Below the pieces are notes generated by a model. The model was not told where the DNA came from. It worked only from the letters and a program-made list of their open reading frames with translations, and made no database searches. Made by a program: the position numbers and the translations under genes. From Candidatus Ornithospirochaeta avicola (GTDB lineage Bacteria; Spirochaetota; Spirochaetia; Sphaerochaetales; Sphaerochaetaceae), in NCBI GenBank assembly GCA_019113245.1, contig DXHU01000019.1:1-64000 (forward strand): 64,000 nt of DNA, given 5' to 3'. Below are positions 1 to 64,000 of the stretch, piece after piece (the stretch's first letter is position 1; each line of letters begins with the position of its first letter).

Positions 1-81
1 CATCGAAGCGTGACGGGCACGGGTTTCTTTGCCGTGCTTCTTGATTACATTGTTCTTTTCGATGCGTGCTGATTCATTCAT
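1..81 (-). CDS. 5' end of an unidentified gene running off the window
   Basis: Only the first 27 codons are present, starting at the ATG at 81-79; the reading frame is open to the window edge. The peptide is short, basic and polar (it contains KKHGKETRARH). There is no Shine-Dalgarno, but a good sigma-70-type promoter ends 5 nt before the ATG, so the mRNA may be leaderless. A basic N-terminus of this kind would suit a nucleic-acid-binding protein, possibly a transposon-encoded nuclease, but 27 residues are too few to tell and no family is claimed. Confidence 0.45.
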   Translation of the reverse strand, partial: MNESARIEKNNVIKKHGKETRARHASM

Positions 82-86
82 AATTT

Positions 87-115
87 ATTGTATCATATTA
101 TGTTAATGTCATCAA
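87..115 (-). promoter_or_regulatory. Putative sigma-70 promoter for the gene at the window start
   Basis: On the minus strand TTGATG (115-110) and TACAAT (92-87) are separated by 17 bp. The expected start of transcription falls on or next to the ATG at 81, which implies a leaderless transcript. Confidence 0.5.
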
Positions 116-137
116 CAAGTCATGCATATCTGGCAAT

Positions 138-329
138 TCATCTCCACCCTGCAGAGGATGGAGTCTTCTTGCCGATTCTATGATAAAAGAGCATATTGCC
201 CTTTTCATCCTCATCTTTTCTGTAGCCAATAGAGAAAAAGAAAGAGCAGATGTGCTTTTTTATTTCCGTTTCTCTGCCAGATACGGACGGAATAGATACC
301 AGGTTTCTGAAAATGGAGAACAGATTCAT
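138..329 (-). pseudogene. N-terminal stump of an M20-family peptidase/deacylase
   Basis: About 63 codons, starting with an ATG that overlaps the xanthine-dehydrogenase stop (TGATG). The peptide (LVSIPSVSGRE near the start, then a predicted helix and KGN) reads like the N-terminus of M20 metallopeptidases, which normally run 370-450 residues and carry zinc ligands further on. Here the frame stops after GKKTPSSAGWR. A second frame stays open for a few more codons and no zinc-site motif follows. M20-type hydrolases such as YgeY are known neighbours of xanthine-dehydrogenase-like genes in purine catabolic clusters, so I read this as the decayed remains of such a gene. It is translationally coupled to the gene before it. 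Confidence 0.5.
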
Positions 330-2884
330 CACTTCTTCCTGCTGTATGGAGTGTTTGCAAGAGGAAGGGAGTACTCAGGCTTTCCTGTATACATATAGTA
401 TGCATTTCGTATTGCAGGAGCTGTAGGAATGGCAGAGAGTTCTCCGATTCCTTTTGCTCCATAGCTGGTTTTCATTTTTTCATCCGGCTCTACGAAGATG
501 CTCTGGATTTCTGGAATGTCAGTGCTCCTGAGAAGTCCAAGAGTACCGAGCTTGCTTTTTACTCTTCCTTTTTCAGTTATGAAGTTCTCTGTAAGGGCAT
601 ACCCCATGCCTGTGACAATACCGCCTTCCATCTGTGCCTCGATTGCAGTGAGATTGATGACAGTTCCTGCATCCGATGCAGATATAATCTTCTTTATTCT
701 TCCCTCGTCATCCAAAATGGCAAGCTGAGCGCTGTAGGAGTAGGCAAGATGGCTTACAGGATGCTCTTTCTCTGTATTGAGGCTGTCTGTTGACGGACTG
801 AATTCAGCTTTGTAGCTTTCGCCCTCAAGGCTTTTTAGCCCGTATTTATCGAGATCCTTCTTCATCTTCAGTGCAGCAAGGCGTACAGCCTCTCCTGTGA
901 ATGCTGTCTGACGGCTTGCTGTGCTTGTCCCGCTGTCAGGCGTTCTGTCTGTATCAGGTTCTTCAACGATAAAAAGAGACGCATCAAGTTCAAGTGCGGC
1001 AGATGCAATCTGCAGACATACAGTCTTAACTCCCTGGCCCATGCATGCGGCGCTTGTCCGTATATGTACCTTGCCGCCCTCTACTGAGAGGATTGCCCGC
1101 CCTGAATCCTTTACTCCCATTCCGATTCCTGCATTCTTCATACCCAGTGCGATACCTTTGTATTTTGCCTTGTAATATTCATCTTTAAGGGCATCAAGGC
1201 ATTTATATGCAGTTGTGTCAGGAGTTGCAATCTGCCCAGAAGGAAGAGCCTGTCCGCTTCTTATGACATTTTTCTCCCTGATTGTAAATGGATCTATTGA
1301 AAGCATATTAGCAGCCTCATCAAGTGCCGCCTCGATGGCAAAGCATGACTGGGTGACTCCAAAGCCGCGGAAAGCTCCATTTGGAGGATTGTTAGTATAG
1401 TATGCAATGCCTACAACAGAGAGGTTCTGGAAATTATAGGGACCTCCTGCATGAGTGCATGCTCTTTGCAATACGGGCCCTCCAAGGGAAGCATATGCTC
1501 CTGTGTCTGTAAGAATGTCTTCTTTCAGCGCAAGAATCTTTCCATCATCGTCAAATGCGAGAGTAAGGTCTATCGACATAGGATGGCGCTTTGGATGAAC
1601 GGCAAGGCTTTCATTTCTTGAGAGCTTTATCTTTACAGGCTGCTTGAGAATATATGCAGAAAGGGCTGCATGGTGCTGCACTGACATATCTTCCTTCCCG
1701 CCAAATCCTCCTCCTACAAGAGCGCTTTTCACATGCACCTTCTCAGGAGGAAGACGAAGCATTCTTGCGCATTCCCTCTGATCGTCATAGATGCTCTGTC
1801 CTCCTGTTATGAGATTCACACCTCCATCCTCATGCGGCCATGCAATTGCACATTCAGTCTCCATGAATGCATGCTCTGTGACTGGAGTCTCAAAATGTCT
1901 TTTTATGACATGAGGAGCACTTTTGATCATGCTTTCGGCATCACCTTTTATTATGTACTCTCTTCGGTACATGTTGCTCTGACCCCAGTAATGAACCTTT
2001 ATATCATCTTTTCTGGCATCTTCAATAGTGTACACACCTTCAAGCTCTTCTGCTTCTATTTTCACAAGAGCCTTTATCTCTTCAAGGCTTTCCTTCCTCT
2101 TTGACACGGCAATTACTAGAGCATCCCCTATATATGAGGTTATGTCTCCTTCTCCAAAGAGGACAGGCCAGTCAAGTGAAAGATGTCCGTGCATGTTGAA
2201 AGGAACATCTTCTTTTCTTATTATGCGTACGCAATCAGGATGCTTTTCAGCTTCTTCTGTATCTATCCTCACGATTTTCGCCCTGGGGTAGGGGGAGCGG
2301 ACTGCTGATGCATAGAGCATTCCTGGAAGGACTATGTCATCAGTATAAAGCCCTTCACCGAGAGCTTTTGCTGCTGCATCTATTCTTATCATCCGGGAGC
2401 CGAGAGAAGCATCATCATCTTTGACCATAGGAAGATTTTCCCTGAAAATTCGGGATGCAAGCAGAATTGCCTTTATGATCTTCACATAGCCTGTACAGCG
2501 GCACAAATTCCCTCTGATTGCTTTCTTCACATCATCTTCTGAAGGATCTGATTTTGAGTCGATGAGGGCCTTTGCGCTCATGATCATGCCGGGTATGCAG
2601 TATCCGCACTGGACAGCACCTGCTTTTGCAAAAGCATAAGAGTAAACCTGCTTTTCCCTTTCTGATAGCCCCTCAATTGTCGTGACGCTCTTTCCTTCAA
2701 GACGGGACAGCTTGAACACGCAGGCCTTCTGGGCCTTTCCATCAATAATTACGGTACATGTTCCGCACGCACCCTCGCTGCAGCCGTCCTTTGTCCCGGT
2801 CAGACGAAGGTCATCTCTCAGGAATGAAAGAAGGCTTTTGTCCTCCTTTATTTCATATTCTATACCGTTTATTCTTACAGCCAT
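329..2884 (-). CDS. Xanthine dehydrogenase-type molybdoenzyme, fused 2Fe-2S and Mo subunits
   Basis: An 851-residue protein of the xanthine oxidase family, expected to hydroxylate a purine or other N-heterocycle in the cytoplasm. Residues 1-80 form a plant-type 2Fe-2S ferredoxin domain (CSEGACGTCT). Residues 80-150 hold the second 2Fe-2S domain (CGYC and LCRCTGY). The remainder is the molybdopterin-binding part with GGGFGGKED, GAFRGFG and, near the C-terminus, GAKGIGEL carrying the expected catalytic Glu. The FAD domain that sits between these modules in XdhA/eukaryotic XDH is missing, and no separate FAD subunit lies in the operon. This layout resembles E. coli XdhD and selenium-dependent purine hydroxylases. 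It is third in a minus-strand operon after the hydrolase and the deaminase. The true substrate cannot be read from the sequence. Confidence 0.88.
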   Translation of the reverse strand: MAVRINGIEYEIKEDKSLLSFLRDDLRLTGTKDGCSEGACGTCTVIIDGKAQKACVFKLSRLEGKSVTTIEGLSEREKQVYSYAFAKAGAVQCGYCIPGMIMSAKALIDSKSDPSEDDVKKAIRGNLCRCTGYVKIIKAILLASRIFRENLPMVKDDDASLGSRMIRIDAAAKALGEGLYTDDIVLPGMLYASAVRSPYPRAKIVRIDTEEAEKHPDCVRIIRKEDVPFNMHGHLSLDWPVLFGEGDITSYIGDALVIAVSKRKESLEEIKALVKIEAEELEGVYTIEDARKDDIKVHYWGQSNMYRREYIIKGDAESMIKSAPHVIKRHFETPVTEHAFMETECAIAWPHEDGGVNLITGGQSIYDDQRECARMLRLPPEKVHVKSALVGGGFGGKEDMSVQHHAALSAYILKQPVKIKLSRNESLAVHPKRHPMSIDLTLAFDDDGKILALKEDILTDTGAYASLGGPVLQRACTHAGGPYNFQNLSVVGIAYYTNNPPNGAFRGFGVTQSCFAIEAALDEAANMLSIDPFTIREKNVIRSGQALPSGQIATPDTTAYKCLDALKDEYYKAKYKGIALGMKNAGIGMGVKDSGRAILSVEGGKVHIRTSAACMGQGVKTVCLQIASAALELDASLFIVEEPDTDRTPDSGTSTASRQTAFTGEAVRLAALKMKKDLDKYGLKSLEGESYKAEFSPSTDSLNTEKEHPVSHLAYSYSAQLAILDDEGRIKKIISASDAGTVINLTAIEAQMEGGIVTGMGYALTENFITEKGRVKSKLGTLGLLRSTDIPEIQSIFVEPDEKMKTSYGAKGIGELSAIPTAPAIRNAYYMYTGKPEYSLPLANTPYSRKK

Positions 2885-2892
2885 AAAATTCC

Positions 2893-3378
2893 TTACTTGA
2901 GGGAAATCAGGATTTCCTTTTCTGAATCAAGATGCTTGAATTCAACACCTGCAGAAGAAAGCATTCTCTTTGATGCCTTGGTCTGCTCGCTGTCACTGTA
3001 TTTGTCAGAAAGATATATCACTTTCTTTATTCCGCTCTGTATTATTGCCTTAGCACATTCGTTGCAAGGAAAGAGAGCCACATATAGAGTTGCCCCTTTA
3101 AGGGAGGGAGAAGGGGAGTTGAGAATGGCATTAAGCTCAGCATGGCATACATACGGATATTTGTTGTCTTCCCATTTTTCTGCGCTTCTTTCCCATGGGA
3201 ACTCATCATCTGAGCATCCGATTGGAAATCCGTTGTATCCGACGCCGACAATCTTTTTATCAGGGCTTACGATGCATGCTCCAACCTGTGTATTTGGATC
3301 CTTGCTTCTTTTGCTCGAAAGCACAGCAATCCCCATGAAATACTCATCCCATGAAATATAATCATTACGCTTAGCCAT
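2893..3378 (-). CDS. dCMP deaminase family protein
   Basis: A 161-residue zinc-dependent deaminase, probably converting dCMP to dUMP. The zinc/catalytic motifs HAELNAI and PCNEC are present with normal spacing. The start chosen is the ATG at 3378, which follows a clear AAGGTGG ribosome site; an upstream start at 3396 would overlap the preceding gene further. It overlaps the hydrolase gene by 8 bp and sits 8 bp ahead of the xanthine-dehydrogenase-like gene. With ThyX encoded at 55.8 kb, it gives a plausible dCMP to dUMP to dTMP route. ComEB-like proteins share this fold. Confidence 0.85.
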
Positions 3379-4303
3379 TTTCTTCCACCTTGTCAAAGAA
3401 TTTCTCTATATATAAAGTGTACTTTGTTTTGACTGAATTGTACATTAAAAGAGAGTGGTGAGTGTGCCTGTAATTGTCCATCTTGGGCGAGTATGATTCT
3501 ACATTCTCCGATCTTATCTCTCTTAGAATTATGCCCTGGTTCTTGAAAGGCACTGTCTTATCTCCTTTGTCATGTATTGAGATCAAGGGGACAGTTATTT
3601 TTCCAAGATTCCTTCTGATTTCCTTGAGATTCCATATCAGGGAAATTGCCTGAGGAAGGAAGATTCCTCTGTATCCTGCCCACTCTTCATCCCCATCTTC
3701 TCCATCCGGGTTTCCGTCCATTATTTTCCCGCCTATGACGGGCTTGAAGAGAGCAACTGTGCGTGCAATGTAAAATGAAGGATCTGTGATGATTCTGTCG
3801 CGGATGAAAGAGTTGTATACCACAGGGGCTGAAAGCACTGCCACTGCCTCCGGTGCAAGGGGAGAGGAGGAATATCTCTCACAAAGCTTCAGTGTCATCG
3901 CCCCTCCCATTGAGACTCCGACTATGAAAACCTTCTCATAGCTGAAGCGCAGGGTGGTGTAATATTTGTCAATATAGTTGAACCATTGTGTGAAGCTAGT
4001 CTTCCTGAAATCTTCAATTGAAGAGCCGAATGTAGGAATGAGGGGAGCAAATACATCATAGCCTATTTCAGAGAAATACTTGCATGAGTATGCATACATG
4101 TTCGGAGCAGAGGGAAAGCCATGAATGAAGAGAATTGCCTTCTTATTGCCGTTTTTATATATGATGCTTCTGCACCGCTGAGAAAAACATTTGCTTTCAT
4201 CTTCTATAAGACCACTGATGTTTCTGTCCCTGTAAAAGAGAAGGCAGACATTCCATAGCATGAAGAAGATGAGAGCAGCCAGAATAATGAGAAAAAGCAG
4301 CAT
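3371..4303 (-). CDS. Membrane-anchored alpha/beta hydrolase
   Basis: A 310-residue serine hydrolase. The first 25 residues are a hydrophobic anchor ([20 protein letters not shown]). The catalytic core follows: FIHGFPSAP (oxyanion loop), GVSMGGAM (nucleophile Ser), [10 protein letters not shown] (acid) and a HTHH stretch near the C-terminus (base). The pattern is that of lysophospholipase/monoacylglycerol-lipase or carboxylesterase proteins; the substrate is unknown. It is first in the operon with the deaminase. No Shine-Dalgarno precedes the ATG; a TAGAAT hexamer at 4315-4310 ends 6 nt before it, suggesting a leaderless start. Confidence 0.8.
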
Positions 4304-4329
4304 AGTGATATTCTACATCATAATCAAAG

Positions 4330-4359
4330 AAAAAAAAGAGTGGAGCATGATGTCCACTC
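4330..4359 (-). terminator. Intrinsic terminator after tRNA-Val
   Basis: On the minus strand GAGTGGA and TCCACTC form a 7-bp stem around an 8-nt loop and are followed by about eight T. It lies just downstream of the tRNA-Val gene. Confidence 0.8.
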
Positions 4360-4366
4360 TCATCTA

Positions 4367-4438
4367 TGGTCGCAGCCGGGATTGAACCGGCGACCCCTTC
4401 CGTGTGAAGGAAGTGCTCTCCCGCTGAGCTATGCGACC
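4367..4438 (-). tRNA. tRNA-Val (anticodon CAC)
   Basis: A complete cloverleaf on the minus strand. The acceptor stem is GGTCGCA/TGCGACC with discriminator A. The anticodon stem is CTTCC/GGAAG around the loop TTCACAC, giving anticodon CAC. The T arm has GGTTCAATCCC. The CCA end is not encoded. The gene starts 33 bp after oadB, with no obvious promoter of its own, and ends at an intrinsic terminator, so it may be processed from the oad transcript. Confidence 0.92.
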
Positions 4439-4443
4439 TGTAA

Positions 4444-4463
4444 GCGGGAAGAAACCTTCCCGC
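4444..4463 (-). other. Hairpin between oadB and tRNA-Val
   Basis: A perfect 8-bp inverted repeat (GCGGGAAG/CTTCCCGC, 4-nt loop) in the 33-bp gap. On the minus strand it has no following T run, so it looks more like a processing or stability hairpin than a terminator. Confidence 0.5.
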
Positions 4464-4471
4464 GTATTTTA

Positions 4472-5668
4472 TTATACCAATACCTGCATCATTGTCGGGA
4501 TTACAGAAATCAGGACACCTGCGGCAACTGCTGATCCGATAACTCCGGAAACATTCGGTCCCATGGCATGCATGAGAAGGAAGTTCTGAGGGTTAGCCTC
4601 CTGTCCGACCTTGCTTGATACTCTGGCAGCCATAGGAACTGCAGAAACTCCTGCCGATCCGATGAGCGGATTTACAGGGTGCTTCGGATCCAGCTTGTTC
4701 ATGAGCTTGGCAAGAAGCACTCCTCCTGCTGTTCCGACAGCAAAGGCAATTGCTCCCAGAAGGAGGATTCCGAGTGTCTCAAGGTTGAGGAACTTGTCAG
4801 CAGCCATCTTTGATCCTACAGAAAGTCCGAGGAAGATGGTTACTGTATTCATCAGCGCATTCTGCATTGTATCAGAAAGACGGCCGATTACTCCACACTC
4901 TCTTGCAAGATTTCCAAACATTAATGCACCGATGAGCGGACATGCTGAAGGAAGGAGAATTGCACAGAGCGTGATGACCATGATTGGGAATACAATCTTC
5001 TCCAGCTTTGATACAGGGCGGAGCTGATCCATCTTGATCTCTCTTTCCTTTTTTGTTGTGAGAGCTCTCATGATAGGTGGCTGGATAATCGGTACCAGTG
5101 CCATGTATGAGTATGCTGCGACAGCAATCGAGCCAAGATAGTCTGGAGCAAGACGGCTTGTTACATAGATTGCCGTAGGACCGTCAGCTCCTCCGATGAT
5201 TCCGATGCTTCCTGCAACCGCGAGGTCGAAGTTGATGCCAGGAATAAAGGAAATCACGAGAGCTCCGATGAGAGCTGTGAAGATACCGAGCTGAGCTGCA
5301 GCTCCGAGAAGCAGTGTCTTTGGGTTGGCAATAAGCGGACCGAAGTCTGTCATTGCACCGACACCCATGAAGATGAGAACAGGGAAGAGTCCTGACTCAA
5401 TACCTGCATCATAAAGTATCTTGATAAATCCTGCATCTCCGCTTGTCGGGTCTACAGAAGCAATATATGCAAGTGGGATGTTCGAAAGAATACATCCCAT
5501 TCCGATTGGAATAAGCAAAAGCGGTTCAAAGCCCTTCTTGATAGCCAGGTAGAGCAGGAGGAAACCGACAAGAATCATTACCGCATTTCCCCAGCCTCCG
5601 TCAGCCATGAAGCCGACGATACCTGTGCTGTTCCAGAGCTGTATAGCACCTTCAAGTATAGCGTTCAT
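4472..5668 (-). CDS. oadB: Sodium-pumping decarboxylase, beta subunit
   Basis: A 398-residue polytopic membrane protein of the OadB/GcdB/MmdB family, which decarboxylates the carboxybiotin carried by the alpha subunit and exports Na+. The N-terminal segment with NSTGIVGF, the conserved [10 protein letters not shown] motif of the ion path and the C-terminal [17 protein letters not shown] region are all present, and length is normal for the family. It is last of the oadG-oadA-oadB set, 11 bp after oadA. Oxaloacetate is the likely substrate, but methylmalonyl-CoA and glutaconyl-CoA pumps share this subunit type. Confidence 0.93.
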
Positions 5669-5679
5669 AAATATCTCCC

Positions 5680-7803
5680 TTATCCAATGATCATCATCAG
5701 GTCGCCGCTCTGGAGCTGGTCACCCTGGTTAACACAGATCTTGAGAACAGTACCGTCACATGGAGAGTAGATTTCGTTCTCCATCTTCATTGCTTCCATA
5801 ATCATGAGGATGTCGTTCTTCTTGACAGTGTCTCCGACTTTGACATTGAAGCGGAGAGCAAGACCCGGCATCGGAGCTGTGATTTCTGTCTCTCCCCCTG
5901 CAGCAGATACAGGTTCTGCTGATGCAGGTGCCTCTGTAGCCTTTACTTCCTCTTTCACTTCAGGAGCTACAACAGTCTCAGCTGCTACTGCTTCTGATCC
6001 GATAGTAATCAGGAGATCGCCGCTCTGGAGCTGGTCACCCTGATTTACAGAGATAGCTGTGATTGTTCCGTCGCAAGGAGAATAAATCTCGTTCTCCATC
6101 TTCATTGCTTCCATGATCATGAGGATGTCATTCTTCTTGACAGTGTCCCCGACCTTGACATTGAAGCGGAGAGCAAGACCCGGCATTGGAGCCTTTACTT
6201 CAACAGAAGAGCTTACAACAGTCTTCTTTGCGCTCTGAGCAGCTGGTGCTGCTGCAATACCGTCCTTTATTGAGAGAGGATACTTCACGCCGTTTACAAC
6301 AGCTGAATCCTTTTCAATCTTTACGCCGTAGTTCACACCGTTGACTGTGACTGTGTATTCGCCGTTTGAAGCTTTCTTCTCTTCCTTCTTCTCCTGGCTC
6401 TTCTTTCTTACACCGTTGACATGTGCCTTCCCTGTCAGGTAAAGGATTCCCTTTTCCTTACATGCGCCAGCGATGAAGATGTTCTCTTCAGTTTCTTCAA
6501 GTCCTGCCTCAGCAAGCATCTTCTTTGCTGCCTCAACACCCTTTTTCGGATCTCTGTCGTTGATGTCGACGACTTTTTCTGTTGTAGGCTCAAGCTTGAG
6601 CTGCTCTGCAGCAAGCTTTACAACTTCCGGATCCGGTGCGACCGGTGTCTTTCCGAAATATCCGAGGACCATCTTTCCGTATCCTTCTGCAAACTTCTTC
6701 CATGGTCCGAACATGACATTGTTGAATGCCTGCTGGAAATAGAACTGGCTTACAGGTGTTACAGATGTTCCGAATCCACCCTTTCTTACTGTTTCGCCCA
6801 TTGCCTCGACAATCTGAGGATATTTGTCCATAAGATTGTTGTCTCTGAGCATCTGTGTATTTGCAGTAAGAGCTCCGCCCGGGAGAGGGAAGAACGGGAT
6901 GTTCGGGTTGACCATTGTTGCCTCTGGAGGAAGGAAGTAGTCCTTCATGCAGTCCTCGAACACGCGCTCTGCTTCTTGGATTTTCTGGATATCTACATCG
7001 AGAGTGTAGTCTGTGCCCCTCATCGCATGCCACATTGTGATCACATCCGGCTGGCATGTTCCGCCTGAGCACGGTGAGAGTGAGAGATCAAGCTGTGTAG
7101 CACCTGCATCGAGAGCTGCAAAATACTGTGCAATTGATACTCCTGCTGTCTCGTGTGAGTGGAATACAATGTTCATATCTGGTCCAAGGAGCTTTCTTGC
7201 TCTCTTGATTGTCTCATATACATTATGCGGTGTGCTTGTTCCGCTTGCATCCTTGAAACATACACTGTCAAAAGGAATGTCTGCATCAAGTATCTGCTTT
7301 AAGATGCTCTCATAGAAATCAGGATCGTGAGCTCCTGTAACTCCCTCAGGAAGGCTCATCATTGTAACTGTCACTTCGTGCTTGAGGCCTGCATCGTGAA
7401 TAGCCTTTCCGCTGTCTATGAGGTTGTTCACATCGTTAAGGGCATCGAAGTTCCTGATTGTTGTCATTCCATGCTTCTTGAAAAGCTTTGCATGGAGCTT
7501 GATCATGTCTCTTGGCTGGCTGTCAAGTCCTACGATGTTCACGCCTCTTGCGAGTGTCTGGAGATTTGCATCCGGACCTGCAACACGACGGAACTCGTCC
7601 ATCATTTCAAATGCATCTTCATTTGTATAGAAGTAGAGAGCCTGGAATCTTGCTCCACCACCTGCCTCAAAATGTGTGATTCCTGCCTCTCTTGCAGCTG
7701 CTACTGCAGGCATGAAATCCTTTGTAAAAACACGTGCTCCGTAAACAGACTGGAATCCGTCACGGAATGCAGTACACATAAAATTAACTTTTTTCTTGCT
7801 CAT
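5680..7803 (-). CDS. oadA: Carboxyltransferase (OadA-like) with two biotinyl domains
   Basis: A 707-residue alpha subunit of a biotin-dependent decarboxylase. Residues 1-300 form the carboxyltransferase TIM barrel, with metal ligands in TAFRDG and FHSHET and the active-site Lys in CFKDASG. Residues 300-470 are the PYC/OADA domain. Two biotinyl domains follow, at about 535-602 and 640-707, each with the EAMKMEN biotinylation motif (Lys about 568 and 673), joined by an Ala/Pro/Glu-rich linker. OadA normally has one such domain. Parts of the barrel differ from textbook OadA (AGGGARFQ where WGGATFD is usual), so substrate preference could differ. It has a GAGGAG ribosome site and lies between oadG and oadB. 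Confidence 0.9.
5683..5886 (-). repeat. Biotinyl-domain repeat, distal copy (oadA)
   Basis: Encodes the C-terminal 68 residues of OadA. It is nearly identical at the protein level to the domain at 5998-6201 over its first 45 residues. The copies diverge after CDG (TVLKIC against TITAIS) and carry silent differences, so this is a real intragenic duplication. Confidence 0.9.
5998..6201 (-). repeat. Biotinyl-domain repeat, proximal copy (oadA)
   Basis: The first of two tandem biotinyl domains in OadA, at a 315-bp period from the copy at 5683-5886. The 37-residue linker between them is rich in Ala, Glu, Pro and Val, as in mobile lipoyl/biotinyl arms. Confidence 0.9.
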
Positions 7804-7816
7804 TTAGCTGTTCTCC

Positions 7817-8098
7817 TCATCTTTCCCTGTCATAGGCCGCTGCAATGGCCGCTGCGAGTGCGGCATCATCATTTTTCTTTGCACTTGTCTCTGCTTTTTT
7901 ATTTCTGGAAGTATTCTGCGGTTTTACTTCCTCCTGCGGCTCAAGCTTTTTGACAACTGAGCTCATGAACTTTGTCGCATAGATAAGAATTACAAGGAAA
8001 ATGAATACAGTACCCATACCTAGAACGAGAAGAATGCCTCCGTCCTTAATCTGCTGGACGAGAGTTTCCTTTGGCAAGTTAACTAAAAGTGTCAACAT
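7817..8098 (-). CDS. oadG: Sodium-pumping decarboxylase, gamma subunit
   Basis: A 93-residue protein with a single membrane helix (GILLVLGMGTVFIFLVILI) and a charged, Ala/Lys/Gln-rich cytoplasmic tail, as expected of OadG, which holds the alpha and beta subunits together. The G-M-G-x-V-F motif in the helix is typical of the family. It is first in the oad operon, with an AGAGGAG ribosome site, 13 bp ahead of oadA. The region upstream (8099-8232) holds the divergent control region shared with mrp. Confidence 0.88.
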   Translation of the reverse strand: MLTLLVNLPKETLVQQIKDGGILLVLGMGTVFIFLVILIYATKFMSSVVKKLEPQEEVKPQNTSRNKKAETSAKKNDDAALAAAIAAAYDRER

Positions 8099-8232
8099 GG
8101 TTCATCTCCTCTGGTTTGAATATAATTCAACAGTCTTGATTCTATATCAAAAAAGTATTTTGGTGCAAGAAATAAGATAAGAAAATATCGATTAGGATGA
8201 AAACTTTTCAGCTTTTCTTTCTCCCGATTTGG

Positions 8233-8238
8233 TATTAT
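8233..8238 (+). promoter_or_regulatory. Putative extended -10 promoter of mrp
   Basis: TATTAT preceded by TGG (extended -10 pattern) lies 25 nt before the mrp ATG. No good -35 is seen, which suits an extended -10 promoter. A GGAGG ribosome site follows. Confidence 0.4.
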
Positions 8239-8262
8239 CCTTATTCTGATTGTGGAGGCATT

Positions 8263-9177
8263 ATGTCTGACAAGGATGAATTTGAAATTGTAAACGAGAA
8301 AATAAGAGCAAGAATGGACAAAATCGGCAGGAAAATCATGATAATGTCCGGTAAGGGCGGAGTCGGAAAGACAACTGTCACAGTCAACCTTGCCAATGAA
8401 TTAAGTGCGATGGGATGCAAGGTTGGAGTACTAGATACAGACCTTCACGGGCCTAATGTTGCAAAGATGTTCGGTATAGAGGGAGCATCCCTTATGAGCA
8501 ATGACGGAGTCACATTCCTCCCCGTTGAGGTCAATGAGAACCTCAAGGTGATAAGCCTTTCCTTTGCTCTTGAGGATCAGGATGCGCCTGTAATCTGGAG
8601 AGGAAGCATGAAGATGGGGGCAATCAGGCAGTTCCTTTCTGATGTGGAGTGGGGAGATCTGGACTATCTTTTAATCGATACTCCTCCAGGAACAGGGGAC
8701 GAGCAGCTGACTGTCTGTCAGGCAATTCCTGAACTTACAGGCACGATAATCGTGACTACTCCTCAGGATGTTGCTGTTCTGGATGCCAGAAAGAGTGTAA
8801 ACTTCTCCAGGCGCATGGGTGTTGCGATAATCGGTGTTATTGAGAACATGAGCGGGCTTGTCTGCCCTGAGTGCAAGACAGAGATTCCTGTATTCGGTAA
8901 AGGCGGAGGAAAACGGATGTGCGAGGATATGCATGTTCCGTTCCTCGGTTCTGTGCCAATGGAGATAGATCTCCGCATTGCAGAAGACAAGGGTGTGGAT
9001 TTCCTTACAAGCCAGGGCTCCCATCCATCTGCTGAGGCTCTGAAGAAAATCGCTAATGAGATAAACTATGGAACTGCATGTTCAACCAGCAGGGACACTT
9101 CCTTTTTAGGAACTCCGTTCTGCAAGCCATCTGCATGTTCATCCTGCACTGCAGACTGCCCTTCAAGGAAGAAGTGA
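8263..9177 (+). CDS. Mrp/NBP35-family Fe-S cluster carrier ATPase
   Basis: A 304-residue P-loop ATPase thought to bind and transfer Fe-S clusters. It shows the deviant Walker A (SGKGGVGKTT), DTDLHGPN switch region, DTPPGTGDEQLT (Walker B) and the CPEC cysteine pair that bridges the cluster in the dimer. The start is placed at the ATG preceded by GGAGG at the right distance; an upstream in-frame ATG at 8197 would lie before the promoter. The last 30 residues add an unusual cysteine-rich tail (CKPSACSSCTADC). It overlaps the Nudix gene by one base (TGATG). Confidence 0.9.
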   Translation: MSDKDEFEIVNEKIRARMDKIGRKIMIMSGKGGVGKTTVTVNLANELSAMGCKVGVLDTDLHGPNVAKMFGIEGASLMSNDGVTFLPVEVNENLKVISLSFALEDQDAPVIWRGSMKMGAIRQFLSDVEWGDLDYLLIDTPPGTGDEQLTVCQAIPELTGTIIVTTPQDVAVLDARKSVNFSRRMGVAIIGVIENMSGLVCPECKTEIPVFGKGGGKRMCEDMHVPFLGSVPMEIDLRIAEDKGVDFLTSQGSHPSAEALKKIANEINYGTACSTSRDTSFLGTPFCKPSACSSCTADCPSRKK

Positions 9178-9779
9178 TGAAAGATTTTTCTTCAAGAAGA
9201 AAGGATGTTTTAGATCTGATGTGGAATAGCGGCGAGAGAAAAGAGCTGCTGAAAACTCCTATTTTCTCTGTATGCTCAGTAATGCGTTCAAGCAGGGATG
9301 GAAGCAAGAAAGGGTCTTTTGTGACTATAAATACAACCGATTGGGTTGTGGTGATTCCCTGGTTCCGTGATGAAAGCGGCAGGGCATGTTTTCTAATGGA
9401 AAGCCAGTACAGGCATGGAACAGACAGCGTCGTGACTGAATTTCCCGGAGGGCTTGTGGACGAGGGAGAGGATGCTGAGACAGCTGCAAGGCGTGAGCTT
9501 CTTGAAGAGACAGGATGCACAGGCAGGATTACGTTGCTTGGTTCTGTGAGCCCGAATGCCGCATTCATGGAAAACAGGCAGTATTTCTTCCTGGCTGAGA
9601 ATCTTGAGAAGAAGAGCGGACAGAGCCTTGATGAGAATGAAGAGATTGATGTCTTTTCTCTCCCTGTCGAGGATGTTGTCTCAGCCATGGGAAGCGGAGA
9701 GTACGATAACGGCACCATGATGATGGCCTTAGCCTATTTTCTAAGAGAGGCGGAAAAGAGGCCGGATCTCAGGGTTTGA
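9177..9779 (+). CDS. Nudix hydrolase (ADP-ribose pyrophosphatase-like)
   Basis: A 200-residue Nudix protein. The Nudix box runs from GGLVDEGED to RRELLEETG and has the full G-x5-E-x7-REUxEExGU pattern, so metal-dependent pyrophosphate hydrolysis is expected. The surrounding fold (VVVIPWFRD, ESQYRHG before the box) resembles ADP-ribose or nucleotide-sugar pyrophosphatases. The start is the ATG overlapping the mrp stop by one base; an intrinsic terminator follows. The exact substrate is not determinable. Confidence 0.87.
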   Translation: MKDFSSRRKDVLDLMWNSGERKELLKTPIFSVCSVMRSSRDGSKKGSFVTINTTDWVVVIPWFRDESGRACFLMESQYRHGTDSVVTEFPGGLVDEGEDAETAARRELLEETGCTGRITLLGSVSPNAAFMENRQYFFLAENLEKKSGQSLDENEEIDVFSLPVEDVVSAMGSGEYDNGTMMMALAYFLREAEKRPDLRV

Positions 9780-9783
9780 GATG

Positions 9784-9810
9784 ATGCAGGACAACCGTCC
9801 TGCATTTTTT
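9784..9810 (+). terminator. Intrinsic terminator after the Nudix gene
   Basis: A 9-bp stem (ATGCAGGAC/GTCCTGCAT) with a 4-nt loop, followed by six T. It lies between convergent genes and would stop mrp-Nudix transcripts. Confidence 0.85.
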
Positions 9811-10765
9811 ATTTTAACACATCCATTATGTATTCATTGAGTGAATAGTCTGCATAAATGAGCTTGTAAAGAGCTGTTACTACAGGAAATACATTTTCAA
9901 GTCCTTCCTTGATCACTTTCTCTCCCATTATGCGGACTGTCCTCTTTCCTTCAATTACAGTGGCTCCTCCTTTCTCATCGTATGAGAAGCCTTTTCCAAT
10001 CAGCATTCCGAAAGTCCTGTTCCTTGAGAGGTCATTAAGGCTTGTCAGTCCAAGGTCCCCGATGCCGCAATAGCAGAAGATTGCATCTTCGCCGCAGGAG
10101 AAGAGCTTGAGAAGGTTCTTCATTTCGTTGACAGCCTTTGTATATACAAGAAAGTCGACATTCGGGCTGTTATAGCGGCCTGAGACTATTCCTATTGCAA
10201 TTGCGTACATGTTCTTCAATATGCTTAAAAGCTCAACAGCCTTAATGTCGTCCGTGTAGTCGATTGAGAATCCTGTGTCTGGAAGAATCCTGTTCTTGAA
10301 ATACTCATAGTCCTTTCTGCTTCCTCCGAAAGTGAAGCTTGTCGGGTATCCATTGAGTGTCTCGATTGCAAATGATGGTCCTTTCATGCTTGCTCTTCTG
10401 GAAAACGGAATCTTTTCTGTTATGAATGCACCGTCATCGCTCATGCCTTTTGCAAGATTGACAACAAGGGGCTCTCCCTGGCAGTGTTCTCTGACCTGAT
10501 TGCTGAACGGGACGATTGCTTTGCTGGGAATAACAAGAAGGATTACATCAGCATCCTTGAACACATCATAGTCAACTGTCGCTTCAATAGAACGGTTGAT
10601 GTAGCGGGTAGGGAAGTACTTTGTGTTTCTGTGCATCTTCTGGATATCCTCTGCAACTTCTTCCTCGATTGTGTGAAGATACACCTTATTCTCATTGTTC
10701 CATGCAAGACGCTCGGCAACGCTTGTACCGAAAGTTCCAGCTCCTGCGATTACTATCTTATTCAT
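9809..10765 (-). CDS. gpsA: NAD(P)H-dependent glycerol-3-phosphate dehydrogenase
   Basis: A 318-residue cytoplasmic enzyme that makes sn-glycerol 3-phosphate from dihydroxyacetone phosphate for phospholipid synthesis. The N-terminal Rossmann motif GAGTFGTSVA, the NLAKGM segment, the catalytic Lys region (AVELLSILKNMYAIAIG) and the GIGDLGLTS signature are all present and length is normal. A GAGGATAA ribosome site precedes it, one base after the stop of the GH36-like gene, so the two are cotranscribed. Confidence 0.92.
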   Translation of the reverse strand: MNKIVIAGAGTFGTSVAERLAWNNENKVYLHTIEEEVAEDIQKMHRNTKYFPTRYINRSIEATVDYDVFKDADVILLVIPSKAIVPFSNQVREHCQGEPLVVNLAKGMSDDGAFITEKIPFSRRASMKGPSFAIETLNGYPTSFTFGGSRKDYEYFKNRILPDTGFSIDYTDDIKAVELLSILKNMYAIAIGIVSGRYNSPNVDFLVYTKAVNEMKNLLKLFSCGEDAIFCYCGIGDLGLTSLNDLSRNRTFGMLIGKGFSYDEKGGATVIEGKRTVRIMGEKVIKEGLENVFPVVTALYKLIYADYSLNEYIMDVLK

Positions 10766-10766
10766 T

Positions 10767-12569
10767 TTAATTATCCTCTATGCTTCTGATGATGTATGCT
10801 TCATTCTCTTCGTTTTTTGAAAGAGTGATGGAAAGTCTCCTGATTTCATCAGCTTGTTTTATAGTTTTCTCATCTGAGAAGAATGATGTTATTGTATAGT
10901 TTCTTTCTCCGCTGATTGAAGGAAGAAGAAGATGCACCTTCTCTTTTTCTGAGCTTGCTGTCACAAGACATGCCGTTCTGTCATTGTTGTATACAGCAGT
11001 TATCCTCTCATCCCTGTCTTTTTTTATTATCTCAAGGCTTCCGAACTGGAAGAGAGCTCTTTTATCCAGATATTCCTCATTGATGCTTCTTATTTTCATG
11101 CACTCCTCATTGGAAAGAGAGAGTATGTCATCTTCAGAATAAAGAGGAAGCGCAGAAGAGAGACTGCTGCTTTTCAGCACTGCCTGAGGAAATGTGGAGA
11201 TGATTTCATCAGTGTTTTCTGTCATCACAGCTGATGCGCTCTGAATGTAGACAGGTGAAAAATAATCTGCCCTGATTACTATCTCAAGGGATATGAATTT
11301 TCTTGAAAGATCATTGAGAAAACTGTTGAGCGCTCTGAAGTAGTCAAACCTGGCTTTTTCTGTGAGATCAGACAAATCGAGTTCTCTTATGTCCAGTATC
11401 ATCTGCTCAAGAGAGGCATTCTCAATCAAGGCCGAAATCATGCTGAAGAGACTGTCATATGTCTTTTCATCCCTTATGTCCTGCAAAGAACCGATTCTCT
11501 TTGCCTTTGATGCGCTGTCGCTGGAGACTTTCAAGAAAGCAAGTGAGAGCGAGAAAGACAGTTTAGCTTTATGCACGCGCTCTGCGTTTTCCATGAGTCC
11601 TGAAGGAAAGCGCGAAGTGTTTATGTACCAGTCTCCGTATGAAAGGCAGTCTTCTTCTCTTGAACCGTACCAGTAATCAGAAAGACAGAGTCCTTCAAAA
11701 GAAAGATCCTTTGCTTTCTTTATCAGAAGGGCAAGTGTTCTCTCGTCAGTTTTCATTCCCTCCGGAGTGTTTGCATAGAGTTTTCTCATCCCGTCTTTCC
11801 ATCTTCCGCGGAGCATAGCGTTGTACATGAATGACCTGATTCTGTCGTACTCAGAACCTTTTTTCGAGAAGATAAGGACAGTCTCGGGAAGTTCCAGCTC
11901 TCCCTCCAATTCAAAGGATTTGAATACGGATGCAGATACACTCATGCATCTTTCTTTCTTTTCAATGCTTGAAATGCTCTGATTGTACAGCGGAAGAATT
12001 ATGTATGATGTCTCATCATCATGCATTCTGATTATCTGGGACTCGAATGCAAGTGTCTGAGACTCAGAAATGCTGCCTTTTTTCTCATTGTTTCTGTCTA
12101 TGTAGGAAAAAGAAGACGCGGGGATATTGAATGAAGAGGAGACAAGCAATGAGGCATGCTCTTTTCTGCTGCTGTTTATAATCATTCTTTTGGAAATCGC
12201 ATCCAGGGACGGAAAGACTGTGTATATTATCTCTGCTTTAATGCCTTCTTTAATCTCTCCCTCGATGACAAGGCTCTCGCTTTCAGTGTCAGCCATGACT
12301 GCCTGAGGATAATAATATTTCCTCATTCTCCTGATGCCTGCAGAAAGGCTGTGGCTTGTGTAGGAAAAACGGCAGCTTCCATCAAAGATGACAGGCAGAT
12401 TTATTTCTTCTGCGTAGCTGTTGTTTCTGTCTGTTTTCTTCAGGCTTTCGTTATCGGCTTTCTTTCCTGCATAGAGTGTTTTAAGCTCTCCCTCATCTGT
12501 GCGGAAAAATGAGTATGTATAATTTCTTGTACTCAGTATGAAAGTACAGTCTTTTGTTACATTAATCAT
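10767..12569 (-). CDS. GH36-like protein with altered catalytic positions
   Basis: About 600 residues arranged like family GH36 alpha-galactosidases: an N-terminal beta-sandwich (1-250), then a barrel opening with RGRWKDGMRKLYANT. The stretch LCLSDYWYGS (294-303) followed by GDWYINTSRFPSGL sits where GH36 has the VLDDGWFG...GDW...FPNGL motif. The nucleophile motif KWDMNR is replaced by ILDIREL (Asp393 possibly retained), and the acid/base motif SDNTDA by TENTDE (Glu451). The cysteine/glycine substrate loop is also lost. It may be an inactive or re-purposed relative. The start at 12569 lies 6 nt after a TATAAT box with no ribosome site; an in-frame start at 12635 would overlap the divergent gene. 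Confidence 0.6.
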   Translation of the reverse strand: MINVTKDCTFILSTRNYTYSFFRTDEGELKTLYAGKKADNESLKKTDRNNSYAEEINLPVIFDGSCRFSYTSHSLSAGIRRMRKYYYPQAVMADTESESLVIEGEIKEGIKAEIIYTVFPSLDAISKRMIINSSRKEHASLLVSSSFNIPASSFSYIDRNNEKKGSISESQTLAFESQIIRMHDDETSYIILPLYNQSISSIEKKERCMSVSASVFKSFELEGELELPETVLIFSKKGSEYDRIRSFMYNAMLRGRWKDGMRKLYANTPEGMKTDERTLALLIKKAKDLSFEGLCLSDYWYGSREEDCLSYGDWYINTSRFPSGLMENAERVHKAKLSFSLSLAFLKVSSDSASKAKRIGSLQDIRDEKTYDSLFSMISALIENASLEQMILDIRELDLSDLTEKARFDYFRALNSFLNDLSRKFISLEIVIRADYFSPVYIQSASAVMTENTDEIISTFPQAVLKSSSLSSALPLYSEDDILSLSNEECMKIRSINEEYLDKRALFQFGSLEIIKKDRDERITAVYNNDRTACLVTASSEKEKVHLLLPSISGERNYTITSFFSDEKTIKQADEIRRLSITLSKNEENEAYIIRSIEDN

Positions 12570-12585
12570 GAATTCATTATATAAT
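12557..12585. promoter_or_regulatory. Divergent promoter with overlapping -10 boxes
   Basis: The palindrome ATTATATAAT (12576-12585) contains TATAAT on both strands. The plus-strand box (12580-12585) has TTACAT 17 bp upstream (12557-12562). The minus-strand box is 12581-12576. Each lies 6 nt from an ATG: 12592 on the plus strand and 12569 on the minus strand. Polymerase could serve only one direction at a time. Confidence 0.55.
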
Positions 12586-12591
12586 ACTTTC

Positions 12592-13743
12592 ATGGATATA
12601 AGAAGACTTCCTCTCTGGGAAGGTAGAAATGCCACATATATGGCTAACGATTACATAACAGCGGTTATCGAAGATCAGGGTTCGGTAATGCTGGAGCTTT
12701 CCTCTCAGTCTGTGGGAGGTGCGAGGATAAATGCACTCAGCATGCCTTATTTCAGAGGATTCTCATCTGGGGTTCTTTCTGATGAGAATGCATCATGGTA
12801 CCAGAACAAGCAGACGCTTTATCAGGCGGGAGGAAGCTATTTCACGTTTCCTTATCCGAGTGAGGATATAATCACGAGCAACAATACATACTGGACTGTC
12901 AGGAAGTACGGGACAGAGGAAGAGTATGGCGGTGTATGGCTGCTTTCTGAGATGAAGAGCAGGATGGAATCGTGTCATTACCGTCTTGAACGCCTGGATT
13001 TTCTTCTTCCTTCCCATCCTGCCATCTACAGTGCGATAAAGGCGACAAATCTCTCTCCTGATCAGGCTCTTGAGACCTCTCCGTCATTCAACAGCATGCT
13101 CTCATCTCCTTTTTTGGAAACAGGGTGTGTCATCGACTGTAATGCAAGAAGTTTCTCTGCCTACCAGAAGGCAAGGAGGGAGCTTGCGAGAAACCGTTAT
13201 ATGGCATCGCGCATCTTTGATGATCTGAAGCATGCTCCGCTTGCAAGCGGGGGAATCTGCGATGCATCCTATCTTCCGCCACCCACCGGTACATATGATT
13301 ATATAATCGGAAAGACAAATGAGAGTCAGGATGTGTCATATCTTCTGATGATGAATCCCAGAACTCAGCAGATGTTCATAAATTTCGCGCCTTCCTCATG
13401 TTTCCCGAATGTTGCGATAACACAGAACTATCTTGGGCGTTTCGATTCCCCGTGGGCACTATGGGATGGAGGGGTAAGTCAGGTATATTCTCTTTCTCTT
13501 GGATTCAACTGGGGGCCGAAGGGCACCAGAAATCTCACAATCCCTCCTCAAAGCAGCTTTGTTTTCTATTTTGCATCAGCATACTGCCCTTATGACAATC
13601 CGAGAATGGGACTTGGTTATTCCACAAAAGAAGTACAGGATGACGGATTCTTCTTCAAAAGGACAAAGAGCAGCCTCTTTGTCCCCTGTGATACAAGATT
13701 CAGAATAATGAAGAAGCTTTCTTCCATCGTTTTCGGCACCTAG
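12592..13743 (+). CDS. Galactose-mutarotase-like fold protein, function unknown
   Basis: A 383-residue protein. The opening (ITAVIEDQGSVMLELSSQSVGGARINAL) and the all-beta, aromatic-rich composition resemble the aldose-1-epimerase-like superfamily that binds sugars, but I do not recognise the specific family and see no clear catalytic His/Glu pair. No signal peptide. It is transcribed divergently from the GH36-like gene from a shared promoter, which supports a carbohydrate-related role. There is no Shine-Dalgarno; the ATG lies 6 nt after TATAAT. Its 3' end overlaps the convergent dehydrogenase gene by 4 bp. Confidence 0.5.
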   Translation: MDIRRLPLWEGRNATYMANDYITAVIEDQGSVMLELSSQSVGGARINALSMPYFRGFSSGVLSDENASWYQNKQTLYQAGGSYFTFPYPSEDIITSNNTYWTVRKYGTEEEYGGVWLLSEMKSRMESCHYRLERLDFLLPSHPAIYSAIKATNLSPDQALETSPSFNSMLSSPFLETGCVIDCNARSFSAYQKARRELARNRYMASRIFDDLKHAPLASGGICDASYLPPPTGTYDYIIGKTNESQDVSYLLMMNPRTQQMFINFAPSSCFPNVAITQNYLGRFDSPWALWDGGVSQVYSLSLGFNWGPKGTRNLTIPPQSSFVFYFASAYCPYDNPRMGLGYSTKEVQDDGFFFKRTKSSLFVPCDTRFRIMKKLSSIVFGT

Positions 13744-14873
13744 AAGGGCCAGTCATCCTCAAGGCCATACCGCGCTGTGAGCGTCTTTATGACCTTCTGA
13801 AGGCTTTCTGGAACAGGGCATCCATACTGGCTTCTGAGTGTTCTTGCGATGTACTCCTTCTCTCCCGCAGTATATATTCTTTCTTCTCCGGGGGCTTTTC
13901 TGCTGTTTCTGAGATCAGAAAGTATTGCTGAACTTATTTTTTTGAACACAGCAGCGCCAAGGAAGAATTCAGGGTTTACCGCGATGAAGAAATGTCCGAG
14001 AGGATAGGGAATATCCTTTCCCTTCTCATCCTTTCCTCCAAGAGCTTTCATGAAAGATCCATCCTGGAGGGCCGCAGAGAGTATTTCCACCACTGTGGCA
14101 TATCCATAGCCCTTGTAGCCTCCAGTTTCCTCTCCAAGCCCTCCAAGAGGTGTGAGCGCGGCCTTGCCGAGAGTCAGGTCCCTGAGAACACCTTCTGTGT
14201 CTGTCCTGGTCTTTCCCTCCTCATCGATGACCCATCCAGGGGGAAGTTCCTTTCCGGCCCTGCCGTATACTTCAATCTTTCCTCTCTGGCTGACGCTGGT
14301 TGCACAGTCAAGCACGAACGGGAACGGATCATTGGTGGGAAGAGCTATTGTAAGCGGATTTGTGCCAAGCATGTTCTCTACCCCGAAAGTGGGGGCAATT
14401 GAAGGGCGGGCATTTGTTCCTGTGATTCCTATCATGTCTTCATCAGTTGCCATCGTGGCATAATATCCTGCAATTCCGTAATGGTTGCTGTTGCGCACAG
14501 CAGTCATTGCAATGCCATGCTTTTTAGCTTTCTCTATTGCCATCTTCATGGCCTTGAAAGATACCACATGCCCCATGCCGTTGTGCCCGTCAAGCACGCA
14601 TGTTGTTTCAGTTTCCTTTACTATTTCTATTTCTGTGACAGGATTCATTATTCCTTTGTCGATTCTGTCGATGTAAATCGGCTTGAGTCTTCCGATTCCG
14701 TGGCTGTCTATGCCTCTCTTGTCCGATTCAATAAGAACATCAGCAATTATCTCACTGTCTGCCTTCGGAACGCCGGCAGCCATCAAAGCTTCCTTCATGA
14801 AGCGCTCAAGACGGTCAAAATCAACAAAGACACAGTCCTTATATGCATCAAGGAATTTTTCTTTTTCAGTCAT
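13740..14873 (-). CDS. Malate/L-lactate dehydrogenase family (Ldh/MdlDH type)
   Basis: A 377-residue NAD(P)-dependent 2-hydroxyacid dehydrogenase of the type-2 malate/(S)-lactate family, distinct from the Rossmann-fold MDH. Motifs: DSHGIGRLKPIYIDRI near residue 55, SNHYGIAGYYA, and LGTNPLTIALP with DCATSVSQRGKIE. Length is a little above usual. The ureidoglycolate and 2,3-diketogulonate dehydrogenases share this fold, so the substrate is open; with malic enzyme and OadGAB nearby, malate/oxaloacetate is attractive. Its AAGGAG ribosome site lies inside a hairpin (14880-14908). Confidence 0.82.
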   Translation of the reverse strand: MTEKEKFLDAYKDCVFVDFDRLERFMKEALMAAGVPKADSEIIADVLIESDKRGIDSHGIGRLKPIYIDRIDKGIMNPVTEIEIVKETETTCVLDGHNGMGHVVSFKAMKMAIEKAKKHGIAMTAVRNSNHYGIAGYYATMATDEDMIGITGTNARPSIAPTFGVENMLGTNPLTIALPTNDPFPFVLDCATSVSQRGKIEVYGRAGKELPPGWVIDEEGKTRTDTEGVLRDLTLGKAALTPLGGLGEETGGYKGYGYATVVEILSAALQDGSFMKALGGKDEKGKDIPYPLGHFFIAVNPEFFLGAAVFKKISSAILSDLRNSRKAPGEERIYTAGEKEYIARTLRSQYGCPVPESLQKVIKTLTARYGLEDDWPF

Positions 14874-14879
14874 AAAAAA

Positions 14880-14908
14880 CTCTCCTTAATACTCAGTATA
14901 AAGGAGAG
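14880..14908 (-). promoter_or_regulatory. Inverted repeat: terminator-like hairpin containing a ribosome site
   Basis: A 29-bp inverted repeat centred on 14894 with a single mismatched pair. Read on the minus strand it is a hairpin directly followed by TTTTTT and then the ATG of the dehydrogenase. The 3' arm is AAGGAGAG, the dehydrogenase ribosome site. It could end transcripts of the outer-membrane gene, mask the ribosome site, or both. Confidence 0.65.
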
Positions 14909-14929
14909 ATGCCATCTTGCAAGGAAAAC

Positions 14930-15499
14930 TCAGTAATAATAGTAGGGCAAATAGGCTGGACTGCTGTCCCCGAAACGGAAGATCATTGAGAAGTAGAAGG
15001 ATCCGTAGTAGTTGAATTCTGTGTCCCTGCTTTCGTATATGCTTGCTATGAAATAATTCACCATTCCTGTCTCTACTGCCATGCTCTTCCAGTCATCGAA
15101 GTAGAAAGAGTAGGATAGATCCACGCCTCCTCCAACACCAATAGGATAATTATCGTCATCTTTGATTCTTGAAGAGATGAATACTGAGGGTCCCAGCGTG
15201 AAATTAATAGCAGACCTGTCGTTTATCCAGTAATCTCCTCCTATTCCGACAATTGCTCCGACAGAAAGATATTCTGCTTTTGGAAGAGAGAATGTTATGT
15301 CGCTTCTTGTTGCAAGTCCAAGACTGGACTTTCCTCCTGAGATGCTTCCCCCGGCTGTTGTCTTTGTGAATATTCCCATCTCCACATTTCCGGAAATTGT
15401 GGAATATGCTACATCTGCTCCAACTGATGTCATCGTGACTGCAGAAAGAGAGATGACTGATGAGAAAACAAGTAGGATGAGGATAAAAAGTTTTTTCAT
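14930..15499 (-). CDS. Putative outer-membrane beta-barrel protein
   Basis: A 189-residue exported protein. The N-terminus is a classic signal peptide (MKKLFILILLVFSSVISLSA). The rest is rich in alternating hydrophobic and polar residues, Gly, Ser and Tyr, as in small porin-like barrels, and ends in YLPYYYY. I do not recognise a family. It has a short AAAGG ribosome site provided at or just beyond the IscB element boundary. Before that insertion it probably directly followed the ABC exporter genes. Confidence 0.55.
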   Translation of the reverse strand: MKKLFILILLVFSSVISLSAVTMTSVGADVAYSTISGNVEMGIFTKTTAGGSISGGKSSLGLATRSDITFSLPKAEYLSVGAIVGIGGDYWINDRSAINFTLGPSVFISSRIKDDDNYPIGVGGGVDLSYSFYFDDWKSMAVETGMVNYFIASIYESRDTEFNYYGSFYFSMIFRFGDSSPAYLPYYYY

Positions 15500-15518
15500 G
15501 AAACCTTTGGCGGGGAAA

Positions 15519-15539
15519 CCTTCAGCCTTGTGCTGAAGG
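15519..15539 (-). repeat. Subterminal hairpin at the IscB element end
   Basis: CCTTCAGC and GCTGAAGG form a perfect 8-bp stem with a 5-nt loop, overlapping the last codons and stop of iscB. Position and shape suit the hairpin recognised at IS200/IS605-type ends; it may also act as a weak terminator. Confidence 0.6.
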
Positions 15540-16775
15540 ATGAACCGCCTCCTCCTTGTAGTAGAGTCTTGTATCTGTATGCTCGACGAGCATGATGTTT
15601 CTGTAATGGATTGACGGATGGACTCGGGTGCCGTCAGGCTTCCTGATGTCGAAATAGCCCGAGCTTCTCCTTCCGTGTATCAAGCAGAGCTGTCCTTTGA
15701 ACATGACCTTGTCATTCAGGCAAAACCCTCCTATGAGACGCGGAGCCTGGTTGGCCTTCCATCTGTTCCCCTTGAGCTTGTTCGTCTTGTTTACCTGCCT
15801 GTTGTGACAGCGGAGCTTTAAGATTCTGAAGGACTCGTCTGTTCTGTCGATATCGAAGTTCCCGGCGATACAGAAGGCATCGTTGACATGCGTCTTCTCC
15901 AGTTTGAGCTTGTTCCTGTTCCAGTTCGTGATGTACCCATAGGTTTGCTCGATTGGGATGTCCGGATGAGCCGTATTGAGCTTGTCGAGGAGAAACCAGC
16001 GCATCGTGGACATATCCGTTGCACTCTTGAAACCTCTGTTTTCTGGGAAGGGAATGTCGAGCGGTCTCTTCCCGCTGTGGTGGTCCGTATGGCATTTCTC
16101 ACAGAGCGTAATGAGGTTCGCTGGTCTGTCGGAACCGCCATCCCTGCGCTGGATGATGTGGTGGACCTCAAGGTGCTCATGAGAGCCGCAGGACTGGCAT
16201 GTGAACCCGTCACGTGCTTTCACATATGCCTTGACGTTCGCGTAGCCGAGCTGCTCGCCTTCCTGATACTGCTTGCCTCCGATATCCTCATTCTTGATCT
16301 TCTGAATATCAAAAGAGGCCGTCTCGACGACAATCTTCGAGACTGGCAGGATAGAGCAGACATCGTCGATGACGTTGACATGTGCTCGAACCTTGGCTTC
16401 CATCGTCGGCGTGAGCCAGCCTTCTGGCCTTCTCCTGTTGTCAAAGCGAGGCTTGCGGTGGCGAAGACGGCTTCTGCGTGCACGTCTCGACTGCCGACGT
16501 GCAGTCACAAGCTGAGGAACATCGTCACGCAATGTCATTTCGGCATTGAAAAGCTCCTCCTTCTCGGTAGAGGCTGAGAGCCCGACATGCTTCGAACCCG
16601 CATCGACGCCAAGCGTCACATTCTTGATTCCTTCGCTCGTCTCTATGAGCATACTGATGGTGAAAGGGGTCCGTTTCACCACTTCGGCCTCTCCGGCTTT
16701 GATCAGGTGTCTTGCCCTGCATGGAGTGGTGGGCATCAGTGGTCTGCCATCTCTTGAAAGCACAAATACCTTCAA
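15522..16775 (-). CDS. iscB: IscB RNA-guided HNH/RuvC nuclease
   Basis: A 417-residue IscB, the ancestor-type relative of Cas9. Counting from an alternative ATG at 16823 (433 residues): PLMP domain at about 28-45; RuvC-I LGVDAGSKHVG (Asp74); an arginine-rich bridge helix 107-130; RuvC-II IVVETASFD (Glu167); HNH with CQSC...HH...CEKC (His221/222, two Cys pairs); RuvC-III KTHVNDAF (His312, Asp315); then the TAM-interacting domain. All catalytic residues are intact. I prefer the TTG start at 16775 because AGGAG lies 7 nt upstream and the protein then begins LKVFVLSRDGRPLMP, as IscB proteins do. No REC lobe and no CRISPR array, so it is not Cas9. Confidence 0.93.
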   Translation of the reverse strand: MKVFVLSRDGRPLMPTTPCRARHLIKAGEAEVVKRTPFTISMLIETSEGIKNVTLGVDAGSKHVGLSASTEKEELFNAEMTLRDDVPQLVTARRQSRRARRSRLRHRKPRFDNRRRPEGWLTPTMEAKVRAHVNVIDDVCSILPVSKIVVETASFDIQKIKNEDIGGKQYQEGEQLGYANVKAYVKARDGFTCQSCGSHEHLEVHHIIQRRDGGSDRPANLITLCEKCHTDHHSGKRPLDIPFPENRGFKSATDMSTMRWFLLDKLNTAHPDIPIEQTYGYITNWNRNKLKLEKTHVNDAFCIAGNFDIDRTDESFRILKLRCHNRQVNKTNKLKGNRWKANQAPRLIGGFCLNDKVMFKGQLCLIHGRRSSGYFDIRKPDGTRVHPSIHYRNIMLVEHTDTRLYYKEEAVHPSAQG

Positions 16776-17075
16776 TTCTCTTCTCCTTGCGTATGCAATT
16801 CGCCTCTTAGAAGGCCTCCCCATACGCCGGGGTCGCCGGGTCTTCCTCCCGGCCGTCCCGAGCCGATGTTATCCGGCGGTTTGATGCATACGGCACTGCT
16901 CCTACCTGTTAGAGCTGTTTAACCGCATGCCGCAGAGTCCGGAGCTGAAACGACACTCCGGAGTGCCTATGTATTCGCCGGTAACGTGGTTCAGAGGCCG
17001 AAACCTCATCACCTGGGCTGATCAAGCAAGGCTCTTGCAAGCCTACGGGTTTATCCTGTCAGGTGCTTGACGATA
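16776..17075 (-). ncRNA. Omega-RNA (HEARO-type) for IscB
   Basis: The stretch between the ABC exporter stop and iscB has no gene but strong pairing on the minus strand. Helices include GTCAAGC with GCTTGAT around an inner GGCT...AGCC hairpin, GAGG/CCTC, the palindrome ACTCCGGAGT, a long-range CCGGCG (16981-16976) with CGCCGG (16878-16873), and GCCGGG/CCCGGC near the 3' end. IscB omega-RNAs lie 5' of the gene and take their guide from the flank, which here is the 3' end of the exporter gene. The 3' boundary is approximate. Confidence 0.8.
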
Positions 17076-18920
17076 TCACTCCAACTCAAATAGACCTTTA
17101 TAAAGATTATAATACAGCCCATGATATTTTAACAGGTCATCATGAGTGCCGCGTTCTATGATCTTGCCGTGCTCTAAAACCATGATTGCGTTGCTGTTCC
17201 TAACTGTGCTCAGGCGGTGGGCAATGACAAATACAGTCCTTCCTTCCATCAGACGGTCCATGGCTTTTTCTATCAGATCCTCAGTCCTTGTATCGATGTT
17301 GCTTGTGGCCTCATCAAGAATGAGGACAGGAGGATTCAGTATGCTGGCCCTTGCGATGGCTATAAGCTGACGTTGGCCGCTTGACAAATTTGCTCCGTCG
17401 TTATGGATCATTGTGTCATACCCGTCTGGAAGACGTGTTATGAAGCTGTGCGCATTTGCTATCTTTGCAGCATTTACCACATCCTCTTCACTTGCATCAG
17501 GGCATGCATATCTTATGTTGTCCCTTATTGTTCCGCTAAAGAGGTGGGTATCCTGAAGGACCATGGAAAGGGTCTTTCTGAGCGCGCTCTTTTCAATTCT
17601 TCTTATATCGATACCATCATATGTTATCTCACCCTCATCTATGTCATAGAAACGGTTTATAAGATTCGTAATTGTTGTCTTGCCCGCTCCTGTTGAGCCG
17701 ACAAATGCTATTTTCTCTCCCGGCTTTGCATAAAGGCTTATGTCATTAAGTACTTTTGTTTTCTTGTCATAGGAGAATGAGACATTGTTGAATCTGACAT
17801 CGCCTTTGAGCTCAATGAGATTTTCTCCGTCTTTGAATGCATAGCATCCTGTGGCTTTTCCTGTTTCCACCAATAGGCCGTCATCCTTTTTCAGTACATT
17901 TACAAGGCTCACTTTTCCTTCGTTTATCTCACTGATTTCATCCATGGCCTCGAATATTCTCTCGCAGCCTGCAAGTGAGGAGAGCAGAAAATTGGACTGC
18001 TGTGTGAACTGGTTTATAGGTCCTGTAGTCTGGCGCACGAAGACAAGATAGGTCGAGAGGCTTCCTAGGTCCATCAGAGAGCGAAGCGTCATGAAACCCC
18101 CAAGAAGCGCGACAATTGCGTAATTGAAATATGATATGCTCACGACAGCGGGAATCATCGTCAGTGCATAGCCCTGCGCTTTTTCTCCCTCCCTTTCAAG
18201 GGCCTTGTTCCTCACGTCAAAGTCCTTGATGCTTTCACTTTCGTGATTGAATACCTTTATAACTTTTTCTCCTTCAATCATCTCCTGGACAAAGCCGTCA
18301 AGATCAGCAAGTTTTTTCTGCTGACGGCTGTAATAAAGCTTGCTCCTTTTTCCGCTGTAACGTATGTAAAGGAACATCGCGATATAGCTTAAAAGGACAA
18401 TGAGTGAGAGTGAGAAGTTGAGGACGAACACTATTATCAGGGTTCCAGTTATCTGCACTCCGCTTTTTATTGTAGATGAGAAGCTGTTGTTGAGCGCATC
18501 TGAAATTGTATCTATGTCGTTTGTGAAATAGCTCATTATGTCTCCGCTCTGGTGTGAGTCGAAATACTTGAGCGGAAGGGTCTCAATATGAGCGAAAAGA
18601 TCATTTCTTATATCAAAGACGACTTTCTGGGCAAGTCTTGCCATGATCTGGGAATAGAGCAGGGCAGAGATTGCTCCGCAGGCAAAGATTGATCCTGTGA
18701 CTATCACCCCTTTTATCAGACTTTGCCAGCTTCCTGTTTCCAAAAGGGAGTTGACGATGGGCTTTATCATATATGTGCCCATTATGTTGCACACATCGCT
18801 TATGATTACAAGAATGGCCACAAGTGCAAGCAGGCCTTTGTAGTGTCCCAGGTATGAAAATAGTTTTTTCAGTGTGTAGCGGAGGTTCTTTGCACGCTTG
18901 ACTGAGTATATTCTAGCCAT
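17076..18920 (-). CDS. ABC exporter half-transporter, canonical ATPase site
   Basis: A 614-residue type-IV ABC exporter subunit: six predicted membrane helices (about 20-330), then an ATPase with Walker A GSTGAGKTT, Q-loop VLQDTHLFSG, signature LSSGQRQ and Walker B VLILDEATSNID with catalytic Glu. An insert of about 40 residues precedes the ATPase. It overlaps the partner gene by 8 bp; together they look like an LmrCD/MdlAB-type heterodimer for drugs or lipids. The IscB element sits immediately after its stop codon without changing the protein. Confidence 0.9.
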   Translation of the reverse strand: MARIYSVKRAKNLRYTLKKLFSYLGHYKGLLALVAILVIISDVCNIMGTYMIKPIVNSLLETGSWQSLIKGVIVTGSIFACGAISALLYSQIMARLAQKVVFDIRNDLFAHIETLPLKYFDSHQSGDIMSYFTNDIDTISDALNNSFSSTIKSGVQITGTLIIVFVLNFSLSLIVLLSYIAMFLYIRYSGKRSKLYYSRQQKKLADLDGFVQEMIEGEKVIKVFNHESESIKDFDVRNKALEREGEKAQGYALTMIPAVVSISYFNYAIVALLGGFMTLRSLMDLGSLSTYLVFVRQTTGPINQFTQQSNFLLSSLAGCERIFEAMDEISEINEGKVSLVNVLKKDDGLLVETGKATGCYAFKDGENLIELKGDVRFNNVSFSYDKKTKVLNDISLYAKPGEKIAFVGSTGAGKTTITNLINRFYDIDEGEITYDGIDIRRIEKSALRKTLSMVLQDTHLFSGTIRDNIRYACPDASEEDVVNAAKIANAHSFITRLPDGYDTMIHNDGANLSSGQRQLIAIARASILNPPVLILDEATSNIDTRTEDLIEKAMDRLMEGRTVFVIAHRLSTVRNSNAIMVLEHGKIIERGTHDDLLKYHGLYYNLYKGLFELE

Positions 18921-20646
18921 TGAAACCTCCCTTCAGCTGTGATGAGTAAATCTCGCGGTAGATGGAGGAATTCCTGATCAGCTCATCATGATTACCGATA
19001 TCTGCAATCCTTCCGTTGTCAAGGACCACGATCATGTCTGAATTCATTACAGTTGAGATTCTCTGTGAGATGAAGATCTTTGTAGCATTCTCTATCTGCT
19101 TAAGAATTGCCCTTATAGTCATCTCTGTTTTTGTATCCACTGCAGAAAGAGAATCATCAAAGATTATAATGCGTGGATTCTTTATAAGGGCTCTGGCAAT
19201 GGCAAGCCTCTGTTTCTGTCCTCCTGATACATTGACTCCTCCCTGTTCAAGATCAGTTGAGAGATCCTGCGGAAAACCCATCACGAAAGAGTATGCATCA
19301 GCCTTCTTCAAGGCATTTATTATCTCTTCATCACTGGCATCCATCTTTCCCCAGCGTATGTTGTCCCTTATGCTTCCGGAAAAGAGAGTGTTCTTCTGCA
19401 GGACTGTAACGATGTTTTCCCTCAGTGCTGTGATATCATATTCCCTGATATCCCTTCCTCCTATCTTTATTGATCCCTTGCTGACATCATAAAGCCTGCT
19501 TATAAGCTGCACGAGAGTGCTCTTGCCGCTTCCTGTCTGGCCGAGAATGCCGACAGTGCTTCCTTCTTCTATTTTTAGATTGATATCTGAAAGAGTGTAT
19601 TCCTTTGCACTTTCAGAGTATTTGAAATAGACATCTTCAAACGCAATGTCATATCTGTCTATATTCTTTTCTGCATCATCTCTGTTCTTTATTGTGCTTT
19701 CTTCCTTCAGCACTTCCATGATTCTGTGGCTTGATGTTAGACTTCGCGAAAGAAGCAGGAAGACATTTGAGAACATGACAAGGGAGTTCAGCACCTGCAA
19801 TACATAGCTTAAAAAGCCGGTCAGTGCGCCGACAGTGAGACTTCCTGAGAGTATCATCCGGCCTCCAAAGAGCATTATCATCACGATTGTGATATACATC
19901 ACGCTCTGGAATGCAGGGAGGTTGAGAACTGCAATGCGTGTTGTGTTGACCGTTATGTCGCGAAGTTTGTCATTTGCAGCATAGAATTTCTTCTTCTCCT
20001 CATCTTCAGTGACAAAGGCTTTTACTGTCCTTATGGCCCTTAGATTCTCCTCGACAACCTCATTCAGCTTGTCAAGAGCTTTCTGTGTTATCTCATAGCG
20101 CGGTGCTATTGTCTTTATTATGAAGAAGAGCATGAGGCCAAGGGCAGGTGCGACTACAAGGAATATAAGCGCAAGGTCATCGTTCATCTGGAATGAGAAG
20201 AAGATGCCAAGAAAGAGCATTACCGGGCTTCTGACAAGAGGCCTGAGTCCTCCGATTATCGCGTTCTGGATTATTGTTGCATCACTTGTGAGTCTTGTAA
20301 TCAGGCTTCCAGATGAGAATCTGTCTATGTTCGAAAATGAGAAACTCTGTATCCTTCTGTATTCTGCTTCTCTGATGTTGGCACCAAGACCGTAGGCGGC
20401 GCGCGATGAAAAGCGTGCGTAGGTGAGGCCTGTAAACAGGGCAAGAAGAGCACAGATTATCATCAGCAGTCCGTCACGGAGCATGAATGAGACATCAGCT
20501 TTGGCAACTCCGTCATCAATAAGCGATGCCATGAGCATGGGGATTACAAGCTCAAAGCAGGTTTCGATGAAGATCAGAAAAATTGCAATGTACAAATCTT
20601 TTCTGTATTTTCCGAGATAGGAGAAAATATATCTAAGGTCTCTCAT
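18913..20646 (-). CDS. ABC exporter half-transporter, degenerate ATPase site
   Basis: A 577-residue partner of the gene at 17076-18920. It has an N-terminal six-helix domain, Walker A GQTGSGKST, signature VSGGQKQR and Walker B IIIFDDSLSAVD, where Asp replaces the catalytic Glu. One degenerate site is usual in heterodimeric exporters. There is no Shine-Dalgarno before the ATG (a run of A instead), and the predicted transcript start is about 5 nt upstream, so the mRNA is leaderless or nearly so. Confidence 0.9.
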   Translation of the reverse strand: MRDLRYIFSYLGKYRKDLYIAIFLIFIETCFELVIPMLMASLIDDGVAKADVSFMLRDGLLMIICALLALFTGLTYARFSSRAAYGLGANIREAEYRRIQSFSFSNIDRFSSGSLITRLTSDATIIQNAIIGGLRPLVRSPVMLFLGIFFSFQMNDDLALIFLVVAPALGLMLFFIIKTIAPRYEITQKALDKLNEVVEENLRAIRTVKAFVTEDEEKKKFYAANDKLRDITVNTTRIAVLNLPAFQSVMYITIVMIMLFGGRMILSGSLTVGALTGFLSYVLQVLNSLVMFSNVFLLLSRSLTSSHRIMEVLKEESTIKNRDDAEKNIDRYDIAFEDVYFKYSESAKEYTLSDINLKIEEGSTVGILGQTGSGKSTLVQLISRLYDVSKGSIKIGGRDIREYDITALRENIVTVLQKNTLFSGSIRDNIRWGKMDASDEEIINALKKADAYSFVMGFPQDLSTDLEQGGVNVSGGQKQRLAIARALIKNPRIIIFDDSLSAVDTKTEMTIRAILKQIENATKIFISQRISTVMNSDMIVVLDNGRIADIGNHDELIRNSSIYREIYSSQLKGGFNG

Positions 20647-20658
20647 TTTTTTTGTTAA

Positions 20659-20685
20659 TTTGTACCCAATTTCTCATTATGTCAA
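20659..20685 (-). promoter_or_regulatory. Putative promoter of the ABC exporter operon
   Basis: On the minus strand TTGACA (20685-20680) and TACAAA (20664-20659) are 15 bp apart, with the exporter ATG 12 nt further on. The 15-bp spacing is short but also occurs in the duplicated promoter at 37.4/38.2 kb. Confidence 0.45.
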
Positions 20686-20692
20686 GAAACAC

Positions 20693-20721
20693 TTGAATAT
20701 ATTGGGCTTTTCTGTTAAATT
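20693..20721 (+). promoter_or_regulatory. Promoter of tRNA-Cys
   Basis: TTGAAT (20693-20698), 17-bp spacer, TAAATT (20716-20721); the tRNA begins 12 nt after the -10. Confidence 0.6.
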
Positions 20722-20733
20722 TTCAAAGCACAT

Positions 20734-20807
20734 GGAGTCGTACCCAAGTGGCCTAAGGGAACGGTCTGCAAAACCGTCTTTCAGCGGTTCGAATCCGCTC
20801 GACTCCT
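20734..20807 (+). tRNA. tRNA-Cys (anticodon GCA)
   Basis: A full cloverleaf: acceptor GGAGTCG/CGACTCC with discriminator T, as in tRNA-Cys; anticodon stem ACGGT/ACCGT around CTGCAAA, giving anticodon GCA; T arm GCGGTTCGAATCCGC. CCA is not encoded. It has its own promoter and an intrinsic terminator. Confidence 0.93.
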
Positions 20808-20810
20808 ATA

Positions 20811-20837
20811 GAGCTCCTCTTATGGAGCTTTTTTTTT
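20811..20837 (+). terminator. Intrinsic terminator after tRNA-Cys
   Basis: AGCTCC/GGAGCT stem with a 6-nt loop, followed by eight T. Confidence 0.85.
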
Positions 20838-20838
20838 G

Positions 20839-23460
20839 TCAGAAAGGTTTCCAGAACTTTATTCCCATTGCAAAACGCATGTAAAGAGCAAGTGCCCATA
20901 GAGCAAAGAGGAAGATTATGAGAGCCCAGTCAGCGGCTTTCAGCTTCTTTGCTGAGTACCATGTTCTTTTCCTGTTTCTTCCAAATCCCCTGAGTGCCAT
21001 TGCATTTGAAATTGTGTCAATCTTATCCAGTGAGAACATGACGAGAGGAGCGAGTGCGGATGCAACCCCCTTTGCTCTTTTTATCGGGCCCACGTTAGAC
21101 GAGAGATCAACTCCGCGTGCCATCTGCGCATTGGATATATGAGTATATTCCTTTATCACATCAGGCAGGTATCTTAAGGAAAGGGAAGTGGCATAGCTGA
21201 TCTTGTAGCTTATTCCAAGTCGGTTGATGCTTGATGCAAACTCTCCCGGATGCGTTGTAGATATGAACGTGAGCGCAAGAGGGAAGAGTATAAGGTATTT
21301 GCATGTGACAATCAGAAGATACCATAGAGTCTCCAACGTGAGAGAATAGAAGAAACCCTCAGGTCCTAAAAGCACTGTTCTTGTCTCCATGTAGATTGTT
21401 CCCTGATTAGGAGAAAAGAGATATATGAATATGTCGTTTGTGATTGTCATCACTGACATCAGGATAAGATATGGCTTGAATATCTTCAAAGGAATCTTTG
21501 TAAGGCACACCAGAGTCCACGAAAGGACAAGCATGACAGCCAGAATCCTTAAATCGAATGTCGTGAAGCTTACAAATGCTCCAAAGAATATATAGATGAA
21601 TTTTGTCAGCCCGCTGAGACTGTGTATCCTGGATTCAAGAGGAATGTAAGAGAGTCCAAATTTAAGTTTTCTCTCTCCTTCCTCAAATTTCTTCTTTTTC
21701 TTCTTTACCCTGTCTACTCTTATGTTGTCCGGTATCACAATCTGAGGGACACGTTCAAAGAGGTTCTTCTCTCTTTCCTTCTTCTCGCTTTCGATGAATG
21801 TGCGTATGAATGCATTCTCATCAAGGCTGGCATTCTTTGCAAGGGTGAAAAGTGAAGTCTCTTTCAAGCTTGCTCTCTTTAATACCTCCTCGTCAGAGAA
21901 TACAGCGCTTGTATCATCATCTTTTATAAGTCTTGATGAGGAGAGAACTATTGAACGCGGAGTGTATTCAAGAGCAAGATGCATGTCATGTGTTACGAAT
22001 ATTATTGCTAGATTGAGTCTCTTGGAAAGCGCTGTGATGAATTCCATCATCATCGTGTAATGATGGTAATCCTGCCCCGCTGTCGGTTCATCAAGAATCA
22101 GGACTTCAGGCTTCATTACAAGAATGGATGCTATGGTGACTCTCTTTTTCTGCCCGTATGAAAGGGAGGAAACCGGCCAGTTTGCCTTTTTTTCAAGGCC
22201 GCAGAGAGCAAGCACTGATGACACTGTATTCTTGACATCATCTTCTGCCACTCCTCTTGTCCTGAGTCCGAATGCCACTTCATCAAAGACTTTCGTCTGG
22301 CTGATCATGTGGTTTGGATTCTGCATCACATAGCCTATGATGCTACTTTTCTGGCTGATGGAGTAGGCTGTTATGTCCTTGCCTTTATAAAGGATTTTTC
22401 CTTTATCCGGCTTGTATATTCCCATGAGAATCGAGCTTAAAGTGCTCTTTCCCGCTCCGTTGTTGCCAAGAATCGAGAGCATCTCTCCTTCATGAATCTT
22501 GAATGAGATGTCTGAGACAGCATTCTTTATTCCGTCATATGAGTATGATATATTCTCAACTTCAAGAAGAACCGGCCTTTCTTCTTTTTCCTCTTTTTCC
22601 CTGTTTTCCTCAAACCATGCTCTCACTTTTTCCCTGTAGCAGGATGGATCAATGGAGCTAAGGGATTCAACGCACTCATTTTCAAGAGCACATCCTGCTT
22701 TGTTCATGGCTTCAAGATAAAGGGGATATCTTATGCCGTTTTCCTTTAAAAGACTGCTTTTGAGAAGATTGTTCATGCTGCCGTTATAGACAATCTCTCC
22801 TGAGACAATCATTACAGCACGGTCAATATGCATCTCAAGCACATCTTCAAGACGGTGTTCTATTATTATGACAGTCTTTCCTGTTTTCTCATGAATCTCA
22901 TCTATGAGGCGGATGGTCTTCTTTCCTGTTGCCGGATCGAGATTTGCAAGGGGCTCATCAAAAAGAAGGACATTGTTTTCTTCAACAAGGACACCTGCAA
23001 GGCTTACTCTCTGTTTCTGTCCTCCAGAGAGATCCTGAGGAGAAGATGAGGCGTAGTCCTGCATGGACACAAGAGAAAGAGCCTCCATTGTCTTTTCCTC
23101 CATCTCATCCTTTTTCTTCCTGAGGTTCTCAAGAGCAAAGGCAACGTCCTCAGAAACAGTAAGGCCGACAAACTGGCTGTCAGTATCCTGGAGCACAGTG
23201 CCGACCTTTTCATTGATTTTATAGATGTCGTTTTTCAGGACATCAAGACCTTCAACAGTAACTGATCCCTCACATTTTCCTTCAATTGCGTGAGGAATCA
23301 GTCCGTTGATAACGTTTCCCAGCGTTGATTTACCACTCCCTGAAGGTCCGAGAATAAGGACTTTCTCCCCATCTTCAATCTTCAGGTTTATATTCTTAAG
23401 TACTGGTTTCTTAAGCCCTTTATAGGTAAATGAGAAGCTGGAAAACTCAATCATCATCAC
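20839..23460 (-). CDS. ECF transporter energising module: EcfA-EcfA'-EcfT in one chain
   Basis: An 873-residue fusion of the three energising parts of an energy-coupling-factor importer. Residues 1-240: first ATPase (Walker A GPSGSGKST, signature DLSGGQKQR, Walker B VLLFDEPLANLD). Residues 300-530: second ATPase (GNNGAGKST, SLSYGQKKR, VLILDEPTAGQD). A lysine-rich linker follows at about 580-610. From about 625 to 873 is a membrane T subunit, with the coupling-helix signatures expected as Ala-Arg-Gly (AQMARGVDL) and LRGFGRNRK. Tandem A-A' fusions are common; adding T is unusual. It overlaps the S-component gene by 4 bp. Confidence 0.85.
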   Translation of the reverse strand: MMMIEFSSFSFTYKGLKKPVLKNINLKIEDGEKVLILGPSGSGKSTLGNVINGLIPHAIEGKCEGSVTVEGLDVLKNDIYKINEKVGTVLQDTDSQFVGLTVSEDVAFALENLRKKKDEMEEKTMEALSLVSMQDYASSSPQDLSGGQKQRVSLAGVLVEENNVLLFDEPLANLDPATGKKTIRLIDEIHEKTGKTVIIIEHRLEDVLEMHIDRAVMIVSGEIVYNGSMNNLLKSSLLKENGIRYPLYLEAMNKAGCALENECVESLSSIDPSCYREKVRAWFEENREKEEKEERPVLLEVENISYSYDGIKNAVSDISFKIHEGEMLSILGNNGAGKSTLSSILMGIYKPDKGKILYKGKDITAYSISQKSSIIGYVMQNPNHMISQTKVFDEVAFGLRTRGVAEDDVKNTVSSVLALCGLEKKANWPVSSLSYGQKKRVTIASILVMKPEVLILDEPTAGQDYHHYTMMMEFITALSKRLNLAIIFVTHDMHLALEYTPRSIVLSSSRLIKDDDTSAVFSDEEVLKRASLKETSLFTLAKNASLDENAFIRTFIESEKKEREKNLFERVPQIVIPDNIRVDRVKKKKKKFEEGERKLKFGLSYIPLESRIHSLSGLTKFIYIFFGAFVSFTTFDLRILAVMLVLSWTLVCLTKIPLKIFKPYLILMSVMTITNDIFIYLFSPNQGTIYMETRTVLLGPEGFFYSLTLETLWYLLIVTCKYLILFPLALTFISTTHPGEFASSINRLGISYKISYATSLSLRYLPDVIKEYTHISNAQMARGVDLSSNVGPIKRAKGVASALAPLVMFSLDKIDTISNAMALRGFGRNRKRTWYSAKKLKAADWALIIFLFALWALALYMRFAMGIKFWKPF

Positions 23461-24008
23461 TCCTCAAGGTTCTGTCCAGCCTTGTATCTGGATGCAAGAA
23501 GAAGCATGAGTGCTGTTCCGATTACTCCGATACATACTGTGTTTGTGAATGCTGTGATCAGCTGCTGTGTGATGACCTTTGAAAGAGGCTCGCTCATGAA
23601 AAGATAATCAAGGATTGCTGAGATGAGATAGCCGATGAAGTTTGCCACAAAGCTGAGACCTATGAAGAGTACAATTTCCTTTACTTCAAATACGCCATCT
23701 TCAACTTTTTTCTTTGTGATGATTGGGAAAAGTCCGATCATTACGCCGACAAGCCCGCTTCCAAGTGCCCATGTCCACCATACTGATCCATAGCACATGT
23801 CTGTGATAAAGTGTCCGATCATTCCTACAAGGAATCCTACGACAGGTCCGAAGATTGCAGCCCAGAGTGCCAGGACTGCCATTGCCGGCTTGAGATATGT
23901 GTTTGCAAATACTGGAATGCTCAGCAGTCCTCCAAGACCATAAAGGGCAGCTCCGATTGCTACAAGCACAACAAACTTTACCGGTGAAAGATTAGATGTC
24001 TTCTGCAT
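23457..24008 (-). CDS. ECF transporter S component (UPF0397-like)
   Basis: A 183-residue membrane protein with about six helices. The segments GAALYGLGGLLSIPVF, IFGPVVGFLVGMIGH, a Trp-rich GSVWWTWALGSG, and ITQQLITAFTNTV match the UPF0397 group of substrate-binding ECF S components. It lies between the SAM-hydrolysing enzyme (17-bp overlap) and the fused A-A'-T gene (4-bp overlap), so it is the dedicated S subunit. The ligand is unknown; the linkage suggests an adenosine-, methionine- or SAM-related compound, which is inference. Confidence 0.8.
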   Translation of the reverse strand: MQKTSNLSPVKFVVLVAIGAALYGLGGLLSIPVFANTYLKPAMAVLALWAAIFGPVVGFLVGMIGHFITDMCYGSVWWTWALGSGLVGVMIGLFPIITKKKVEDGVFEVKEIVLFIGLSFVANFIGYLISAILDYLFMSEPLSKVITQQLITAFTNTVCIGVIGTALMLLLASRYKAGQNLEE

Positions 24009-24882
24009 TTTTCTCTCCTCTACTTTTTATAACTGTTATATGCCATCCTTCTCCTGTACCGATGTGGTAGTGAGAAGAAAAAGATCCCTGGTTCAGAGCA
24101 ACTGCAAGATTAAGCAGGCTGTTGATGTATAAAAGCGGCTTTCCCAGTGCTGCTTCTGTAAAGTTCTTGCACAGCCTCAGCGTTGTCTGGAATACGATGC
24201 AGTCAGCATTGGCTATGCTTACAAGCAGGCTGTCTCCATAGCAGATACCCTCTTCATCAAGAAGGCTTTTTGGAATGTTTGTCCACAGTGAGCCATACCT
24301 TGTGTCGAGTATGTCGATGTTGCCGATTATGCTCTCATCTTTTTTCTGAGCAGGCTGGACTGAAAGGCATACAACATCCCTCTTGTCCAGTTCTGGACCA
24401 ACCTGCTCAAAGCTTATTGTTCCGCTTGCAAGTCTTGCTGCTGTGTATGCATATACATCGCGGCCATGGAAGGTGTAGCTCTGCTGGCTGTTCTTGAGCC
24501 TGTTTGTAGCCTCGCTGATTTCTCTGACTTCTTTTATTCCTATGCTCTGGACAACATGTGTCAGTGTGCCGTTGTCCGGGGTTATGATATAGTGTCCGCT
24601 TTCAGTGAGAGCCACCACGCTCTTCCTGTCGCTTCCCACTCCTGGATCGACAACGCAGACAAAGCATGTGCCCTGTTTCCAGTAAGTGAGCGCCTGTATC
24701 AGGCGGTAGCTCGCTTCCCATATGTTGAACTGGGGTATGTCATGAGTGAGATCCTCAATCCTGAGGCTCTCGTTAACATCATCTGCAACAGCATGCATTG
24801 CAGATACCGCACCGTCAGAAAGTCCGAAATCTGACAGGAAAACAACGCATTTTCTGGGAGTAATATATTCAGTTTTCACCAT
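23992..24882 (-). CDS. SAM hydroxide adenosyltransferase (DUF62 family)
   Basis: A 296-residue enzyme of the family that includes SAM-dependent fluorinase/chlorinase and the common hydrolase that splits S-adenosylmethionine into adenosine and methionine. Family motifs present: VFLSDFGLSDG (N-terminal SAM-binding Asp), EDLTHDIPQFN, VVDPGVGSDRK, TPDNGTLTHV and TFHGRDVYAYTAA. The FHGRD triad is typical of hydrolases rather than halogenases. It is first in the operon with the ECF genes. The ATG at 24882 lies only 3 nt after TATACT, so the following GTG (24879) may be the real start of a leaderless mRNA. Confidence 0.87.
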   Translation of the reverse strand: MVKTEYITPRKCVVFLSDFGLSDGAVSAMHAVADDVNESLRIEDLTHDIPQFNIWEASYRLIQALTYWKQGTCFVCVVDPGVGSDRKSVVALTESGHYIITPDNGTLTHVVQSIGIKEVREISEATNRLKNSQQSYTFHGRDVYAYTAARLASGTISFEQVGPELDKRDVVCLSVQPAQKKDESIIGNIDILDTRYGSLWTNIPKSLLDEEGICYGDSLLVSIANADCIVFQTTLRLCKNFTEAALGKPLLYINSLLNLAVALNQGSFSSHYHIGTGEGWHITVIKSRGEKNAEDI

Positions 24883-24955
24883 TTGAGTATAATTAATGAG
24901 AATTTGTTTTTCAATATTATCGCAGCATATGCTATTCTTGAAAAAGGAGAATTAT

Positions 24956-26236
24956 ATGGACGATTTGGAAAGAAGAGCACTTGAATACCACAGCAAGCCT
25001 GTTGCAGGCAAGACAGCGATAAAGACCACAAAGGAATGCAGAACGAGCGATGACCTTTCGCTTGCATACACCCCGGGAGTAGCAAAGCCCGTGCTTAAAA
25101 TAGAGCAGAATGAGGAGGATTCATACCTTTATACCAACAAAGGGAATCTTGTTGCCGTGATATCCAACGGAACAGCAATTTTAGGACTGGGAGACAGAGG
25201 AGCCCTGGCTTCAAAGCCGGTCATGGAGGGAAAGGCAGTTCTCTTCAAGCGCTTTGCCGACATCGATGTCTTTGATATCGAGATAAACGAGAAGGATCCG
25301 GATAATCTTATTGAGATAATATCATCCCTTGAGCCTACATTCGGGGGAATAAACCTTGAGGACATCAAGGGGCCTGAGTGCTTCAAAATAGAAAGAGAGC
25401 TTATAAAGAGGATGAATATTCCTGTGTTCCATGATGATCAGCACGGAACTGCGATAATAGCATCTGCAGGACTCATGAATGCATGTGAGATAGCATCAAA
25501 GAAGCTTTCTGAAATACGTGTTGTCGTAAGCGGGGCAGGGGCAGCCGGGATATCATGTGCCCGCATGTTCGTCTCCCTTGGTGTGAAGAAGGAGAACCTC
25601 ATAATGCTTGACAGCCGTGGAGTGATCAGCACAGAGCGGGAAGACCTGAGCGCAGAGAAGAGAGAGTTTGCTTCAAAGTGCAGAGCAAGGACACTCAAAG
25701 ATGCTGTAAAGGATGCAGATGTCTTCATGGGACTCAGCAAGCCGGATGTGCTTACTCCCGATATGCTTCTTTCGATGGCCGCATCTCCGATTGTCTTTGC
25801 AATGGCTAATCCTGATCCTGAAATAAGGTATGAAACTGCAGTTAAAACCAGAAGTGATGTGATAATGGCAACAGGAAGGAGCGATTATCCGAATCAGATA
25901 AACAATGTTCTGGGGTTCCCTTTCATCTTCCGCGGTGCACTGGACACTAGAAGCACAGCAATTACGGAGAACATGAAAAAGGCTGCGGCATTCGCACTGG
26001 CCCGCCTTGCAAAGGAAGATGTTCCTGAAGAGGTTGTGAAAGCATACGGAGGCTCTCATTTCTCATTTGGCAGGGATTATATCGTCCCAAAGCCATTTGA
26101 CCCGCGTGTAATTGAATATGAGGCTGTTTCTGTTGCGAAAGCCGCGATGGATGACGGGGTAGCCAGAAGGAAAATAGAGGATCTTGAGGAGTATAGGCTC
26201 TCTCTCAGAGAGAGGATGAGGAATGCCTTGTCATAA
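24956..26236 (+). CDS. Malic enzyme, NAD(P)-dependent
   Basis: A 426-residue malic enzyme of the short bacterial type, converting malate to pyruvate and CO2 with NAD(P)+. Motifs: [29 protein letters not shown] (catalytic Lys), FHDDQHGTA (metal ligands) and the Rossmann GAGAAGIS. Without the C-terminal phosphotransacetylase-like domain of MaeB. The ATG chosen follows AAAGGAG; an in-frame ATG 60 nt upstream lies before the likely promoter. It stands alone on the plus strand, divergent from the SAM hydrolase operon, and overlaps the convergent 26231 gene by 6 bp. Confidence 0.9.
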
Positions 26237-26803
26237 AAGGCCTTCAAGCTCCTTTTTCGCATTCTCCAAAGTAGAATTGTACTGTTTGTCCAGAGTCTCG
26301 AGGTTTTTCTTTATTATCTCGAGGCTTTCTTTGTCATCCTCAATGGAAAGGTGTATGCTTCGTCCTGTTTTTTCTCTTATCTCATCTTCTTTCTCTCGCA
26401 GCATGCCTTCAAGCTGGCCTTCAAGTTTCTCAACAAGGTCTTTCTTATGAACTGGATACTGCTTTAAAAAGGCTGTGATCTTTGAGATGAATTCAACTGC
26501 CTCTTTTGAAAATGAGATGGATGCAAGCTTTATAAGCCTCTCATAGCGGTCATCAGCAACTTCCATAGAAGGGAGGGACAGCGATGTGAGAATGTATGCT
26601 TTGCTGTATTTTCTGACGCTTTCTCTGTCCATGGAAGAAAGCTCTTCAAGCTTTTCATCATCAGCAGTATCTGCACTCATGTATGAGCCAATCTGCCTTC
26701 TTATTTTCTCTTCTTCTTCCTTTTTCTCAAATTCTTCTTTGTCGAATGTTATGTCTTTTGTCTTTTCAAGCGCTATTTCAAGCGCACTTCTTATCTTTCC
26801 CAT
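26231..26803 (-). CDS. Hypothetical, highly charged helical protein
   Basis: A 190-residue cytoplasmic protein I do not recognise. It is rich in Glu and Lys and predicted almost fully helical, with heptad-like stretches near residues 15-40 and 120-190 that suggest coiled coil. No signal peptide or membrane segment. It is monocistronic; the ATG has no ribosome site and lies 7 nt after TATATT (26816-26811), with a TTTTCA -35 at 17 bp, so the transcript is probably leaderless. Confidence 0.65.
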
Positions 26804-26840
26804 AAAAGGAAATATAACATCACAGCAGGCGAATGAAAAG

Positions 26841-27776
26841 CTATGGGAAAGAGAAAGAATACTTTCTTTCTATGCTGTTGTCCTCTGCCCTGTGCACCTC
26901 AATTTCGAAGATGGAATTCTTCTCATCAAGGGTGAAGACAGACCAGCATCCGCTACTGTTTGTCAAAATAGGATAGTTGTCCTCGACATTCGATGGGAAT
27001 ATGAAGTGAGCAACGCTTTCTGAGATTTCTATGACATCATCACCGCTATGGTGATGGCCTGAAAGGTATACAGAATTCCCGCATTTTTCAAGAATCCTCA
27101 AAATTCTTGCTTTCTCTTCTGTATCCTCAACGACCATGGCTCCCATGCTCTGGTCGCCTGCATTTGACAAAATGGGAATGTGAGATAGAAAGACAGAGTA
27201 CTGAGCATCATTGACGCTCACCGCCTTTTCAAGCTCGTCAAGCTGAGAAGAGGAGAAGAGCCTGTATGCAGAGTTCAATATATAGAAAGCCGTGTTGCTG
27301 ATTTTAAAGGCATAATAGAAGCTCTTGTTCTCCCTGTCTCCGGCTACCTCATTCAAATATGATTCTGTTTTCTCCCAGGAAAGAGAGTCTGTCTCATGAT
27401 TGCCAAGAACATAAAAAACAGGAAGATTACATATGTTCTTCTCTCTAAGAGTCCTGAAGAATGAAAGAAGCGCATCTCTTCCTGAGCTTTCAGAAAGAGA
27501 GCAGACGATATCTCCTAAAAGCACAATGGCATCAGCATCCTTCATCTCCTCCTTCATCTCTTCAAGGGACTCTTCATAATGCGTGATTCTGTCCTTCTTA
27601 GCATCTGCATGCACATCTGAGAGCACGAGGATTTTGATTCTTCCATCATTACTCCTGTCCTCGTAACTTTTTTTGATTATGAAAGCATCCTCTGGCACTA
27701 TTATCTTGTTTCCAATCAAATCAAGAGAGCAGGAGACCAGGAGCAAGAGGAGCAGGGACAGAATAATTTTTCTCAT
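26841..27776 (-). CDS. Lipoprotein metallophosphoesterase
   Basis: A 311-residue predicted lipoprotein. The N-terminal signal ends in a lipobox (LLLVSC, Cys16), so it should sit in the periplasm or on the envelope. The calcineurin-like metal-binding set is present in order: DVHAD, GDIV, GNHE, SHIP and SGHHH. Substrate unknown; such enzymes act on phosphomonoesters, phosphodiesters or nucleotides. Its start overlaps the stop of the preceding beta-barrel gene by 4 bp. Confidence 0.83.
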   Translation of the reverse strand: MRKIILSLLLLLLVSCSLDLIGNKIIVPEDAFIIKKSYEDRSNDGRIKILVLSDVHADAKKDRITHYEESLEEMKEEMKDADAIVLLGDIVCSLSESSGRDALLSFFRTLREKNICNLPVFYVLGNHETDSLSWEKTESYLNEVAGDRENKSFYYAFKISNTAFYILNSAYRLFSSSQLDELEKAVSVNDAQYSVFLSHIPILSNAGDQSMGAMVVEDTEEKARILRILEKCGNSVYLSGHHHSGDDVIEISESVAHFIFPSNVEDNYPILTNSSGCWSVFTLDEKNSIFEIEVHRAEDNSIERKYSFSFP

Positions 27777-28435
27777 ATGTCACCCCAAAGGTAGGAAAGA
27801 GAGACAGATGCGTAGATTTCCTTGACAACATTATTAGAGAACCAGTCGGAAACAGAGAAGAACGCATATGATGCTATCTTCCATCTGCCAAATGTAAAGG
27901 ATGCATCAAGACCCGCATGTGCTATTATCTGGAAGACTCTGCCGGCCTTCTCGCTTGTCGAGATGAATGCGCCTGCTGAGATAAAACTGAAGTCAAGTCC
28001 TGCCTCGGCTCTGAAATATGGAAGAAGCGAGACAGTTGTCGCGCCGCTCATGCCTTTCATAAAAAACTGAGAGGAGCCTAAGCCTATGTCTATGTCAGTG
28101 TAGAGGTGTTCAAGATAATCGAAATCAAATGAAAGGAGAAAATACTCTCCGCTTTCTGCTGCATCGTATTCTCCGTTCATCTTGAAATAGGAGCCAAGGG
28201 TGAAAGCAAAGATTTCATTTGCTCTGAATTCTTCTTCGATGTTGATTTCAAAACAGCTGTTTTTTTTCTGGCTGTAGAGGATGTCAAAGCCGGATGCGTT
28301 CATGTGAATGAAGAAAGAAGGGGAGAACTTCTCGCTGTATGAGAGCGCTACTCCTGCTCCTGCCTGGGATGAGAAGAGAAGAGGAGAAGAGACAGCTAAT
28401 GTGAGAATTAGAAGAAACAATCTTCTTGCTTTCAT
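27773..28435 (-). CDS. Putative outer-membrane or periplasmic beta protein
   Basis: A 220-residue exported protein with a signal peptide (ARRLFLLILTLAVSSPLLFS). The mature part alternates polar and aromatic residues, as in small beta-barrels, and ends in LSYLWGDI. The start is the ATG after AAAGGAG; the frame continues upstream past a likely promoter (TTACAT, 16 bp, TAAGAT on the minus strand) and those codons are not expected to be used. It is translationally coupled to the metallophosphoesterase. No family recognised. Confidence 0.55.
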   Translation of the reverse strand: MKARRLFLLILTLAVSSPLLFSSQAGAGVALSYSEKFSPSFFIHMNASGFDILYSQKKNSCFEINIEEEFRANEIFAFTLGSYFKMNGEYDAAESGEYFLLSFDFDYLEHLYTDIDIGLGSSQFFMKGMSGATTVSLLPYFRAEAGLDFSFISAGAFISTSEKAGRVFQIIAHAGLDASFTFGRWKIASYAFFSVSDWFSNNVVKEIYASVSLSYLWGDI

Positions 28436-28470
28436 TGAGAAAAGAACTCCTTTGATGTATCTTACACTTG

Positions 28471-29103
28471 ATGAGCCAAGATGTAATCTTTTTTTTCGAT
28501 ATTTTTGGAACAATCATATTCGCCATAACAGGCGCTGTCAAAGGAATAAGGAACCGTTTGGACCTCCTGGGGGTTCTGTTTTTCTCTGTGACTGTAGGAT
28601 GCGGTGGAGGAATGCTGAGAGATGTCTTAATCGGAAGCACTCCTGTAGCAGCTTTCAACAACAGCGCATATTTCATCGTATGCATAATATCAGGACTAAT
28701 CTGTTTTCTTCTTTCTCCGCACACGATAGGATCCTGGCCGATAATAATATATCTTGACGCGCTGGGGCTAGGAGTCTTTACAGCTATCGGGGTTGCCAAG
28801 GCGGCCAGTCTTGGAGTGGGCCCAGTTGGAATGGTCATGAGCGGCATGTTCACAGCAGTCGGAGGAGGAATGCTCCGTGATGTGTTCAGCAAGGAGATTC
28901 CCATGGTGTTCACTTCAGATTTCTATGCCACTGCAACAATAGCTGGATCCATCATATACGTGCTTTTGTATTACTACGCTCCCATTTCTGCGAATATGAT
29001 GCTGTTCATAACAGCAATATTCACATTCACAATGAGAATCATGGGATATGAACTGCGGCTGAAGCTTCCAGTTGCGAAAATGAAGGGGGAGAAGAAAAAA
29101 TGA
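28471..29103 (+). CDS. TRIC/UPF0126 membrane protein (YicG-like)
   Basis: About 210 residues, seven predicted membrane helices in two repeats. Each repeat ends in the family motif: GGGMLRDVLIG near residue 50 and GGGMLRDVFSK near 135. Related bacterial proteins are trimeric cation channels or glycine transporters; the substrate here is not known. It starts an operon with the AlaX-type gene (4-bp overlap) and a VTT-domain protein. The ATG has no ribosome site and follows a TATCTT box by about 7 nt. Confidence 0.85.
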   Translation: MSQDVIFFFDIFGTIIFAITGAVKGIRNRLDLLGVLFFSVTVGCGGGMLRDVLIGSTPVAAFNNSAYFIVCIISGLICFLLSPHTIGSWPIIIYLDALGLGVFTAIGVAKAASLGVGPVGMVMSGMFTAVGGGMLRDVFSKEIPMVFTSDFYATATIAGSIIYVLLYYYAPISANMMLFITAIFTFTMRIMGYELRLKLPVAKMKGEKKK

Positions 29104-30200
29104 AAGAGGAGAAGCTGTATTACAGTGCTCCGTATCTAAGAAGCACAGAAGCTGAGATTGTAAAAATAGATGGCAATCATGTGTTCTTTGACAAGACAGT
29201 CTTCTATCCTGAGGGAGGGGGACAGCGCGGAGATTCGGGCACATTTGATGGTCTTAGGATAACAGACACAGTAAAGATTGACGGGTGCTCTGCGCATGTA
29301 TTTTCAGATACATCATCCCTTTATGTCGGGAAAAAGGGCTGCCTCTCACTTGACTGGGAGATCAGATACAGGGCAATGCAGATGCACTCAGCGCAGCATC
29401 TTATATCATCAGTGCTTTATAATGCTTTTGGCATCAGGACTCTTGCGGTTCATCTTTCTGACGGCTTTGTGACAATCGAGACAGACAGAGAGATTATCAG
29501 CGAGGATGAAATAGAAAAAGTAGAGGATGAATGTGCTTCCATAATCCGTGAAGGAAGAAAAATCTTCAGAAAAGAGATGAGCCGAGAGGAAGCATCAGCA
29601 TATCCGATTAGGAGATCCATAAAGGTGGACGGGGATGATATATCCCTTGTTTTCATAGATGGTGTGGATGTTGTCCCGTGCGGTGGGGTGCATGTAGCAT
29701 CTACTTGTGAAATCAAGGAAATCAGCTATGACAAAAGCGAGATTATAAGAAATCATGTGCGCCTTTACTTTTTCGTCTCTGAAAAAGCTGTATCAATGCG
29801 CCGAGTTGAGCACTCTGTGATAAAGAGCCTTTGCTCAATACTTTCATCGCCGCTGGAGAAGCTCGTTTGTGAAAGCGAGAGAAGAAGGGACGAGGCGGAA
29901 GCGATGAAGAAAACAATAAAGAGTCTTGAAAGCAGACTTGCCCTTTCTGCTCTTGAAAGCAATAAGGGAAAGAAGATTGTTTACACAGCTCTTGACCTTG
30001 ACTGTTTTATTAATCATCTTGAGAAGAGTAATGATGAGTTTTTCATCATAAACGGTGAAAGATTCATCTATAAGGGAAGAGATGAAGTTTTTTTGACTCT
30101 GAAAAGCAGAGGAGTCCTCAAAGGCGGAGGGAGAAACGGCTTTTATCAGGGAAAGGTAATCAATCTGAAAGAGCTTTCTTCCCTGGAAAAAGATTTATGA
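29100..30200 (+). CDS. Alanyl-tRNA editing protein (AlaX-like)
   Basis: A 366-residue stand-alone relative of the AlaRS editing domain, expected to hydrolyse mischarged Ser- or Gly-tRNA(Ala). N-terminal beta-barrel with FYPEGGGQRGD; zinc site HSAQH at about residues 96-100 and CGGVH at about 193-197. A coiled-coil linker (240-290) leads to a C-terminal DHHA1-like part with KGGGRNGFYQG. This is the long AlaX form. It is translated from a GGGGGAG ribosome site inside the YicG-like gene, overlapping its stop. Confidence 0.85.
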   Translation: MKEEKLYYSAPYLRSTEAEIVKIDGNHVFFDKTVFYPEGGGQRGDSGTFDGLRITDTVKIDGCSAHVFSDTSSLYVGKKGCLSLDWEIRYRAMQMHSAQHLISSVLYNAFGIRTLAVHLSDGFVTIETDREIISEDEIEKVEDECASIIREGRKIFRKEMSREEASAYPIRRSIKVDGDDISLVFIDGVDVVPCGGVHVASTCEIKEISYDKSEIIRNHVRLYFFVSEKAVSMRRVEHSVIKSLCSILSSPLEKLVCESERRRDEAEAMKKTIKSLESRLALSALESNKGKKIVYTALDLDCFINHLEKSNDEFFIINGERFIYKGRDEVFLTLKSRGVLKGGGRNGFYQGKVINLKELSSLEKDL

Positions 30201-30769
30201 GTAGTGATACAAAACGAAAACCGATGAGCAGGCGCCGCCTCGCTATCTATATAATACTGGGATGCATTCCCCTTGTTCTTGCTTTTTTCCTCTTCCGCGG
30301 GGCGATGAGCTACATAGGCGAGAAGACATTTCAGCATTACATTTCAATCTTCAATGATCATTTTGGAATATTCGCACTTGCATTTTATATCTGGATAACA
30401 GACACATTCATCCTGCCTCTTTCTCCGATGTTCGCATTCCCGATGCTTGTGCAGTACGGACCGTTTAAGGCAATCCTTGCATCCAGTGCAGCAAGCGCAC
30501 TGGGAGGAATAAGCGCGTATTATATCGGCCGTCTTCTTGTAAAGATTCCTCTTGTAAATCGATCAGCGCTGACAGCACATGAGAAATGGGGCGCTACAAT
30601 AGATAAATATGGGGTGGGCTTTGTTCTCATCGCATCAATATTCCCGCTGCCTTTTTCTGCAATATGCATGGCGGCAGGTGTTATGAAGCTCTCATCGCAC
30701 CAGGTTGCGCTTGTCAGCCTGACACGTGTTGTGAGAATGGCAATCTATTATTTTATCTTCGCTTCCTGA
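30197..30769 (+). CDS. VTT/DedA-family small membrane protein (YqaA-like)
   Basis: A 190-residue membrane protein with four to five predicted helices. The VTT-type signature region (WITDTFILPLSPMFAF and ASSAASALGGISAYYIGR) is clear. DedA-family proteins are linked to lipid flipping and membrane homeostasis; the role of this short type is unknown. The ATG overlaps the AlaX stop by 4 bp. Its 3' end overlaps the convergent purB gene by 22 bp. Confidence 0.75.
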   Translation: MSSDTKRKPMSRRRLAIYIILGCIPLVLAFFLFRGAMSYIGEKTFQHYISIFNDHFGIFALAFYIWITDTFILPLSPMFAFPMLVQYGPFKAILASSAASALGGISAYYIGRLLVKIPLVNRSALTAHEKWGATIDKYGVGFVLIASIFPLPFSAICMAAGVMKLSSHQVALVSLTRVVRMAIYYFIFAS

Positions 30770-32130
30770 CAGATCATCTCTGTGCGTCTTGAAGCATCAC
30801 CTGTGTAACGCGATGCATCAAGTGCTTCAAGGATTTCCTCTTCTTTCATGTACTTTTTGATCTCAGCATTCTCCGCAAGACGGCTCTTGAGGTCATTTTC
30901 CTTTCCTTTTGCGATGCTGTCCCATGCCTTGAGGGACTCTTCTCTGATTATCTCATGCATCTTCTGGCGGTCAGCACCTTTTTTCCCCAGTCTCATCAGC
31001 AGCCGCTCTGTCGCGCTGAATATTCCATAATTTTTCAAAAGGCGGTTTATCGCCTCTTCATGGATGTTCATGCCTCTGACAATCTTTATTTCGGTTGCAA
31101 TCATCTCATCGAGTGCAATAAAAGCCTCAGGAATATATATTCTCCTGTTTGCACTGTCGTCAAGCGAGCGCTCGAGTATCGTGCTAGTGGCATTGTTCCA
31201 TGCAGTTGAATAAGAAGAGGATACTATGCGGGCAAGGCTGTCTATCTTCTCGCTGTTTATTGGATTTCTCTTAAACGGCATTGCAGAAGAGCCAACCTGC
31301 TTTTTCCCAAAAGGTTCTGAGAACTCACCGATTACCGGGGATTGGAGTATCCTGAAATCCTGAGAGAACTTGTAGAGAGTTGCACTTATGTTTGAAAGCA
31401 CTTCTGTCATCCTCAGATCCTGTTTTCTGGTGTAGATCTGCGTAGAGCATGTGAATGTTTTCAGTCCAAGCTCATCAAATGCTTTTTTCTCAAATTCCAC
31501 AGCGCTTTCTCCAAGCAGCTCCACATACGATGCAGCTGTTCCCACCGCACCTTTGAATCCCTTTGCCCTGATTGTGTTTGAAAAATGAACAAGCTCATCA
31601 TAGTCGTCAGCAAGGTCCTGGAGTGTCTGGGCAAGACGGTAGCCGACTGTTGTTATCTCGGCAGGCTGGATATGGGTGAATGCCATTGTGGGCATGTCCT
31701 TATATTCCATGGCCCTGTTTGCAAGCTCTTCTATAAGGGCTGAAAGCTTTTTTCTTATTATCTCAAGGGCTTCTTTGTATCTTATAATGTCCGCATTGTC
31801 CAGCGCGTCCATGCTGGTTGCTCCAAGGTGTATTATCCCGCCAGCCTTAGGACACTGCTCAGCATACGTCCTTATTTCTGCCATGAGATCATGATGAATC
31901 TCGTTTTCTATCTCGCTTGCTCTCTTGATATCGACATCGTCCTTGTGCTCAATAAGCTCATCAAGTTGCTCTTTGCTTACAAGGCCATATTCGCTTTCAG
32001 CTTTTGCAAGGGCAATCCAGATTCTCCTGAGCAGTTTTCTCTTGTTCTCTTCAGAAAAAACCTTCTTCATCTCCTCTGATCCGTATCTCCATGTAAGCGG
32101 GCTGATAAAAGTATCGTGATCGTACATCAT
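30748..32130 (-). CDS. purB: Adenylosuccinate lyase
   Basis: A 460-residue fumarase/aspartase-superfamily enzyme that makes AMP from adenylosuccinate and acts in de novo purine synthesis. The superfamily signature GSSAMPFKRNPINSEK, the catalytic His region (MAFTHIQPAEITTVG) and GATSMDALDNADI are all present. The second of two adjacent ATGs is better spaced from the AGGAGG ribosome site. Its start overlaps the stop of lacZ by 4 bp; it is the last gene of the hpt-purA-lacZ-purB operon. Confidence 0.93.
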   Translation of the reverse strand: MMYDHDTFISPLTWRYGSEEMKKVFSEENKRKLLRRIWIALAKAESEYGLVSKEQLDELIEHKDDVDIKRASEIENEIHHDLMAEIRTYAEQCPKAGGIIHLGATSMDALDNADIIRYKEALEIIRKKLSALIEELANRAMEYKDMPTMAFTHIQPAEITTVGYRLAQTLQDLADDYDELVHFSNTIRAKGFKGAVGTAASYVELLGESAVEFEKKAFDELGLKTFTCSTQIYTRKQDLRMTEVLSNISATLYKFSQDFRILQSPVIGEFSEPFGKKQVGSSAMPFKRNPINSEKIDSLARIVSSSYSTAWNNATSTILERSLDDSANRRIYIPEAFIALDEMIATEIKIVRGMNIHEEAINRLLKNYGIFSATERLLMRLGKKGADRQKMHEIIREESLKAWDSIAKGKENDLKSRLAENAEIKKYMKEEEILEALDASRYTGDASRRTEMICQEAKIK

Positions 32131-34997
32131 TCCTCCTGGTAGATATAGAAAGTGAAGCTTTCGCCTTCCTTGATTTTGTACATGTCCTTTTCAAGCGGCC
32201 AGCTGAGCCATGAATCATCGCCGCCGACTCCTGAAGTGTCTTTTGCAAGAGTGAGGACTACCTTGTTCTTCACGCCAAGCTCATGCATGTGATAAGCACT
32301 CTCTATTTCTTCTTCTGTGTATGGAAGAAGCGAAAAGGCCATGTCGTTTTCAGCCTCGAAAACAAGGCCTGAGAGGTTTATCCTCTTTGTCTTCATTCTC
32401 CAGCCTGAGCTCTGCGGCACATGATAGCTTTCCATTGCATCAAAAGCATCTATGTCCCAGAGAGAGAAGAGAGATCCTTCTTTCCTGTCTCTCTCATTTG
32501 CCTCTGGCCCGAGTCCAAGATATTTCCCCTTCCTGAAGGATTCATCAAGGATGAAAGTCATTCCAAAGAGAGGGACATAGCGCTCAGGACCATTATATGT
32601 CAGAGTGCATTTGATGAAAGACTCTTTGAATTCATAGTGCGCGTTTATATTTTTACGGCTGATTGGCATTATATGGCATGAGTCAACATCAGAAAGAGTG
32701 AGTATGGCATTATTGTTCTCATATCTTGCTCTCTTTCCTTCTGCAAGAAGAGGCGCAAACTCGAATGAGAGACTGCTTCCCTTGTCGTTATCGACAGGTG
32801 CGCGATAGAGAGAAAAATACGGGATGTATTTGAGCGCTTCTCTTCCTTTTGCTCTTATTGAGATTATCTGGCCTTTTGTGCGGTCAAACAGGGCATTGTA
32901 GTTCTTGCCTTCAAAGCCGTAATTCACATCTCCTGATATTGCGGCAGCATTCTCAGACACAAGATTCGTTTTCGCAATATGATAATATTCCCCATGAGCG
33001 ACAATGTGCCCTTTTCCTGCCCATGAAGTGTCTTCTTTCAGCTTTATCAGAAGACGGATTGAGTAAGAAACATCTTCTTTTCCCTTATACGGATTTGGAA
33101 AAACTGTTTTCTCTGAGGGTGCAAGAGCAAGATTAATCTTCTCTCCTTTTATTTTCCTGCCTTCTTCAAGATATTCAAGCTCACATTCGAACTCAGAGAG
33201 GCTGGTAAAGAGATAGCGGTTTATCACTTCTATTTTCTCTTCATCTATGTTTATCTCTGCATTCTGATAGGCATACTTGACTTCCCTCATCTTTGCTGTC
33301 TCTTTCCTGTCTGCATAGACGATGCCGTTGGCACAGAATGTGAAATCTGAGGGCCTGTCATAGTAGTCTCCGCCATAGAGCTTCTTTCCTTCCTCATTGA
33401 GGCTCTGGTCAATGAAATCCCAGATAAAGCCTCCCTGATAGGATGAATCGCTTCTCTCAAGGCGGATATATTCCATCAGTCCTCCGTTGCTGTTTCCCAT
33501 CGAGTGGGAATACTCGCACATGATGAAGGGCTTGCTCCTGTCTTTCTCAAGGAATGCCTTTATTCCGCTTACCCTTGTGTACATCTGGCTCTCAACATCG
33601 CTTGTCCCGTTATATCTTCTGTCGTGGAATATTCCCTCATAATGCACAGGAAGAGGGGAGACTGAGTGATAATAATCATGAGCGCTCTGAAGGGTTTTTC
33701 CTCCGAAAGACTCGTTTCCAATGGACCACATTATAATGCTCACATGATTTTTGAATGCCTCATAGTTGGCTTTCTGTCTGTCAAGGACCGCTTCATAAAA
33801 TAGAGGGTTATCATCCGGCAGCGTATTCTTGTCAGGAGCTACCTTTCCCATTTTCTGCCATGTTCCATGAGTTTCCAAATTCGCCTCGGCAATCAGATAG
33901 ATTCCATACTCATCACAAAGATCATAGAGTTCTTTTCTGTTCGGATAATGGCTTGTACGAAGAGCGTTTATATTGTTCCTCTTCATTATGAGGATATCTT
34001 TTTTCATGTCCTCGTATGTGATTGCTCTTCCTGTCTTTTCATTCCATTCATGCCTGTTGACTCCATGGAACACGATTCTCTTTCCGTTTAATTTAAGGAT
34101 TCCGTTTTCTATCTTCACATCTTTGAAGCCGGCTTTTAGCTCAACGCTCTCGATTGCTTTTCCATCACAAGACAAAGCAGACACTTTAAGAGCGTAAAGA
34201 ACTGGATTTTCTGCGGACCAGAGCAGGGGATTCTCAATAGAAATTTCTGCACATTTTTCCCCCTCGGCAGATATTTCCCCGCATTCAAGTCTTACACGCT
34301 CAGCTTTTGTCTTTACAGAGACTTTCAAAGTGCCTTTTCTGTATCCATCTTCAAGATTGGTCTCGACTTTCACATCTTCAATGTATCCATCTGGATGCAG
34401 GACTATCTCAGAAGGGCGGAATATGCCTGAGAGCCTCCAGAAATCCTGATCTTCAAGCCAGGATGCGCTTGTGTTTTTAAAGACAAGGACAGCAATCCTG
34501 TTCACGCCTTCTTTAAGCTGTGATGATATATCAAAATGATGGGCAGAGAATGTGTCCTCGCTGTAGCCGGAGAACACTCCGTTGACATAGAGGCTGTATG
34601 CCTTTTCAACACCATAGAATGTTATGATTGCGTTTTCTGCAGTCTTAATACTGATGTCCTTGAAATAAGCTGCAACAGGACAGACGCTGCTTACTTCCGG
34701 AGGGGTGAGGCTTTCTTTGCCGTCCCATGGATACTGCGTGTTGACATATTGCATCTGCCCGTATCCGTTGAGCTCAAGGACAGAGGGAGTCTCTATTTCA
34801 GGAAGAGCAGATACATCATAGTCATTTTCCAGACAGCTTTCATCAAAGGCGCTGATACTTTCAAAATATCTGATCTTCCATTTGCCATCCAGGCTTATAT
34901 GCTCTGTTCTTTCTCCATAAGCATCAAACAGGGCACTGTGCGGTGCCCTGCTGACTGAAAAGATTTCAGGATTCTTTATATAGCTTTCTTCTCTCAT
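32127..34997 (-). CDS. lacZ: Beta-galactosidase, GH2 (LacZ-type)
   Basis: A 956-residue five-domain GH2 enzyme hydrolysing terminal beta-galactosides. No signal peptide, so cytoplasmic. The barrel carries GVNRHEWNEKTGR, NALRTSHYPN, acid/base Glu in WSIGNES and nucleophile Glu in MCEYSHSMGNSNG; the C-terminal beta domain with YGPERYVPLFG is complete. Length is slightly below E. coli LacZ (1024). Remarkably it sits between purA (1 nt before) and purB (4-bp overlap), so it is translated from the purine operon mRNA. No lac repressor or permease gene adjoins it. Confidence 0.93.
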   Translation of the reverse strand: MREESYIKNPEIFSVSRAPHSALFDAYGERTEHISLDGKWKIRYFESISAFDESCLENDYDVSALPEIETPSVLELNGYGQMQYVNTQYPWDGKESLTPPEVSSVCPVAAYFKDISIKTAENAIITFYGVEKAYSLYVNGVFSGYSEDTFSAHHFDISSQLKEGVNRIAVLVFKNTSASWLEDQDFWRLSGIFRPSEIVLHPDGYIEDVKVETNLEDGYRKGTLKVSVKTKAERVRLECGEISAEGEKCAEISIENPLLWSAENPVLYALKVSALSCDGKAIESVELKAGFKDVKIENGILKLNGKRIVFHGVNRHEWNEKTGRAITYEDMKKDILIMKRNNINALRTSHYPNRKELYDLCDEYGIYLIAEANLETHGTWQKMGKVAPDKNTLPDDNPLFYEAVLDRQKANYEAFKNHVSIIMWSIGNESFGGKTLQSAHDYYHSVSPLPVHYEGIFHDRRYNGTSDVESQMYTRVSGIKAFLEKDRSKPFIMCEYSHSMGNSNGGLMEYIRLERSDSSYQGGFIWDFIDQSLNEEGKKLYGGDYYDRPSDFTFCANGIVYADRKETAKMREVKYAYQNAEINIDEEKIEVINRYLFTSLSEFECELEYLEEGRKIKGEKINLALAPSEKTVFPNPYKGKEDVSYSIRLLIKLKEDTSWAGKGHIVAHGEYYHIAKTNLVSENAAAISGDVNYGFEGKNYNALFDRTKGQIISIRAKGREALKYIPYFSLYRAPVDNDKGSSLSFEFAPLLAEGKRARYENNNAILTLSDVDSCHIMPISRKNINAHYEFKESFIKCTLTYNGPERYVPLFGMTFILDESFRKGKYLGLGPEANERDRKEGSLFSLWDIDAFDAMESYHVPQSSGWRMKTKRINLSGLVFEAENDMAFSLLPYTEEEIESAYHMHELGVKNKVVLTLAKDTSGVGGDDSWLSWPLEKDMYKIKEGESFTFYIYQEE

Positions 34998-34998
34998 G

Positions 34999-36276
34999 TT
35001 ATCTTTCTATAAGCTGGTTCCTTTCGGGACCGACAGAAACGTATGTGATATGGGTTCCAAGAAGCTTCTCGATATGGAGAACATAGTTTCTCGCATTCTC
35101 CGGAAGTTCCTCAAATGTCCTGCATCCTGTTGTGTCTGCCATCCATCCAGGGAGTGTCTCATAAACTGGCTTTGCCCTTTCCTGCATTCTTGTCTCAGGA
35201 AGGTAGTTGTAGTACTGGCCGTCAATCATATAGCCTGTGCAGATTTTGATTTCCTTGAATGTGTCGAGCACATCAAGCTTTGTGAGGGCAAGGTCTGTAA
35301 CTCCGTTCATATAGCATGAATAGTCAGCGCTCACTGCATCAAACCAGCCGCATCGGCGCGGTCTGCCTGTAGTGACTCCGTACTCATGTCCTATGTCCCT
35401 GAGTTTCTTCCCGTCTTCATCAAAGAGCTCTGCAGGATACGGACCTCCACCTACGCTTGTTGTATAGGCCTTGACTACACCGAAGACTCTGTTGATAGCT
35501 CTTGGAGGAATTCCAGCACCGTTGCAGGCGCCCGATACCGTCGGATTGCTGCTTGTAGTGTACGGGAAGATTCCCCAGTCGTTATCTCTCATTATTCCGA
35601 GCTGGCCTTCAAGAAGGACCTGCTTGCCGCTTTCAACTGCATCGCGCACAACCGGAACTGTGTCAATTATATGGTCTCCGAATTCCTTTCTCCATGATGC
35701 ACAGAGAGCCATGAGGTCTTCAAGCTTGTACACAGCAAGGCCATAGTACTCAAGTTCTCTGTTCTTCTTCGGAAGCAGTGCCTTGAGTCTCATCTCAAGG
35801 TATTCCTCATCAAGAAGATCGACAGCCCTTATTCCGATTCTTGCAGCTTTGTCCGTATAGCATGGGCCGACGCCACGCTTTGTCGTTCCAATCTTCTGGC
35901 TGTCACTTCTCTTCAGTTCCTCAGCTCCGTCAAGATCCTGATGATACGGCATAATCAGGTGAGCCCTTTCGTCAATGAATATGTTGTCAAGCTCAAGTGA
36001 GCTCTTCTTCCTGATTTCCTCAAGCTCTGCGTGCATGGTGTTGAGGTTTACAACAGTTCCAGCAGAGACAATATTCATGGTCTCCGGATTGAAGATTCCG
36101 CTAGGAAGGATATGAAGGCCGAATTTGCCGTACTCGTTTATCACAGTGTGCCCTGCATTATCCCCTCCCTGATATCTGATTACGATATCAGCATTCTGTG
36201 CGAGAAAGTCAACAATTCGTCCTTTTCCTTCATCCCCGTACTGTATTCCGACAACTGCATTTACATTGGTTTTCAT
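34999..36276 (-). CDS. purA: Adenylosuccinate synthetase
   Basis: A 425-residue GTP-dependent enzyme converting IMP and aspartate to adenylosuccinate. Motifs: GIQYGDEGKGRIVD (P-loop), GGDNAGHTV, GVGPCYTDKAAR and TTGRPRRCGWFD. Length is normal. It overlaps the upstream phosphoribosyltransferase gene by 4 bp and is followed after one base by lacZ. With purB it completes IMP to AMP conversion. Confidence 0.95.
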   Translation of the reverse strand: MKTNVNAVVGIQYGDEGKGRIVDFLAQNADIVIRYQGGDNAGHTVINEYGKFGLHILPSGIFNPETMNIVSAGTVVNLNTMHAELEEIRKKSSLELDNIFIDERAHLIMPYHQDLDGAEELKRSDSQKIGTTKRGVGPCYTDKAARIGIRAVDLLDEEYLEMRLKALLPKKNRELEYYGLAVYKLEDLMALCASWRKEFGDHIIDTVPVVRDAVESGKQVLLEGQLGIMRDNDWGIFPYTTSSNPTVSGACNGAGIPPRAINRVFGVVKAYTTSVGGGPYPAELFDEDGKKLRDIGHEYGVTTGRPRRCGWFDAVSADYSCYMNGVTDLALTKLDVLDTFKEIKICTGYMIDGQYYNYLPETRMQERAKPVYETLPGWMADTTGCRTFEELPENARNYVLHIEKLLGTHITYVSVGPERNQLIER

Positions 36277-36833
36277 ACAAAGAGTTTCCTCCCTTCCTTG
36301 CTCATTCTGTCGAACATCTCTTTTTCAAGTCTTTCCTGTTCGTCAATGTCATCCGCATCCCAGGGATATTTGATCCACATATCCTCAATCTCCAGTGCTG
36401 GATAATATCTCTTTATCTCTGGCGGGAATTCTACATCCTTCTGCTTCAGCTTGTTGTGAAGAACAAGAACAGCTATCTCTTCCGGGTTGTAGCTTAAAAG
36501 CTCACCGACACAGTATGCAAGAGTTGCTCTTGTATCATCGACCTCATCAATCAGGAGCACTTTCTTTCCCTTAAGCTGTACCTGGACCTCATCAATCCAC
36601 TGAATCTTTGTAGGATGCTCACGATGCTTGTGATCGATGCCGTAGTAGGAAATGCCGACTGCATAGATAGGGCGATTGATGAATGTCTTTATTATTCTTG
36701 CCGGTATGAATCCTCCGCTTCCGATAGCGACAATGACATCCGGATCAAAGCCTGAATCCTTTATCTGCTGGGCAAGCTTCTTTATGAGCTTGTGGACTGT
36801 GTTGTAGGAAACATATAGTTTTTCTTCTGCCAT
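36273..36833 (-). CDS. Purine phosphoribosyltransferase (xanthine/guanine type)
   Basis: A 186-residue type-I phosphoribosyltransferase. The PRPP loop VLLIDEVDDTRATL and the pyrophosphate-binding GSGGFIPARI are clear, and the PWDADDIDEQ tail resembles xanthine/hypoxanthine-guanine enzymes of the Gpt/Xpt-like group. The start is the ATG behind AAGGAGAGG; the upstream open frame lies inside the neighbouring hpt gene. Second gene of the purine operon; it probably complements the other enzyme's base range. Confidence 0.82.
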   Translation of the reverse strand: MAEEKLYVSYNTVHKLIKKLAQQIKDSGFDPDVIVAIGSGGFIPARIIKTFINRPIYAVGISYYGIDHKHREHPTKIQWIDEVQVQLKGKKVLLIDEVDDTRATLAYCVGELLSYNPEEIAVLVLHNKLKQKDVEFPPEIKRYYPALEIEDMWIKYPWDADDIDEQERLEKEMFDRMSKEGRKLFV

Positions 36834-36843
36834 CTTCCTCTCC

Positions 36844-37407
36844 TTATTTGACGGGGTACATTTCTGCAATATATGGTAATGTTCTGTATTTTTCTTTGTA
36901 ATCGAGACCGTAGCCGACAACCCAGACATCCGGGATTGTGAATCCCATGTACTGGATGTCCACATGTGCCTTATGGCGCTCCGGCTTGTCAAGAAATACT
37001 GCAGTCTCTATGCTCTTGACGCCTCTTGATTTGAAAAGCTCGATAAGATAGGAAAGCGTGTTGCCGCTGTCAAGGATATCCTCGACAATCAGGACCCTCT
37101 TTCCCATAAGACTCTCTCTGGTGTCCATTATCATTCTGACTTCGCCCTGCTGGCTTCCATTGTTGCCATAGGATGATATGGCAATGAATTCAACAACATG
37201 AGGAATGTCCAGCTTTCTTACAAGATCGGATAAAAATATGAAGGAGCCCTTGAGCACTCCGACAAGTACAAGCGGCTCCTTCTCATCTTTATATTTACGG
37301 TTGATTGATCCTGCTATCTCAGTTACGCGCCTGCTGATTGTGTCTGCATCAATTAAAACCTGCTTAAGATCCTCTGTAAGAGGCGGCAGTGCAAGGGATG
37401 AACTCAT
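36844..37407 (-). CDS. hpt: Hypoxanthine(-guanine) phosphoribosyltransferase
   Basis: A 187-residue salvage enzyme. Motifs: VLVGVLKGSFIFLSDL, PRPP loop VLIVEDILDSGNTL, catalytic-loop region ISSYGN and base-contact region FTIPDVWVVGYGLDYKEKYR. A TAGGAG ribosome site precedes the ATG. First gene of the operon hpt, second phosphoribosyltransferase, purA, lacZ, purB. Its upstream region abuts one copy of the 51-bp repeat at 37443. Confidence 0.92.
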   Translation of the reverse strand: MSSSLALPPLTEDLKQVLIDADTISRRVTEIAGSINRKYKDEKEPLVLVGVLKGSFIFLSDLVRKLDIPHVVEFIAISSYGNNGSQQGEVRMIMDTRESLMGKRVLIVEDILDSGNTLSYLIELFKSRGVKSIETAVFLDKPERHKAHVDIQYMGFTIPDVWVVGYGLDYKEKYRTLPYIAEMYPVK

Positions 37408-37442
37408 CGATTTCTCCTATAGGAAAGATATTATCTGAAATG

Positions 37443-37493
37443 GATAATTAAGAAAAGACTTTTTGGTTGACATATCCGTTATATTGGTAATAT
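37443..37493 (+). repeat. 51-bp direct repeat, left copy (promoter of the TA cassette)
   Basis: 50 of 51 bases match the copy at 38176-38226; the only difference is t at 37485 against g at 38218. The repeat contains TTGACA and, 15 bp on, TAATAT, a likely promoter. This copy would drive the toxin-antitoxin genes. Confidence 0.9.
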
Positions 37494-37556
37494 GAAATGG
37501 CTGAAAATGCATTTGGATAAGGTGAAAAGTAATCTATAATATATTACTCTAAAGGT

Positions 37557-37823
37557 ATGAAATACGAAGTCCGGATGTCTGGAAAGTTCAATAAGGTCAT
37601 TAGGCAGATGCCGTCCAATGCGAAGCAAACGCTTTATCGCCTTGTTGAAGATATCAAGACTTCAGGTCCAGTACAGCCTAGGTACCACAACTACAGCAAG
37701 CTTGGCGAGAATACCTACCATTGTCATCTTGCCTATTGATGGGTTGCATGCTGGAGGAGCGAGAAAGGGAAGCTGATTGTGGAGGTGGAGTATGTTGGTA
37801 GTCGTGAAAAGGCCCCGTACTGA
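37557..37823 (+). pseudogene. RelE/HigB-type toxin with a premature TGA
   Basis: An 88-codon reading frame preceded by AAAGGT. It is interrupted by TGA at 37737-37739 (codon 61) and then continues in the same frame to TGA at 37821. Upstream of the stop the peptide reads MKYEVRMSGKFNKVIRQMP and later YHCHLAY; downstream it reads WVACWRSEKGKLIVEVEYV and ends SREKAPY. The two parts together form one compact RelE/HigB-like domain. The product as written would be a 60-residue fragment lacking the C-terminal strands that carry catalytic residues, so the toxin should be dead. Confidence 0.75.
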
Positions 37824-38151
37824 GTTCTCTCTGAATGGGGATGTTCCTAAAAAACTTATCCAGAGTCTTGTCTCTGAATATGGCCCTGATAACGTGAAGA
37901 TTGAAGAAGAGGATATGATGAATGTGGAGGATATGGAATGGTACAAGGAGGAAGCGGAGAAGAATACTCCCGGCCGTACTCTGCGTTTTTATCGTAAGCT
38001 TAACGGGCTAACGCAGCCTGAGATTGCTAAGATGCTTGGAACCACTAAACAATTCATATCCAATCTTGAGAATGACAGGAAGCCAATCAGCAGGATGATG
38101 GCAAAGAAGCTTTCTGAAATCTTCAGTGTTCCTGCTTCAAGATTCATTTAG
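37792..38151 (+). CDS. HigA-type antitoxin with XRE helix-turn-helix
   Basis: A 119-residue antitoxin. Residues 55-115 are an XRE/Cro helix-turn-helix (LTQPEIAKMLGTTKQFISNL). The N-terminal 50 residues are acidic and probably bind the toxin. The ATG follows GGAGGTGG and overlaps the last ten codons of the toxin frame. Toxin-first order is typical of higBA-like modules. The pair would repress its own promoter in the left 51-bp repeat; the right copy might be repressed too. The antitoxin frame is intact although its toxin is broken. Confidence 0.8.
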   Translation: MLVVVKRPRTEFSLNGDVPKKLIQSLVSEYGPDNVKIEEEDMMNVEDMEWYKEEAEKNTPGRTLRFYRKLNGLTQPEIAKMLGTTKQFISNLENDRKPISRMMAKKLSEIFSVPASRFI

Positions 38152-38175
38152 ACTATCAAAGTCGGCTTGTCTGCA

Positions 38176-38226
38176 GATAATTAAGAAAAGACTTTTTGGT
38201 TGACATATCCGTTATATGGGTAATAT
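38176..38226 (+). repeat. 51-bp direct repeat, right copy (promoter of the E1 gene)
   Basis: Second copy of the promoter repeat, 733 bp from the first. It lies 36 bp before the ATG of the fused E1 dehydrogenase gene and would be its promoter (TTGACA, 15 bp, TAATAT). The flanking bases differ at both ends, so the match is exactly 51 bp. Confidence 0.9.
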
Positions 38227-38261
38227 CGTTAAGTAAATTAACGGACTGGAGATCCGCTTGG

Positions 38262-40202
38262 ATGACTGAAATAGACATACTGGAAAAGATGCTTTTATCC
38301 AGATTCTTTGAGCAGAAGGTTGAAAAGCTGTTCAGGGATGGTGTTTTTTATGGAACAACGCATCTGAATATAGGTCAGGAAGCTAGCCATACAGGGCTTG
38401 TCGCCGCCCTTGATGATAAGGACTGGATAGTCCCGACTCACCGCTGCCACGGCTTCAATGTGGCCAGGGGAAGCAATATAAGGAAGATGTTCAGTGAGCT
38501 CTTCGGTTCAAAGGATGGGCTGTGCAAGGGGTTAGGGGGCTCTATGCATATGAGCGATGTGAGCACATGCAATGCAGGAAGCAGTGCAATTGTAGGCTCT
38601 TCTGTTCCTCTTGCCACCGGTATCGCATTCGCTCTTGATAAAAAAGGCAAGGGCAATATTGCAGTTGCCATTTTCGGAGACGGGGCAACCAGCCGCGGTG
38701 CTGTGCATGAGAGCATGAACATAGCATCAGTATGGAATATTCCCGTTCTGTTCTATCTTGAAAACAACCACTATGGCATGAGCGCTTCAAGTAGCCGTAT
38801 GCTCAGCACTTCTGATATGCGAAAACGTGCTGATGCATATTCAATAAGATATTTCAGGGCAGATGGAAATGATGTGCTTGATGTCATTGAGAAAGTGAAA
38901 AGCGCAAGAGAGTATATAATTGCAGCCAGGAAGCCGGCATTTGTCGAGATCGAGACATACAGGATGTGCGGGCACAGCAAGAGTGACAAGTGCATCTATC
39001 GCAGCCGGGAGGAAGAGGAAGAGTGGAGAAAAAAGGATCCGATTACCCGCTATGAAAAATATCTTATAGAAAATAATTTTGCATCAGATGAGGATATATC
39101 TCTTCTGAGAGCCAATGTCAGGGCAGAAGTCGATAAAGCCTATATGGATGCATATAGGATGCGCGGCTTGTCTTTGAGCCTGAAGGAGGCTGAGGATCTT
39201 GTATTCTCACCTTCTGCTGTTCAGGACTGCCAGAGCGGAAAAACGCACCCTTCAACATACAGAAATGCAATTTATGAGGCCCTTGATGAAATCCTTTCTG
39301 AGGACAATGATGCCTATCTGATTGGAGAGGATATCGGGTTATATGGCGGATGTTTTGCAGTGACAAGGGATCTTTACAGCAAACATCCGGGGAAAGTTCT
39401 TGAGACTCCTGTCAGCGAGGAAGGCTTTACTTCCCTTGCAGTAGGAGCTGCCATGATGAATCTTCATCCGGTTGTGGAGATAATGTATGCGGATTTCTCA
39501 ACCCTTGCATCTGACAGCCTTATAAACCATGCAGCAAAGACATATTTCATGTCCGCCGGCCAGCTTTCTGTTCCTCTTGTATACCGCGCTCCGATTGGAA
39601 GCGGCACCGGACATGGAAGCCAGCATACTGCCAATATCGAGGCAATGTTCTTGAATACACCGGGACTGATTGTAGTTGCCCCATCTGATGCTTTCAGCGC
39701 AAAGGCTCTTTTAAAGAGCGCTGTGCGTGAGAATAACCCGGTTCTGTTTTTTGAGCATAAGGGGCTCTATGACACAGAAGGCCAGGCAGGAGACAGCAAT
39801 ACATTCCTTCCTCTTAAGAAGGCATTTGTTTCAGGCTGCGGTAAGGACATGCTTCTTATTTCCTACAGCCATGCCTATCAGACATCGCTTGATGCCACAG
39901 AGTCTTTCTCTGACAGAATCACATACATTGACCTTGCTACGATAAGCCCGCTTGATGAGAATACCATAATCAGCCAGGCTGAGAAATTCGAGAAGATCAT
40001 GATAGTCCAGGACACTCCATTCTCGGGTTCTGTAGGAGCAACTGTTGCCGCAATGATATCGCGGCATTTTGCTGGCAAAAAAATAGAGATAGTCAGTGCG
40101 CTGGATATGCCGATACCTTTTGCAAAAAGTCTTGAGAATGCGGTTGTCCCTGTAAAGGAAAGAGTGAGAATCAAGGCAGTATCTCTTCTTTCTGCCCTTT
40201 AA
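38262..40202 (+). CDS. Thiamine-pyrophosphate E1 dehydrogenase, alpha and beta fused
   Basis: A 646-residue E1 component of the pyruvate/acetoin/branched-chain 2-oxoacid dehydrogenase class. Residues 1-320 are E1-alpha: GQEASHTGLVAAL, THRCHG and the TPP motif GDGATSRG...NNHYGM. Residues 330-646 are E1-beta: EDIGLYGG, TPVSEEGFTSLAVGAAM, MYADFSTLASDSLINHAAK and GSGTGHGSQHT. The alpha part most resembles acetoin-dehydrogenase-type E1. No E2 or E3 gene is in the window. The start chosen has a modest GGAG; it lies just after the right 51-bp repeat. Confidence 0.88.
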   Translation: MTEIDILEKMLLSRFFEQKVEKLFRDGVFYGTTHLNIGQEASHTGLVAALDDKDWIVPTHRCHGFNVARGSNIRKMFSELFGSKDGLCKGLGGSMHMSDVSTCNAGSSAIVGSSVPLATGIAFALDKKGKGNIAVAIFGDGATSRGAVHESMNIASVWNIPVLFYLENNHYGMSASSSRMLSTSDMRKRADAYSIRYFRADGNDVLDVIEKVKSAREYIIAARKPAFVEIETYRMCGHSKSDKCIYRSREEEEEWRKKDPITRYEKYLIENNFASDEDISLLRANVRAEVDKAYMDAYRMRGLSLSLKEAEDLVFSPSAVQDCQSGKTHPSTYRNAIYEALDEILSEDNDAYLIGEDIGLYGGCFAVTRDLYSKHPGKVLETPVSEEGFTSLAVGAAMMNLHPVVEIMYADFSTLASDSLINHAAKTYFMSAGQLSVPLVYRAPIGSGTGHGSQHTANIEAMFLNTPGLIVVAPSDAFSAKALLKSAVRENNPVLFFEHKGLYDTEGQAGDSNTFLPLKKAFVSGCGKDMLLISYSHAYQTSLDATESFSDRITYIDLATISPLDENTIISQAEKFEKIMIVQDTPFSGSVGATVAAMISRHFAGKKIEIVSALDMPIPFAKSLENAVVPVKERVRIKAVSLLSAL

Positions 40203-40226
40203 CTTTTTTCTCAATCTTTCTATAAT
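40198..40226 (+). promoter_or_regulatory. Putative promoter of pheS-pheT
   Basis: TTTAAC (40198-40203), 17-bp spacer, TATAAT (40221-40226), 28 nt before the pheS ATG. The -35 is weak. Confidence 0.45.
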
Positions 40227-40254
40227 CTTCCATGTTTAATCTCAAGGAGAAGTT

Positions 40255-41793
40255 ATGGATATTGATGTAAAGAAATTACATCCTTTGGAAGTAAAGGTGC
40301 TTCGTCATGTCTCTCTAGGTGAGACTTTTGACAATAAGAGAATAATAAGTGAGCTTGGATATAATGTCGGACAGTGCAATCAGGCTTTTTCCTGGCTGCT
40401 TCAGAAGAATCTGATAAAAGAAGATTCCAGAGTAAAAAAGACATTGTATGAAATAACAGATTACGGAAGGCAGTGCGAGAAGAGCGGACTGCCTGTAGAA
40501 AGGATTTTCAATTACCTCAAAGAAAACGGTCCTCATACTCTTCCTGAAATCACAGAGGCACTTGGGCTTGAGAACAGCGATACAGGTTCCTCTTTCGGTG
40601 CTCTGCAACAGAAGAAGGCTGCTCACATGAATGCTGAGAGGAAGGCAGAGCTTATTACCTCTCAGATGCCTTCTGAAATCGTTGCCCAGCATAGCCTGCT
40701 GGAAAGAGCCTTGGCAGCTGAGATTGATGAGAGCACGCTTTCTGCTGATGAGAAGAAAGCAATCAGCCAGATGGCCAAGAAAAGAGGTGCTTCCACATCT
40801 CCTTTCAAACTTTCTGAAAGGGAGGAGATAACATATTCAATGACTGACGAGGGATCATCAGTAAAACAGATGATTCTGGATGCGAATATAACAGGAGAGG
40901 AGCTTGGGCAGCTTACTCATGAGATGCTTGTCTCAGGAAGCTGGAAGAGCGGAACTTTCCGCCCCTATGGCGTTGACGGGCCTGTCAGCAAGCTAATTCC
41001 TGGAAGAAAGAATCCGTATGCGGATTATCTTTCATGGGTAAAGGACAAGCTGATTGCCCTTGGTTTTGAAGAGTTTGACGGACCGCTTGTCGAGAACGAG
41101 TTCTGGAACGGAGATGCTCTATTCATGCCTCAGTTCCATTCTGCCCGCGACATTCACGATGTCTATTATGTCAAGGAGCCCAGGCATGCAAAGGAGATTG
41201 AGATGCCATGGCTTGAGCAGGTTGCGAAGACGCATGAGGATGGATGGAATACAGGAAGCCGCGGCTGGGGCTACAAGTTCGACCATGAGTTCACAAGGCG
41301 TCAGGTATTGAGAAGCCAGGGTACTGTGCTTTCTGCCCATCAGTTGACAAAGGCAAAGGTTCCCGGCAAGTATTTCGGCATTGTGCGCTGTTTCCGCTAT
41401 GATCAGGTCGATGCTACTCATGGAGCTGATTTCTATCAGACAGAGGGAATCGTGCTTGGAGAGGATGTCAACCTTAAGAACCTTCTTGGACTGCTGAAGA
41501 TGTTTGCAGAAGAGATTGCGGGGGCAGAGGAAGTGAAGTATGTTCCCGGCTATTTCCCGTTCACAGAGCCGAGCATCGAGGTGCATATCAAGCATCCTAA
41601 GCTCGGATGGTTTGAGCTTGGAGGAGCCGGAATCTTCCGCCCAGAAGTCACAAAGGCTCTCGGTGTGGATGTTCCTGTCCTTGCATGGGGACTTGGAATT
41701 GATAGAATGGCCTTGATGCATCTTGGTCTTGATGATATCCGTGAGCTCTTTACTCCGGATATCGACAGCGTAAGAGTCAGGAGGGGAAAATAA
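40255..41793 (+). CDS. pheS: Phenylalanyl-tRNA synthetase alpha subunit, archaeal-type
   Basis: A 512-residue class-II synthetase subunit, longer than the common bacterial PheS (about 330-350). The N-terminal 200 residues carry winged-helix-like domains, as in archaeal/eukaryotic alpha subunits. The catalytic core has GFEEFDGPLVENEFWN, the Phe-site region HSARDIHDVYYV, SQGTVLSAHQL, CFRYDQVDATHGADF and motif 3 GLGIDRMALM. Spirochaetes are known to use this archaeal-type PheRS. AAGGAG ribosome site; one-base overlap (TAATG) with pheT. Confidence 0.93.
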   Translation: MDIDVKKLHPLEVKVLRHVSLGETFDNKRIISELGYNVGQCNQAFSWLLQKNLIKEDSRVKKTLYEITDYGRQCEKSGLPVERIFNYLKENGPHTLPEITEALGLENSDTGSSFGALQQKKAAHMNAERKAELITSQMPSEIVAQHSLLERALAAEIDESTLSADEKKAISQMAKKRGASTSPFKLSEREEITYSMTDEGSSVKQMILDANITGEELGQLTHEMLVSGSWKSGTFRPYGVDGPVSKLIPGRKNPYADYLSWVKDKLIALGFEEFDGPLVENEFWNGDALFMPQFHSARDIHDVYYVKEPRHAKEIEMPWLEQVAKTHEDGWNTGSRGWGYKFDHEFTRRQVLRSQGTVLSAHQLTKAKVPGKYFGIVRCFRYDQVDATHGADFYQTEGIVLGEDVNLKNLLGLLKMFAEEIAGAEEVKYVPGYFPFTEPSIEVHIKHPKLGWFELGGAGIFRPEVTKALGVDVPVLAWGLGIDRMALMHLGLDDIRELFTPDIDSVRVRRGK

Positions 41794-43487
41794 TGCCTAA
41801 GATTGAAGTTAATGAGAACATGTTCTTTTCTCTTCTTGGCAAGAGAATGAGTGATGATGAGCTGGTGGATATCTTCCCAGTTGCCAAAGCAGAGCTTGAC
41901 GGCCATGATGGGGATACAATCAAGATTGAGCTCAATGACACGAACAGACCTGACTTATGGTCTGCAAGCGGAGTTGCAAGAGCTCTTTCCACATATGAAA
42001 GCGGAAATATAAGGAAGTATTCTTTCTTCAGCACTGCAGAAAATAGCCTGGACAGTGAAGGGCGAGAGGTGATTGATGATGAGTCAGCACTCGGAATCAG
42101 GGATTATTCGATCGGGTTTGCCGCAACTGCAGAGACTCCGATAAGCGAGGAAATCCTGCTTTCTCTCATCCAGAGCCAGGAGAAGATATGTTTCAATTTC
42201 GGAAGGAAGAGAAAGACAATCGCTCTTGGAATCTACCGCTCTGATCTGATAAAGTACCCTGTCCACTACAAGGCAGTGGATCCTGATGAAACAAAATTCG
42301 TTCCTCTTGGAATGGACAGGATGATGAGCCTGAGAGAAATATGCTCTGAGCATCCGAAGGGAAAGGAATACGGACACATCGTGTCATCATTTGACAGATT
42401 CCCTTATCTTCATGATGACAACGGGGATACTCTTTCATTCCCTCCTGTAATCAATTCAGCAAGAATCGGAGCAGTCGAGGTAGGGGACAGAAATCTCTTT
42501 GTAGAGCTTTCCGGTCCGATTCTCGATGACCTCATTCTTGCATCTTCAATCCTTGCATGCGACATGAGCGACATGGGCTTTGAGATTCTTCCGGTGAAAG
42601 TCCGCTTTGCAAAAGAGACAAAGTATGGAAAGGAGATTACTGTCCCATATTATTTCCAGAGCACTCAGAAATGCTCAGTCAAGGCTGTTGAGAAGAAGCT
42701 TGGAATGCCGCTGTCTGATGAGCAGTGCAGAAAAGCGCTTGAACGCATGGGTGTAGAGTGCGATATCTGTGCCGATGAGATTACAATCAGATGTCCTGAA
42801 TACAGAAATGATTTCCTTCATGAAGTCGATGTTATCGAAGATATAATGATTGGTCATGGACTGATGAATTTCACTCCTGTCATGCCTAAGGATTTCACAG
42901 TAGGAAGACTGAGCAAGGCAGAGGAGATATCAAGAAAGGTGAAGGACCTGCTTGTCGGCCTTGGATACCAGGAGATGATTTACAACTATCTAGGAAGCCG
43001 CAAGGAATACATTGACAGGATGCATGTAAGCGATGAGAAGGCTGTGTTTATCATGAACCCGATGAGCGAGAACTACGAAGTGGTGCGCCCGTCCATTCTC
43101 CCTTCCCTTCTTGAGAGCGAGAGCATGAGTGCGCACGCAGTATATCCTCATAACATATTTGAAGTCGGAAAGATCTGTATCCGCGACAGTGAGGACAACA
43201 GCGGAACGGTCACGAAGAACACTCTCGGCTTCTCTTCCTCAAACAATCTTGTAGGCTACAATGATGCTTCAAGTGTCGTATCAACGCTTATGTTCTTCCT
43301 TGGAAAGGAATACAGGCTTGAAAGCCTTACAGATGATCCGCGCTTTATTGCAGGACGAGGAGCAAAGATAATCGTAGGAGGAAAGGAAGTAGGATGCTTT
43401 GGAGAGATTCATCCGCAGGTTCTTACATCATGGGGCGTTGAGATGCCTGTTGTTGCATGTGAGATATATCTTGATGATATTCTCTGA
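41793..43487 (+). CDS. pheT: Phenylalanyl-tRNA synthetase beta subunit, short archaeal-type
   Basis: A 564-residue beta subunit, compared with about 800 in ordinary bacteria. It lacks the N-terminal tRNA-binding EMAP-like domain and C-terminal anticodon-binding domain. B3/4 editing domain around 100-280, B5 domain near 290-350 (RKALERMGVECDI) and the inactive class-II-like domain at 370-564 are present. This size and architecture is that of archaeal/eukaryotic and spirochaetal PheT. Ends just before an intrinsic terminator. Confidence 0.92.
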   Translation: MPKIEVNENMFFSLLGKRMSDDELVDIFPVAKAELDGHDGDTIKIELNDTNRPDLWSASGVARALSTYESGNIRKYSFFSTAENSLDSEGREVIDDESALGIRDYSIGFAATAETPISEEILLSLIQSQEKICFNFGRKRKTIALGIYRSDLIKYPVHYKAVDPDETKFVPLGMDRMMSLREICSEHPKGKEYGHIVSSFDRFPYLHDDNGDTLSFPPVINSARIGAVEVGDRNLFVELSGPILDDLILASSILACDMSDMGFEILPVKVRFAKETKYGKEITVPYYFQSTQKCSVKAVEKKLGMPLSDEQCRKALERMGVECDICADEITIRCPEYRNDFLHEVDVIEDIMIGHGLMNFTPVMPKDFTVGRLSKAEEISRKVKDLLVGLGYQEMIYNYLGSRKEYIDRMHVSDEKAVFIMNPMSENYEVVRPSILPSLLESESMSAHAVYPHNIFEVGKICIRDSEDNSGTVTKNTLGFSSSNNLVGYNDASSVVSTLMFFLGKEYRLESLTDDPRFIAGRGAKIIVGGKEVGCFGEIHPQVLTSWGVEMPVVACEIYLDDIL

Positions 43488-43510
43488 TAGATGCTTCAAG
43501 TATTGTAAGG

Positions 43511-43537
43511 CTGCACCTGAAAGGGTGCAGTTTTTTT
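43511..43537 (+). terminator. Intrinsic terminator of pheST
   Basis: CTGCACC/GGTGCAG stem with a 6-nt loop, followed by seven T. Confidence 0.85.
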
Positions 43538-44474
43538 ATAGCAGGACTTCTGCATAGATGGCGCGTGCGTCATTTCCGCTGAGAGCAAGGGTGAAGCTCC
43601 TTACAGGGAGTACTGATTTTGAATAAAGGAAGTCCATGCGCTCATATACGCTGCCATTTTCCCTTGTAATCCCGCTGTCGGTTTCAGGAGAGTAATGTGT
43701 CTTGAGATATACATCTTCAAATCCGTTTTCCTCAAAGAAGCGGGAGTTCTCGAAATCATGGGCGCTGCGGTAGCTGTAGCCTGTTATTGCATTCCAGTCA
43801 GCTGAGGACGGCTGAGAAGAAGAGAGGGCAACAATCACATCCTCTGCGCTTATGCTGATGGCGCTGAGGACTTCAGCATCGCCAGAAAGTGAAGAAAAAT
43901 ATTCATCTGCCTCGCTTTCTTCAGGAAGGCCTTTGAAAGTGTTTGCTGCTGCAATCTCAAGATATTCTTCATCATTTACTTTGAAAACAGCAGAATCCTC
44001 GTCCATTGCATACAAGTCCGTACGGTAGATTATGAGAGCATCCTCAAGAAGGACAGAGTCCTTGCCAATTCTTTTGCTCAAATTAACCAAGTCGCTTCTT
44101 TCTCCTGTTGCGATCAGAAAATCATAGCTGTAGGCTCTTATTGAGCTGGCTATCCTCTCTATATCCGGATTCTCAAGAGGAATGAACAGGATTGAGATGG
44201 CATTGCACCTTGTGTCTATCTGCTCCCTTGTCCTGAGAGGTCTGTAGTTGTGCGGGATTTCTATGCTTTCCACATCGCTGGGGTATTCATATACTGCATT
44301 CTCTTCCATCCATTGAATGTGAGCCTGTCTTTCTTCTTCTAGGACGGAAAATCTTGTTTCCTCAAGGTTCTCATAAAATGGCAGATTGATGTTCTTCTCT
44401 GCATCGCTTACTCTCATTACAGAGCAGGAAGAAAGAAGAATTATAGTCAGGAAAAGAGCTGTGATTTTCCTCAT
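43536..44474 (-). CDS. Lipoprotein with a degenerate endonuclease/phosphatase-like fold
   Basis: A 312-residue predicted lipoprotein (lipobox LLSSC). The latter part (FLIATGERSD, DALIIYRTDL, FKGLP, DVIVALSSSQPSSADW, and near the end ERMDFLYSKS) follows the strand order of the endonuclease/exonuclease/phosphatase superfamily. The usual catalytic SDH near the C-terminus reads GND, and the canonical N/D/H residues are hard to find, so it may be catalytically inactive. The fold assignment is tentative. It overlaps the HIT gene by 4 bp. Confidence 0.5.
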   Translation of the reverse strand: MRKITALFLTIILLSSCSVMRVSDAEKNINLPFYENLEETRFSVLEEERQAHIQWMEENAVYEYPSDVESIEIPHNYRPLRTREQIDTRCNAISILFIPLENPDIERIASSIRAYSYDFLIATGERSDLVNLSKRIGKDSVLLEDALIIYRTDLYAMDEDSAVFKVNDEEYLEIAAANTFKGLPEESEADEYFSSLSGDAEVLSAISISAEDVIVALSSSQPSSADWNAITGYSYRSAHDFENSRFFEENGFEDVYLKTHYSPETDSGITRENGSVYERMDFLYSKSVLPVRSFTLALSGNDARAIYAEVLL

Positions 44475-44875
44475 TTTATCTCAATAAGGCTCCTGTATCT
44501 GTCAATTTCTCCTTCTTCATATTTGCAGACAGGAGGAAAGAATGAAAGGCCATCATCACTCTTTCTGGGAATCACATGGATATGCAGATGCGGAATTTCC
44601 TGTCCGCTAGCACTTGAATTGTTTATAATCACATTTGTCCCTTCTGCCTTCAGATTTATCCTCATAGCACTGTCAATCTTCTTGACAACAGAGAACATGT
44701 GGGCAATGAGATCTTCCGGTGCCTCGCTTATGGTCGGATATACTTTCTTTGATATAACGAGAGTGTGTCCTTTTGCCCTCGGATTGATGTCAAGAATGGC
44801 AAGGACAGCATCATCTTCATAGACTTTTTTGCTCGGAATGTCTCCGTTTATAATCATTTCAAATACTGTGGGCAT
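44471..44875 (-). CDS. HIT-family nucleotide hydrolase/transferase
   Basis: A 134-residue histidine-triad protein. HLHIHVIPR is the His-x-His-x-His active site; NPRAKGHTLVISK and SSASGQEIPH are the standard flanking strands. HINT-type enzymes hydrolyse nucleotide phosphoramidates or dinucleoside polyphosphates. AGAGGTG ribosome site; first of a two-gene operon with the lipoprotein. Confidence 0.88.
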   Translation of the reverse strand: MPTVFEMIINGDIPSKKVYEDDAVLAILDINPRAKGHTLVISKKVYPTISEAPEDLIAHMFSVVKKIDSAMRINLKAEGTNVIINNSSASGQEIPHLHIHVIPRKSDDGLSFFPPVCKYEEGEIDRYRSLIEIK

Positions 44876-44937
44876 ACACTTTCACCTCTGTTTTACATAA
44901 GCATAGCAGAGCGAGTGAATAATTGCAAAGAAATTAC

Positions 44938-44966
44938 TTGCATAAAGACAATAAAATCTATATCAT
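44938..44966 (+). promoter_or_regulatory. Putative promoter of the EF-G gene
   Basis: TTGCAT (44938-44943), 17-bp spacer, TATCAT (44961-44966). It would give a leader of about 90 nt before the ATG at 45064, long for this genome. Confidence 0.45.
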
Positions 44967-45063
44967 GGCTGATGGTGATTTTCTTATCGTTATTTCACAT
45001 CCAGTAATGAGATAAGGAAAAAACATTAAACCTAGCAGACACTATTTTGAGAGGATTTGATAT

Positions 45064-47178
45064 ATGATGAATGACCTTCTGGGCATGAGAAATATCGGAA
45101 TCAGTGCCCATATTGACTCAGGTAAGACAACACTCAGTGAGCGTATTCTTTACTACTGCAACAAGATTCATGCCATCCATGAAGTAAGAGGAAAGGATGG
45201 TGTAGGTGCAACTATGGACTCCATGGAGCTCGAAAGAGAGAGAGGAATCACAATTGCATCAGCAGCAACAAACGTAAACTGGAAAGGCCATGAAATTAAC
45301 ATCATCGATACTCCGGGCCACGTTGACTTCACAATTGAGGTTGAGCGTTCCCTCAGAGTTCTTGATGGCGCTATTCTTGTACTCTGCTCAGTCGGAGGCG
45401 TACAGTCTCAGTCAATCACTGTTGACCGCCAGATGAAGAGATATCATGTTCCACGCATCGCATTTGTCAACAAGTGTGACAGAACAGGAGCAAATCCATA
45501 CAGGGTCAAGGACCAGCTTTGCGAGAAGCTCGGACTCAATGCAGTTTTGATGCAGATTCCAATCGGACTTGAGGACAGACTTCAGGGTGTTGTTGACCTT
45601 GTTGAGATGAAGGCTTACTACTTTGACCAGGGACCGAATCAGGATCAGCTGAGAGTCGAGGAGATTCCTTCTGAGCTTCTTGATGAGGCACAGGCAAAGA
45701 GAGAGGAGATGCTTGATGCTGTTTCCATGTGTTCTGATGAGCTTATGGAGGCTATGCTTGAGGATACAGTGACAACTGACATGATTAAGAAGGCTGTCAG
45801 AAAGGGTACAATCAATCTTGAGCTCTGTCCTGTTTTCATGGGTTCAGCTTACAAGAACAAGGGTATCCAGCCGCTTCTTGATGCTGTCATTGATTATCTT
45901 CCTAACCCGACAGAAGTTGAGAACAAGGCTCTTGATCTTGACAACAATGAGAAGGAAGTAATTCTTGAGTCAGATTCTTCCAAGCCGACAGTAATTCTTG
46001 CTTTCAAGCTTGAGGACGGCCAGTTCGGACAGCTTACATATATCCGTGTCTACCAGGGAAAGATTAAGAAAGGAGACACTCTTTACAACACAAGAACAAA
46101 GAAGAAGTTCAATGTAGGACGACTTATCAAGATGCATGCCAGCGAGATGGAAGATATCTCAGAGTGCGGATGCGGAGAGATTGCAGCACTTTTCGGTATC
46201 GACTGCGCAAGCGGCGATACATTCTGTGATCCAAGCCTCAACTACTCAATGACAAGCATGTATGTTCCTAACCCTGTTATTTCTCTTGCAATCAAGCCGG
46301 TTGACAAGAAGGCAGCGGACAACATGGCAAAGGCTCTCAACAGATTCACCAAGGAGGACCCGACATTCCAGACATATGTTGATCCGGAAAGCAACCAGAC
46401 AATCATCAGGGGAATGGGTGAGCTCCATCTTGATGTCTACATTGAGAGAATGAAGAGAGAGTACAAGGCAGAGGTAGAGGTCGGCAAGCCGGAGGTAGCA
46501 TACAGAGAGGCTATCACACAGAGAGCAGACTTCAACTATACTCACAAGAAGCAGACAGGTGGATCCGGTCAGTATGCACGTGTTGCAGGATACATTGAGC
46601 CACTTGAGCAGGCTGAGGGTGATGAGCAGCCGAAGGACTACGAGTTCGTTGATGAGATCAAGGGAGGCGCTATTCCCACAGAATACATACCGTCCTGTGA
46701 CAAGGGCTTCCAGAGTGCGATGAAGAAAGGCACTCAGGTCGGCTTCCCTGTAATCGGAGTAAGAGTTGTCATCAATGATGGTGCATGGCACCCGGTTGAC
46801 TCTTCAGATATGGCATTCCAGACTGCTGCAATCGGAGCATTCCGTGAGGCATTTGAGAAGGCAAAGCCTGCAATCCTTGAGCCTATAATGAAGGTTGAGG
46901 TCGAGGGTCCGAGCGAGTTCCAGGGAAACATCTTCGGTTCAATCAACCAGAGAAGAGGTATGATTGTCTCCAGCACAGAAGACAACAATGCATGTAAGGT
47001 CATTGCTGAGGTACCGCTTTCAGAGATGTTCGGTTACTCAACAGTGCTCAGAAGCCTCACTCAGGGTAAGGCTGAGTTTACAATGGAGGTTGCAAAATAC
47101 GGCCGTGTTCCGATGAGCGTCTCTGAGGAGCTCAAGAAAGCTTACCAGGAAAAGAAAAAGAATGAGGCAAAGAAATAA
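45064..47178 (+). CDS. fusA: Elongation factor G, mitochondrial-EFG1-like (spdEFG type)
   Basis: A 704-residue translational GTPase with five domains: G1 AHIDSGKTT, switch [14 protein letters not shown]3 DTPGHVDF, G4 NKCD. The switch-I approach [19 protein letters not shown] and the [16 protein letters not shown] segment resemble mitochondrial EFG1 and the spdEFG1 group of spirochaetes, planctomycetes and delta-proteobacteria, rather than ordinary EF-G. By that relation it would act in translocation; recycling would fall to a separate EFG2, not in this window. GAGAGGA ribosome site; ends at an intrinsic terminator. Confidence 0.9.
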
Positions 47179-47201
47179 TAATTTCTTTCTGATACTTTCA
47201 G

Positions 47202-47230
47202 GGCAGGAGAAGATCCTGCCTTGTTTTTTT
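47202..47230 (+). terminator. Intrinsic terminator of the EF-G gene
   Basis: GGCAGGA/TCCTGCC stem, 5-nt loop, followed by TTG and seven T. Confidence 0.85.
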
Positions 47231-47241
47231 CTCTTTTTCCC

Positions 47242-47269
47242 TTGTTTTTGAAATTCCGCATGCTATAAT
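47242..47269 (+). promoter_or_regulatory. Promoter of the KaiC-like gene
   Basis: TTGTTT (47242-47247), 16-bp spacer, and TATAAT (47264-47269) preceded by TGC as an extended -10. The ATG with its AGGAGG ribosome site is 30 nt on. Confidence 0.6.
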
Positions 47270-47298
47270 TAGTAAAAACATCACAGGAGGCAAATAAA

Positions 47299-48006
47299 AT
47301 GGACATCAAAGAATTAAACAGTGTCAGCCCGTTACGTGTTTTTGAGGAGTCCATCAACGGAGGACTCGGAAAAGGCAATCTGGGGGTGATTGTATCACGT
47401 CATGGTGTTGGTAAGACTGCATGTCTTGTTCATCTTGCAACAGATAAGCTCTTCAAGGGCGAAAGCGTAATTCACGTATCTTTCAGCGGAAACGTTGAGC
47501 ATGTCATAAACTGGTATAAGGAAGTATTCAAGGAGATTGCGGAACTGTCCAGTCTCGATGATGCAACTCTTGTCTACAACTCAATTCTTGCAAACCGCGT
47601 TGTCATGAATTTCTCTCAGGATCAAGTGCCTGTGAAGAAAGTTCTTCAGAGCCTTGAGAGCTTGATTAATCAGGGAAGCTTCAAAGCAGATGCAGTTCTC
47701 TTTGACGGTTATAAGCTCACAACTGCTGATGAGGATGATATTTTAGAAATCAAGGAATTTGCAAAAAAGATGAACCTTGAAGTATGGTTCAGTGTATCTC
47801 CGCAGCGCCCGGATGTAGTTTATGATGAATATGGTGTTCCTAATACAATCTTGAAGTATTATGACTTGATCGATGTCCTTGTAGCTCTGCGCTATGATGA
47901 GAAGATAGATAAGGTTGTCATGACTGTTGTGCGCTCTCATCATGAGAATGTTCCAAAGCCGATGAAGGTCAATCTGGACCCGAGGACAATGCTTATTTCC
48001 AAGTAA
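47299..48006 (+). CDS. RecA-superfamily (KaiC-like) ATPase of unknown function
   Basis: A 235-residue protein with the RecA/KaiC core. The P-loop reads SRHGVGKTACL (Ser where Gly/Ala is usual), with strands SVIHVSFSG, ADAVLFDGYKL (Walker B-like Asp) and EVWFSVSPQRPD, then a final segment PMKVNLDPRTMLISK. No HTH and no partner gene is recognisable. It resembles single-domain KaiC-like proteins in spirochaetes; function unknown. It has its own extended -10 promoter and an AGGAGG ribosome site, and ends at a hairpin followed by a small open frame. Confidence 0.65.
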   Translation: MDIKELNSVSPLRVFEESINGGLGKGNLGVIVSRHGVGKTACLVHLATDKLFKGESVIHVSFSGNVEHVINWYKEVFKEIAELSSLDDATLVYNSILANRVVMNFSQDQVPVKKVLQSLESLINQGSFKADAVLFDGYKLTTADEDDILEIKEFAKKMNLEVWFSVSPQRPDVVYDEYGVPNTILKYYDLIDVLVALRYDEKIDKVVMTVVRSHHENVPKPMKVNLDPRTMLISK

Positions 48007-48011
48007 TGCAG

Positions 48012-48034
48012 GCCGCCATCTGGCGGCTTTTCTT
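48012..48034 (+). terminator. Terminator-like hairpin ending at a start codon
   Basis: GCCGCC/GGCGGC stem with a 4-nt loop followed by TTTTCTT; the ATG of the small gene at 48035 comes directly after the T run. Confidence 0.65.
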
Positions 48035-48202
48035 ATGAAGCCGATACTGATTAAAAGCATATGCACAGGAGAAGAGCGTCTTGCTGTCCAGATGGAGGAT
48101 GGCAGAATCAAGGAAGTGTGTGTGATAAAAAACAGAAAAGAGCTTATAAAGGAGCTTAAGGCACTTGGGTTTGAGGAAAAAGATCTGAAGATTGAGTTCT
48201 AG
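48035..48202 (+). CDS. Small 55-residue protein of unknown function
   Basis: An open frame from ATG at 48035 to TAG at 48202. It starts MKPILIKSICTGEERL and ends LGFEEKDLKIEF: a beta-hairpin-like start then an amphipathic Lys/Glu helix. No signal peptide. There is no ribosome site; the ATG follows the T run of a terminator-like hairpin, so it would be translated from read-through mRNA or not at all. The codon use looks like that of neighbouring genes. Its stop overlaps the convergent HxlR gene by 4 bp. Confidence 0.5.
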   Translation: MKPILIKSICTGEERLAVQMEDGRIKEVCVIKNRKELIKELKALGFEEKDLKIEF

Positions 48203-48546
48203 TCTTCCTTGATGCTTTCAATCTTCTCTTTTTCTCCCCATTCTGCAATCCTATCCAGAACAGGTGCAAGCGAGAGTCCTTTTTCTGTAAGCGAGTATTC
48301 CACATGTGGAGGAATGCTTGAAAGCACAGTTCTTTCGACAAGCCCATCTCCTTCCATCTGCTTGAGTATGTTTGTGAGTGTGGCAGAAGACACATTTTCA
48401 ACAAAATGCAGAATGTCGTTGTATCTGACGCTTTCAAATTCAAGAAGCGTATAAAGGACAGAGAGCTTGAAACGGCTGTCTACAAGGTTTAAAAAATATC
48501 CGAAACCGGTGGCAGCAAGAACATTTTCCTTTATTTTTCCTCTCAT
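48199..48546 (-). CDS. HxlR-family winged-helix transcription regulator
   Basis: A 115-residue regulator. The HxlR pattern is clear: RFKLSVLYTLLE, then the recognition helix SSATLTNILKQMEGDGLV and the wing VEYSLTEKG followed by LAPVLDRIAEWG. The conserved N-terminal redox Cys of many HxlR proteins is absent. It is translated after the ATPase gene with a 4-bp overlap. Confidence 0.82.
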   Translation of the reverse strand: MRGKIKENVLAATGFGYFLNLVDSRFKLSVLYTLLEFESVRYNDILHFVENVSSATLTNILKQMEGDGLVERTVLSSIPPHVEYSLTEKGLSLAPVLDRIAEWGEKEKIESIKED

Positions 48547-49805
48547 ATCCTCTCCTTATACAGATCCTTTGGTGAGAGTAATTCTACATCAAATGCATTG
48601 AAATCAAAACCGTTTAAAGAGAAGAAAGCTTTTTTATACTTGCATTTTATTCCCTCTGCTTCATCACTCGTCATCTTTCCGTCGTTTGTACGTATGAATG
48701 TGAGAGTGTATTCCCCGTTCTTTAAAAAAGAAGAGTTGAAAACAACACCGTCATCGTCAAATATTCCGCTTTCATCTGCCATATATGTTCTCTTGAAGTA
48801 AGAGTTCAGTGCTCTGCTTATCATCCTGTCAGTGAAAAGTCCAAGTTCCCTTTCGACATGAAGCTCGAAAAACTCCTTTTCCGAAAGCTCAGAAATCTCA
48901 TCAAGGTATGGATATATATAAGAGTAGTAGAAAGCTACAGCTCCATCCTTTATGCAGTAATATCTGCTTTTTCTGTTTCCGATCTTGTTTATCGGGTTTA
49001 TCTTCTCTATCAGGCCCTCTCCAAGCAGGACGCTAAGCTGTTTGTCCAGTAGGCCGTTGTTTTCCTGGTAAAGAGATGGAAGAAGATCTGAGTATGTTTT
49101 ATACTCTGAACCGAGCTCAGACAGGATGTCATATGCATAGCTTCTTTTTCCTATGTTCTTTGTAATCTCATAAAGCATGTAAGGGTGAATCGGACTTGAT
49201 TTGGCAATGAAAATGTTCCTTATGTTCTTCTTTAAGGATTCTTCCTCGTTAATTAACATATTTACATATGGTAATGAACCGAAAACGGAATAGAAAAGTA
49301 ATTTATCCTTTGAATTCAGCTTACTGTAAAATGATTCGGCCTCGCTGTATTCAAATGTGGGTATAAAACTGCATTTGTCCAGATATCTGGATGAAGAAAG
49401 ATCATTATAGAAATCCAGGCTCGCTGTTGTGAGTATTATTTTTGTATTCTCTCCTCTTTCTTTAAGCATTCTTTTTATCTCATCTTCCTGCTTCCTGATG
49501 TTTTCAATCTCTTCTATGACGAATATAACTTTTTCCTCTCTTTCATTAAAAAGAGAAAAGAGGGAGAAAAGAGAGGATGTTTTTTCAACTGAAATGAGCC
49601 TGTCTGCCTTTTCTGCAAAAGCAAGAAGATTCTTTTCATATGCGCTTTCCTTTGCTGTAAGGATAATTGTCTTTTCCTTTCTCTTTTTCAGTGCATTTCT
49701 TAATAGTGTACTTTTCCCGCTTTTAAAGAAACCATAGATAAGTATTGCATCATTGTTTTCGATTATCTTCTCAAATTCCCTGTCAACTTTTCTTGAGATA
49801 TACAT
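48543..49805 (-). CDS. Archaeal-type AAA ATPase (DUF234-like)
   Basis: A 420-residue P-loop ATPase: Walker A GFFKSGKSTLL near residue 30, Walker B VIFVIEEIENI near 95, a sensor-like IILTTASLDF. The C-terminal half contains winged-helix-like and DUF234/PD-(D/E)xK-like segments (FHVERELGLFTDRM). Such ATPases are widespread but poorly understood; some are linked to mobile DNA. AAAGGAA ribosome site. It forms a two-gene operon with the HxlR regulator. Confidence 0.75.
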   Translation of the reverse strand: MYISRKVDREFEKIIENNDAILIYGFFKSGKSTLLRNALKKRKEKTIILTAKESAYEKNLLAFAEKADRLISVEKTSSLFSLFSLFNEREEKVIFVIEEIENIRKQEDEIKRMLKERGENTKIILTTASLDFYNDLSSSRYLDKCSFIPTFEYSEAESFYSKLNSKDKLLFYSVFGSLPYVNMLINEEESLKKNIRNIFIAKSSPIHPYMLYEITKNIGKRSYAYDILSELGSEYKTYSDLLPSLYQENNGLLDKQLSVLLGEGLIEKINPINKIGNRKSRYYCIKDGAVAFYYSYIYPYLDEISELSEKEFFELHVERELGLFTDRMISRALNSYFKRTYMADESGIFDDDGVVFNSSFLKNGEYTLTFIRTNDGKMTSDEAEGIKCKYKKAFFSLNGFDFNAFDVELLSPKDLYKERI

Positions 49806-49855
49806 ATATTCCTTTCCCTGCTAAATATGATATATTCTAGCACGTTTAGGGTGTA

Positions 49856-50794
49856 TTGATGAAAATTGTTATAGTTGTTTTTATAGTTTTTCTGATTATT
49901 TTTTCCGCTGTGCTTGCTTCATGTGAGTATTTTCTTCGTTTTGCTCTTGGAAGAAACAACAGCTTTGAAGAGAAAAACGAGATGGACCAGGATGGAGTCT
50001 TTTCCAGCAGCAAAGCAAAGGATGTTATGAAAGAGGGAAAAAGGTTTCTGGACTCTGAATGCGAGAGCGTCAGCATAAAAAGCTTTGATAATCTTAGGCT
50101 TACAGCTTATTTAAAAGAAAGCGGCAAAAGCGACTATTACCTTATAACCCTTCATGGATTTCATGGCAGTGCGGATAATAACGCACCTGTTTTCCTCGAG
50201 GCTTATGAAAGGGGATTCAATATACTCGTTCCTCATATGAGAGCTCATGGAGGAAGTGAAGGAAAATGGATAACCATGGGCCGTGATGAGGCTGAGGATG
50301 TCCTTTCCTGGATTGAGTATATAAAGGAAAGAAATGAGAAAGCAAAGATAATAGTCTATGGAGTGTCAATGGGCTCTGCAACAACGCTGATCTTATCCGG
50401 AAAAGAAAGTGAGAGCACTGTTGCATTCATAGCAGACTGCGGCTATTCAAGCCTTTATGAAGAATACTTTCATGAGGCAAAAGAAATGTTCGGCCTTCCT
50501 TCTTTCTTTGTAAGGATTATAAACTTATGGTCGAGAATAAGAATCGGTCTTGATTTTTCTGCTGTAAATCCTTCAGAAAGCGTGAAGAGCAATACTAAGC
50601 CTCTTTTGATAATACACGGGGATGAGGATGACTTTGTTCCGACCTGGATGTGCTACAAGATTTATGAGAATGCAGGCGGGGACAAAGAGCTTCTTGTTGT
50701 GCCCAAAGCCGGACATGGAGAGAGCATGTTCGTGATGGAGGATTATAATGATTATATTTTCTCCTGGCTTGAAAAACATGGTATTGAGATTTAG
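49856..50794 (+). CDS. Membrane-anchored alpha/beta hydrolase
   Basis: A 312-residue serine hydrolase. The first 25 residues are a membrane anchor (IVVFIVFLIIFSAVLASCEY). Catalytic features: LHGFHGSAD (oxyanion), YGVSMGSATT (nucleophile Ser), HGDEDDFVP (Asp) and KAGHGES (His). The domain resembles the bacterial BEM46/Ykqa-like hydrolases. It differs in sequence from the hydrolase at 3.4-4.3 kb. Monocistronic, divergent from the ATPase operon. Substrate unknown. Confidence 0.8.
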   Translation: MMKIVIVVFIVFLIIFSAVLASCEYFLRFALGRNNSFEEKNEMDQDGVFSSSKAKDVMKEGKRFLDSECESVSIKSFDNLRLTAYLKESGKSDYYLITLHGFHGSADNNAPVFLEAYERGFNILVPHMRAHGGSEGKWITMGRDEAEDVLSWIEYIKERNEKAKIIVYGVSMGSATTLILSGKESESTVAFIADCGYSSLYEEYFHEAKEMFGLPSFFVRIINLWSRIRIGLDFSAVNPSESVKSNTKPLLIIHGDEDDFVPTWMCYKIYENAGGDKELLVVPKAGHGESMFVMEDYNDYIFSWLEKHGIEI

Positions 50795-50843
50795 TAATAA
50801 GAATTAACTAAATGCTTAACTGATTATAAATTAAGGAGATAAT

Positions 50844-51338
50844 CTATTTCTTGATTATCTTTTCCATATAGGCTACAGAATAGTATCTGCCGTTTTTGAT
50901 GCCGCAATTATCCATTATGCCCTTGATTCGGTAACCCATTTTTTTATGAAACTCGATGCTTCCCCAGCCGGGGTATGTGACAAGCGCATAGAGGTTTCTG
51001 ATATCCGTGCTCTCAAGTTCCTTTTCAAGTTCTTTGTAGAGCATTTTCCCAGCACCGAGGCCGGTTGATGATTTATCGACATAGATTGTGACTTCTGCAC
51101 TGATTTTATATGCAGCTCGATCAATGAATGAATGTGCATACGCGTAGCCACTTACAATGCCGTCAGAGAGCGCAACAAGATAAGGGTAGTTTTCACTTAT
51201 CTCACAATACCTTCTCTCCATCTCGCTCTTGCTTGGAGTTTCAAATTCAAACGAGACGGCAGTATTCTCAACATAATAAGAATAGATTTCTCTGATTCTG
51301 CCAATGTCCTCTGGCAAAGCTTTACGTATGCTAAGCAT
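50844..51338 (-). CDS. GNAT N-acetyltransferase (phosphinothricin-type)
   Basis: A 164-residue acetyltransferase. SFEFETPSKSEM, ISAEVTIYVDKS and the acetyl-CoA loop GLGAGKMLY match the phosphinothricin/methionine-sulfone acetyltransferase group, which acetylates small amines such as glutamate analogues. It overlaps the CoA-binding protein gene by 8 bp and is last in the carD-ispD-ispF operon. Confidence 0.83.
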   Translation of the reverse strand: MLSIRKALPEDIGRIREIYSYYVENTAVSFEFETPSKSEMERRYCEISENYPYLVALSDGIVSGYAYAHSFIDRAAYKISAEVTIYVDKSSTGLGAGKMLYKELEKELESTDIRNLYALVTYPGWGSIEFHKKMGYRIKGIMDNCGIKNGRYYSVAYMEKIIKK

Positions 51339-51681
51339 TGAGTATTGCCTTATATATGCAATCGTTTACAAAAGGAATTGAGCGGGATGAAAGTTCTTCC
51401 TCAATCTCAGCACTTCCTGCACCCGGCTGTATTACAGCACATGATATCTTTCTTGTGCATTCTTTCAGCAGCATGATTCCCTTTGCCGGATTGATGCAGA
51501 AAACAAGGACATCGATGTCTTTTTCAAACTCATTTATGCTGCTGTGCTCCTTTCCAACTGCAAATGTATCATAGCCATGCTTGATTAGTTCTTCCTTGAT
51601 TTTGTAAGCATACTTTTCTTCATTTACTGTATCTCCAAGGATAACGTATGTCTTTTTTTCAAGCGCATCTTTTATATTCAT
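51331..51681 (-). CDS. CoA-binding domain protein (YccU-like)
   Basis: A 116-residue Rossmann-type CoA_binding_2 protein. The closing pattern AVIQPGAGSAEIEEELSSRSI followed by VNDCIYKA matches the family. The N-terminal nucleotide loop (YVILGDTVNEEKYAYKI) is less typical. Function unknown. Fourth gene of the carD operon. Confidence 0.7.
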   Translation of the reverse strand: MNIKDALEKKTYVILGDTVNEEKYAYKIKEELIKHGYDTFAVGKEHSSINEFEKDIDVLVFCINPAKGIMLLKECTRKISCAVIQPGAGSAEIEEELSSRSIPFVNDCIYKAILNA

Positions 51682-51689
51682 ATATTCCC

Positions 51690-52151
51690 TCAGTTGTTGA
51701 TTAATATCACGCAGGAGGCTTCGATTGCTTCTCCACGTCCAAGCGAGTCAAGAGCTTCATTTGTCTTTGCCTTCACAGAAATCCTTGATACATCAATGTC
51801 AAGGAGAAGGGAAAGATTCTCCCTTATCCTGTCAATGTAAGGACGCAGTCTTGTTTTCTCAAGAATCACTGTACAGTCAAGATTGACAATATCCGGTTTT
51901 GTCTCTTCAAGCGTTTTTTTCAGAAGAGCAGATGAAGAAATGTCCTTATACTGATTGTCAGAAGGTGGAAAATGTGAACCTATATCTCCAAGTGCAAATG
52001 CCCCGTAAAGTGCATCTATTATTGCATGGAGCAGAACATCTCCGTCACTGTGAGCATCCTCTCCTGTATTGGATGGAATCTTGAGGCCGCCTATCATGAG
52101 ATCTCTGCCTTCTTTCAGACGGTGTATGTCCCAGCCCTGGCCGATTCTCAT
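51690..52151 (-). CDS. ispF: 2-C-methyl-D-erythritol 2,4-cyclodiphosphate synthase
   Basis: A 153-residue MEP-pathway enzyme. The zinc ligands DIHR and AHSDGDVLLHAIIDALYGA, GDIGSHFPPSD, and the C-terminal KAKTNEALDSLGRGE are all intact. Overlaps ispD by 4 bp. Isoprenoid synthesis by the MEP route. Confidence 0.94.
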   Translation of the reverse strand: MRIGQGWDIHRLKEGRDLMIGGLKIPSNTGEDAHSDGDVLLHAIIDALYGAFALGDIGSHFPPSDNQYKDISSSALLKKTLEETKPDIVNLDCTVILEKTRLRPYIDRIRENLSLLLDIDVSRISVKAKTNEALDSLGRGEAIEASCVILINN

Positions 52152-52948
52152 TTTCTTTCCTCCTTGATGCCATATAAGAGCTCTCTCATGCGGCGGGAAG
52201 CATCTCTGCTTTTCTTTGCTTCTTCCAGAAACAGAGCATATTCAGCACTCTGCTTCTCAGCATCAGGAATATCTGATGAATAAGTTATCTTCTTATTGCT
52301 CTCATCGCCTTTTATGACAGTGCATCTGTAGCCTGCAGAGACGAACACCTCAGCATCATCACTTGCATCCGTGCTCTCATACTTCTCATATGCACTCAAT
52401 ATCTCATCAAAGCGGAAAACCTGCGGAGTCTGAACTCTTATAAGCTGTTTTCTGTCAACATTCTCGCAGATGATGTTGTCATCTGACAGCCTCTTTACGC
52501 TGTCTGTGATGCGCAGGGCAGGTACTGCTCCTCCAGCAACGCTTGCGTTTGCAAGAGCGCGGATTATCATATCGGGGGTGACAAAGGGCCGTGCTCCGTC
52601 ATGGATTGCCACATAGCTGATGGGAAGGTCCAGAGAGGAAAGCCTGGAAAGAGCATTCTTTATGCTCAGGAATCTTGTCTTTCCTCCTTCTATGATCAGG
52701 AAAGGAAGGCTGTTCACCTCTCCAAGGTCCTCAAGAGCAAGATATGTCTCTTCCATCATCCCTTCAGGGCATGTGATGACCACAGCAGCAAGACCGGGGA
52801 TTTCAAAAAATGGCTCTGTGGCTCTGTAAAGGACTGTGTGCCCGTCAATTTTCAGAAACTCTTTCTTCGCATTAAATGATGAAGATGAATTGAAGCGCTC
52901 GCTTTTTCCTGCGGCTGTAATTATGACTGCAAAGGGAGGTATGCTCAT
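52148..52948 (-). CDS. ispD: 2-C-methyl-D-erythritol 4-phosphate cytidylyltransferase
   Basis: A 266-residue enzyme coupling MEP to CTP. The CTP-binding N-terminus VIITAAGKSERF with the family Lys (AKKEFLKIDGHTVLY), IHDGARPFVTPDMI and QTPQVFRFDEIL are present. A C-terminal extension of about 30 charged residues follows. Overlaps carD and ispF by 4 bp each. Confidence 0.93.
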   Translation of the reverse strand: MSIPPFAVIITAAGKSERFNSSSSFNAKKEFLKIDGHTVLYRATEPFFEIPGLAAVVITCPEGMMEETYLALEDLGEVNSLPFLIIEGGKTRFLSIKNALSRLSSLDLPISYVAIHDGARPFVTPDMIIRALANASVAGGAVPALRITDSVKRLSDDNIICENVDRKQLIRVQTPQVFRFDEILSAYEKYESTDASDDAEVFVSAGYRCTVIKGDESNKKITYSSDIPDAEKQSAEYALFLEEAKKSRDASRRMRELLYGIKEERK

Positions 52949-53451
52949 TTAATCTTTTCCAGGCGTTTGAATATAGTGCGTTTTGCCTGCTCCGTGTTCA
53001 TTCCTAACACAAAACATGTTTCATCGACAAGATGCGTGAGAGCATTTTCATAAAGCCTTCTCTCCTGCACTGGCAAATCCCTTGTCTTCTGCCTGTTGTA
53101 GAGGATGTTCACTATTGTTGCTACATTTGAAATCGTGCCGCTTTTTAGCATCTGTGCCTGAATGACCTGACGAGCCTTCCAGTCTGAGACCGAGAGATCC
53201 TTTTTTTCTGAAAGCATGGACAAAGCCGCCTCCGTATCCTTCTTCGTGGAGAGCTTTCTAAGTCCCATGTCAGTTGCTGTTGCCACTGGAAGCAGGATAT
53301 TCATATCTAGACTTGGTATGGCTATAACGTAATACTTTCTGGCTTCTCCCTGGATAACCTGCTCTTGTATATCGCTAATGACTCCGACGCCACTTGTCGG
53401 ATAGACAACCCTTTCGCCTATCAGGAAACCTTTGCGGTCTTTGTCTCTCAT
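52945..53451 (-). CDS. carD: CarD-family RNA-polymerase-binding regulator
   Basis: A 168-residue CarD/CdnL protein. The N-terminal Tudor-like domain (GERVVYPTSGVGVISDIQ and YYVIAIPSLDMNILLPV) binds RNA polymerase beta; the helical C-terminal domain (about 70-168) contacts the -10 upstream edge. It leads the operon with ispD and ispF, an arrangement common in spirochaetes. No Shine-Dalgarno: TAAAAT (53465-53460) ends 8 nt before the ATG. Confidence 0.9.
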   Translation of the reverse strand: MRDKDRKGFLIGERVVYPTSGVGVISDIQEQVIQGEARKYYVIAIPSLDMNILLPVATATDMGLRKLSTKKDTEAALSMLSEKKDLSVSDWKARQVIQAQMLKSGTISNVATIVNILYNRQKTRDLPVQERRLYENALTHLVDETCFVLGMNTEQAKRTIFKRLEKIK

Positions 53452-53459
53452 CTGTCAAT

Positions 53460-53536
53460 ATTTTACCACATCCTGGTGAAAAGGGAAGAAAATAAAACCA
53501 TTTGACTCTTTAAAATTCTCATTCTTCATTTATAAT
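53460..53536. promoter_or_regulatory. Divergent carD/malQ promoter region
   Basis: Minus strand: TGTGGTAAAAT, an extended -10, at 53465-53460, 8 nt before carD. Plus strand: TATAAT at 53531-53536, 7 nt before malQ, with a possible TTTAAA -35. Both transcripts would be leaderless. Confidence 0.5.
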
Positions 53537-53543
53537 TGGATTC

Positions 53544-55061
53544 ATGAAGAACGACAGATACACAGGAATCCTTATGCACCCGGTCAGCTTCCCCAGTCCG
53601 TATGCAATTGGCGATATCGGGGATGCAGCTTACCATTTTATCGATGTGATGAATGAGAACAAAGTCAGTCTCTGGCAGGTGCTGCCGCTTGGGCCGACAG
53701 GTTATGGAGACAGCCCTTATGCATCACGCTCCACATTCGCAGGAAACGAGCTCCTGATTGATCTCAAGAGGCTGTATCTTGATGGATATCTTGAACTTGA
53801 GGATATAATGAGTGAACCTGTTGTCACCGAGAGGGTTGACTACGGCAGAGCAAAAGAAATAAAGATGCCTCTTTTAAGGAAAGCAGCATGTGTTTTTCTT
53901 AAGACAGAGAAAAACAGCAGCAGATACAAGGAATTCTGCAGCGAGCATTCATACTGGCTTGAAGATTATGCACTCTATCAGAGCCTTTGCGACAGATATA
54001 ACGACTCAAGATGGTTTTCCATCTGGCCTGAGGATCTGAGAAACAGAAAGAAAAGCGCGCTTGATAAAGCCAAGGCTGAGCTGAAAGAAGAGATGGACAT
54101 ATGGTGTGTCCTGCAGTATTTCTTCTTCTCTCAGTGGAAAAGCCTGAAGGAGTATGCAAACGAAAAGGGCGTAAGAATAATAGGGGACATTCCGATTTTC
54201 GTTGCTCCTGACAGCGCAGATGCGTGGACTAATACAAAGCTTCTGAAGATAGATGAAAGCGGCGAGCAGGAAGCAAGCAGCGGAGTTCCGCCAGATGCCT
54301 TCAGCTCAACAGGACAGCTGTGGGGAAATCCTCTCTACAGATGGGAAGAGCACGAGAAGGAGAATTTCTCATGGTGGATAAAAAGAGTCAGCGCGGCTCT
54401 CAGAATGTGCGATATAGTGAGAATAGACCATTTCAGAGGCTTTGAAGCATGCTGGGAGGTTCCGAAAGGAGAGGAAACAGCTATAAACGGCAAATGGGTC
54501 AAGAGTCCTGGAGAAAAGCTTCTGAAAGCACTGGCTGAAGCGCTTGGAGATGATCTTCCAATCATTGCTGAGGATCTTGGCGTGATTACTCCTGAAGTCG
54601 AGGCTCTTCGTGATTCATTCGGCCTGCCTGGAATGAAGATTCTCCAGTTTGCATTCTCTGTTAATGACTCTGGCGAGCTTGAAAGCGGCAATGCATACCT
54701 TCCTCACAATATTGAGAGAAACTCTGTGGCATATACAGGTACTCATGACAACAACACAACATGCGGTTGGTATAAGGAGCAGAGTGATGCAGTCAAAGAT
54801 GCAGTAAGACGCTATTTTGAGTGCCCTGATGACCAAGTGCCATGGCAGATGATAAGGCATCTGTTGATGAGCAACGCAAAATATGCCGTAATCCCAATGC
54901 AGGACATCCTGATGCTTGATGAGAATGCAAGGATGAATGTTCCTTCCACATGCGGATCTTCAAACTGGTCCTGGAAGATGCCTCAGTGGGGCTATTACGC
55001 TGAAGGATGGTCAAGGCTGCATTATTACAACAAGCTCTATGGAAGAGTGGTGAAGAAGTGA
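53544..55061 (+). CDS. malQ: 4-alpha-glucanotransferase (GH77)
   Basis: A 505-residue amylomaltase moving glucan chains between maltooligosaccharides. GH77 motifs: YGDSPYASRSTFAGN, nucleophile Asp in RIDHFRGF, acid/base Glu in IAEDLG, transition-state Asp in TGTHDNNT. Length is that of the short bacterial type. No ribosome site; the ATG is 7 nt after TATAAT. First gene of malQ-rsmE-thyX-uvrC. Confidence 0.93.
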   Translation: MKNDRYTGILMHPVSFPSPYAIGDIGDAAYHFIDVMNENKVSLWQVLPLGPTGYGDSPYASRSTFAGNELLIDLKRLYLDGYLELEDIMSEPVVTERVDYGRAKEIKMPLLRKAACVFLKTEKNSSRYKEFCSEHSYWLEDYALYQSLCDRYNDSRWFSIWPEDLRNRKKSALDKAKAELKEEMDIWCVLQYFFFSQWKSLKEYANEKGVRIIGDIPIFVAPDSADAWTNTKLLKIDESGEQEASSGVPPDAFSSTGQLWGNPLYRWEEHEKENFSWWIKRVSAALRMCDIVRIDHFRGFEACWEVPKGEETAINGKWVKSPGEKLLKALAEALGDDLPIIAEDLGVITPEVEALRDSFGLPGMKILQFAFSVNDSGELESGNAYLPHNIERNSVAYTGTHDNNTTCGWYKEQSDAVKDAVRRYFECPDDQVPWQMIRHLLMSNAKYAVIPMQDILMLDENARMNVPSTCGSSNWSWKMPQWGYYAEGWSRLHYYNKLYGRVVKK

Positions 55062-55765
55062 ACATAATACTCTTTGACCGTTTAAGTGAGAGTATCCCGC
55101 TCTCTGACAGGAGAGCAGTTCATATTTTAAAGGTCCTTCGCCTGAAAGAAGGGGACAGCTTTTTCTGCGGGGTGGTGAGAGGCAGCTGCTATAAAGCCCG
55201 CATAGACAAAATAACAGCAACTGAGATATTCCTCTCATACTCGGATGAGAAAGAGGATGGTTTTTCCTATCCCCTAACACTCATAATAGGCGAAGTGCGT
55301 CCAATCTGCATGAGGAGGATTTTGAGGGAAGTCACCAGTCTAGGTGCAAGAAAGCTCGTTCTCACTCTCACGGAAAAAGGAGAGAAAAGCTATCATGAAG
55401 CATCTCTTTACAAAAGCGGAGAATACAAGGAGATTCTCGTGGATGGTGCGATGCAGGCCGGGTGTACATATATTCCAGAAGTCATTTTCGCATCCAGCGT
55501 CAAAGAAGCTGTAAAACATGCAGAAAGCGATGAGAAAATACTTCTGGACAACATAATCGGGTCGGTGCGTCTTTCCGATATGACTCTTGAGGGAAAATCA
55601 GTTACAATCGCTATAGGAAGCGAGCGGGGTTTTTCAGATAATGAGAGAAATGCATTCCTCTCATCCGGCTTTACTGCGGCCCTGATTGGTAATAGAATAC
55701 TGAGAACAGAAACGGCATGCGTTGCAGCCACAGCCCTTGCTCTTGAGAGAATGAATATACTTTAG
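55058..55765 (+). CDS. rsmE: 16S rRNA m3U1498 methyltransferase
   Basis: A 235-residue SPOUT methyltransferase. N-terminal PUA-like domain with HILKVLRLKEGD; the knot region IAIGSERGFSDNER and GNRILRTETACVAA is intact. The GTG start at 55058 overlaps the malQ stop by 4 bp (GTGA); the longer frame upstream lies within malQ. Confidence 0.9.
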   Translation: MNIILFDRLSESIPLSDRRAVHILKVLRLKEGDSFFCGVVRGSCYKARIDKITATEIFLSYSDEKEDGFSYPLTLIIGEVRPICMRRILREVTSLGARKLVLTLTEKGEKSYHEASLYKSGEYKEILVDGAMQAGCTYIPEVIFASSVKEAVKHAESDEKILLDNIIGSVRLSDMTLEGKSVTIAIGSERGFSDNERNAFLSSGFTAALIGNRILRTETACVAATALALERMNIL

Positions 55766-55775
55766 GAGATTGCTT

Positions 55776-56594
55776 ATGCATACGTTTGTAGAAGAGGCAG
55801 AAAAGATCCTTGATAAGGAATATCCTGTACTGGATCATGGTTTTGTACGTCTGGTGGATTATCTTGGCTCGGATCAAAGAATCGTGCAGAGCGCGAGAGT
55901 CAGCTATGGAGAGGGAACTAAGACATACCGCCAGGACAAAGGACTTATAAACTACCTTTTGAGAAATGACCATACAAGTCCTTTTGAGCAGGTAGTGTTC
56001 ACTTTTCACGTGAAAATGCCTATTTTCGTTGCACGTCAGTGGGTGCGTCACCGCACAGCAAGAATGAATGAGATTTCAGGCCGCTATTCTGTTATGAAGG
56101 ATGAATGCTATATCCCCTCTTCAGATCACATTGCTCTTCAGAGCGAGGACAACAAGCAGGGAAGAAAAAATGAGCCTGTTGATGAGGTGACAGCAGAGGC
56201 TGTGAAGGAAATGCTTTCTCAGGAGCAGAAGATGATTTTCGAGAATTATCATAAGTTACTCGATATGGGAATTGCTAGAGAGATTTCAAGAATCGATCTC
56301 CCTCTTTCGCTTTATACAGAATTCTATTGGCAGATCGACCTGCATAACCTCTTCCATTTCCTCGCACTCCGTCTTGATTCTCATGCTCAGTATGAAATCA
56401 GGGTATATGCTGAGGTCATCCTTGATATAATCAGCAAGGTCTGTCCGATTGCAACTGAGGCCTTCATCAATCACAAGAAGGATGGTGTGAGCCTTTCTGC
56501 GAAGGAAAAAGATGCTGTCAAAGCACTTCTGGAAGGAAAGGAGATTCCGCTGGAAGGAAGGGAGAAGGAAATCTTCCTGGAGAAACTTAAATAA
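55776..56594 (+). CDS. thyX: Flavin-dependent thymidylate synthase
   Basis: A 272-residue FAD-dependent enzyme making dTMP from dUMP. The ThyX motif RHR-x7-S is present (RHRTARMNEISGRYS). Also DHTSPFEQVVFTFHVK and LRLDSHAQYEIRVYAE. TAGGAG overlaps the rsmE stop and sets the ATG at 55776. No ThyA in the window; the dCMP deaminase at 2.9 kb could feed it. Confidence 0.93.
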   Translation: MHTFVEEAEKILDKEYPVLDHGFVRLVDYLGSDQRIVQSARVSYGEGTKTYRQDKGLINYLLRNDHTSPFEQVVFTFHVKMPIFVARQWVRHRTARMNEISGRYSVMKDECYIPSSDHIALQSEDNKQGRKNEPVDEVTAEAVKEMLSQEQKMIFENYHKLLDMGIAREISRIDLPLSLYTEFYWQIDLHNLFHFLALRLDSHAQYEIRVYAEVILDIISKVCPIATEAFINHKKDGVSLSAKEKDAVKALLEGKEIPLEGREKEIFLEKLK

Positions 56595-56597
56595 AAA

Positions 56598-58376
56598 ATG
56601 ACGGCCAGGGATTATGCCAGAGCGATGCCGGATAACCCCGGCTGCTACCTGATGAAGGACAAGGATGACAAGGTCATCTATGTCGGAAAAGCAAGGAACC
56701 TGAAAAAAAGAGTCAATCAGTATTTTCTTCCCAACCGGGACATGAAGACGACTGCCCTGGTTGAGAAGATTGACCATATTGACTACATAATAACTGGAAA
56801 CGAGTATGAGGCACTTGTCCTTGAGAACAATCTCATAAAGAAATACAGTCCTCATTACAACATCCTTTTAAAGGATGGCAAGAGCTATCCTCTCATCAGA
56901 ATAACCAATGAAAAATATCCTCAGATTTTCAAGACCAGAAGGATAATAAAGGACGGAAGTCGCTATTTTGGGCCATATCCCAACGCAAAAGCCCTGAATG
57001 AGTACATCGAAATCATAAACAAGGCTTTCCCGCTCAGAAGATGCTCATTTTCTCAGTTTTCTGCCCATAAGGCATGCCTATATTATCATATGGGACAGTG
57101 CTCAGCGCCATGTGAGGAGAAGATAAACGAGAAGGAATATTCCAAATACATAAAGGCCGTTGAGAGCTTTTTATCCGGTGATGACAATTCGATGATCAGC
57201 CAGATTGAGAGTGAGATGAAAAAAGCTGCCTCTTCTCTCGATTTTGAGACTGCCGCAAAGAAGAGGGATATTCTTGAAGTTTTAAAGAGCATGCAGGTCA
57301 ATCAGATGGTCGAGAGCGTGGATGATACGGAAAGCAGGGATTATGTTGCCATCCAGATGAGAAGTTATCTGTGCACAGTATCAATCATGCAGTTCCGTTC
57401 TGGAATTTTGATTGGCAAGGCCCTTTACCGCTCAGAAAGCCTTGGAGATGAGACAGAGACACTCTTTTCATTTTTAATGCAGTATTATGGTGATGGAGAG
57501 AATCTCCCGCATGAAATCTATGTTTCACATGAAATCGATGCCCCTCTTTTATGCAAATATTTTGAGAGCCAGTTCAAGAAGAAGATAAACATCACTCTTG
57601 CCCGGGAAGGAAAGCATTACAGAATACTGCGCCTTGCAGATGAGAATGCGAGCAGGGATATCGAAAAAAGGCTCAAGGAGACTGACAATACAGCACAGAT
57701 GGAAAGGCTGATGGAAGTTCTTTCCCTTCCTCGTCTTCCGCGCCATATAGAAGGTTTTGACATAGCGCAGCTTAACGGCAAATATACAGTAAGCTCTCTT
57801 ATAGTGTTCATTGACGGCAAACCGAGCGTGAAGGACTACAGGCATTTCTCAATCAGGAGCCTGGATGGGAAGATTGATGATTTTGAATCCATGAGAGAAG
57901 CCACTACAAGACGTTATCAGAGGCTGATCAATGAGAAGGCAGAACTGCCGGATCTTGTCATGATAGATGGAGGAAAAGGGCAGGTGAATGCTGTTTATGA
58001 GGTTTTCTGTTCTCTGGGAATTGAGAAGAAGGTCGCCCTCATAGGTCTTGCAAAGGAAAAGGAGACTCTTGTTCCTCCCCTGGGCGGAGAAAACATAGTC
58101 CTTGCTCATTCAGATGAGGGCCTGAGGCTTTTGATTTCTGTACGCGATGAATGCCACCGTTTTGCCACATCATTCAATCAGAGGATGAGGAGCCGCGAGG
58201 CATCTTTTTCTCTTCTCAAGTCAATTGAAGGCATGGGAGAAAAGAGGAGCCAGAAGATTATGAAGACATTCGGGTCTGTCGAGGCAATATTATCACTCTC
58301 TGCAAAGGAACTTGCAAAGAAAGGTGGAATACCACTTCCCGTTGCTGAAAGGATTCTTCATAAACTCAATTTCTGA
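56598..58376 (+). CDS. uvrC: UvrABC excinuclease subunit C
   Basis: A 592-residue repair nuclease. GIY-YIG domain 1-90 (NPGCYLMKD...VIYVGKARNLKKRV), a cysteine cluster near 155-175 (CSFSQ...CLYYHMGQCSAPC), UVR motif about 205-235, RNase-H-like domain (GFDIAQLNGK, MIDGGKGQ, HRFATSFNQ) and C-terminal helix-hairpin-helix (IEGMGEKRSQKIMKTFGS). Last gene of the malQ operon. Its 3' end overlaps convergent holA by 19 bp. Confidence 0.94.
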   Translation: MTARDYARAMPDNPGCYLMKDKDDKVIYVGKARNLKKRVNQYFLPNRDMKTTALVEKIDHIDYIITGNEYEALVLENNLIKKYSPHYNILLKDGKSYPLIRITNEKYPQIFKTRRIIKDGSRYFGPYPNAKALNEYIEIINKAFPLRRCSFSQFSAHKACLYYHMGQCSAPCEEKINEKEYSKYIKAVESFLSGDDNSMISQIESEMKKAASSLDFETAAKKRDILEVLKSMQVNQMVESVDDTESRDYVAIQMRSYLCTVSIMQFRSGILIGKALYRSESLGDETETLFSFLMQYYGDGENLPHEIYVSHEIDAPLLCKYFESQFKKKINITLAREGKHYRILRLADENASRDIEKRLKETDNTAQMERLMEVLSLPRLPRHIEGFDIAQLNGKYTVSSLIVFIDGKPSVKDYRHFSIRSLDGKIDDFESMREATTRRYQRLINEKAELPDLVMIDGGKGQVNAVYEVFCSLGIEKKVALIGLAKEKETLVPPLGGENIVLAHSDEGLRLLISVRDECHRFATSFNQRMRSREASFSLLKSIEGMGEKRSQKIMKTFGSVEAILSLSAKELAKKGGIPLPVAERILHKLNF

Positions 58377-59395
58377 TAGAACTCCAGTTCTTCAGTTCTG
58401 CCTGAGTTTACAATTGTGTTGTAAATTATCCTCTCAAATGCGCTCTTGCTGTCAGGTGAGCTTTTCAATTCTGCATCTGATGAAATCAGATAGTTTATTA
58501 TGCTCTTTATCTCATCTGCCGTGTAATTCTGGCATGCCTTTGAAACAGCATTCCTTCTTCTGTAATTTGAAATTCCGCGCTGGGATGCAAATGATGATGT
58601 GCTTATTATCTCGACATCGTTTTTCAATATGCTGTCAAGGCTTTCTTTCTTTGTCCTGCTTATCTCAAGTGCGTTCTCAGCTGCCTTGAACTCATTTGTC
58701 ACAACACTCAAGGCGGCAACTAGACGCATGCTGTCTTCAAGCGCGATTGATGAAAGGGATAAAAGCGCGTTCTCAAGATCCTTTTCTGCAATGCGTGCAA
58801 AAAGAGTGTAACCGTTTTCTCCTTTCTGCCTTCTTAAAACGGCACTTACATCATCGCTGGAGATGCTGTTCTTTCCCTTCTGGCGGTAATACAGTGCAAT
58901 AAGCGAGATTGCAGAGCGCATTTCGGCCTTGTTGTTGTCTACAGAAAAGAGAAGCTCATCAATTCCATCATCTAAGATGGAAACCTCGTATTTTGCAAAT
59001 TCCTGCTTCACCCAGCGGATCTTGTTGCTGTCAAACTCCTCAAAGAATATCTTGCTCTCGATTTCCTTATTCTTGAAAGGGGAGAATGTGTCAGAGGAAA
59101 GAAGGAGAAGGAGTACATCCTCACTTCCGGTTTTAATGAAGGTGGATACAATCCTTTCTATCTGTGCGCTCTTCTTCATCTCTTCCAGATGTTTGACTGT
59201 CACGAATTTTGATGAAGAAAAAAGACCTGCCTGGTTTATCTCCTCATCAAGAGAGGCTTCTATATCCTCTGTCGCATAAAGATTCACCGTCTCTGCATCC
59301 GGGTGCGCTGAAAAGAATTCACTCTTTATTTTCCTGATCTCATCGTCCTTGTTTCCTTCCTCGGGACCAAGGAGCATAATAACTTTTCCGCTCAA
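58358..59395 (-). CDS. holA: DNA polymerase III delta subunit
   Basis: A 345-residue clamp-loader subunit. It begins VIMLLGPEEGNKDDEIRKIK, the usual delta N-terminus, followed by AGLFSSSKFVTVKHLEEM; the helical C-terminal collar domain (ISNYRRRNAVSKACQNYT, about 265-345) is recognisable. Delta lacks a working ATPase site, as here. It overlaps the LexA-like gene by 4 bp. Confidence 0.85.
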   Translation of the reverse strand: MSGKVIMLLGPEEGNKDDEIRKIKSEFFSAHPDAETVNLYATEDIEASLDEEINQAGLFSSSKFVTVKHLEEMKKSAQIERIVSTFIKTGSEDVLLLLLSSDTFSPFKNKEIESKIFFEEFDSNKIRWVKQEFAKYEVSILDDGIDELLFSVDNNKAEMRSAISLIALYYRQKGKNSISSDDVSAVLRRQKGENGYTLFARIAEKDLENALLSLSSIALEDSMRLVAALSVVTNEFKAAENALEISRTKKESLDSILKNDVEIISTSSFASQRGISNYRRRNAVSKACQNYTADEIKSIINYLISSDAELKSSPDSKSAFERIIYNTIVNSGRTEELEFYQKLSL

Positions 59396-59943
59396 AGCAC
59401 TTTCCTCACAATCAAAAGAAGTCTTCCCTTTATTTCTACACTATATGAGGCGATTTTTCCAATGCTGTCGTTTTCCGGAATCAGATCCACAGATCCTTCC
59501 GGACGGCGATAAAAGCGCCTTATATAAAGCTCATCAGAAAGCTTTGCCAGTACAATGTCCCCGTTTTTCAGCTCTGATAAATCTGAACCAAAGATTGCTG
59601 TGTCTCCTCGCTTTATTCCGCCTCCGGACATGTCATCGGAAAAAACCTTTATTGCAAAGGAGGATGCAGGGATAGATGGAACATAGATGAATTCATTGCT
59701 GTCATAAAACGGCACCCTGATGCAGAACAGCCCATTCCTTTCATCCTTGCTCAGGCGGTAGGCCCTTCCATCTTTTTCAAGAAAGCCTTTTTCAATAAGG
59801 CTCTTCATGCTCTGATACACGCTTGACTTTGAGCGGGAGAGGAGATGTGAGAGTTTTTCAAGGTGAGGATAGCAGCCTTCTTCTGCAAGGTATTCCTTTA
59901 TGGCGGATAAAAGAGCTTCCTGTTTTTTTGTTATCTTAATCAC
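59392..59943 (-). CDS. LexA-fold repressor lacking the self-cleavage dyad
   Basis: A 183-residue protein with LexA architecture: a winged helix-turn-helix at 1-65 (LSRSKSSVYQSMKSLIEKGFL) and an S24-type domain at 75-183. Where LexA has GDSM, this reads SDDM, so the catalytic Ser becomes Asp104. Where LexA has TVKRF, this reads YIRRF, so the Lys becomes Arg142. No Ala-Gly cleavage site is seen in the linker. The dimer fold (GGGIKRGDTAIF, LKNGDIVLAKL) is otherwise kept. It is probably a stable repressor that responds to something other than RecA. Third gene in hprK-HPr-(this)-holA, 4-bp overlaps on both sides. Confidence 0.75.
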   Translation of the reverse strand: MIKITKKQEALLSAIKEYLAEEGCYPHLEKLSHLLSRSKSSVYQSMKSLIEKGFLEKDGRAYRLSKDERNGLFCIRVPFYDSNEFIYVPSIPASSFAIKVFSDDMSGGGIKRGDTAIFGSDLSELKNGDIVLAKLSDELYIRRFYRRPEGSVDLIPENDSIGKIASYSVEIKGRLLLIVRKVL

Positions 59944-60203
59944 TTTTCGAATTTGGAGGAAAAGAGAGCGCAGATAGCATCAGCTGCCTCACTTTCATCC
60001 TCTCCCTCCGTTATGAGAGTGAGTCTGGTCTTATATGTTGCACCAAGCGTTATTATTCCCATGATGCTCTTGGCGTTTATCTTCATGTCCTCTTTTTCAA
60101 TCATGACAGAGCATTTGAATGTGCTTGCTGTCTGTGCAATTAGGGATGCCGGGCGTGCATGTATTCCCGCTCTTGTTGGAACAATCAACTCTCGTTTTAT
60201 CAT
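59940..60203 (-). CDS. ptsH: Phosphocarrier protein HPr
   Basis: An 87-residue HPr. The active-site His is in AGIHARPAS (His15) and the regulatory Ser in NAKSIMGI (Ser46), so both enzyme-I and HPr-kinase phosphorylation are possible. It overlaps hprK by 4 bp. No enzyme I gene is in the window; in spirochaetes this pair often serves regulation. Confidence 0.92.
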   Translation of the reverse strand: MIKRELIVPTRAGIHARPASLIAQTASTFKCSVMIEKEDMKINAKSIMGIITLGATYKTRLTLITEGEDESEAADAICALFSSKFEK

Positions 60204-61177
60204 TTTTTATCCGTATTGTAATAAAGTTTTCTCGCAGCCTGGCTCTCAAGCCATTTCAGAACGGACTGATCGAATTCCTTTGAAGAATAATAGCCGAGCT
60301 TCTTCAGTCTCTCGTTTCTTGCTGCAGTCTCAATCAGAGAAGGAATATTCCTTCCTGGGGAAACAGGGAATACTACCTGGGGAATGGTTATTCCCATTAT
60401 CGTGCATGTATCCTGATCTCCAAGTCGGTCATAGTTCTTCTTCTCATCCCATTTTTCAAGTCTCACTGAAAGCTGTACCTGTTTTTTCTCCCTGATTGCA
60501 CCGACTCCGAACAGCGTCTGGAGATTGATTATTCCTATTCCTCTTATCTCCATGTGGTGTGCAAGCATCGGATTTTCTCCGCTTCCGATAAGATAGTTGT
60601 CAGAAAGCTTCCTTATTTTCACTGTGTCGTCGCTTATAAGGCGGTGTCCGCGCTCTATGAGCTCAAGTGCGGTCTCGCTTTTGCCAATTCCGCTGTCTCC
60701 TGTGATGAGTATCCCGATGCCATACACTTCAACAAGAACTCCGTGAATGGTCTGGCTCTGTGCAAACACTTCATCAAGCAGAGCATAGGCCCTGCGCGAG
60801 AATGTCGCGCTTTCAAGCGGGGTAGTAAGCACTGCAGTTGCATTCTTCTCGGCAAGATCTACAAACTGCTCAGACGGCTTTGCTCCTCCGATGAATATGA
60901 GGCACGGGATATTGTATGAGAAAAGCTTATGGATGTTCTCCCATTCATTTTTTTCCTCAAGCAGCTGCAGATAGCTCTGCTCTCCGCGTCCGAAAAGCTG
61001 TATGCTGTCTGATGAGAAATCGACAAAGTATCCCGCGAGGGCAAGGCCCGGGCGGCTTATCTTCTCTGTGGGTATTTCACGGCTCAGTCCGCTGCGCCCT
61101 GCTATGCATTTAAGCTGCAGGTGATTATGTTCCTTCAAATCCAGATCTAGTAAATCTAGGACAGTGAATCTTTTCAT
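60200..61177 (-). CDS. hprK: HPr kinase/phosphorylase
   Basis: A 325-residue bifunctional enzyme that phosphorylates HPr on Ser46 and removes that phosphate. P-loop GDSGIGKSETALELIERGH followed by LISDDTV; the HprK signature EIRGIGIINLQTLFG and the C-terminal PVSPGRNIPSLIETAARN are present. The start is the ATG at 61177: it lies 7 nt after TATAAT and has no ribosome site; the frame extending further upstream would precede the promoter. First gene of the four-gene operon. Confidence 0.93.
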   Translation of the reverse strand: MKRFTVLDLLDLDLKEHNHLQLKCIAGRSGLSREIPTEKISRPGLALAGYFVDFSSDSIQLFGRGEQSYLQLLEEKNEWENIHKLFSYNIPCLIFIGGAKPSEQFVDLAEKNATAVLTTPLESATFSRRAYALLDEVFAQSQTIHGVLVEVYGIGILITGDSGIGKSETALELIERGHRLISDDTVKIRKLSDNYLIGSGENPMLAHHMEIRGIGIINLQTLFGVGAIREKKQVQLSVRLEKWDEKKNYDRLGDQDTCTIMGITIPQVVFPVSPGRNIPSLIETAARNERLKKLGYYSSKEFDQSVLKWLESQAARKLYYNTDKK

Positions 61178-61184
61178 AAAGAGA

Positions 61185-61190
61185 ATTATA
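61185..61190 (-). promoter_or_regulatory. -10 box of hprK, leaderless type
   Basis: TATAAT on the minus strand, ending 7 nt before the hprK ATG. The -35 region is poor. Confidence 0.5.
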
Positions 61191-61260
61191 GCATAAGTGA
61201 AAAATTTTTGTGCACTTGAGAAAAATGAGAGGCTCATATATCATCAGGTGGGAAAACAGT

Positions 61261-61755
61261 ATGGCAGATCTGAGAATAATTACAACTGGCGGAACATTTG
61301 ACAAGCTTTATGATGCTATAAAGGGAGATCTCACCTTCAGAGAAAGCCAGCTCCCCAGAATCCTTATAAACTCCAGGCTCGGCATTGAGTGCCGTCTTGA
61401 AGGTCCTCTTGCAAAGGACAGCCTCTATATGAGCGATGAGGACAGAAAGAATATATTGAGATATGTTGAGGCAAGCGTGGAAAAGCGCATTGTGGTCATC
61501 CATGGCACTGACACGATGTGCGAGACAGCAAAAGTTGTCGCCGCAGGGGATATCAAGGACAAGACTGTAGTATTCACAGGTGCCATGATTCCTTATTCGC
61601 TTGAGAACAGCGATGCGGAGTTCAATCTGGGCTTTGCAGTCTCTTCTGCTCTTCTTTTGAAGAGTGGAGTGTACATTGCCATGAACGGACGCATCTTTGA
61701 TTATGACAATGTCAGGAAGAATAGGGAAAAGGGGATTTTCGAAGAGATAATGTGA
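61261..61755 (+). CDS. Asparaginase N-terminal-domain protein
   Basis: A 164-residue protein equal to only the N-terminal domain of type-I/II L-asparaginase. TTGGTFDK and VIHGTDTMCETAK carry the nucleophile Thr and the Thr-Asp pair. The C-terminal domain that completes the active site in full-length enzymes (about 330 residues) is missing. Single-domain proteins of this kind exist as a family of unknown activity. AGGTGG sets the start at 61261. Monocistronic. Confidence 0.75.
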   Translation: MADLRIITTGGTFDKLYDAIKGDLTFRESQLPRILINSRLGIECRLEGPLAKDSLYMSDEDRKNILRYVEASVEKRIVVIHGTDTMCETAKVVAAGDIKDKTVVFTGAMIPYSLENSDAEFNLGFAVSSALLLKSGVYIAMNGRIFDYDNVRKNREKGIFEEIM

Positions 61756-61763
61756 AGTAAATA

Positions 61764-61782
61764 CGCCCAGGTATTCTGGGCG
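61764..61782. terminator. Hairpin between convergent genes
   Basis: CGCCCAG/CTGGGCG stem with a 5-nt loop between the asparaginase-like gene and hpf. There is no strong T run on either side, so the terminator function is uncertain. Confidence 0.45.
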
Positions 61783-61804
61783 CATCAGGATATTATAGAG
61801 GTTT

Positions 61805-62101
61805 TCAGATACCCATTGTCTTTTCTTTTTCCTTTTTTGCCGCACTCTGGATTTTATCTGCAATAAGCTCGATTCCTTCATAAAGCTCATAGCAGTCCTG
61901 GCTTACTACCTTTTCTTTCTTCCAGCTGAAGTGCATTATCGCATCAATATGATACCCGATCCCCTTGCTTTCTCTCTTGATGGCAAGTTCAAGATCCTGA
62001 AGATAATCATCTGCAAAGGCAAGCTTCTTCAGTTTTTTGTCGATGAAGGTCTTTGTCTCATCACTTGGAACATAGTTTACGCCTCTTATAGTCAAATTCA
62101 T
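61805..62101 (-). CDS. hpf: Ribosome hibernation-promoting factor, short form
   Basis: A 98-residue HPF/RaiA-family protein: MNLTIRGVNYVPSDETKTFIDKKL and the DCYELYEGIELIADKI helix are typical. It binds the 30S decoding region in stationary phase. It lacks the dimerising C-terminal domain of long HPF. An AAAGGAGG ribosome site precedes it. It lies downstream of rpoN, a common bacterial order, with a gtrA-like gene between. Confidence 0.88.
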   Translation of the reverse strand: MNLTIRGVNYVPSDETKTFIDKKLKKLAFADDYLQDLELAIKRESKGIGYHIDAIMHFSWKKEKVVSQDCYELYEGIELIADKIQSAAKKEKEKTMGI

Positions 62102-62192
62102 AAAGGCCTCCTTTTCTTACTTAAATTGTACCATGAAAAAACTGAAAATAAAGAATTTTAATAATAAAATCAGTGAAAAGGGAAAGAAGGAC

Positions 62193-62618
62193 TCAATTGT
62201 CTTTTTTCACTCTGTTCCTGAAAATAAGGAATTTGCCTGCAAGGTAGTTTATAATCCCCTGAACCAGATTTGAGATGAATTTCCAGAGCGTGGGATTGAG
62301 ATGCAGGATGTCCACTGAGACAAACATTATGATTGTGTCTATTATCCCTGTTGAGATACGGCATGAATAGAAGCCGGAAATCTCCTTTATTATTCCTTTC
62401 TTTCCGCTTCCTTTTTTCCTGAATACAATGAACTTGTTCGTAAAGAAGGCAAAAGTTACTGCAAGAAACCATGAGAACATGGTTGCCGGAACATTCCAAA
62501 ATCCAAGTATGTCATAAAGAACATAATAGCTGAGCATGTTGACGCATGTTGCCATCGCACCGAATATGCAGTATGTAAAGAAATCAAGATAATCCTTAAG
62601 CTTTTCTTTAACGCTCAT
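62193..62618 (-). CDS. GtrA-like four-helix membrane protein
   Basis: A 141-residue protein with four predicted membrane helices: DFFTYCIFGAMATCVNMLSY, WNVPATMFSWFLAVTFAFFTNK, and the C-terminal LVQGIINYLAGKFLIFRNR. The family is thought to flip or present polyprenyl-linked sugars in cell-surface glycosylation. It overlaps rpoN by 11 bp. It is an unusual insertion in the rpoN-hpf order. Confidence 0.85.
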   Translation of the reverse strand: MSVKEKLKDYLDFFTYCIFGAMATCVNMLSYYVLYDILGFWNVPATMFSWFLAVTFAFFTNKFIVFRKKGSGKKGIIKEISGFYSCRISTGIIDTIIMFVSVDILHLNPTLWKFISNLVQGIINYLAGKFLIFRNRVKKDN

Positions 62619-63930
62619 ACGATGTCTCTATATTAAGCTCATTGCGGTATTTTGCAACAGTCCGGCGTGCAATCTTTATCCCCTTCTCATTAAGGGCATC
62701 AGCAATCTTCTGATCTGAGAGTCTTGAATTCTTATTCTCCTCAAGTATTTTCTTTATCTCTTCCTTTATGGCGTTCTTGCTTATTGCCGCATCATCATCC
62801 TTTGAAAAGCCGGAAGAGGAGGAGAAGAAATATGAGATAGGGAAGAGCCCCCAGTCTGTCTCTATTGCCTTTCCGTTTGCAATCCTTGAAACAGTTGAGA
62901 GGCTGAGCGAGAGAGCCTCAGCGCATGCAGTCATGGTATCCGGGACAAGGCGGGATGGGCCGCTTTGGAAAAAATCCTTCTGCTTGTCCAAGAGGTAGAA
63001 TGCGATTCTCTTTGTGTTTGTTTTCCTTATATTCAGTGCATCAATGAGGTCTTCTGCTTTCTTCTTGTTCTCCTCAAGGAAGTGCAGTGTCTTCTTGTCC
63101 TTCTTGTCTTTTTCAAGATCAGCAAGCATCTTCAGATATTCAGGATTAAGAGATACTTCTGGAAGAGAGTCGTTGTAATCTGTAACCTCAATTTCTTTTG
63201 TTTCTGTGTTTTTTCTTATACGTATTTCTGGAATTACTATATTGTCCCATTTCTGGTTGAATTTCTCTCCGGGATACGGGGTGAGCGATTTTATTATGTC
63301 AATGAGGCTTTTTGCATCATCTTCGTTTATATCAAGAGCTTTCATTATCCTGTCGGTTCTCGAGTTCTTTATCATCTCAAGGTTGTTTGCAATGAAGATC
63401 AGATTATCTTCATCCTCCTTGTTCATTCCAAGAGACTTTATCTGGATTGAAAGGGAGTCGGAGACGCTGTATGCCCCGATTCCGACAGGATCAAGAGTAT
63501 GCAGGATTTCAAGTGCATGAATAAGATATTTCCTGTCTTCGGCCTTCACATAATCTGATGCGCTGGAAGGAAAGAAGCCGTTGTCATCAAGGGCAGAGGC
63601 TAGGGCAAGAAGCACTCTCTTTGTATCATCATCTATATCGAGTGCCGCAATCTGCTTCTCTAAATGCTCATAGAGGTTCTCTCCCTCTGCAATGATTCTT
63701 TCCATCCACCACGATTTCTCATCTCCTTCATCATCAGGAATGCTTTTCATCTTCGGCATGTAGAACTCAGCGGCGGATTTTGAGGATGAGACAGAAATGA
63801 AAGGATTTGACTCTTCCTCTTTTTTTATCTCTGCTTCCATATCGAGAATGGGAAGAGATAGAAGCTCCAGTTTCTGTATTGTTCCTTGCGACAGTTTCAG
63901 CTGCTGTTTCAGCTCGGTTTTAAGAATCAT
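62608..63930 (-). CDS. rpoN: RNA polymerase sigma-54 factor
   Basis: A 440-residue sigma factor. N-terminal activator-interaction region (LKTELKQQLKLSQGTIQ), core-binding region (about 110-260) and C-terminal RpoN box (ARRTVAKYRNELNI) are all present. It directs -24/-12 promoters that need enhancer-binding ATPases. The ATG at 63930 is preferred; a GTG at 63939 overlaps the lptB stop (GTGA). Confidence 0.93.
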   Translation of the reverse strand: MILKTELKQQLKLSQGTIQKLELLSLPILDMEAEIKKEEESNPFISVSSSKSAAEFYMPKMKSIPDDEGDEKSWWMERIIAEGENLYEHLEKQIAALDIDDDTKRVLLALASALDDNGFFPSSASDYVKAEDRKYLIHALEILHTLDPVGIGAYSVSDSLSIQIKSLGMNKEDEDNLIFIANNLEMIKNSRTDRIMKALDINEDDAKSLIDIIKSLTPYPGEKFNQKWDNIVIPEIRIRKNTETKEIEVTDYNDSLPEVSLNPEYLKMLADLEKDKKDKKTLHFLEENKKKAEDLIDALNIRKTNTKRIAFYLLDKQKDFFQSGPSRLVPDTMTACAEALSLSLSTVSRIANGKAIETDWGLFPISYFFSSSSGFSKDDDAAISKNAIKEEIKKILEENKNSRLSDQKIADALNEKGIKIARRTVAKYRNELNIETSYER

Positions 63931-63935
63931 GGCAC

Positions 63936-64000
63936 TCACAGCAGTCTAAACTCCTCTCCAAAATATATTCTCCGTGCTTCGCTGTCATTTACAAGCTCAT
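63936..64000 (-). CDS. lptB: 3' end of lptB (LPS/lipid ABC exporter ATPase)
   Basis: Only the last 21 codons are in the window, ending DSEARRIYFGEEFRL and a final Leu, very like the LptB C-terminus (VRRVYLGEDF). Its position directly ahead of rpoN is the usual lptB-rpoN arrangement. The identification rests on this short tail and gene order. Confidence 0.65.
   Translation of the reverse strand, partial: ELVNDSEARRIYFGEEFRLL

What the first reader, a model, noticed from the sequence alone, without database searches (positions are those of the whole stretch)
15500..17075. Intact IscB/omega-RNA element without a transposase
The protein keeps both nuclease centres (RuvC Asp74/Glu167/His312/Asp315 and HNH His221/222 with two Cys pairs), and about 300 nt upstream form several nested helices of the omega-RNA (HEARO) type. 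This is a compact, apparently live RNA-guided nuclease in a spirochaete, a lineage in which few IscB systems have been studied. No TnpA is nearby, so it is either mobilised in trans or domesticated.
Basis: partly seen in the sequence, partly recalled or inferred. Interest (0 to 1): 0.8.

Follow-up and report, generated by a model that had tools for sequence, protein, structure and literature searches.

The report
Mobile IscB element, borrowed transposase
This is a genuine, intact, recently mobile RNA-guided "jumping gene" (an IscB element) in a gut-type spirochaete; it has no transposase of its own but carries the end signals of resident IS605 elements, and its close relatives mostly land exactly between a gene's ribosome-binding site and its start codon.

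Summary
The 433-aa ORF (15522-16823, minus strand) is an IscB (NCBIfam guided_IscB, 344 bits; cut-off 175) with all six catalytic residues, and an omega-RNA (Rfam HEARO, 111.6 bits; cut-off 83) lies at 16835-17071. Related ORFs evolve under purifying selection (dN/dS about 0.1-0.2), and 28 of 52 omega-RNA pairs covary across 18 relatives. The nearest relative (93% DNA identity) has the empty site: the element is exactly 1572 bp (15500-17071), inserted between GAGTTGGAGTGATATC (inferred guide) and ATGAAA (an OgeuIscB-type TAM and the next gene's start codon). Reciprocally, that relative's own IscB element is absent here. No Y1 transposase was found in this 97%-complete genome, but both element ends match those of TnpA-bearing IS605 elements in related genomes, down to a 21-nt foot whose bases track the flanking motif. 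In this spirochaete clade the elements dock at start codons: 18 of 25 junctions, against 8.5% (all ATGRA sites) or 27% (non-coding). Eight non-spirochaete IscB loci lack Shine-Dalgarno-like flanks. It is a well-documented new member of a known kind with an unusual target choice. Transcription, cleavage and transposition are untested.

The parts
15500..17071 (-). whole IscB element, 1572 bp (2-bp ambiguity: TC/GA is shared, so 15502-17073 is equally possible by alignment alone)
   Evidence: Empty orthologous site in G034: window 13501-15501 = L124 3004-5004 and 17072-19000 = L124 5003-6931, 93% identity. The terminal GTCAA start is shared by most of 50 copies, with close variants in the rest.
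16835..17071 (-). omega-RNA (HEARO) scaffold
   Evidence: Rfam RF02033 111.6 bits, model 1-211; 28 of 52 predicted pairs with compensatory changes in 18 relatives
17072..17087 (-). inferred 16-nt guide GAGTTGGAGTGATATC, outside the element (last codons and stop of the ABC transporter gene plus TATC)
   Evidence: Directly 5' of HEARO position 1. Only exact match in the genome is this site; the next best have 3 mismatches. The 16-17-nt guide length is that of OgeuIscB (PMC9640706).
15494..15499 (-). ATGAAA, presumptive TAM and TnpA target motif, also the start codon of the next gene
   Evidence: Directly abuts the guide sequence in the empty site; ATGRA/ATGAC in 27 of 27 resolved copies, which were selected by requiring a tail followed by ATG or a near variant; fits NNRR of OgeuIscB (PMC9640706)
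15522..16823 (-). iscB, 433 aa from ATG; probable start TTG at 16775 (417 aa)
   Evidence: NCBIfam guided_IscB 344 bits; catalytic residues; dN/dS 0.22 against nearest relative
15500..15546 (-). right end (TnpA-side end): hairpin 15519-15539 that overlaps the iscB stop codon, then a 21-nt foot GGTTTCCCCGCCAAAGGTTTC
   Evidence: Same architecture and 21-nt foot as the tnpA-side end of 7 resident Y1 IS loci; foot bases covary with the TAM
17076..18920 (-). host gene upstream: ABC exporter subunit; its end supplies the guide
   Evidence: Pfam ABC_membrane and ABC_tran; 97% identical orthologue in G034 with no insertion after it
14930..15499 (-). host gene downstream (189 aa, no Pfam family); its ATG abuts the element
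   Evidence: ORF list; no Pfam match; lies in the 93% identical flank with the same ATG in the empty site

Best explanation
A non-autonomous IS200/IS605-type transposable element that encodes IscB and its omega-RNA. Shown by sequence: the element inserted between a 16-nt flank and an ATGAAA motif; the omega-RNA starts at the element's first base, so its 5' guide is the host flank; excision would restore guide-matched DNA next to the TAM, while the occupied site has GTCAAG there and no TAM. Inferred: a Y1 TnpA supplied in trans by resident IS605 elements (now, or in a recent ancestor or donor) peels the element out as single strand and pastes it 5' of an ATGRA motif. IscB loaded with omega-RNA then cuts any copy of the locus that has lost the element, and recombination with an occupied copy restores it, so the element is retained and can home into empty alleles. 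The TAM motif contains ATG, and in this clade the insertions fall mostly between Shine-Dalgarno sequence and start codon, so the guides are largely copies of host ribosome-binding sites.
For: Protein and RNA family matches; catalytic residues; covariation 28/52 pairs; dN/dS 0.1-0.22 between diverged copies. Exact empty site in the closest relative and the reciprocal one. 50 HEARO copies in the family, with different 5' flanks and a common start. Two near-identical copies at two loci of G056, and a G034 element 91% identical to those of G041 and G057 although the G034/G041 host ABC gene is only about 72-76% identical over its main alignable parts. Guide unique in the genome. Ends shared with IS605: RE 34 blast hits to Y1 loci against 3.0 in shuffles, LE 30 against 3.1; same 21-nt foot, with GGTTTT beside ATAAA in the IS605 copies and GGTTTC beside ATGAA here, and a foot base that tracks TAM position 4 (C in 5/5 ATGG cases against 1/19 ATGA cases, p 1.4e-4). 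Start-codon docking: 18/25 against 8.5% or 27% background, p 1.5e-14 and 2.7e-6; left flanks SD-like, p 4e-9.
Against: No Y1 transposase was found in the genome itself, so this copy may now be stranded; repeated IS elements are often missing from draft assemblies, so absence is weak evidence. No transcript, cleavage or excision was tested. No convincing sigma-70 promoter ahead of the RNA; it may rely on read-through from the ABC operon. The copies compared are related, so foot/TAM covariation rests on about two independent switches within IscB elements plus the IS605 comparison, and 1 of 19 ATGA cases departs from it. Similarity of ends is short (about 30 nt at 83-87% identity), and single shuffled matches reach similar E-values; the argument rests on their number and position.
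Confidence: 0.88

Rival explanations
1. Domesticated IscB: the element is immobile and kept at this locus because the RNA-guided nuclease serves the host (regulation or defence).
For: No transposase detected in the genome; intact frame and active sites; single copy here.
Against: Absent from the orthologous site in the nearest relative, which carries a different IscB (57.7% identical) elsewhere. Relatives hold it at unrelated loci in variable copy number. The only exact target of the guide is its own flank. Transposon ends are intact.
Confidence: 0.04
2. Stranded transposon: a recent insertion, intact but no longer able to move because no TnpA remains, and so on its way to decay.
For: No Y1_Tnp in the 97%-complete assembly. 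Deleted and broken relatives exist in several genomes, for example G047.
Against: Assembly gaps could hide a repeated IS. G034, 93% identical in DNA, has three Y1 genes, one of them with matching ends. Compatible with the best explanation as its later stage.
Confidence: 0.3
3. Non-functional remnant or chance resemblance: the ORF and folded RNA are not an IscB system.
For: No expression data.
Against: E 8e-103 for the protein, 3.6e-22 for the RNA, all catalytic residues, purifying selection, covariation.
Confidence: 0.03
4. Mobilised by a non-Y1 enzyme (for example a serine recombinase or an RNA-guided copying route) rather than by TnpA.
For: No Y1 in the genome.
Against: Hairpin ends with guide-like foot bases that track the flanking motif, no target duplication, and termini shared with Y1 IS605 elements are the marks of Y1 TnpA.
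Confidence: 0.06

Closest known systems
OgeuIscB and its omega-RNA (human gut metagenome; PDB 7XHT, 7UTN, 8CSZ)
   Same: PLMP-RuvC-HNH order, catalytic residues aligned, HEARO-type omega-RNA upstream on the same strand, 5' guide of about 16 nt, 3' TAM compatible with NNRR
   Different: Shorter (417-433 against 496 aa); TAM inferred from insertion sites as ATGRA, not measured; C-terminal TAM-interacting region not matched by sequence beyond about residue 347
HEARO RNA (Rfam RF02033) elements
   Same: Full-length model match above the gathering score; RNA starts at the element's end
   Different: Element ends, empty site and target motif are defined here; several relatives are RNA-only, without iscB
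IS605 elements with TnpA and TnpB in related genomes (L149, L150)
   Same: Both termini: GTCAAC-hairpin at one end; TTCATCC-hairpin with 21-nt foot at the other
   Different: Carry tnpA and tnpB instead of iscB; flanking motif ATAAA (target TTTAT) instead of ATGAA (TTCAT)
IsrB (DtIsrB and others; PMC9581776)
   Same: HNH-less relative guided by a similar RNA; reported TAMs NTGA, NTG and NTGG resemble ATGRA
   Different: Nickase without the HNH domain; here HNH is intact

Membership tests
IscB (OMEGA RNA-guided nuclease) | IscB protein profile with PLMP motif and split RuvC around HNH | tested here: met
   NCBIfam guided_IscB 344 bits over cut-off 175; PLMP at residue 28
IscB (OMEGA RNA-guided nuclease) | catalytic residues of RuvC and HNH present | tested here: met
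   D74, E167, H312, D315, H221/222, aligned with IscB structures
IscB (OMEGA RNA-guided nuclease) | omega-RNA upstream, same strand | tested here: met
   RF02033 at 16835-17071, 111.6 bits; covariation
IscB (OMEGA RNA-guided nuclease) | guide taken from the flank of the element; target plus TAM in the empty site | tested here: met
   Empty site in G034 joins the guide sequence (one mismatch there, position 13 from the TAM) to ATGAAA
IscB (OMEGA RNA-guided nuclease) | RNA-guided double-strand cleavage | not testable with these tools
   needs biochemistry
IscB (OMEGA RNA-guided nuclease) | WED/TAM-interacting C-terminal domain | tested here: inconclusive
   AlphaFold2 model low overall (pLDDT 58) with a more confident beta-rich stretch at about residues 350-400; best Foldseek matches are IscB structures, but with low TM-scores
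IS200/IS605 transposable element | precise insertion 5' of a short motif without target duplication | tested here: met
   net insertion of exactly 1572 bp, flanks contiguous in the empty site; reciprocal 1658-bp case
IS200/IS605 transposable element | subterminal hairpins recognised by Y1 TnpA | tested here: inconclusive
   similar hairpins, 21-nt foot and terminus as Y1 IS605 elements of related genomes; recognition by TnpA itself could not be tested
IS200/IS605 transposable element | encodes Y1 TnpA | tested here: not met
   no Y1_Tnp in element or genome; hence called a non-autonomous derivative, not an autonomous IS
Domesticated OMEGA nuclease | same locus and guide conserved between species | tested here: not met
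   empty site in the closest relative; 50 copies with different flanks

The most novel reading that the evidence does not exclude
In this spirochaete clade IscB elements have shifted from an ATAAA-type target, as in the resident IS605, to ATGRA by changing bases in the end guide of the transposon. They therefore land exactly between a host gene's Shine-Dalgarno sequence and its start codon, with the start codon serving as TAM and the ribosome-binding site as omega-RNA guide. Transposase target choice and nuclease TAM change together.
Probability: 0.6. Interest if true: 0.6.

Novelty: new member of a known kind. Interest (0 to 1): 0.45.

Why it matters
The locus gives the pieces needed to test how IscB keeps a transposon in place: an occupied and an empty allele in close relatives, a reciprocal pair, an inferred guide and TAM, and a candidate trans-acting TnpA. 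The clade-wide start-codon docking, with guides copied from ribosome-binding sites, is a target choice I did not find described in the papers searched (the founding papers were not available), and eight non-spirochaete IscB loci do not show SD-like flanks. The foot-base/TAM tracking suggests that the transposon end and the nuclease's TAM requirement evolve together. It also shows RNA-only copies (about 355-420 bp, with a guide but no nuclease gene).

Tried and rejected
(1) That the element's right end supplies a replacement Shine-Dalgarno sequence to the gene it displaces: anti-SD energies of 27 right ends do not differ from random positions (p 0.38); only some subfamilies (ends like GCGGAGG and AAAGAGG) look that way. 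Rejected as a general rule. (2) Domestication: rejected by empty sites. (3) That TnpB copies of this genome share the IscB ends, which would point to a resident relative: no good match. (4) AlphaFold2 model for checking the C-terminal domain: low confidence, little used. (5) sigma-70 promoter ahead of the omega-RNA: none convincing. (7) The founding ISC and OMEGA papers (Kapitonov 2016; Altae-Tran 2021) are not in the library, so their statements on target motifs could not be checked; from memory, HEARO elements were reported next to ATGA/GTGA, which would make the motif itself already known. (8) Papers on IscB in spirochaetes: none among the six papers that hold both words, judged by title and abstract.

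Full report
What was checked. The protein matches NCBIfam guided_IscB with 344 bits (cut-off 175), Pfam RRXRR and HNH, and IscB chains in the PDB. All six nuclease residues and the two Cys pairs are at the stated positions. The RNA is a full-length HEARO match at 16835-17071 with 111.6 bits. A correction: profile and relatives start at about residue 17-19, where a TTG at 16775 follows AAGGAG, so the likely protein is 417 aa (MKVFVLSRDGRPLMPTT...).

Element boundaries from an empty site. Genome G034 of the same genus has the ABC transporter upstream of the element at 97% protein identity. Its locus (L124) aligns with window 13501-15501 and 17072-19000 at 93% without a gap between them. The insertion is a net 1572 bp. 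On the minus strand the empty site reads ...GAGCTGGAGTGATATC ATGAAAAAACTT..., and the occupied site reads ...GAGTTGGAGTGATATC GTCAAG...[element]...GGTTTC ATGAAAAAACTT.... Two bases (TC) are shared, so the ends are certain to within 2 bp; the GTCAA-type start common to the other copies favours 15500-17071. The reciprocal test works as well: G034's own IscB element (1658 bp; protein 57.7% identical) is absent from the corresponding place in this genome. The two sister genomes therefore carry independent insertions.

Guide and TAM. The 16 nt outside the omega-RNA's first base are GAGTTGGAGTGATATC. OgeuIscB uses guides of about 16-17 nt and a 3' NNRR TAM (PMC9640706). In the empty allele the guide is followed by ATGAAA, which fits; in the occupied allele it is followed by GTCAAG, which does not have purines at both positions 3 and 4. 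So the element should be immune and the empty allele sensitive (inference). The G034 empty site differs from the guide at one base, 13 from the TAM. The guide has no other exact match in the genome; the next best have three mismatches.

Family history. Within the family, 21 of 139 genomes from 3 of 22 genera have HEARO; in an even sample of the phylum only 10 of 393 genomes from 2 of 168 genera do. Fifty copies were compared; their 5' flanks differ while the element start is common. Some genomes have RNA-only copies of about 355-420 bp, or copies with N- and C-terminal IscB scraps. G056 has two practically identical copies at different loci. IscB genes of G034 and G041 are 91% identical in DNA while the two genomes' ABC genes align at only about 72-76% over their main parts, which points to horizontal transfer. 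dN/dS between diverged copies is 0.1-0.22. Covariation supports the RNA: 28 of 52 pairs show changes on both sides in 18 relatives (RNAalifold's own structure on a MAFFT alignment).

Who moves it. No Y1 transposase domain was found in this genome, although most genomes of the genus have one and TnpB-like genes are present here. The left terminus of many IscB elements (GTCAACGACC-hairpin; GTCAAGCACC in the window copy) resembles the tnpB-side terminus of IS605 elements in G045 and G049, base 1 for base 1. Its right end, TTCATCC-hairpin-GGTTTC plus 15 nt, resembles the tnpA-side end of Y1 elements in G034, G035, G056, G047, G015, G045 and G049, where the hairpin is also followed by a foot of exactly 21 nt. 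In those IS605 elements the foot begins GGTTTT and the flanking motif is ATAAA; in the IscB elements it begins [AG]GTNTC beside ATGA and [AG]GTNCC beside ATGG (18 of 19 and 5 of 5; Fisher p 1.4e-4, not corrected for relatedness; three copies without a recognisable foot were left out). From general knowledge of IS200/IS605, target choice by TnpA is set by base pairing between the foot and the target, so this is what trans-mobilisation by such a TnpA predicts. Blast hits of the ends to Y1 loci number 34 and 30 against about 3 in dinucleotide shuffles; the shuffles destroy hairpins, so they are a partial control, and single shuffled matches reach similar E-values.

Start-codon docking. In 27 copies with a resolved right end, the flank is ATG in all, then A or G, then A or C. 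These 27 were picked by tail patterns followed by an ATG-like motif, so the 'ATG in all' is partly by construction; at least one further copy (G035:C27) abuts an IS605 end instead. In 18 of 25 scorable cases that ATG opens a gene by a fixed rule (long frame, in-frame stop within 90 nt upstream), against 8.5% of all ATGRA sites and 27% of non-coding ATGRA sites in the host part of the window; this test does not depend on how the ATG was picked. The left flanks, that is the guides, are strongly Shine-Dalgarno-like (mean duplex energy -6.6 against -2.1 for random sites, p 4e-9). Eight HEARO-bearing IscB loci from archaea, cyanobacteria and Desulfobacter show no such flank (energies 1.7 to -3.1), so this looks specific to the clade; that comparison is small. 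Survival bias against insertions inside genes cannot by itself explain it, since the non-coding background was used as well, but a longer preferred motif or other selection could.

Mechanism and limits. Shown by sequence: identity, ends, insertion, guide/TAM geometry, mobility in the recent past, selection on both parts, similar ends to TnpA elements. Inferred: TnpA in trans, cleavage of empty alleles, recopying by recombination. The retention model is the published one for IS200/605 nucleases, as summarised in PMC11870625 for TnpB. Not tested: expression, cutting, excision. A draft assembly with no Y1 gene cannot show that none exists.

Verdict. The finding is real and its 'mobilised in trans' reading is the better one. 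It is a member of a known kind; the unusual part is the start-codon target and the foot/TAM tracking, which can be tested at the bench in laboratory E. coli.

Noticed in passing
L072:2551-2910, L044, L074, L078, L086: RNA-only HEARO elements of about 355-422 bp with both ends and a host-derived guide but no iscB: mini-elements that would need IscB and TnpA in trans.
   Followed up: partly
L073 (G035:C27:3554-3777 and just downstream): An RNA-only copy whose right flank is not ATG but ATAAGACATACCGCCAG, the end of a resident IS605-type element in reverse; the two elements abut.
   Followed up: no
L126 (G077:C55), 831-2527 minus strand: An IscB with a (shortened, 119 aa) Y1 transposase frame directly downstream in another genus of the family; possibly a contig from another organism.
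   Followed up: partly
G000:C13, C10, C21, C12: Four to five TnpB-like genes in a genome without any detected Y1 transposase: TnpB too may be orphaned here.
   Followed up: no
window 15519-15539: The iscB stop codon lies inside the transposon-end hairpin, so the end of the coding sequence is constrained twice.
   Followed up: no
window 10767-12635 (-) and 12538-13743 (+): Two long divergent ORFs overlap by about 100 bp at their starts; the GTG start of the first is probably called too early.
   Followed up: no
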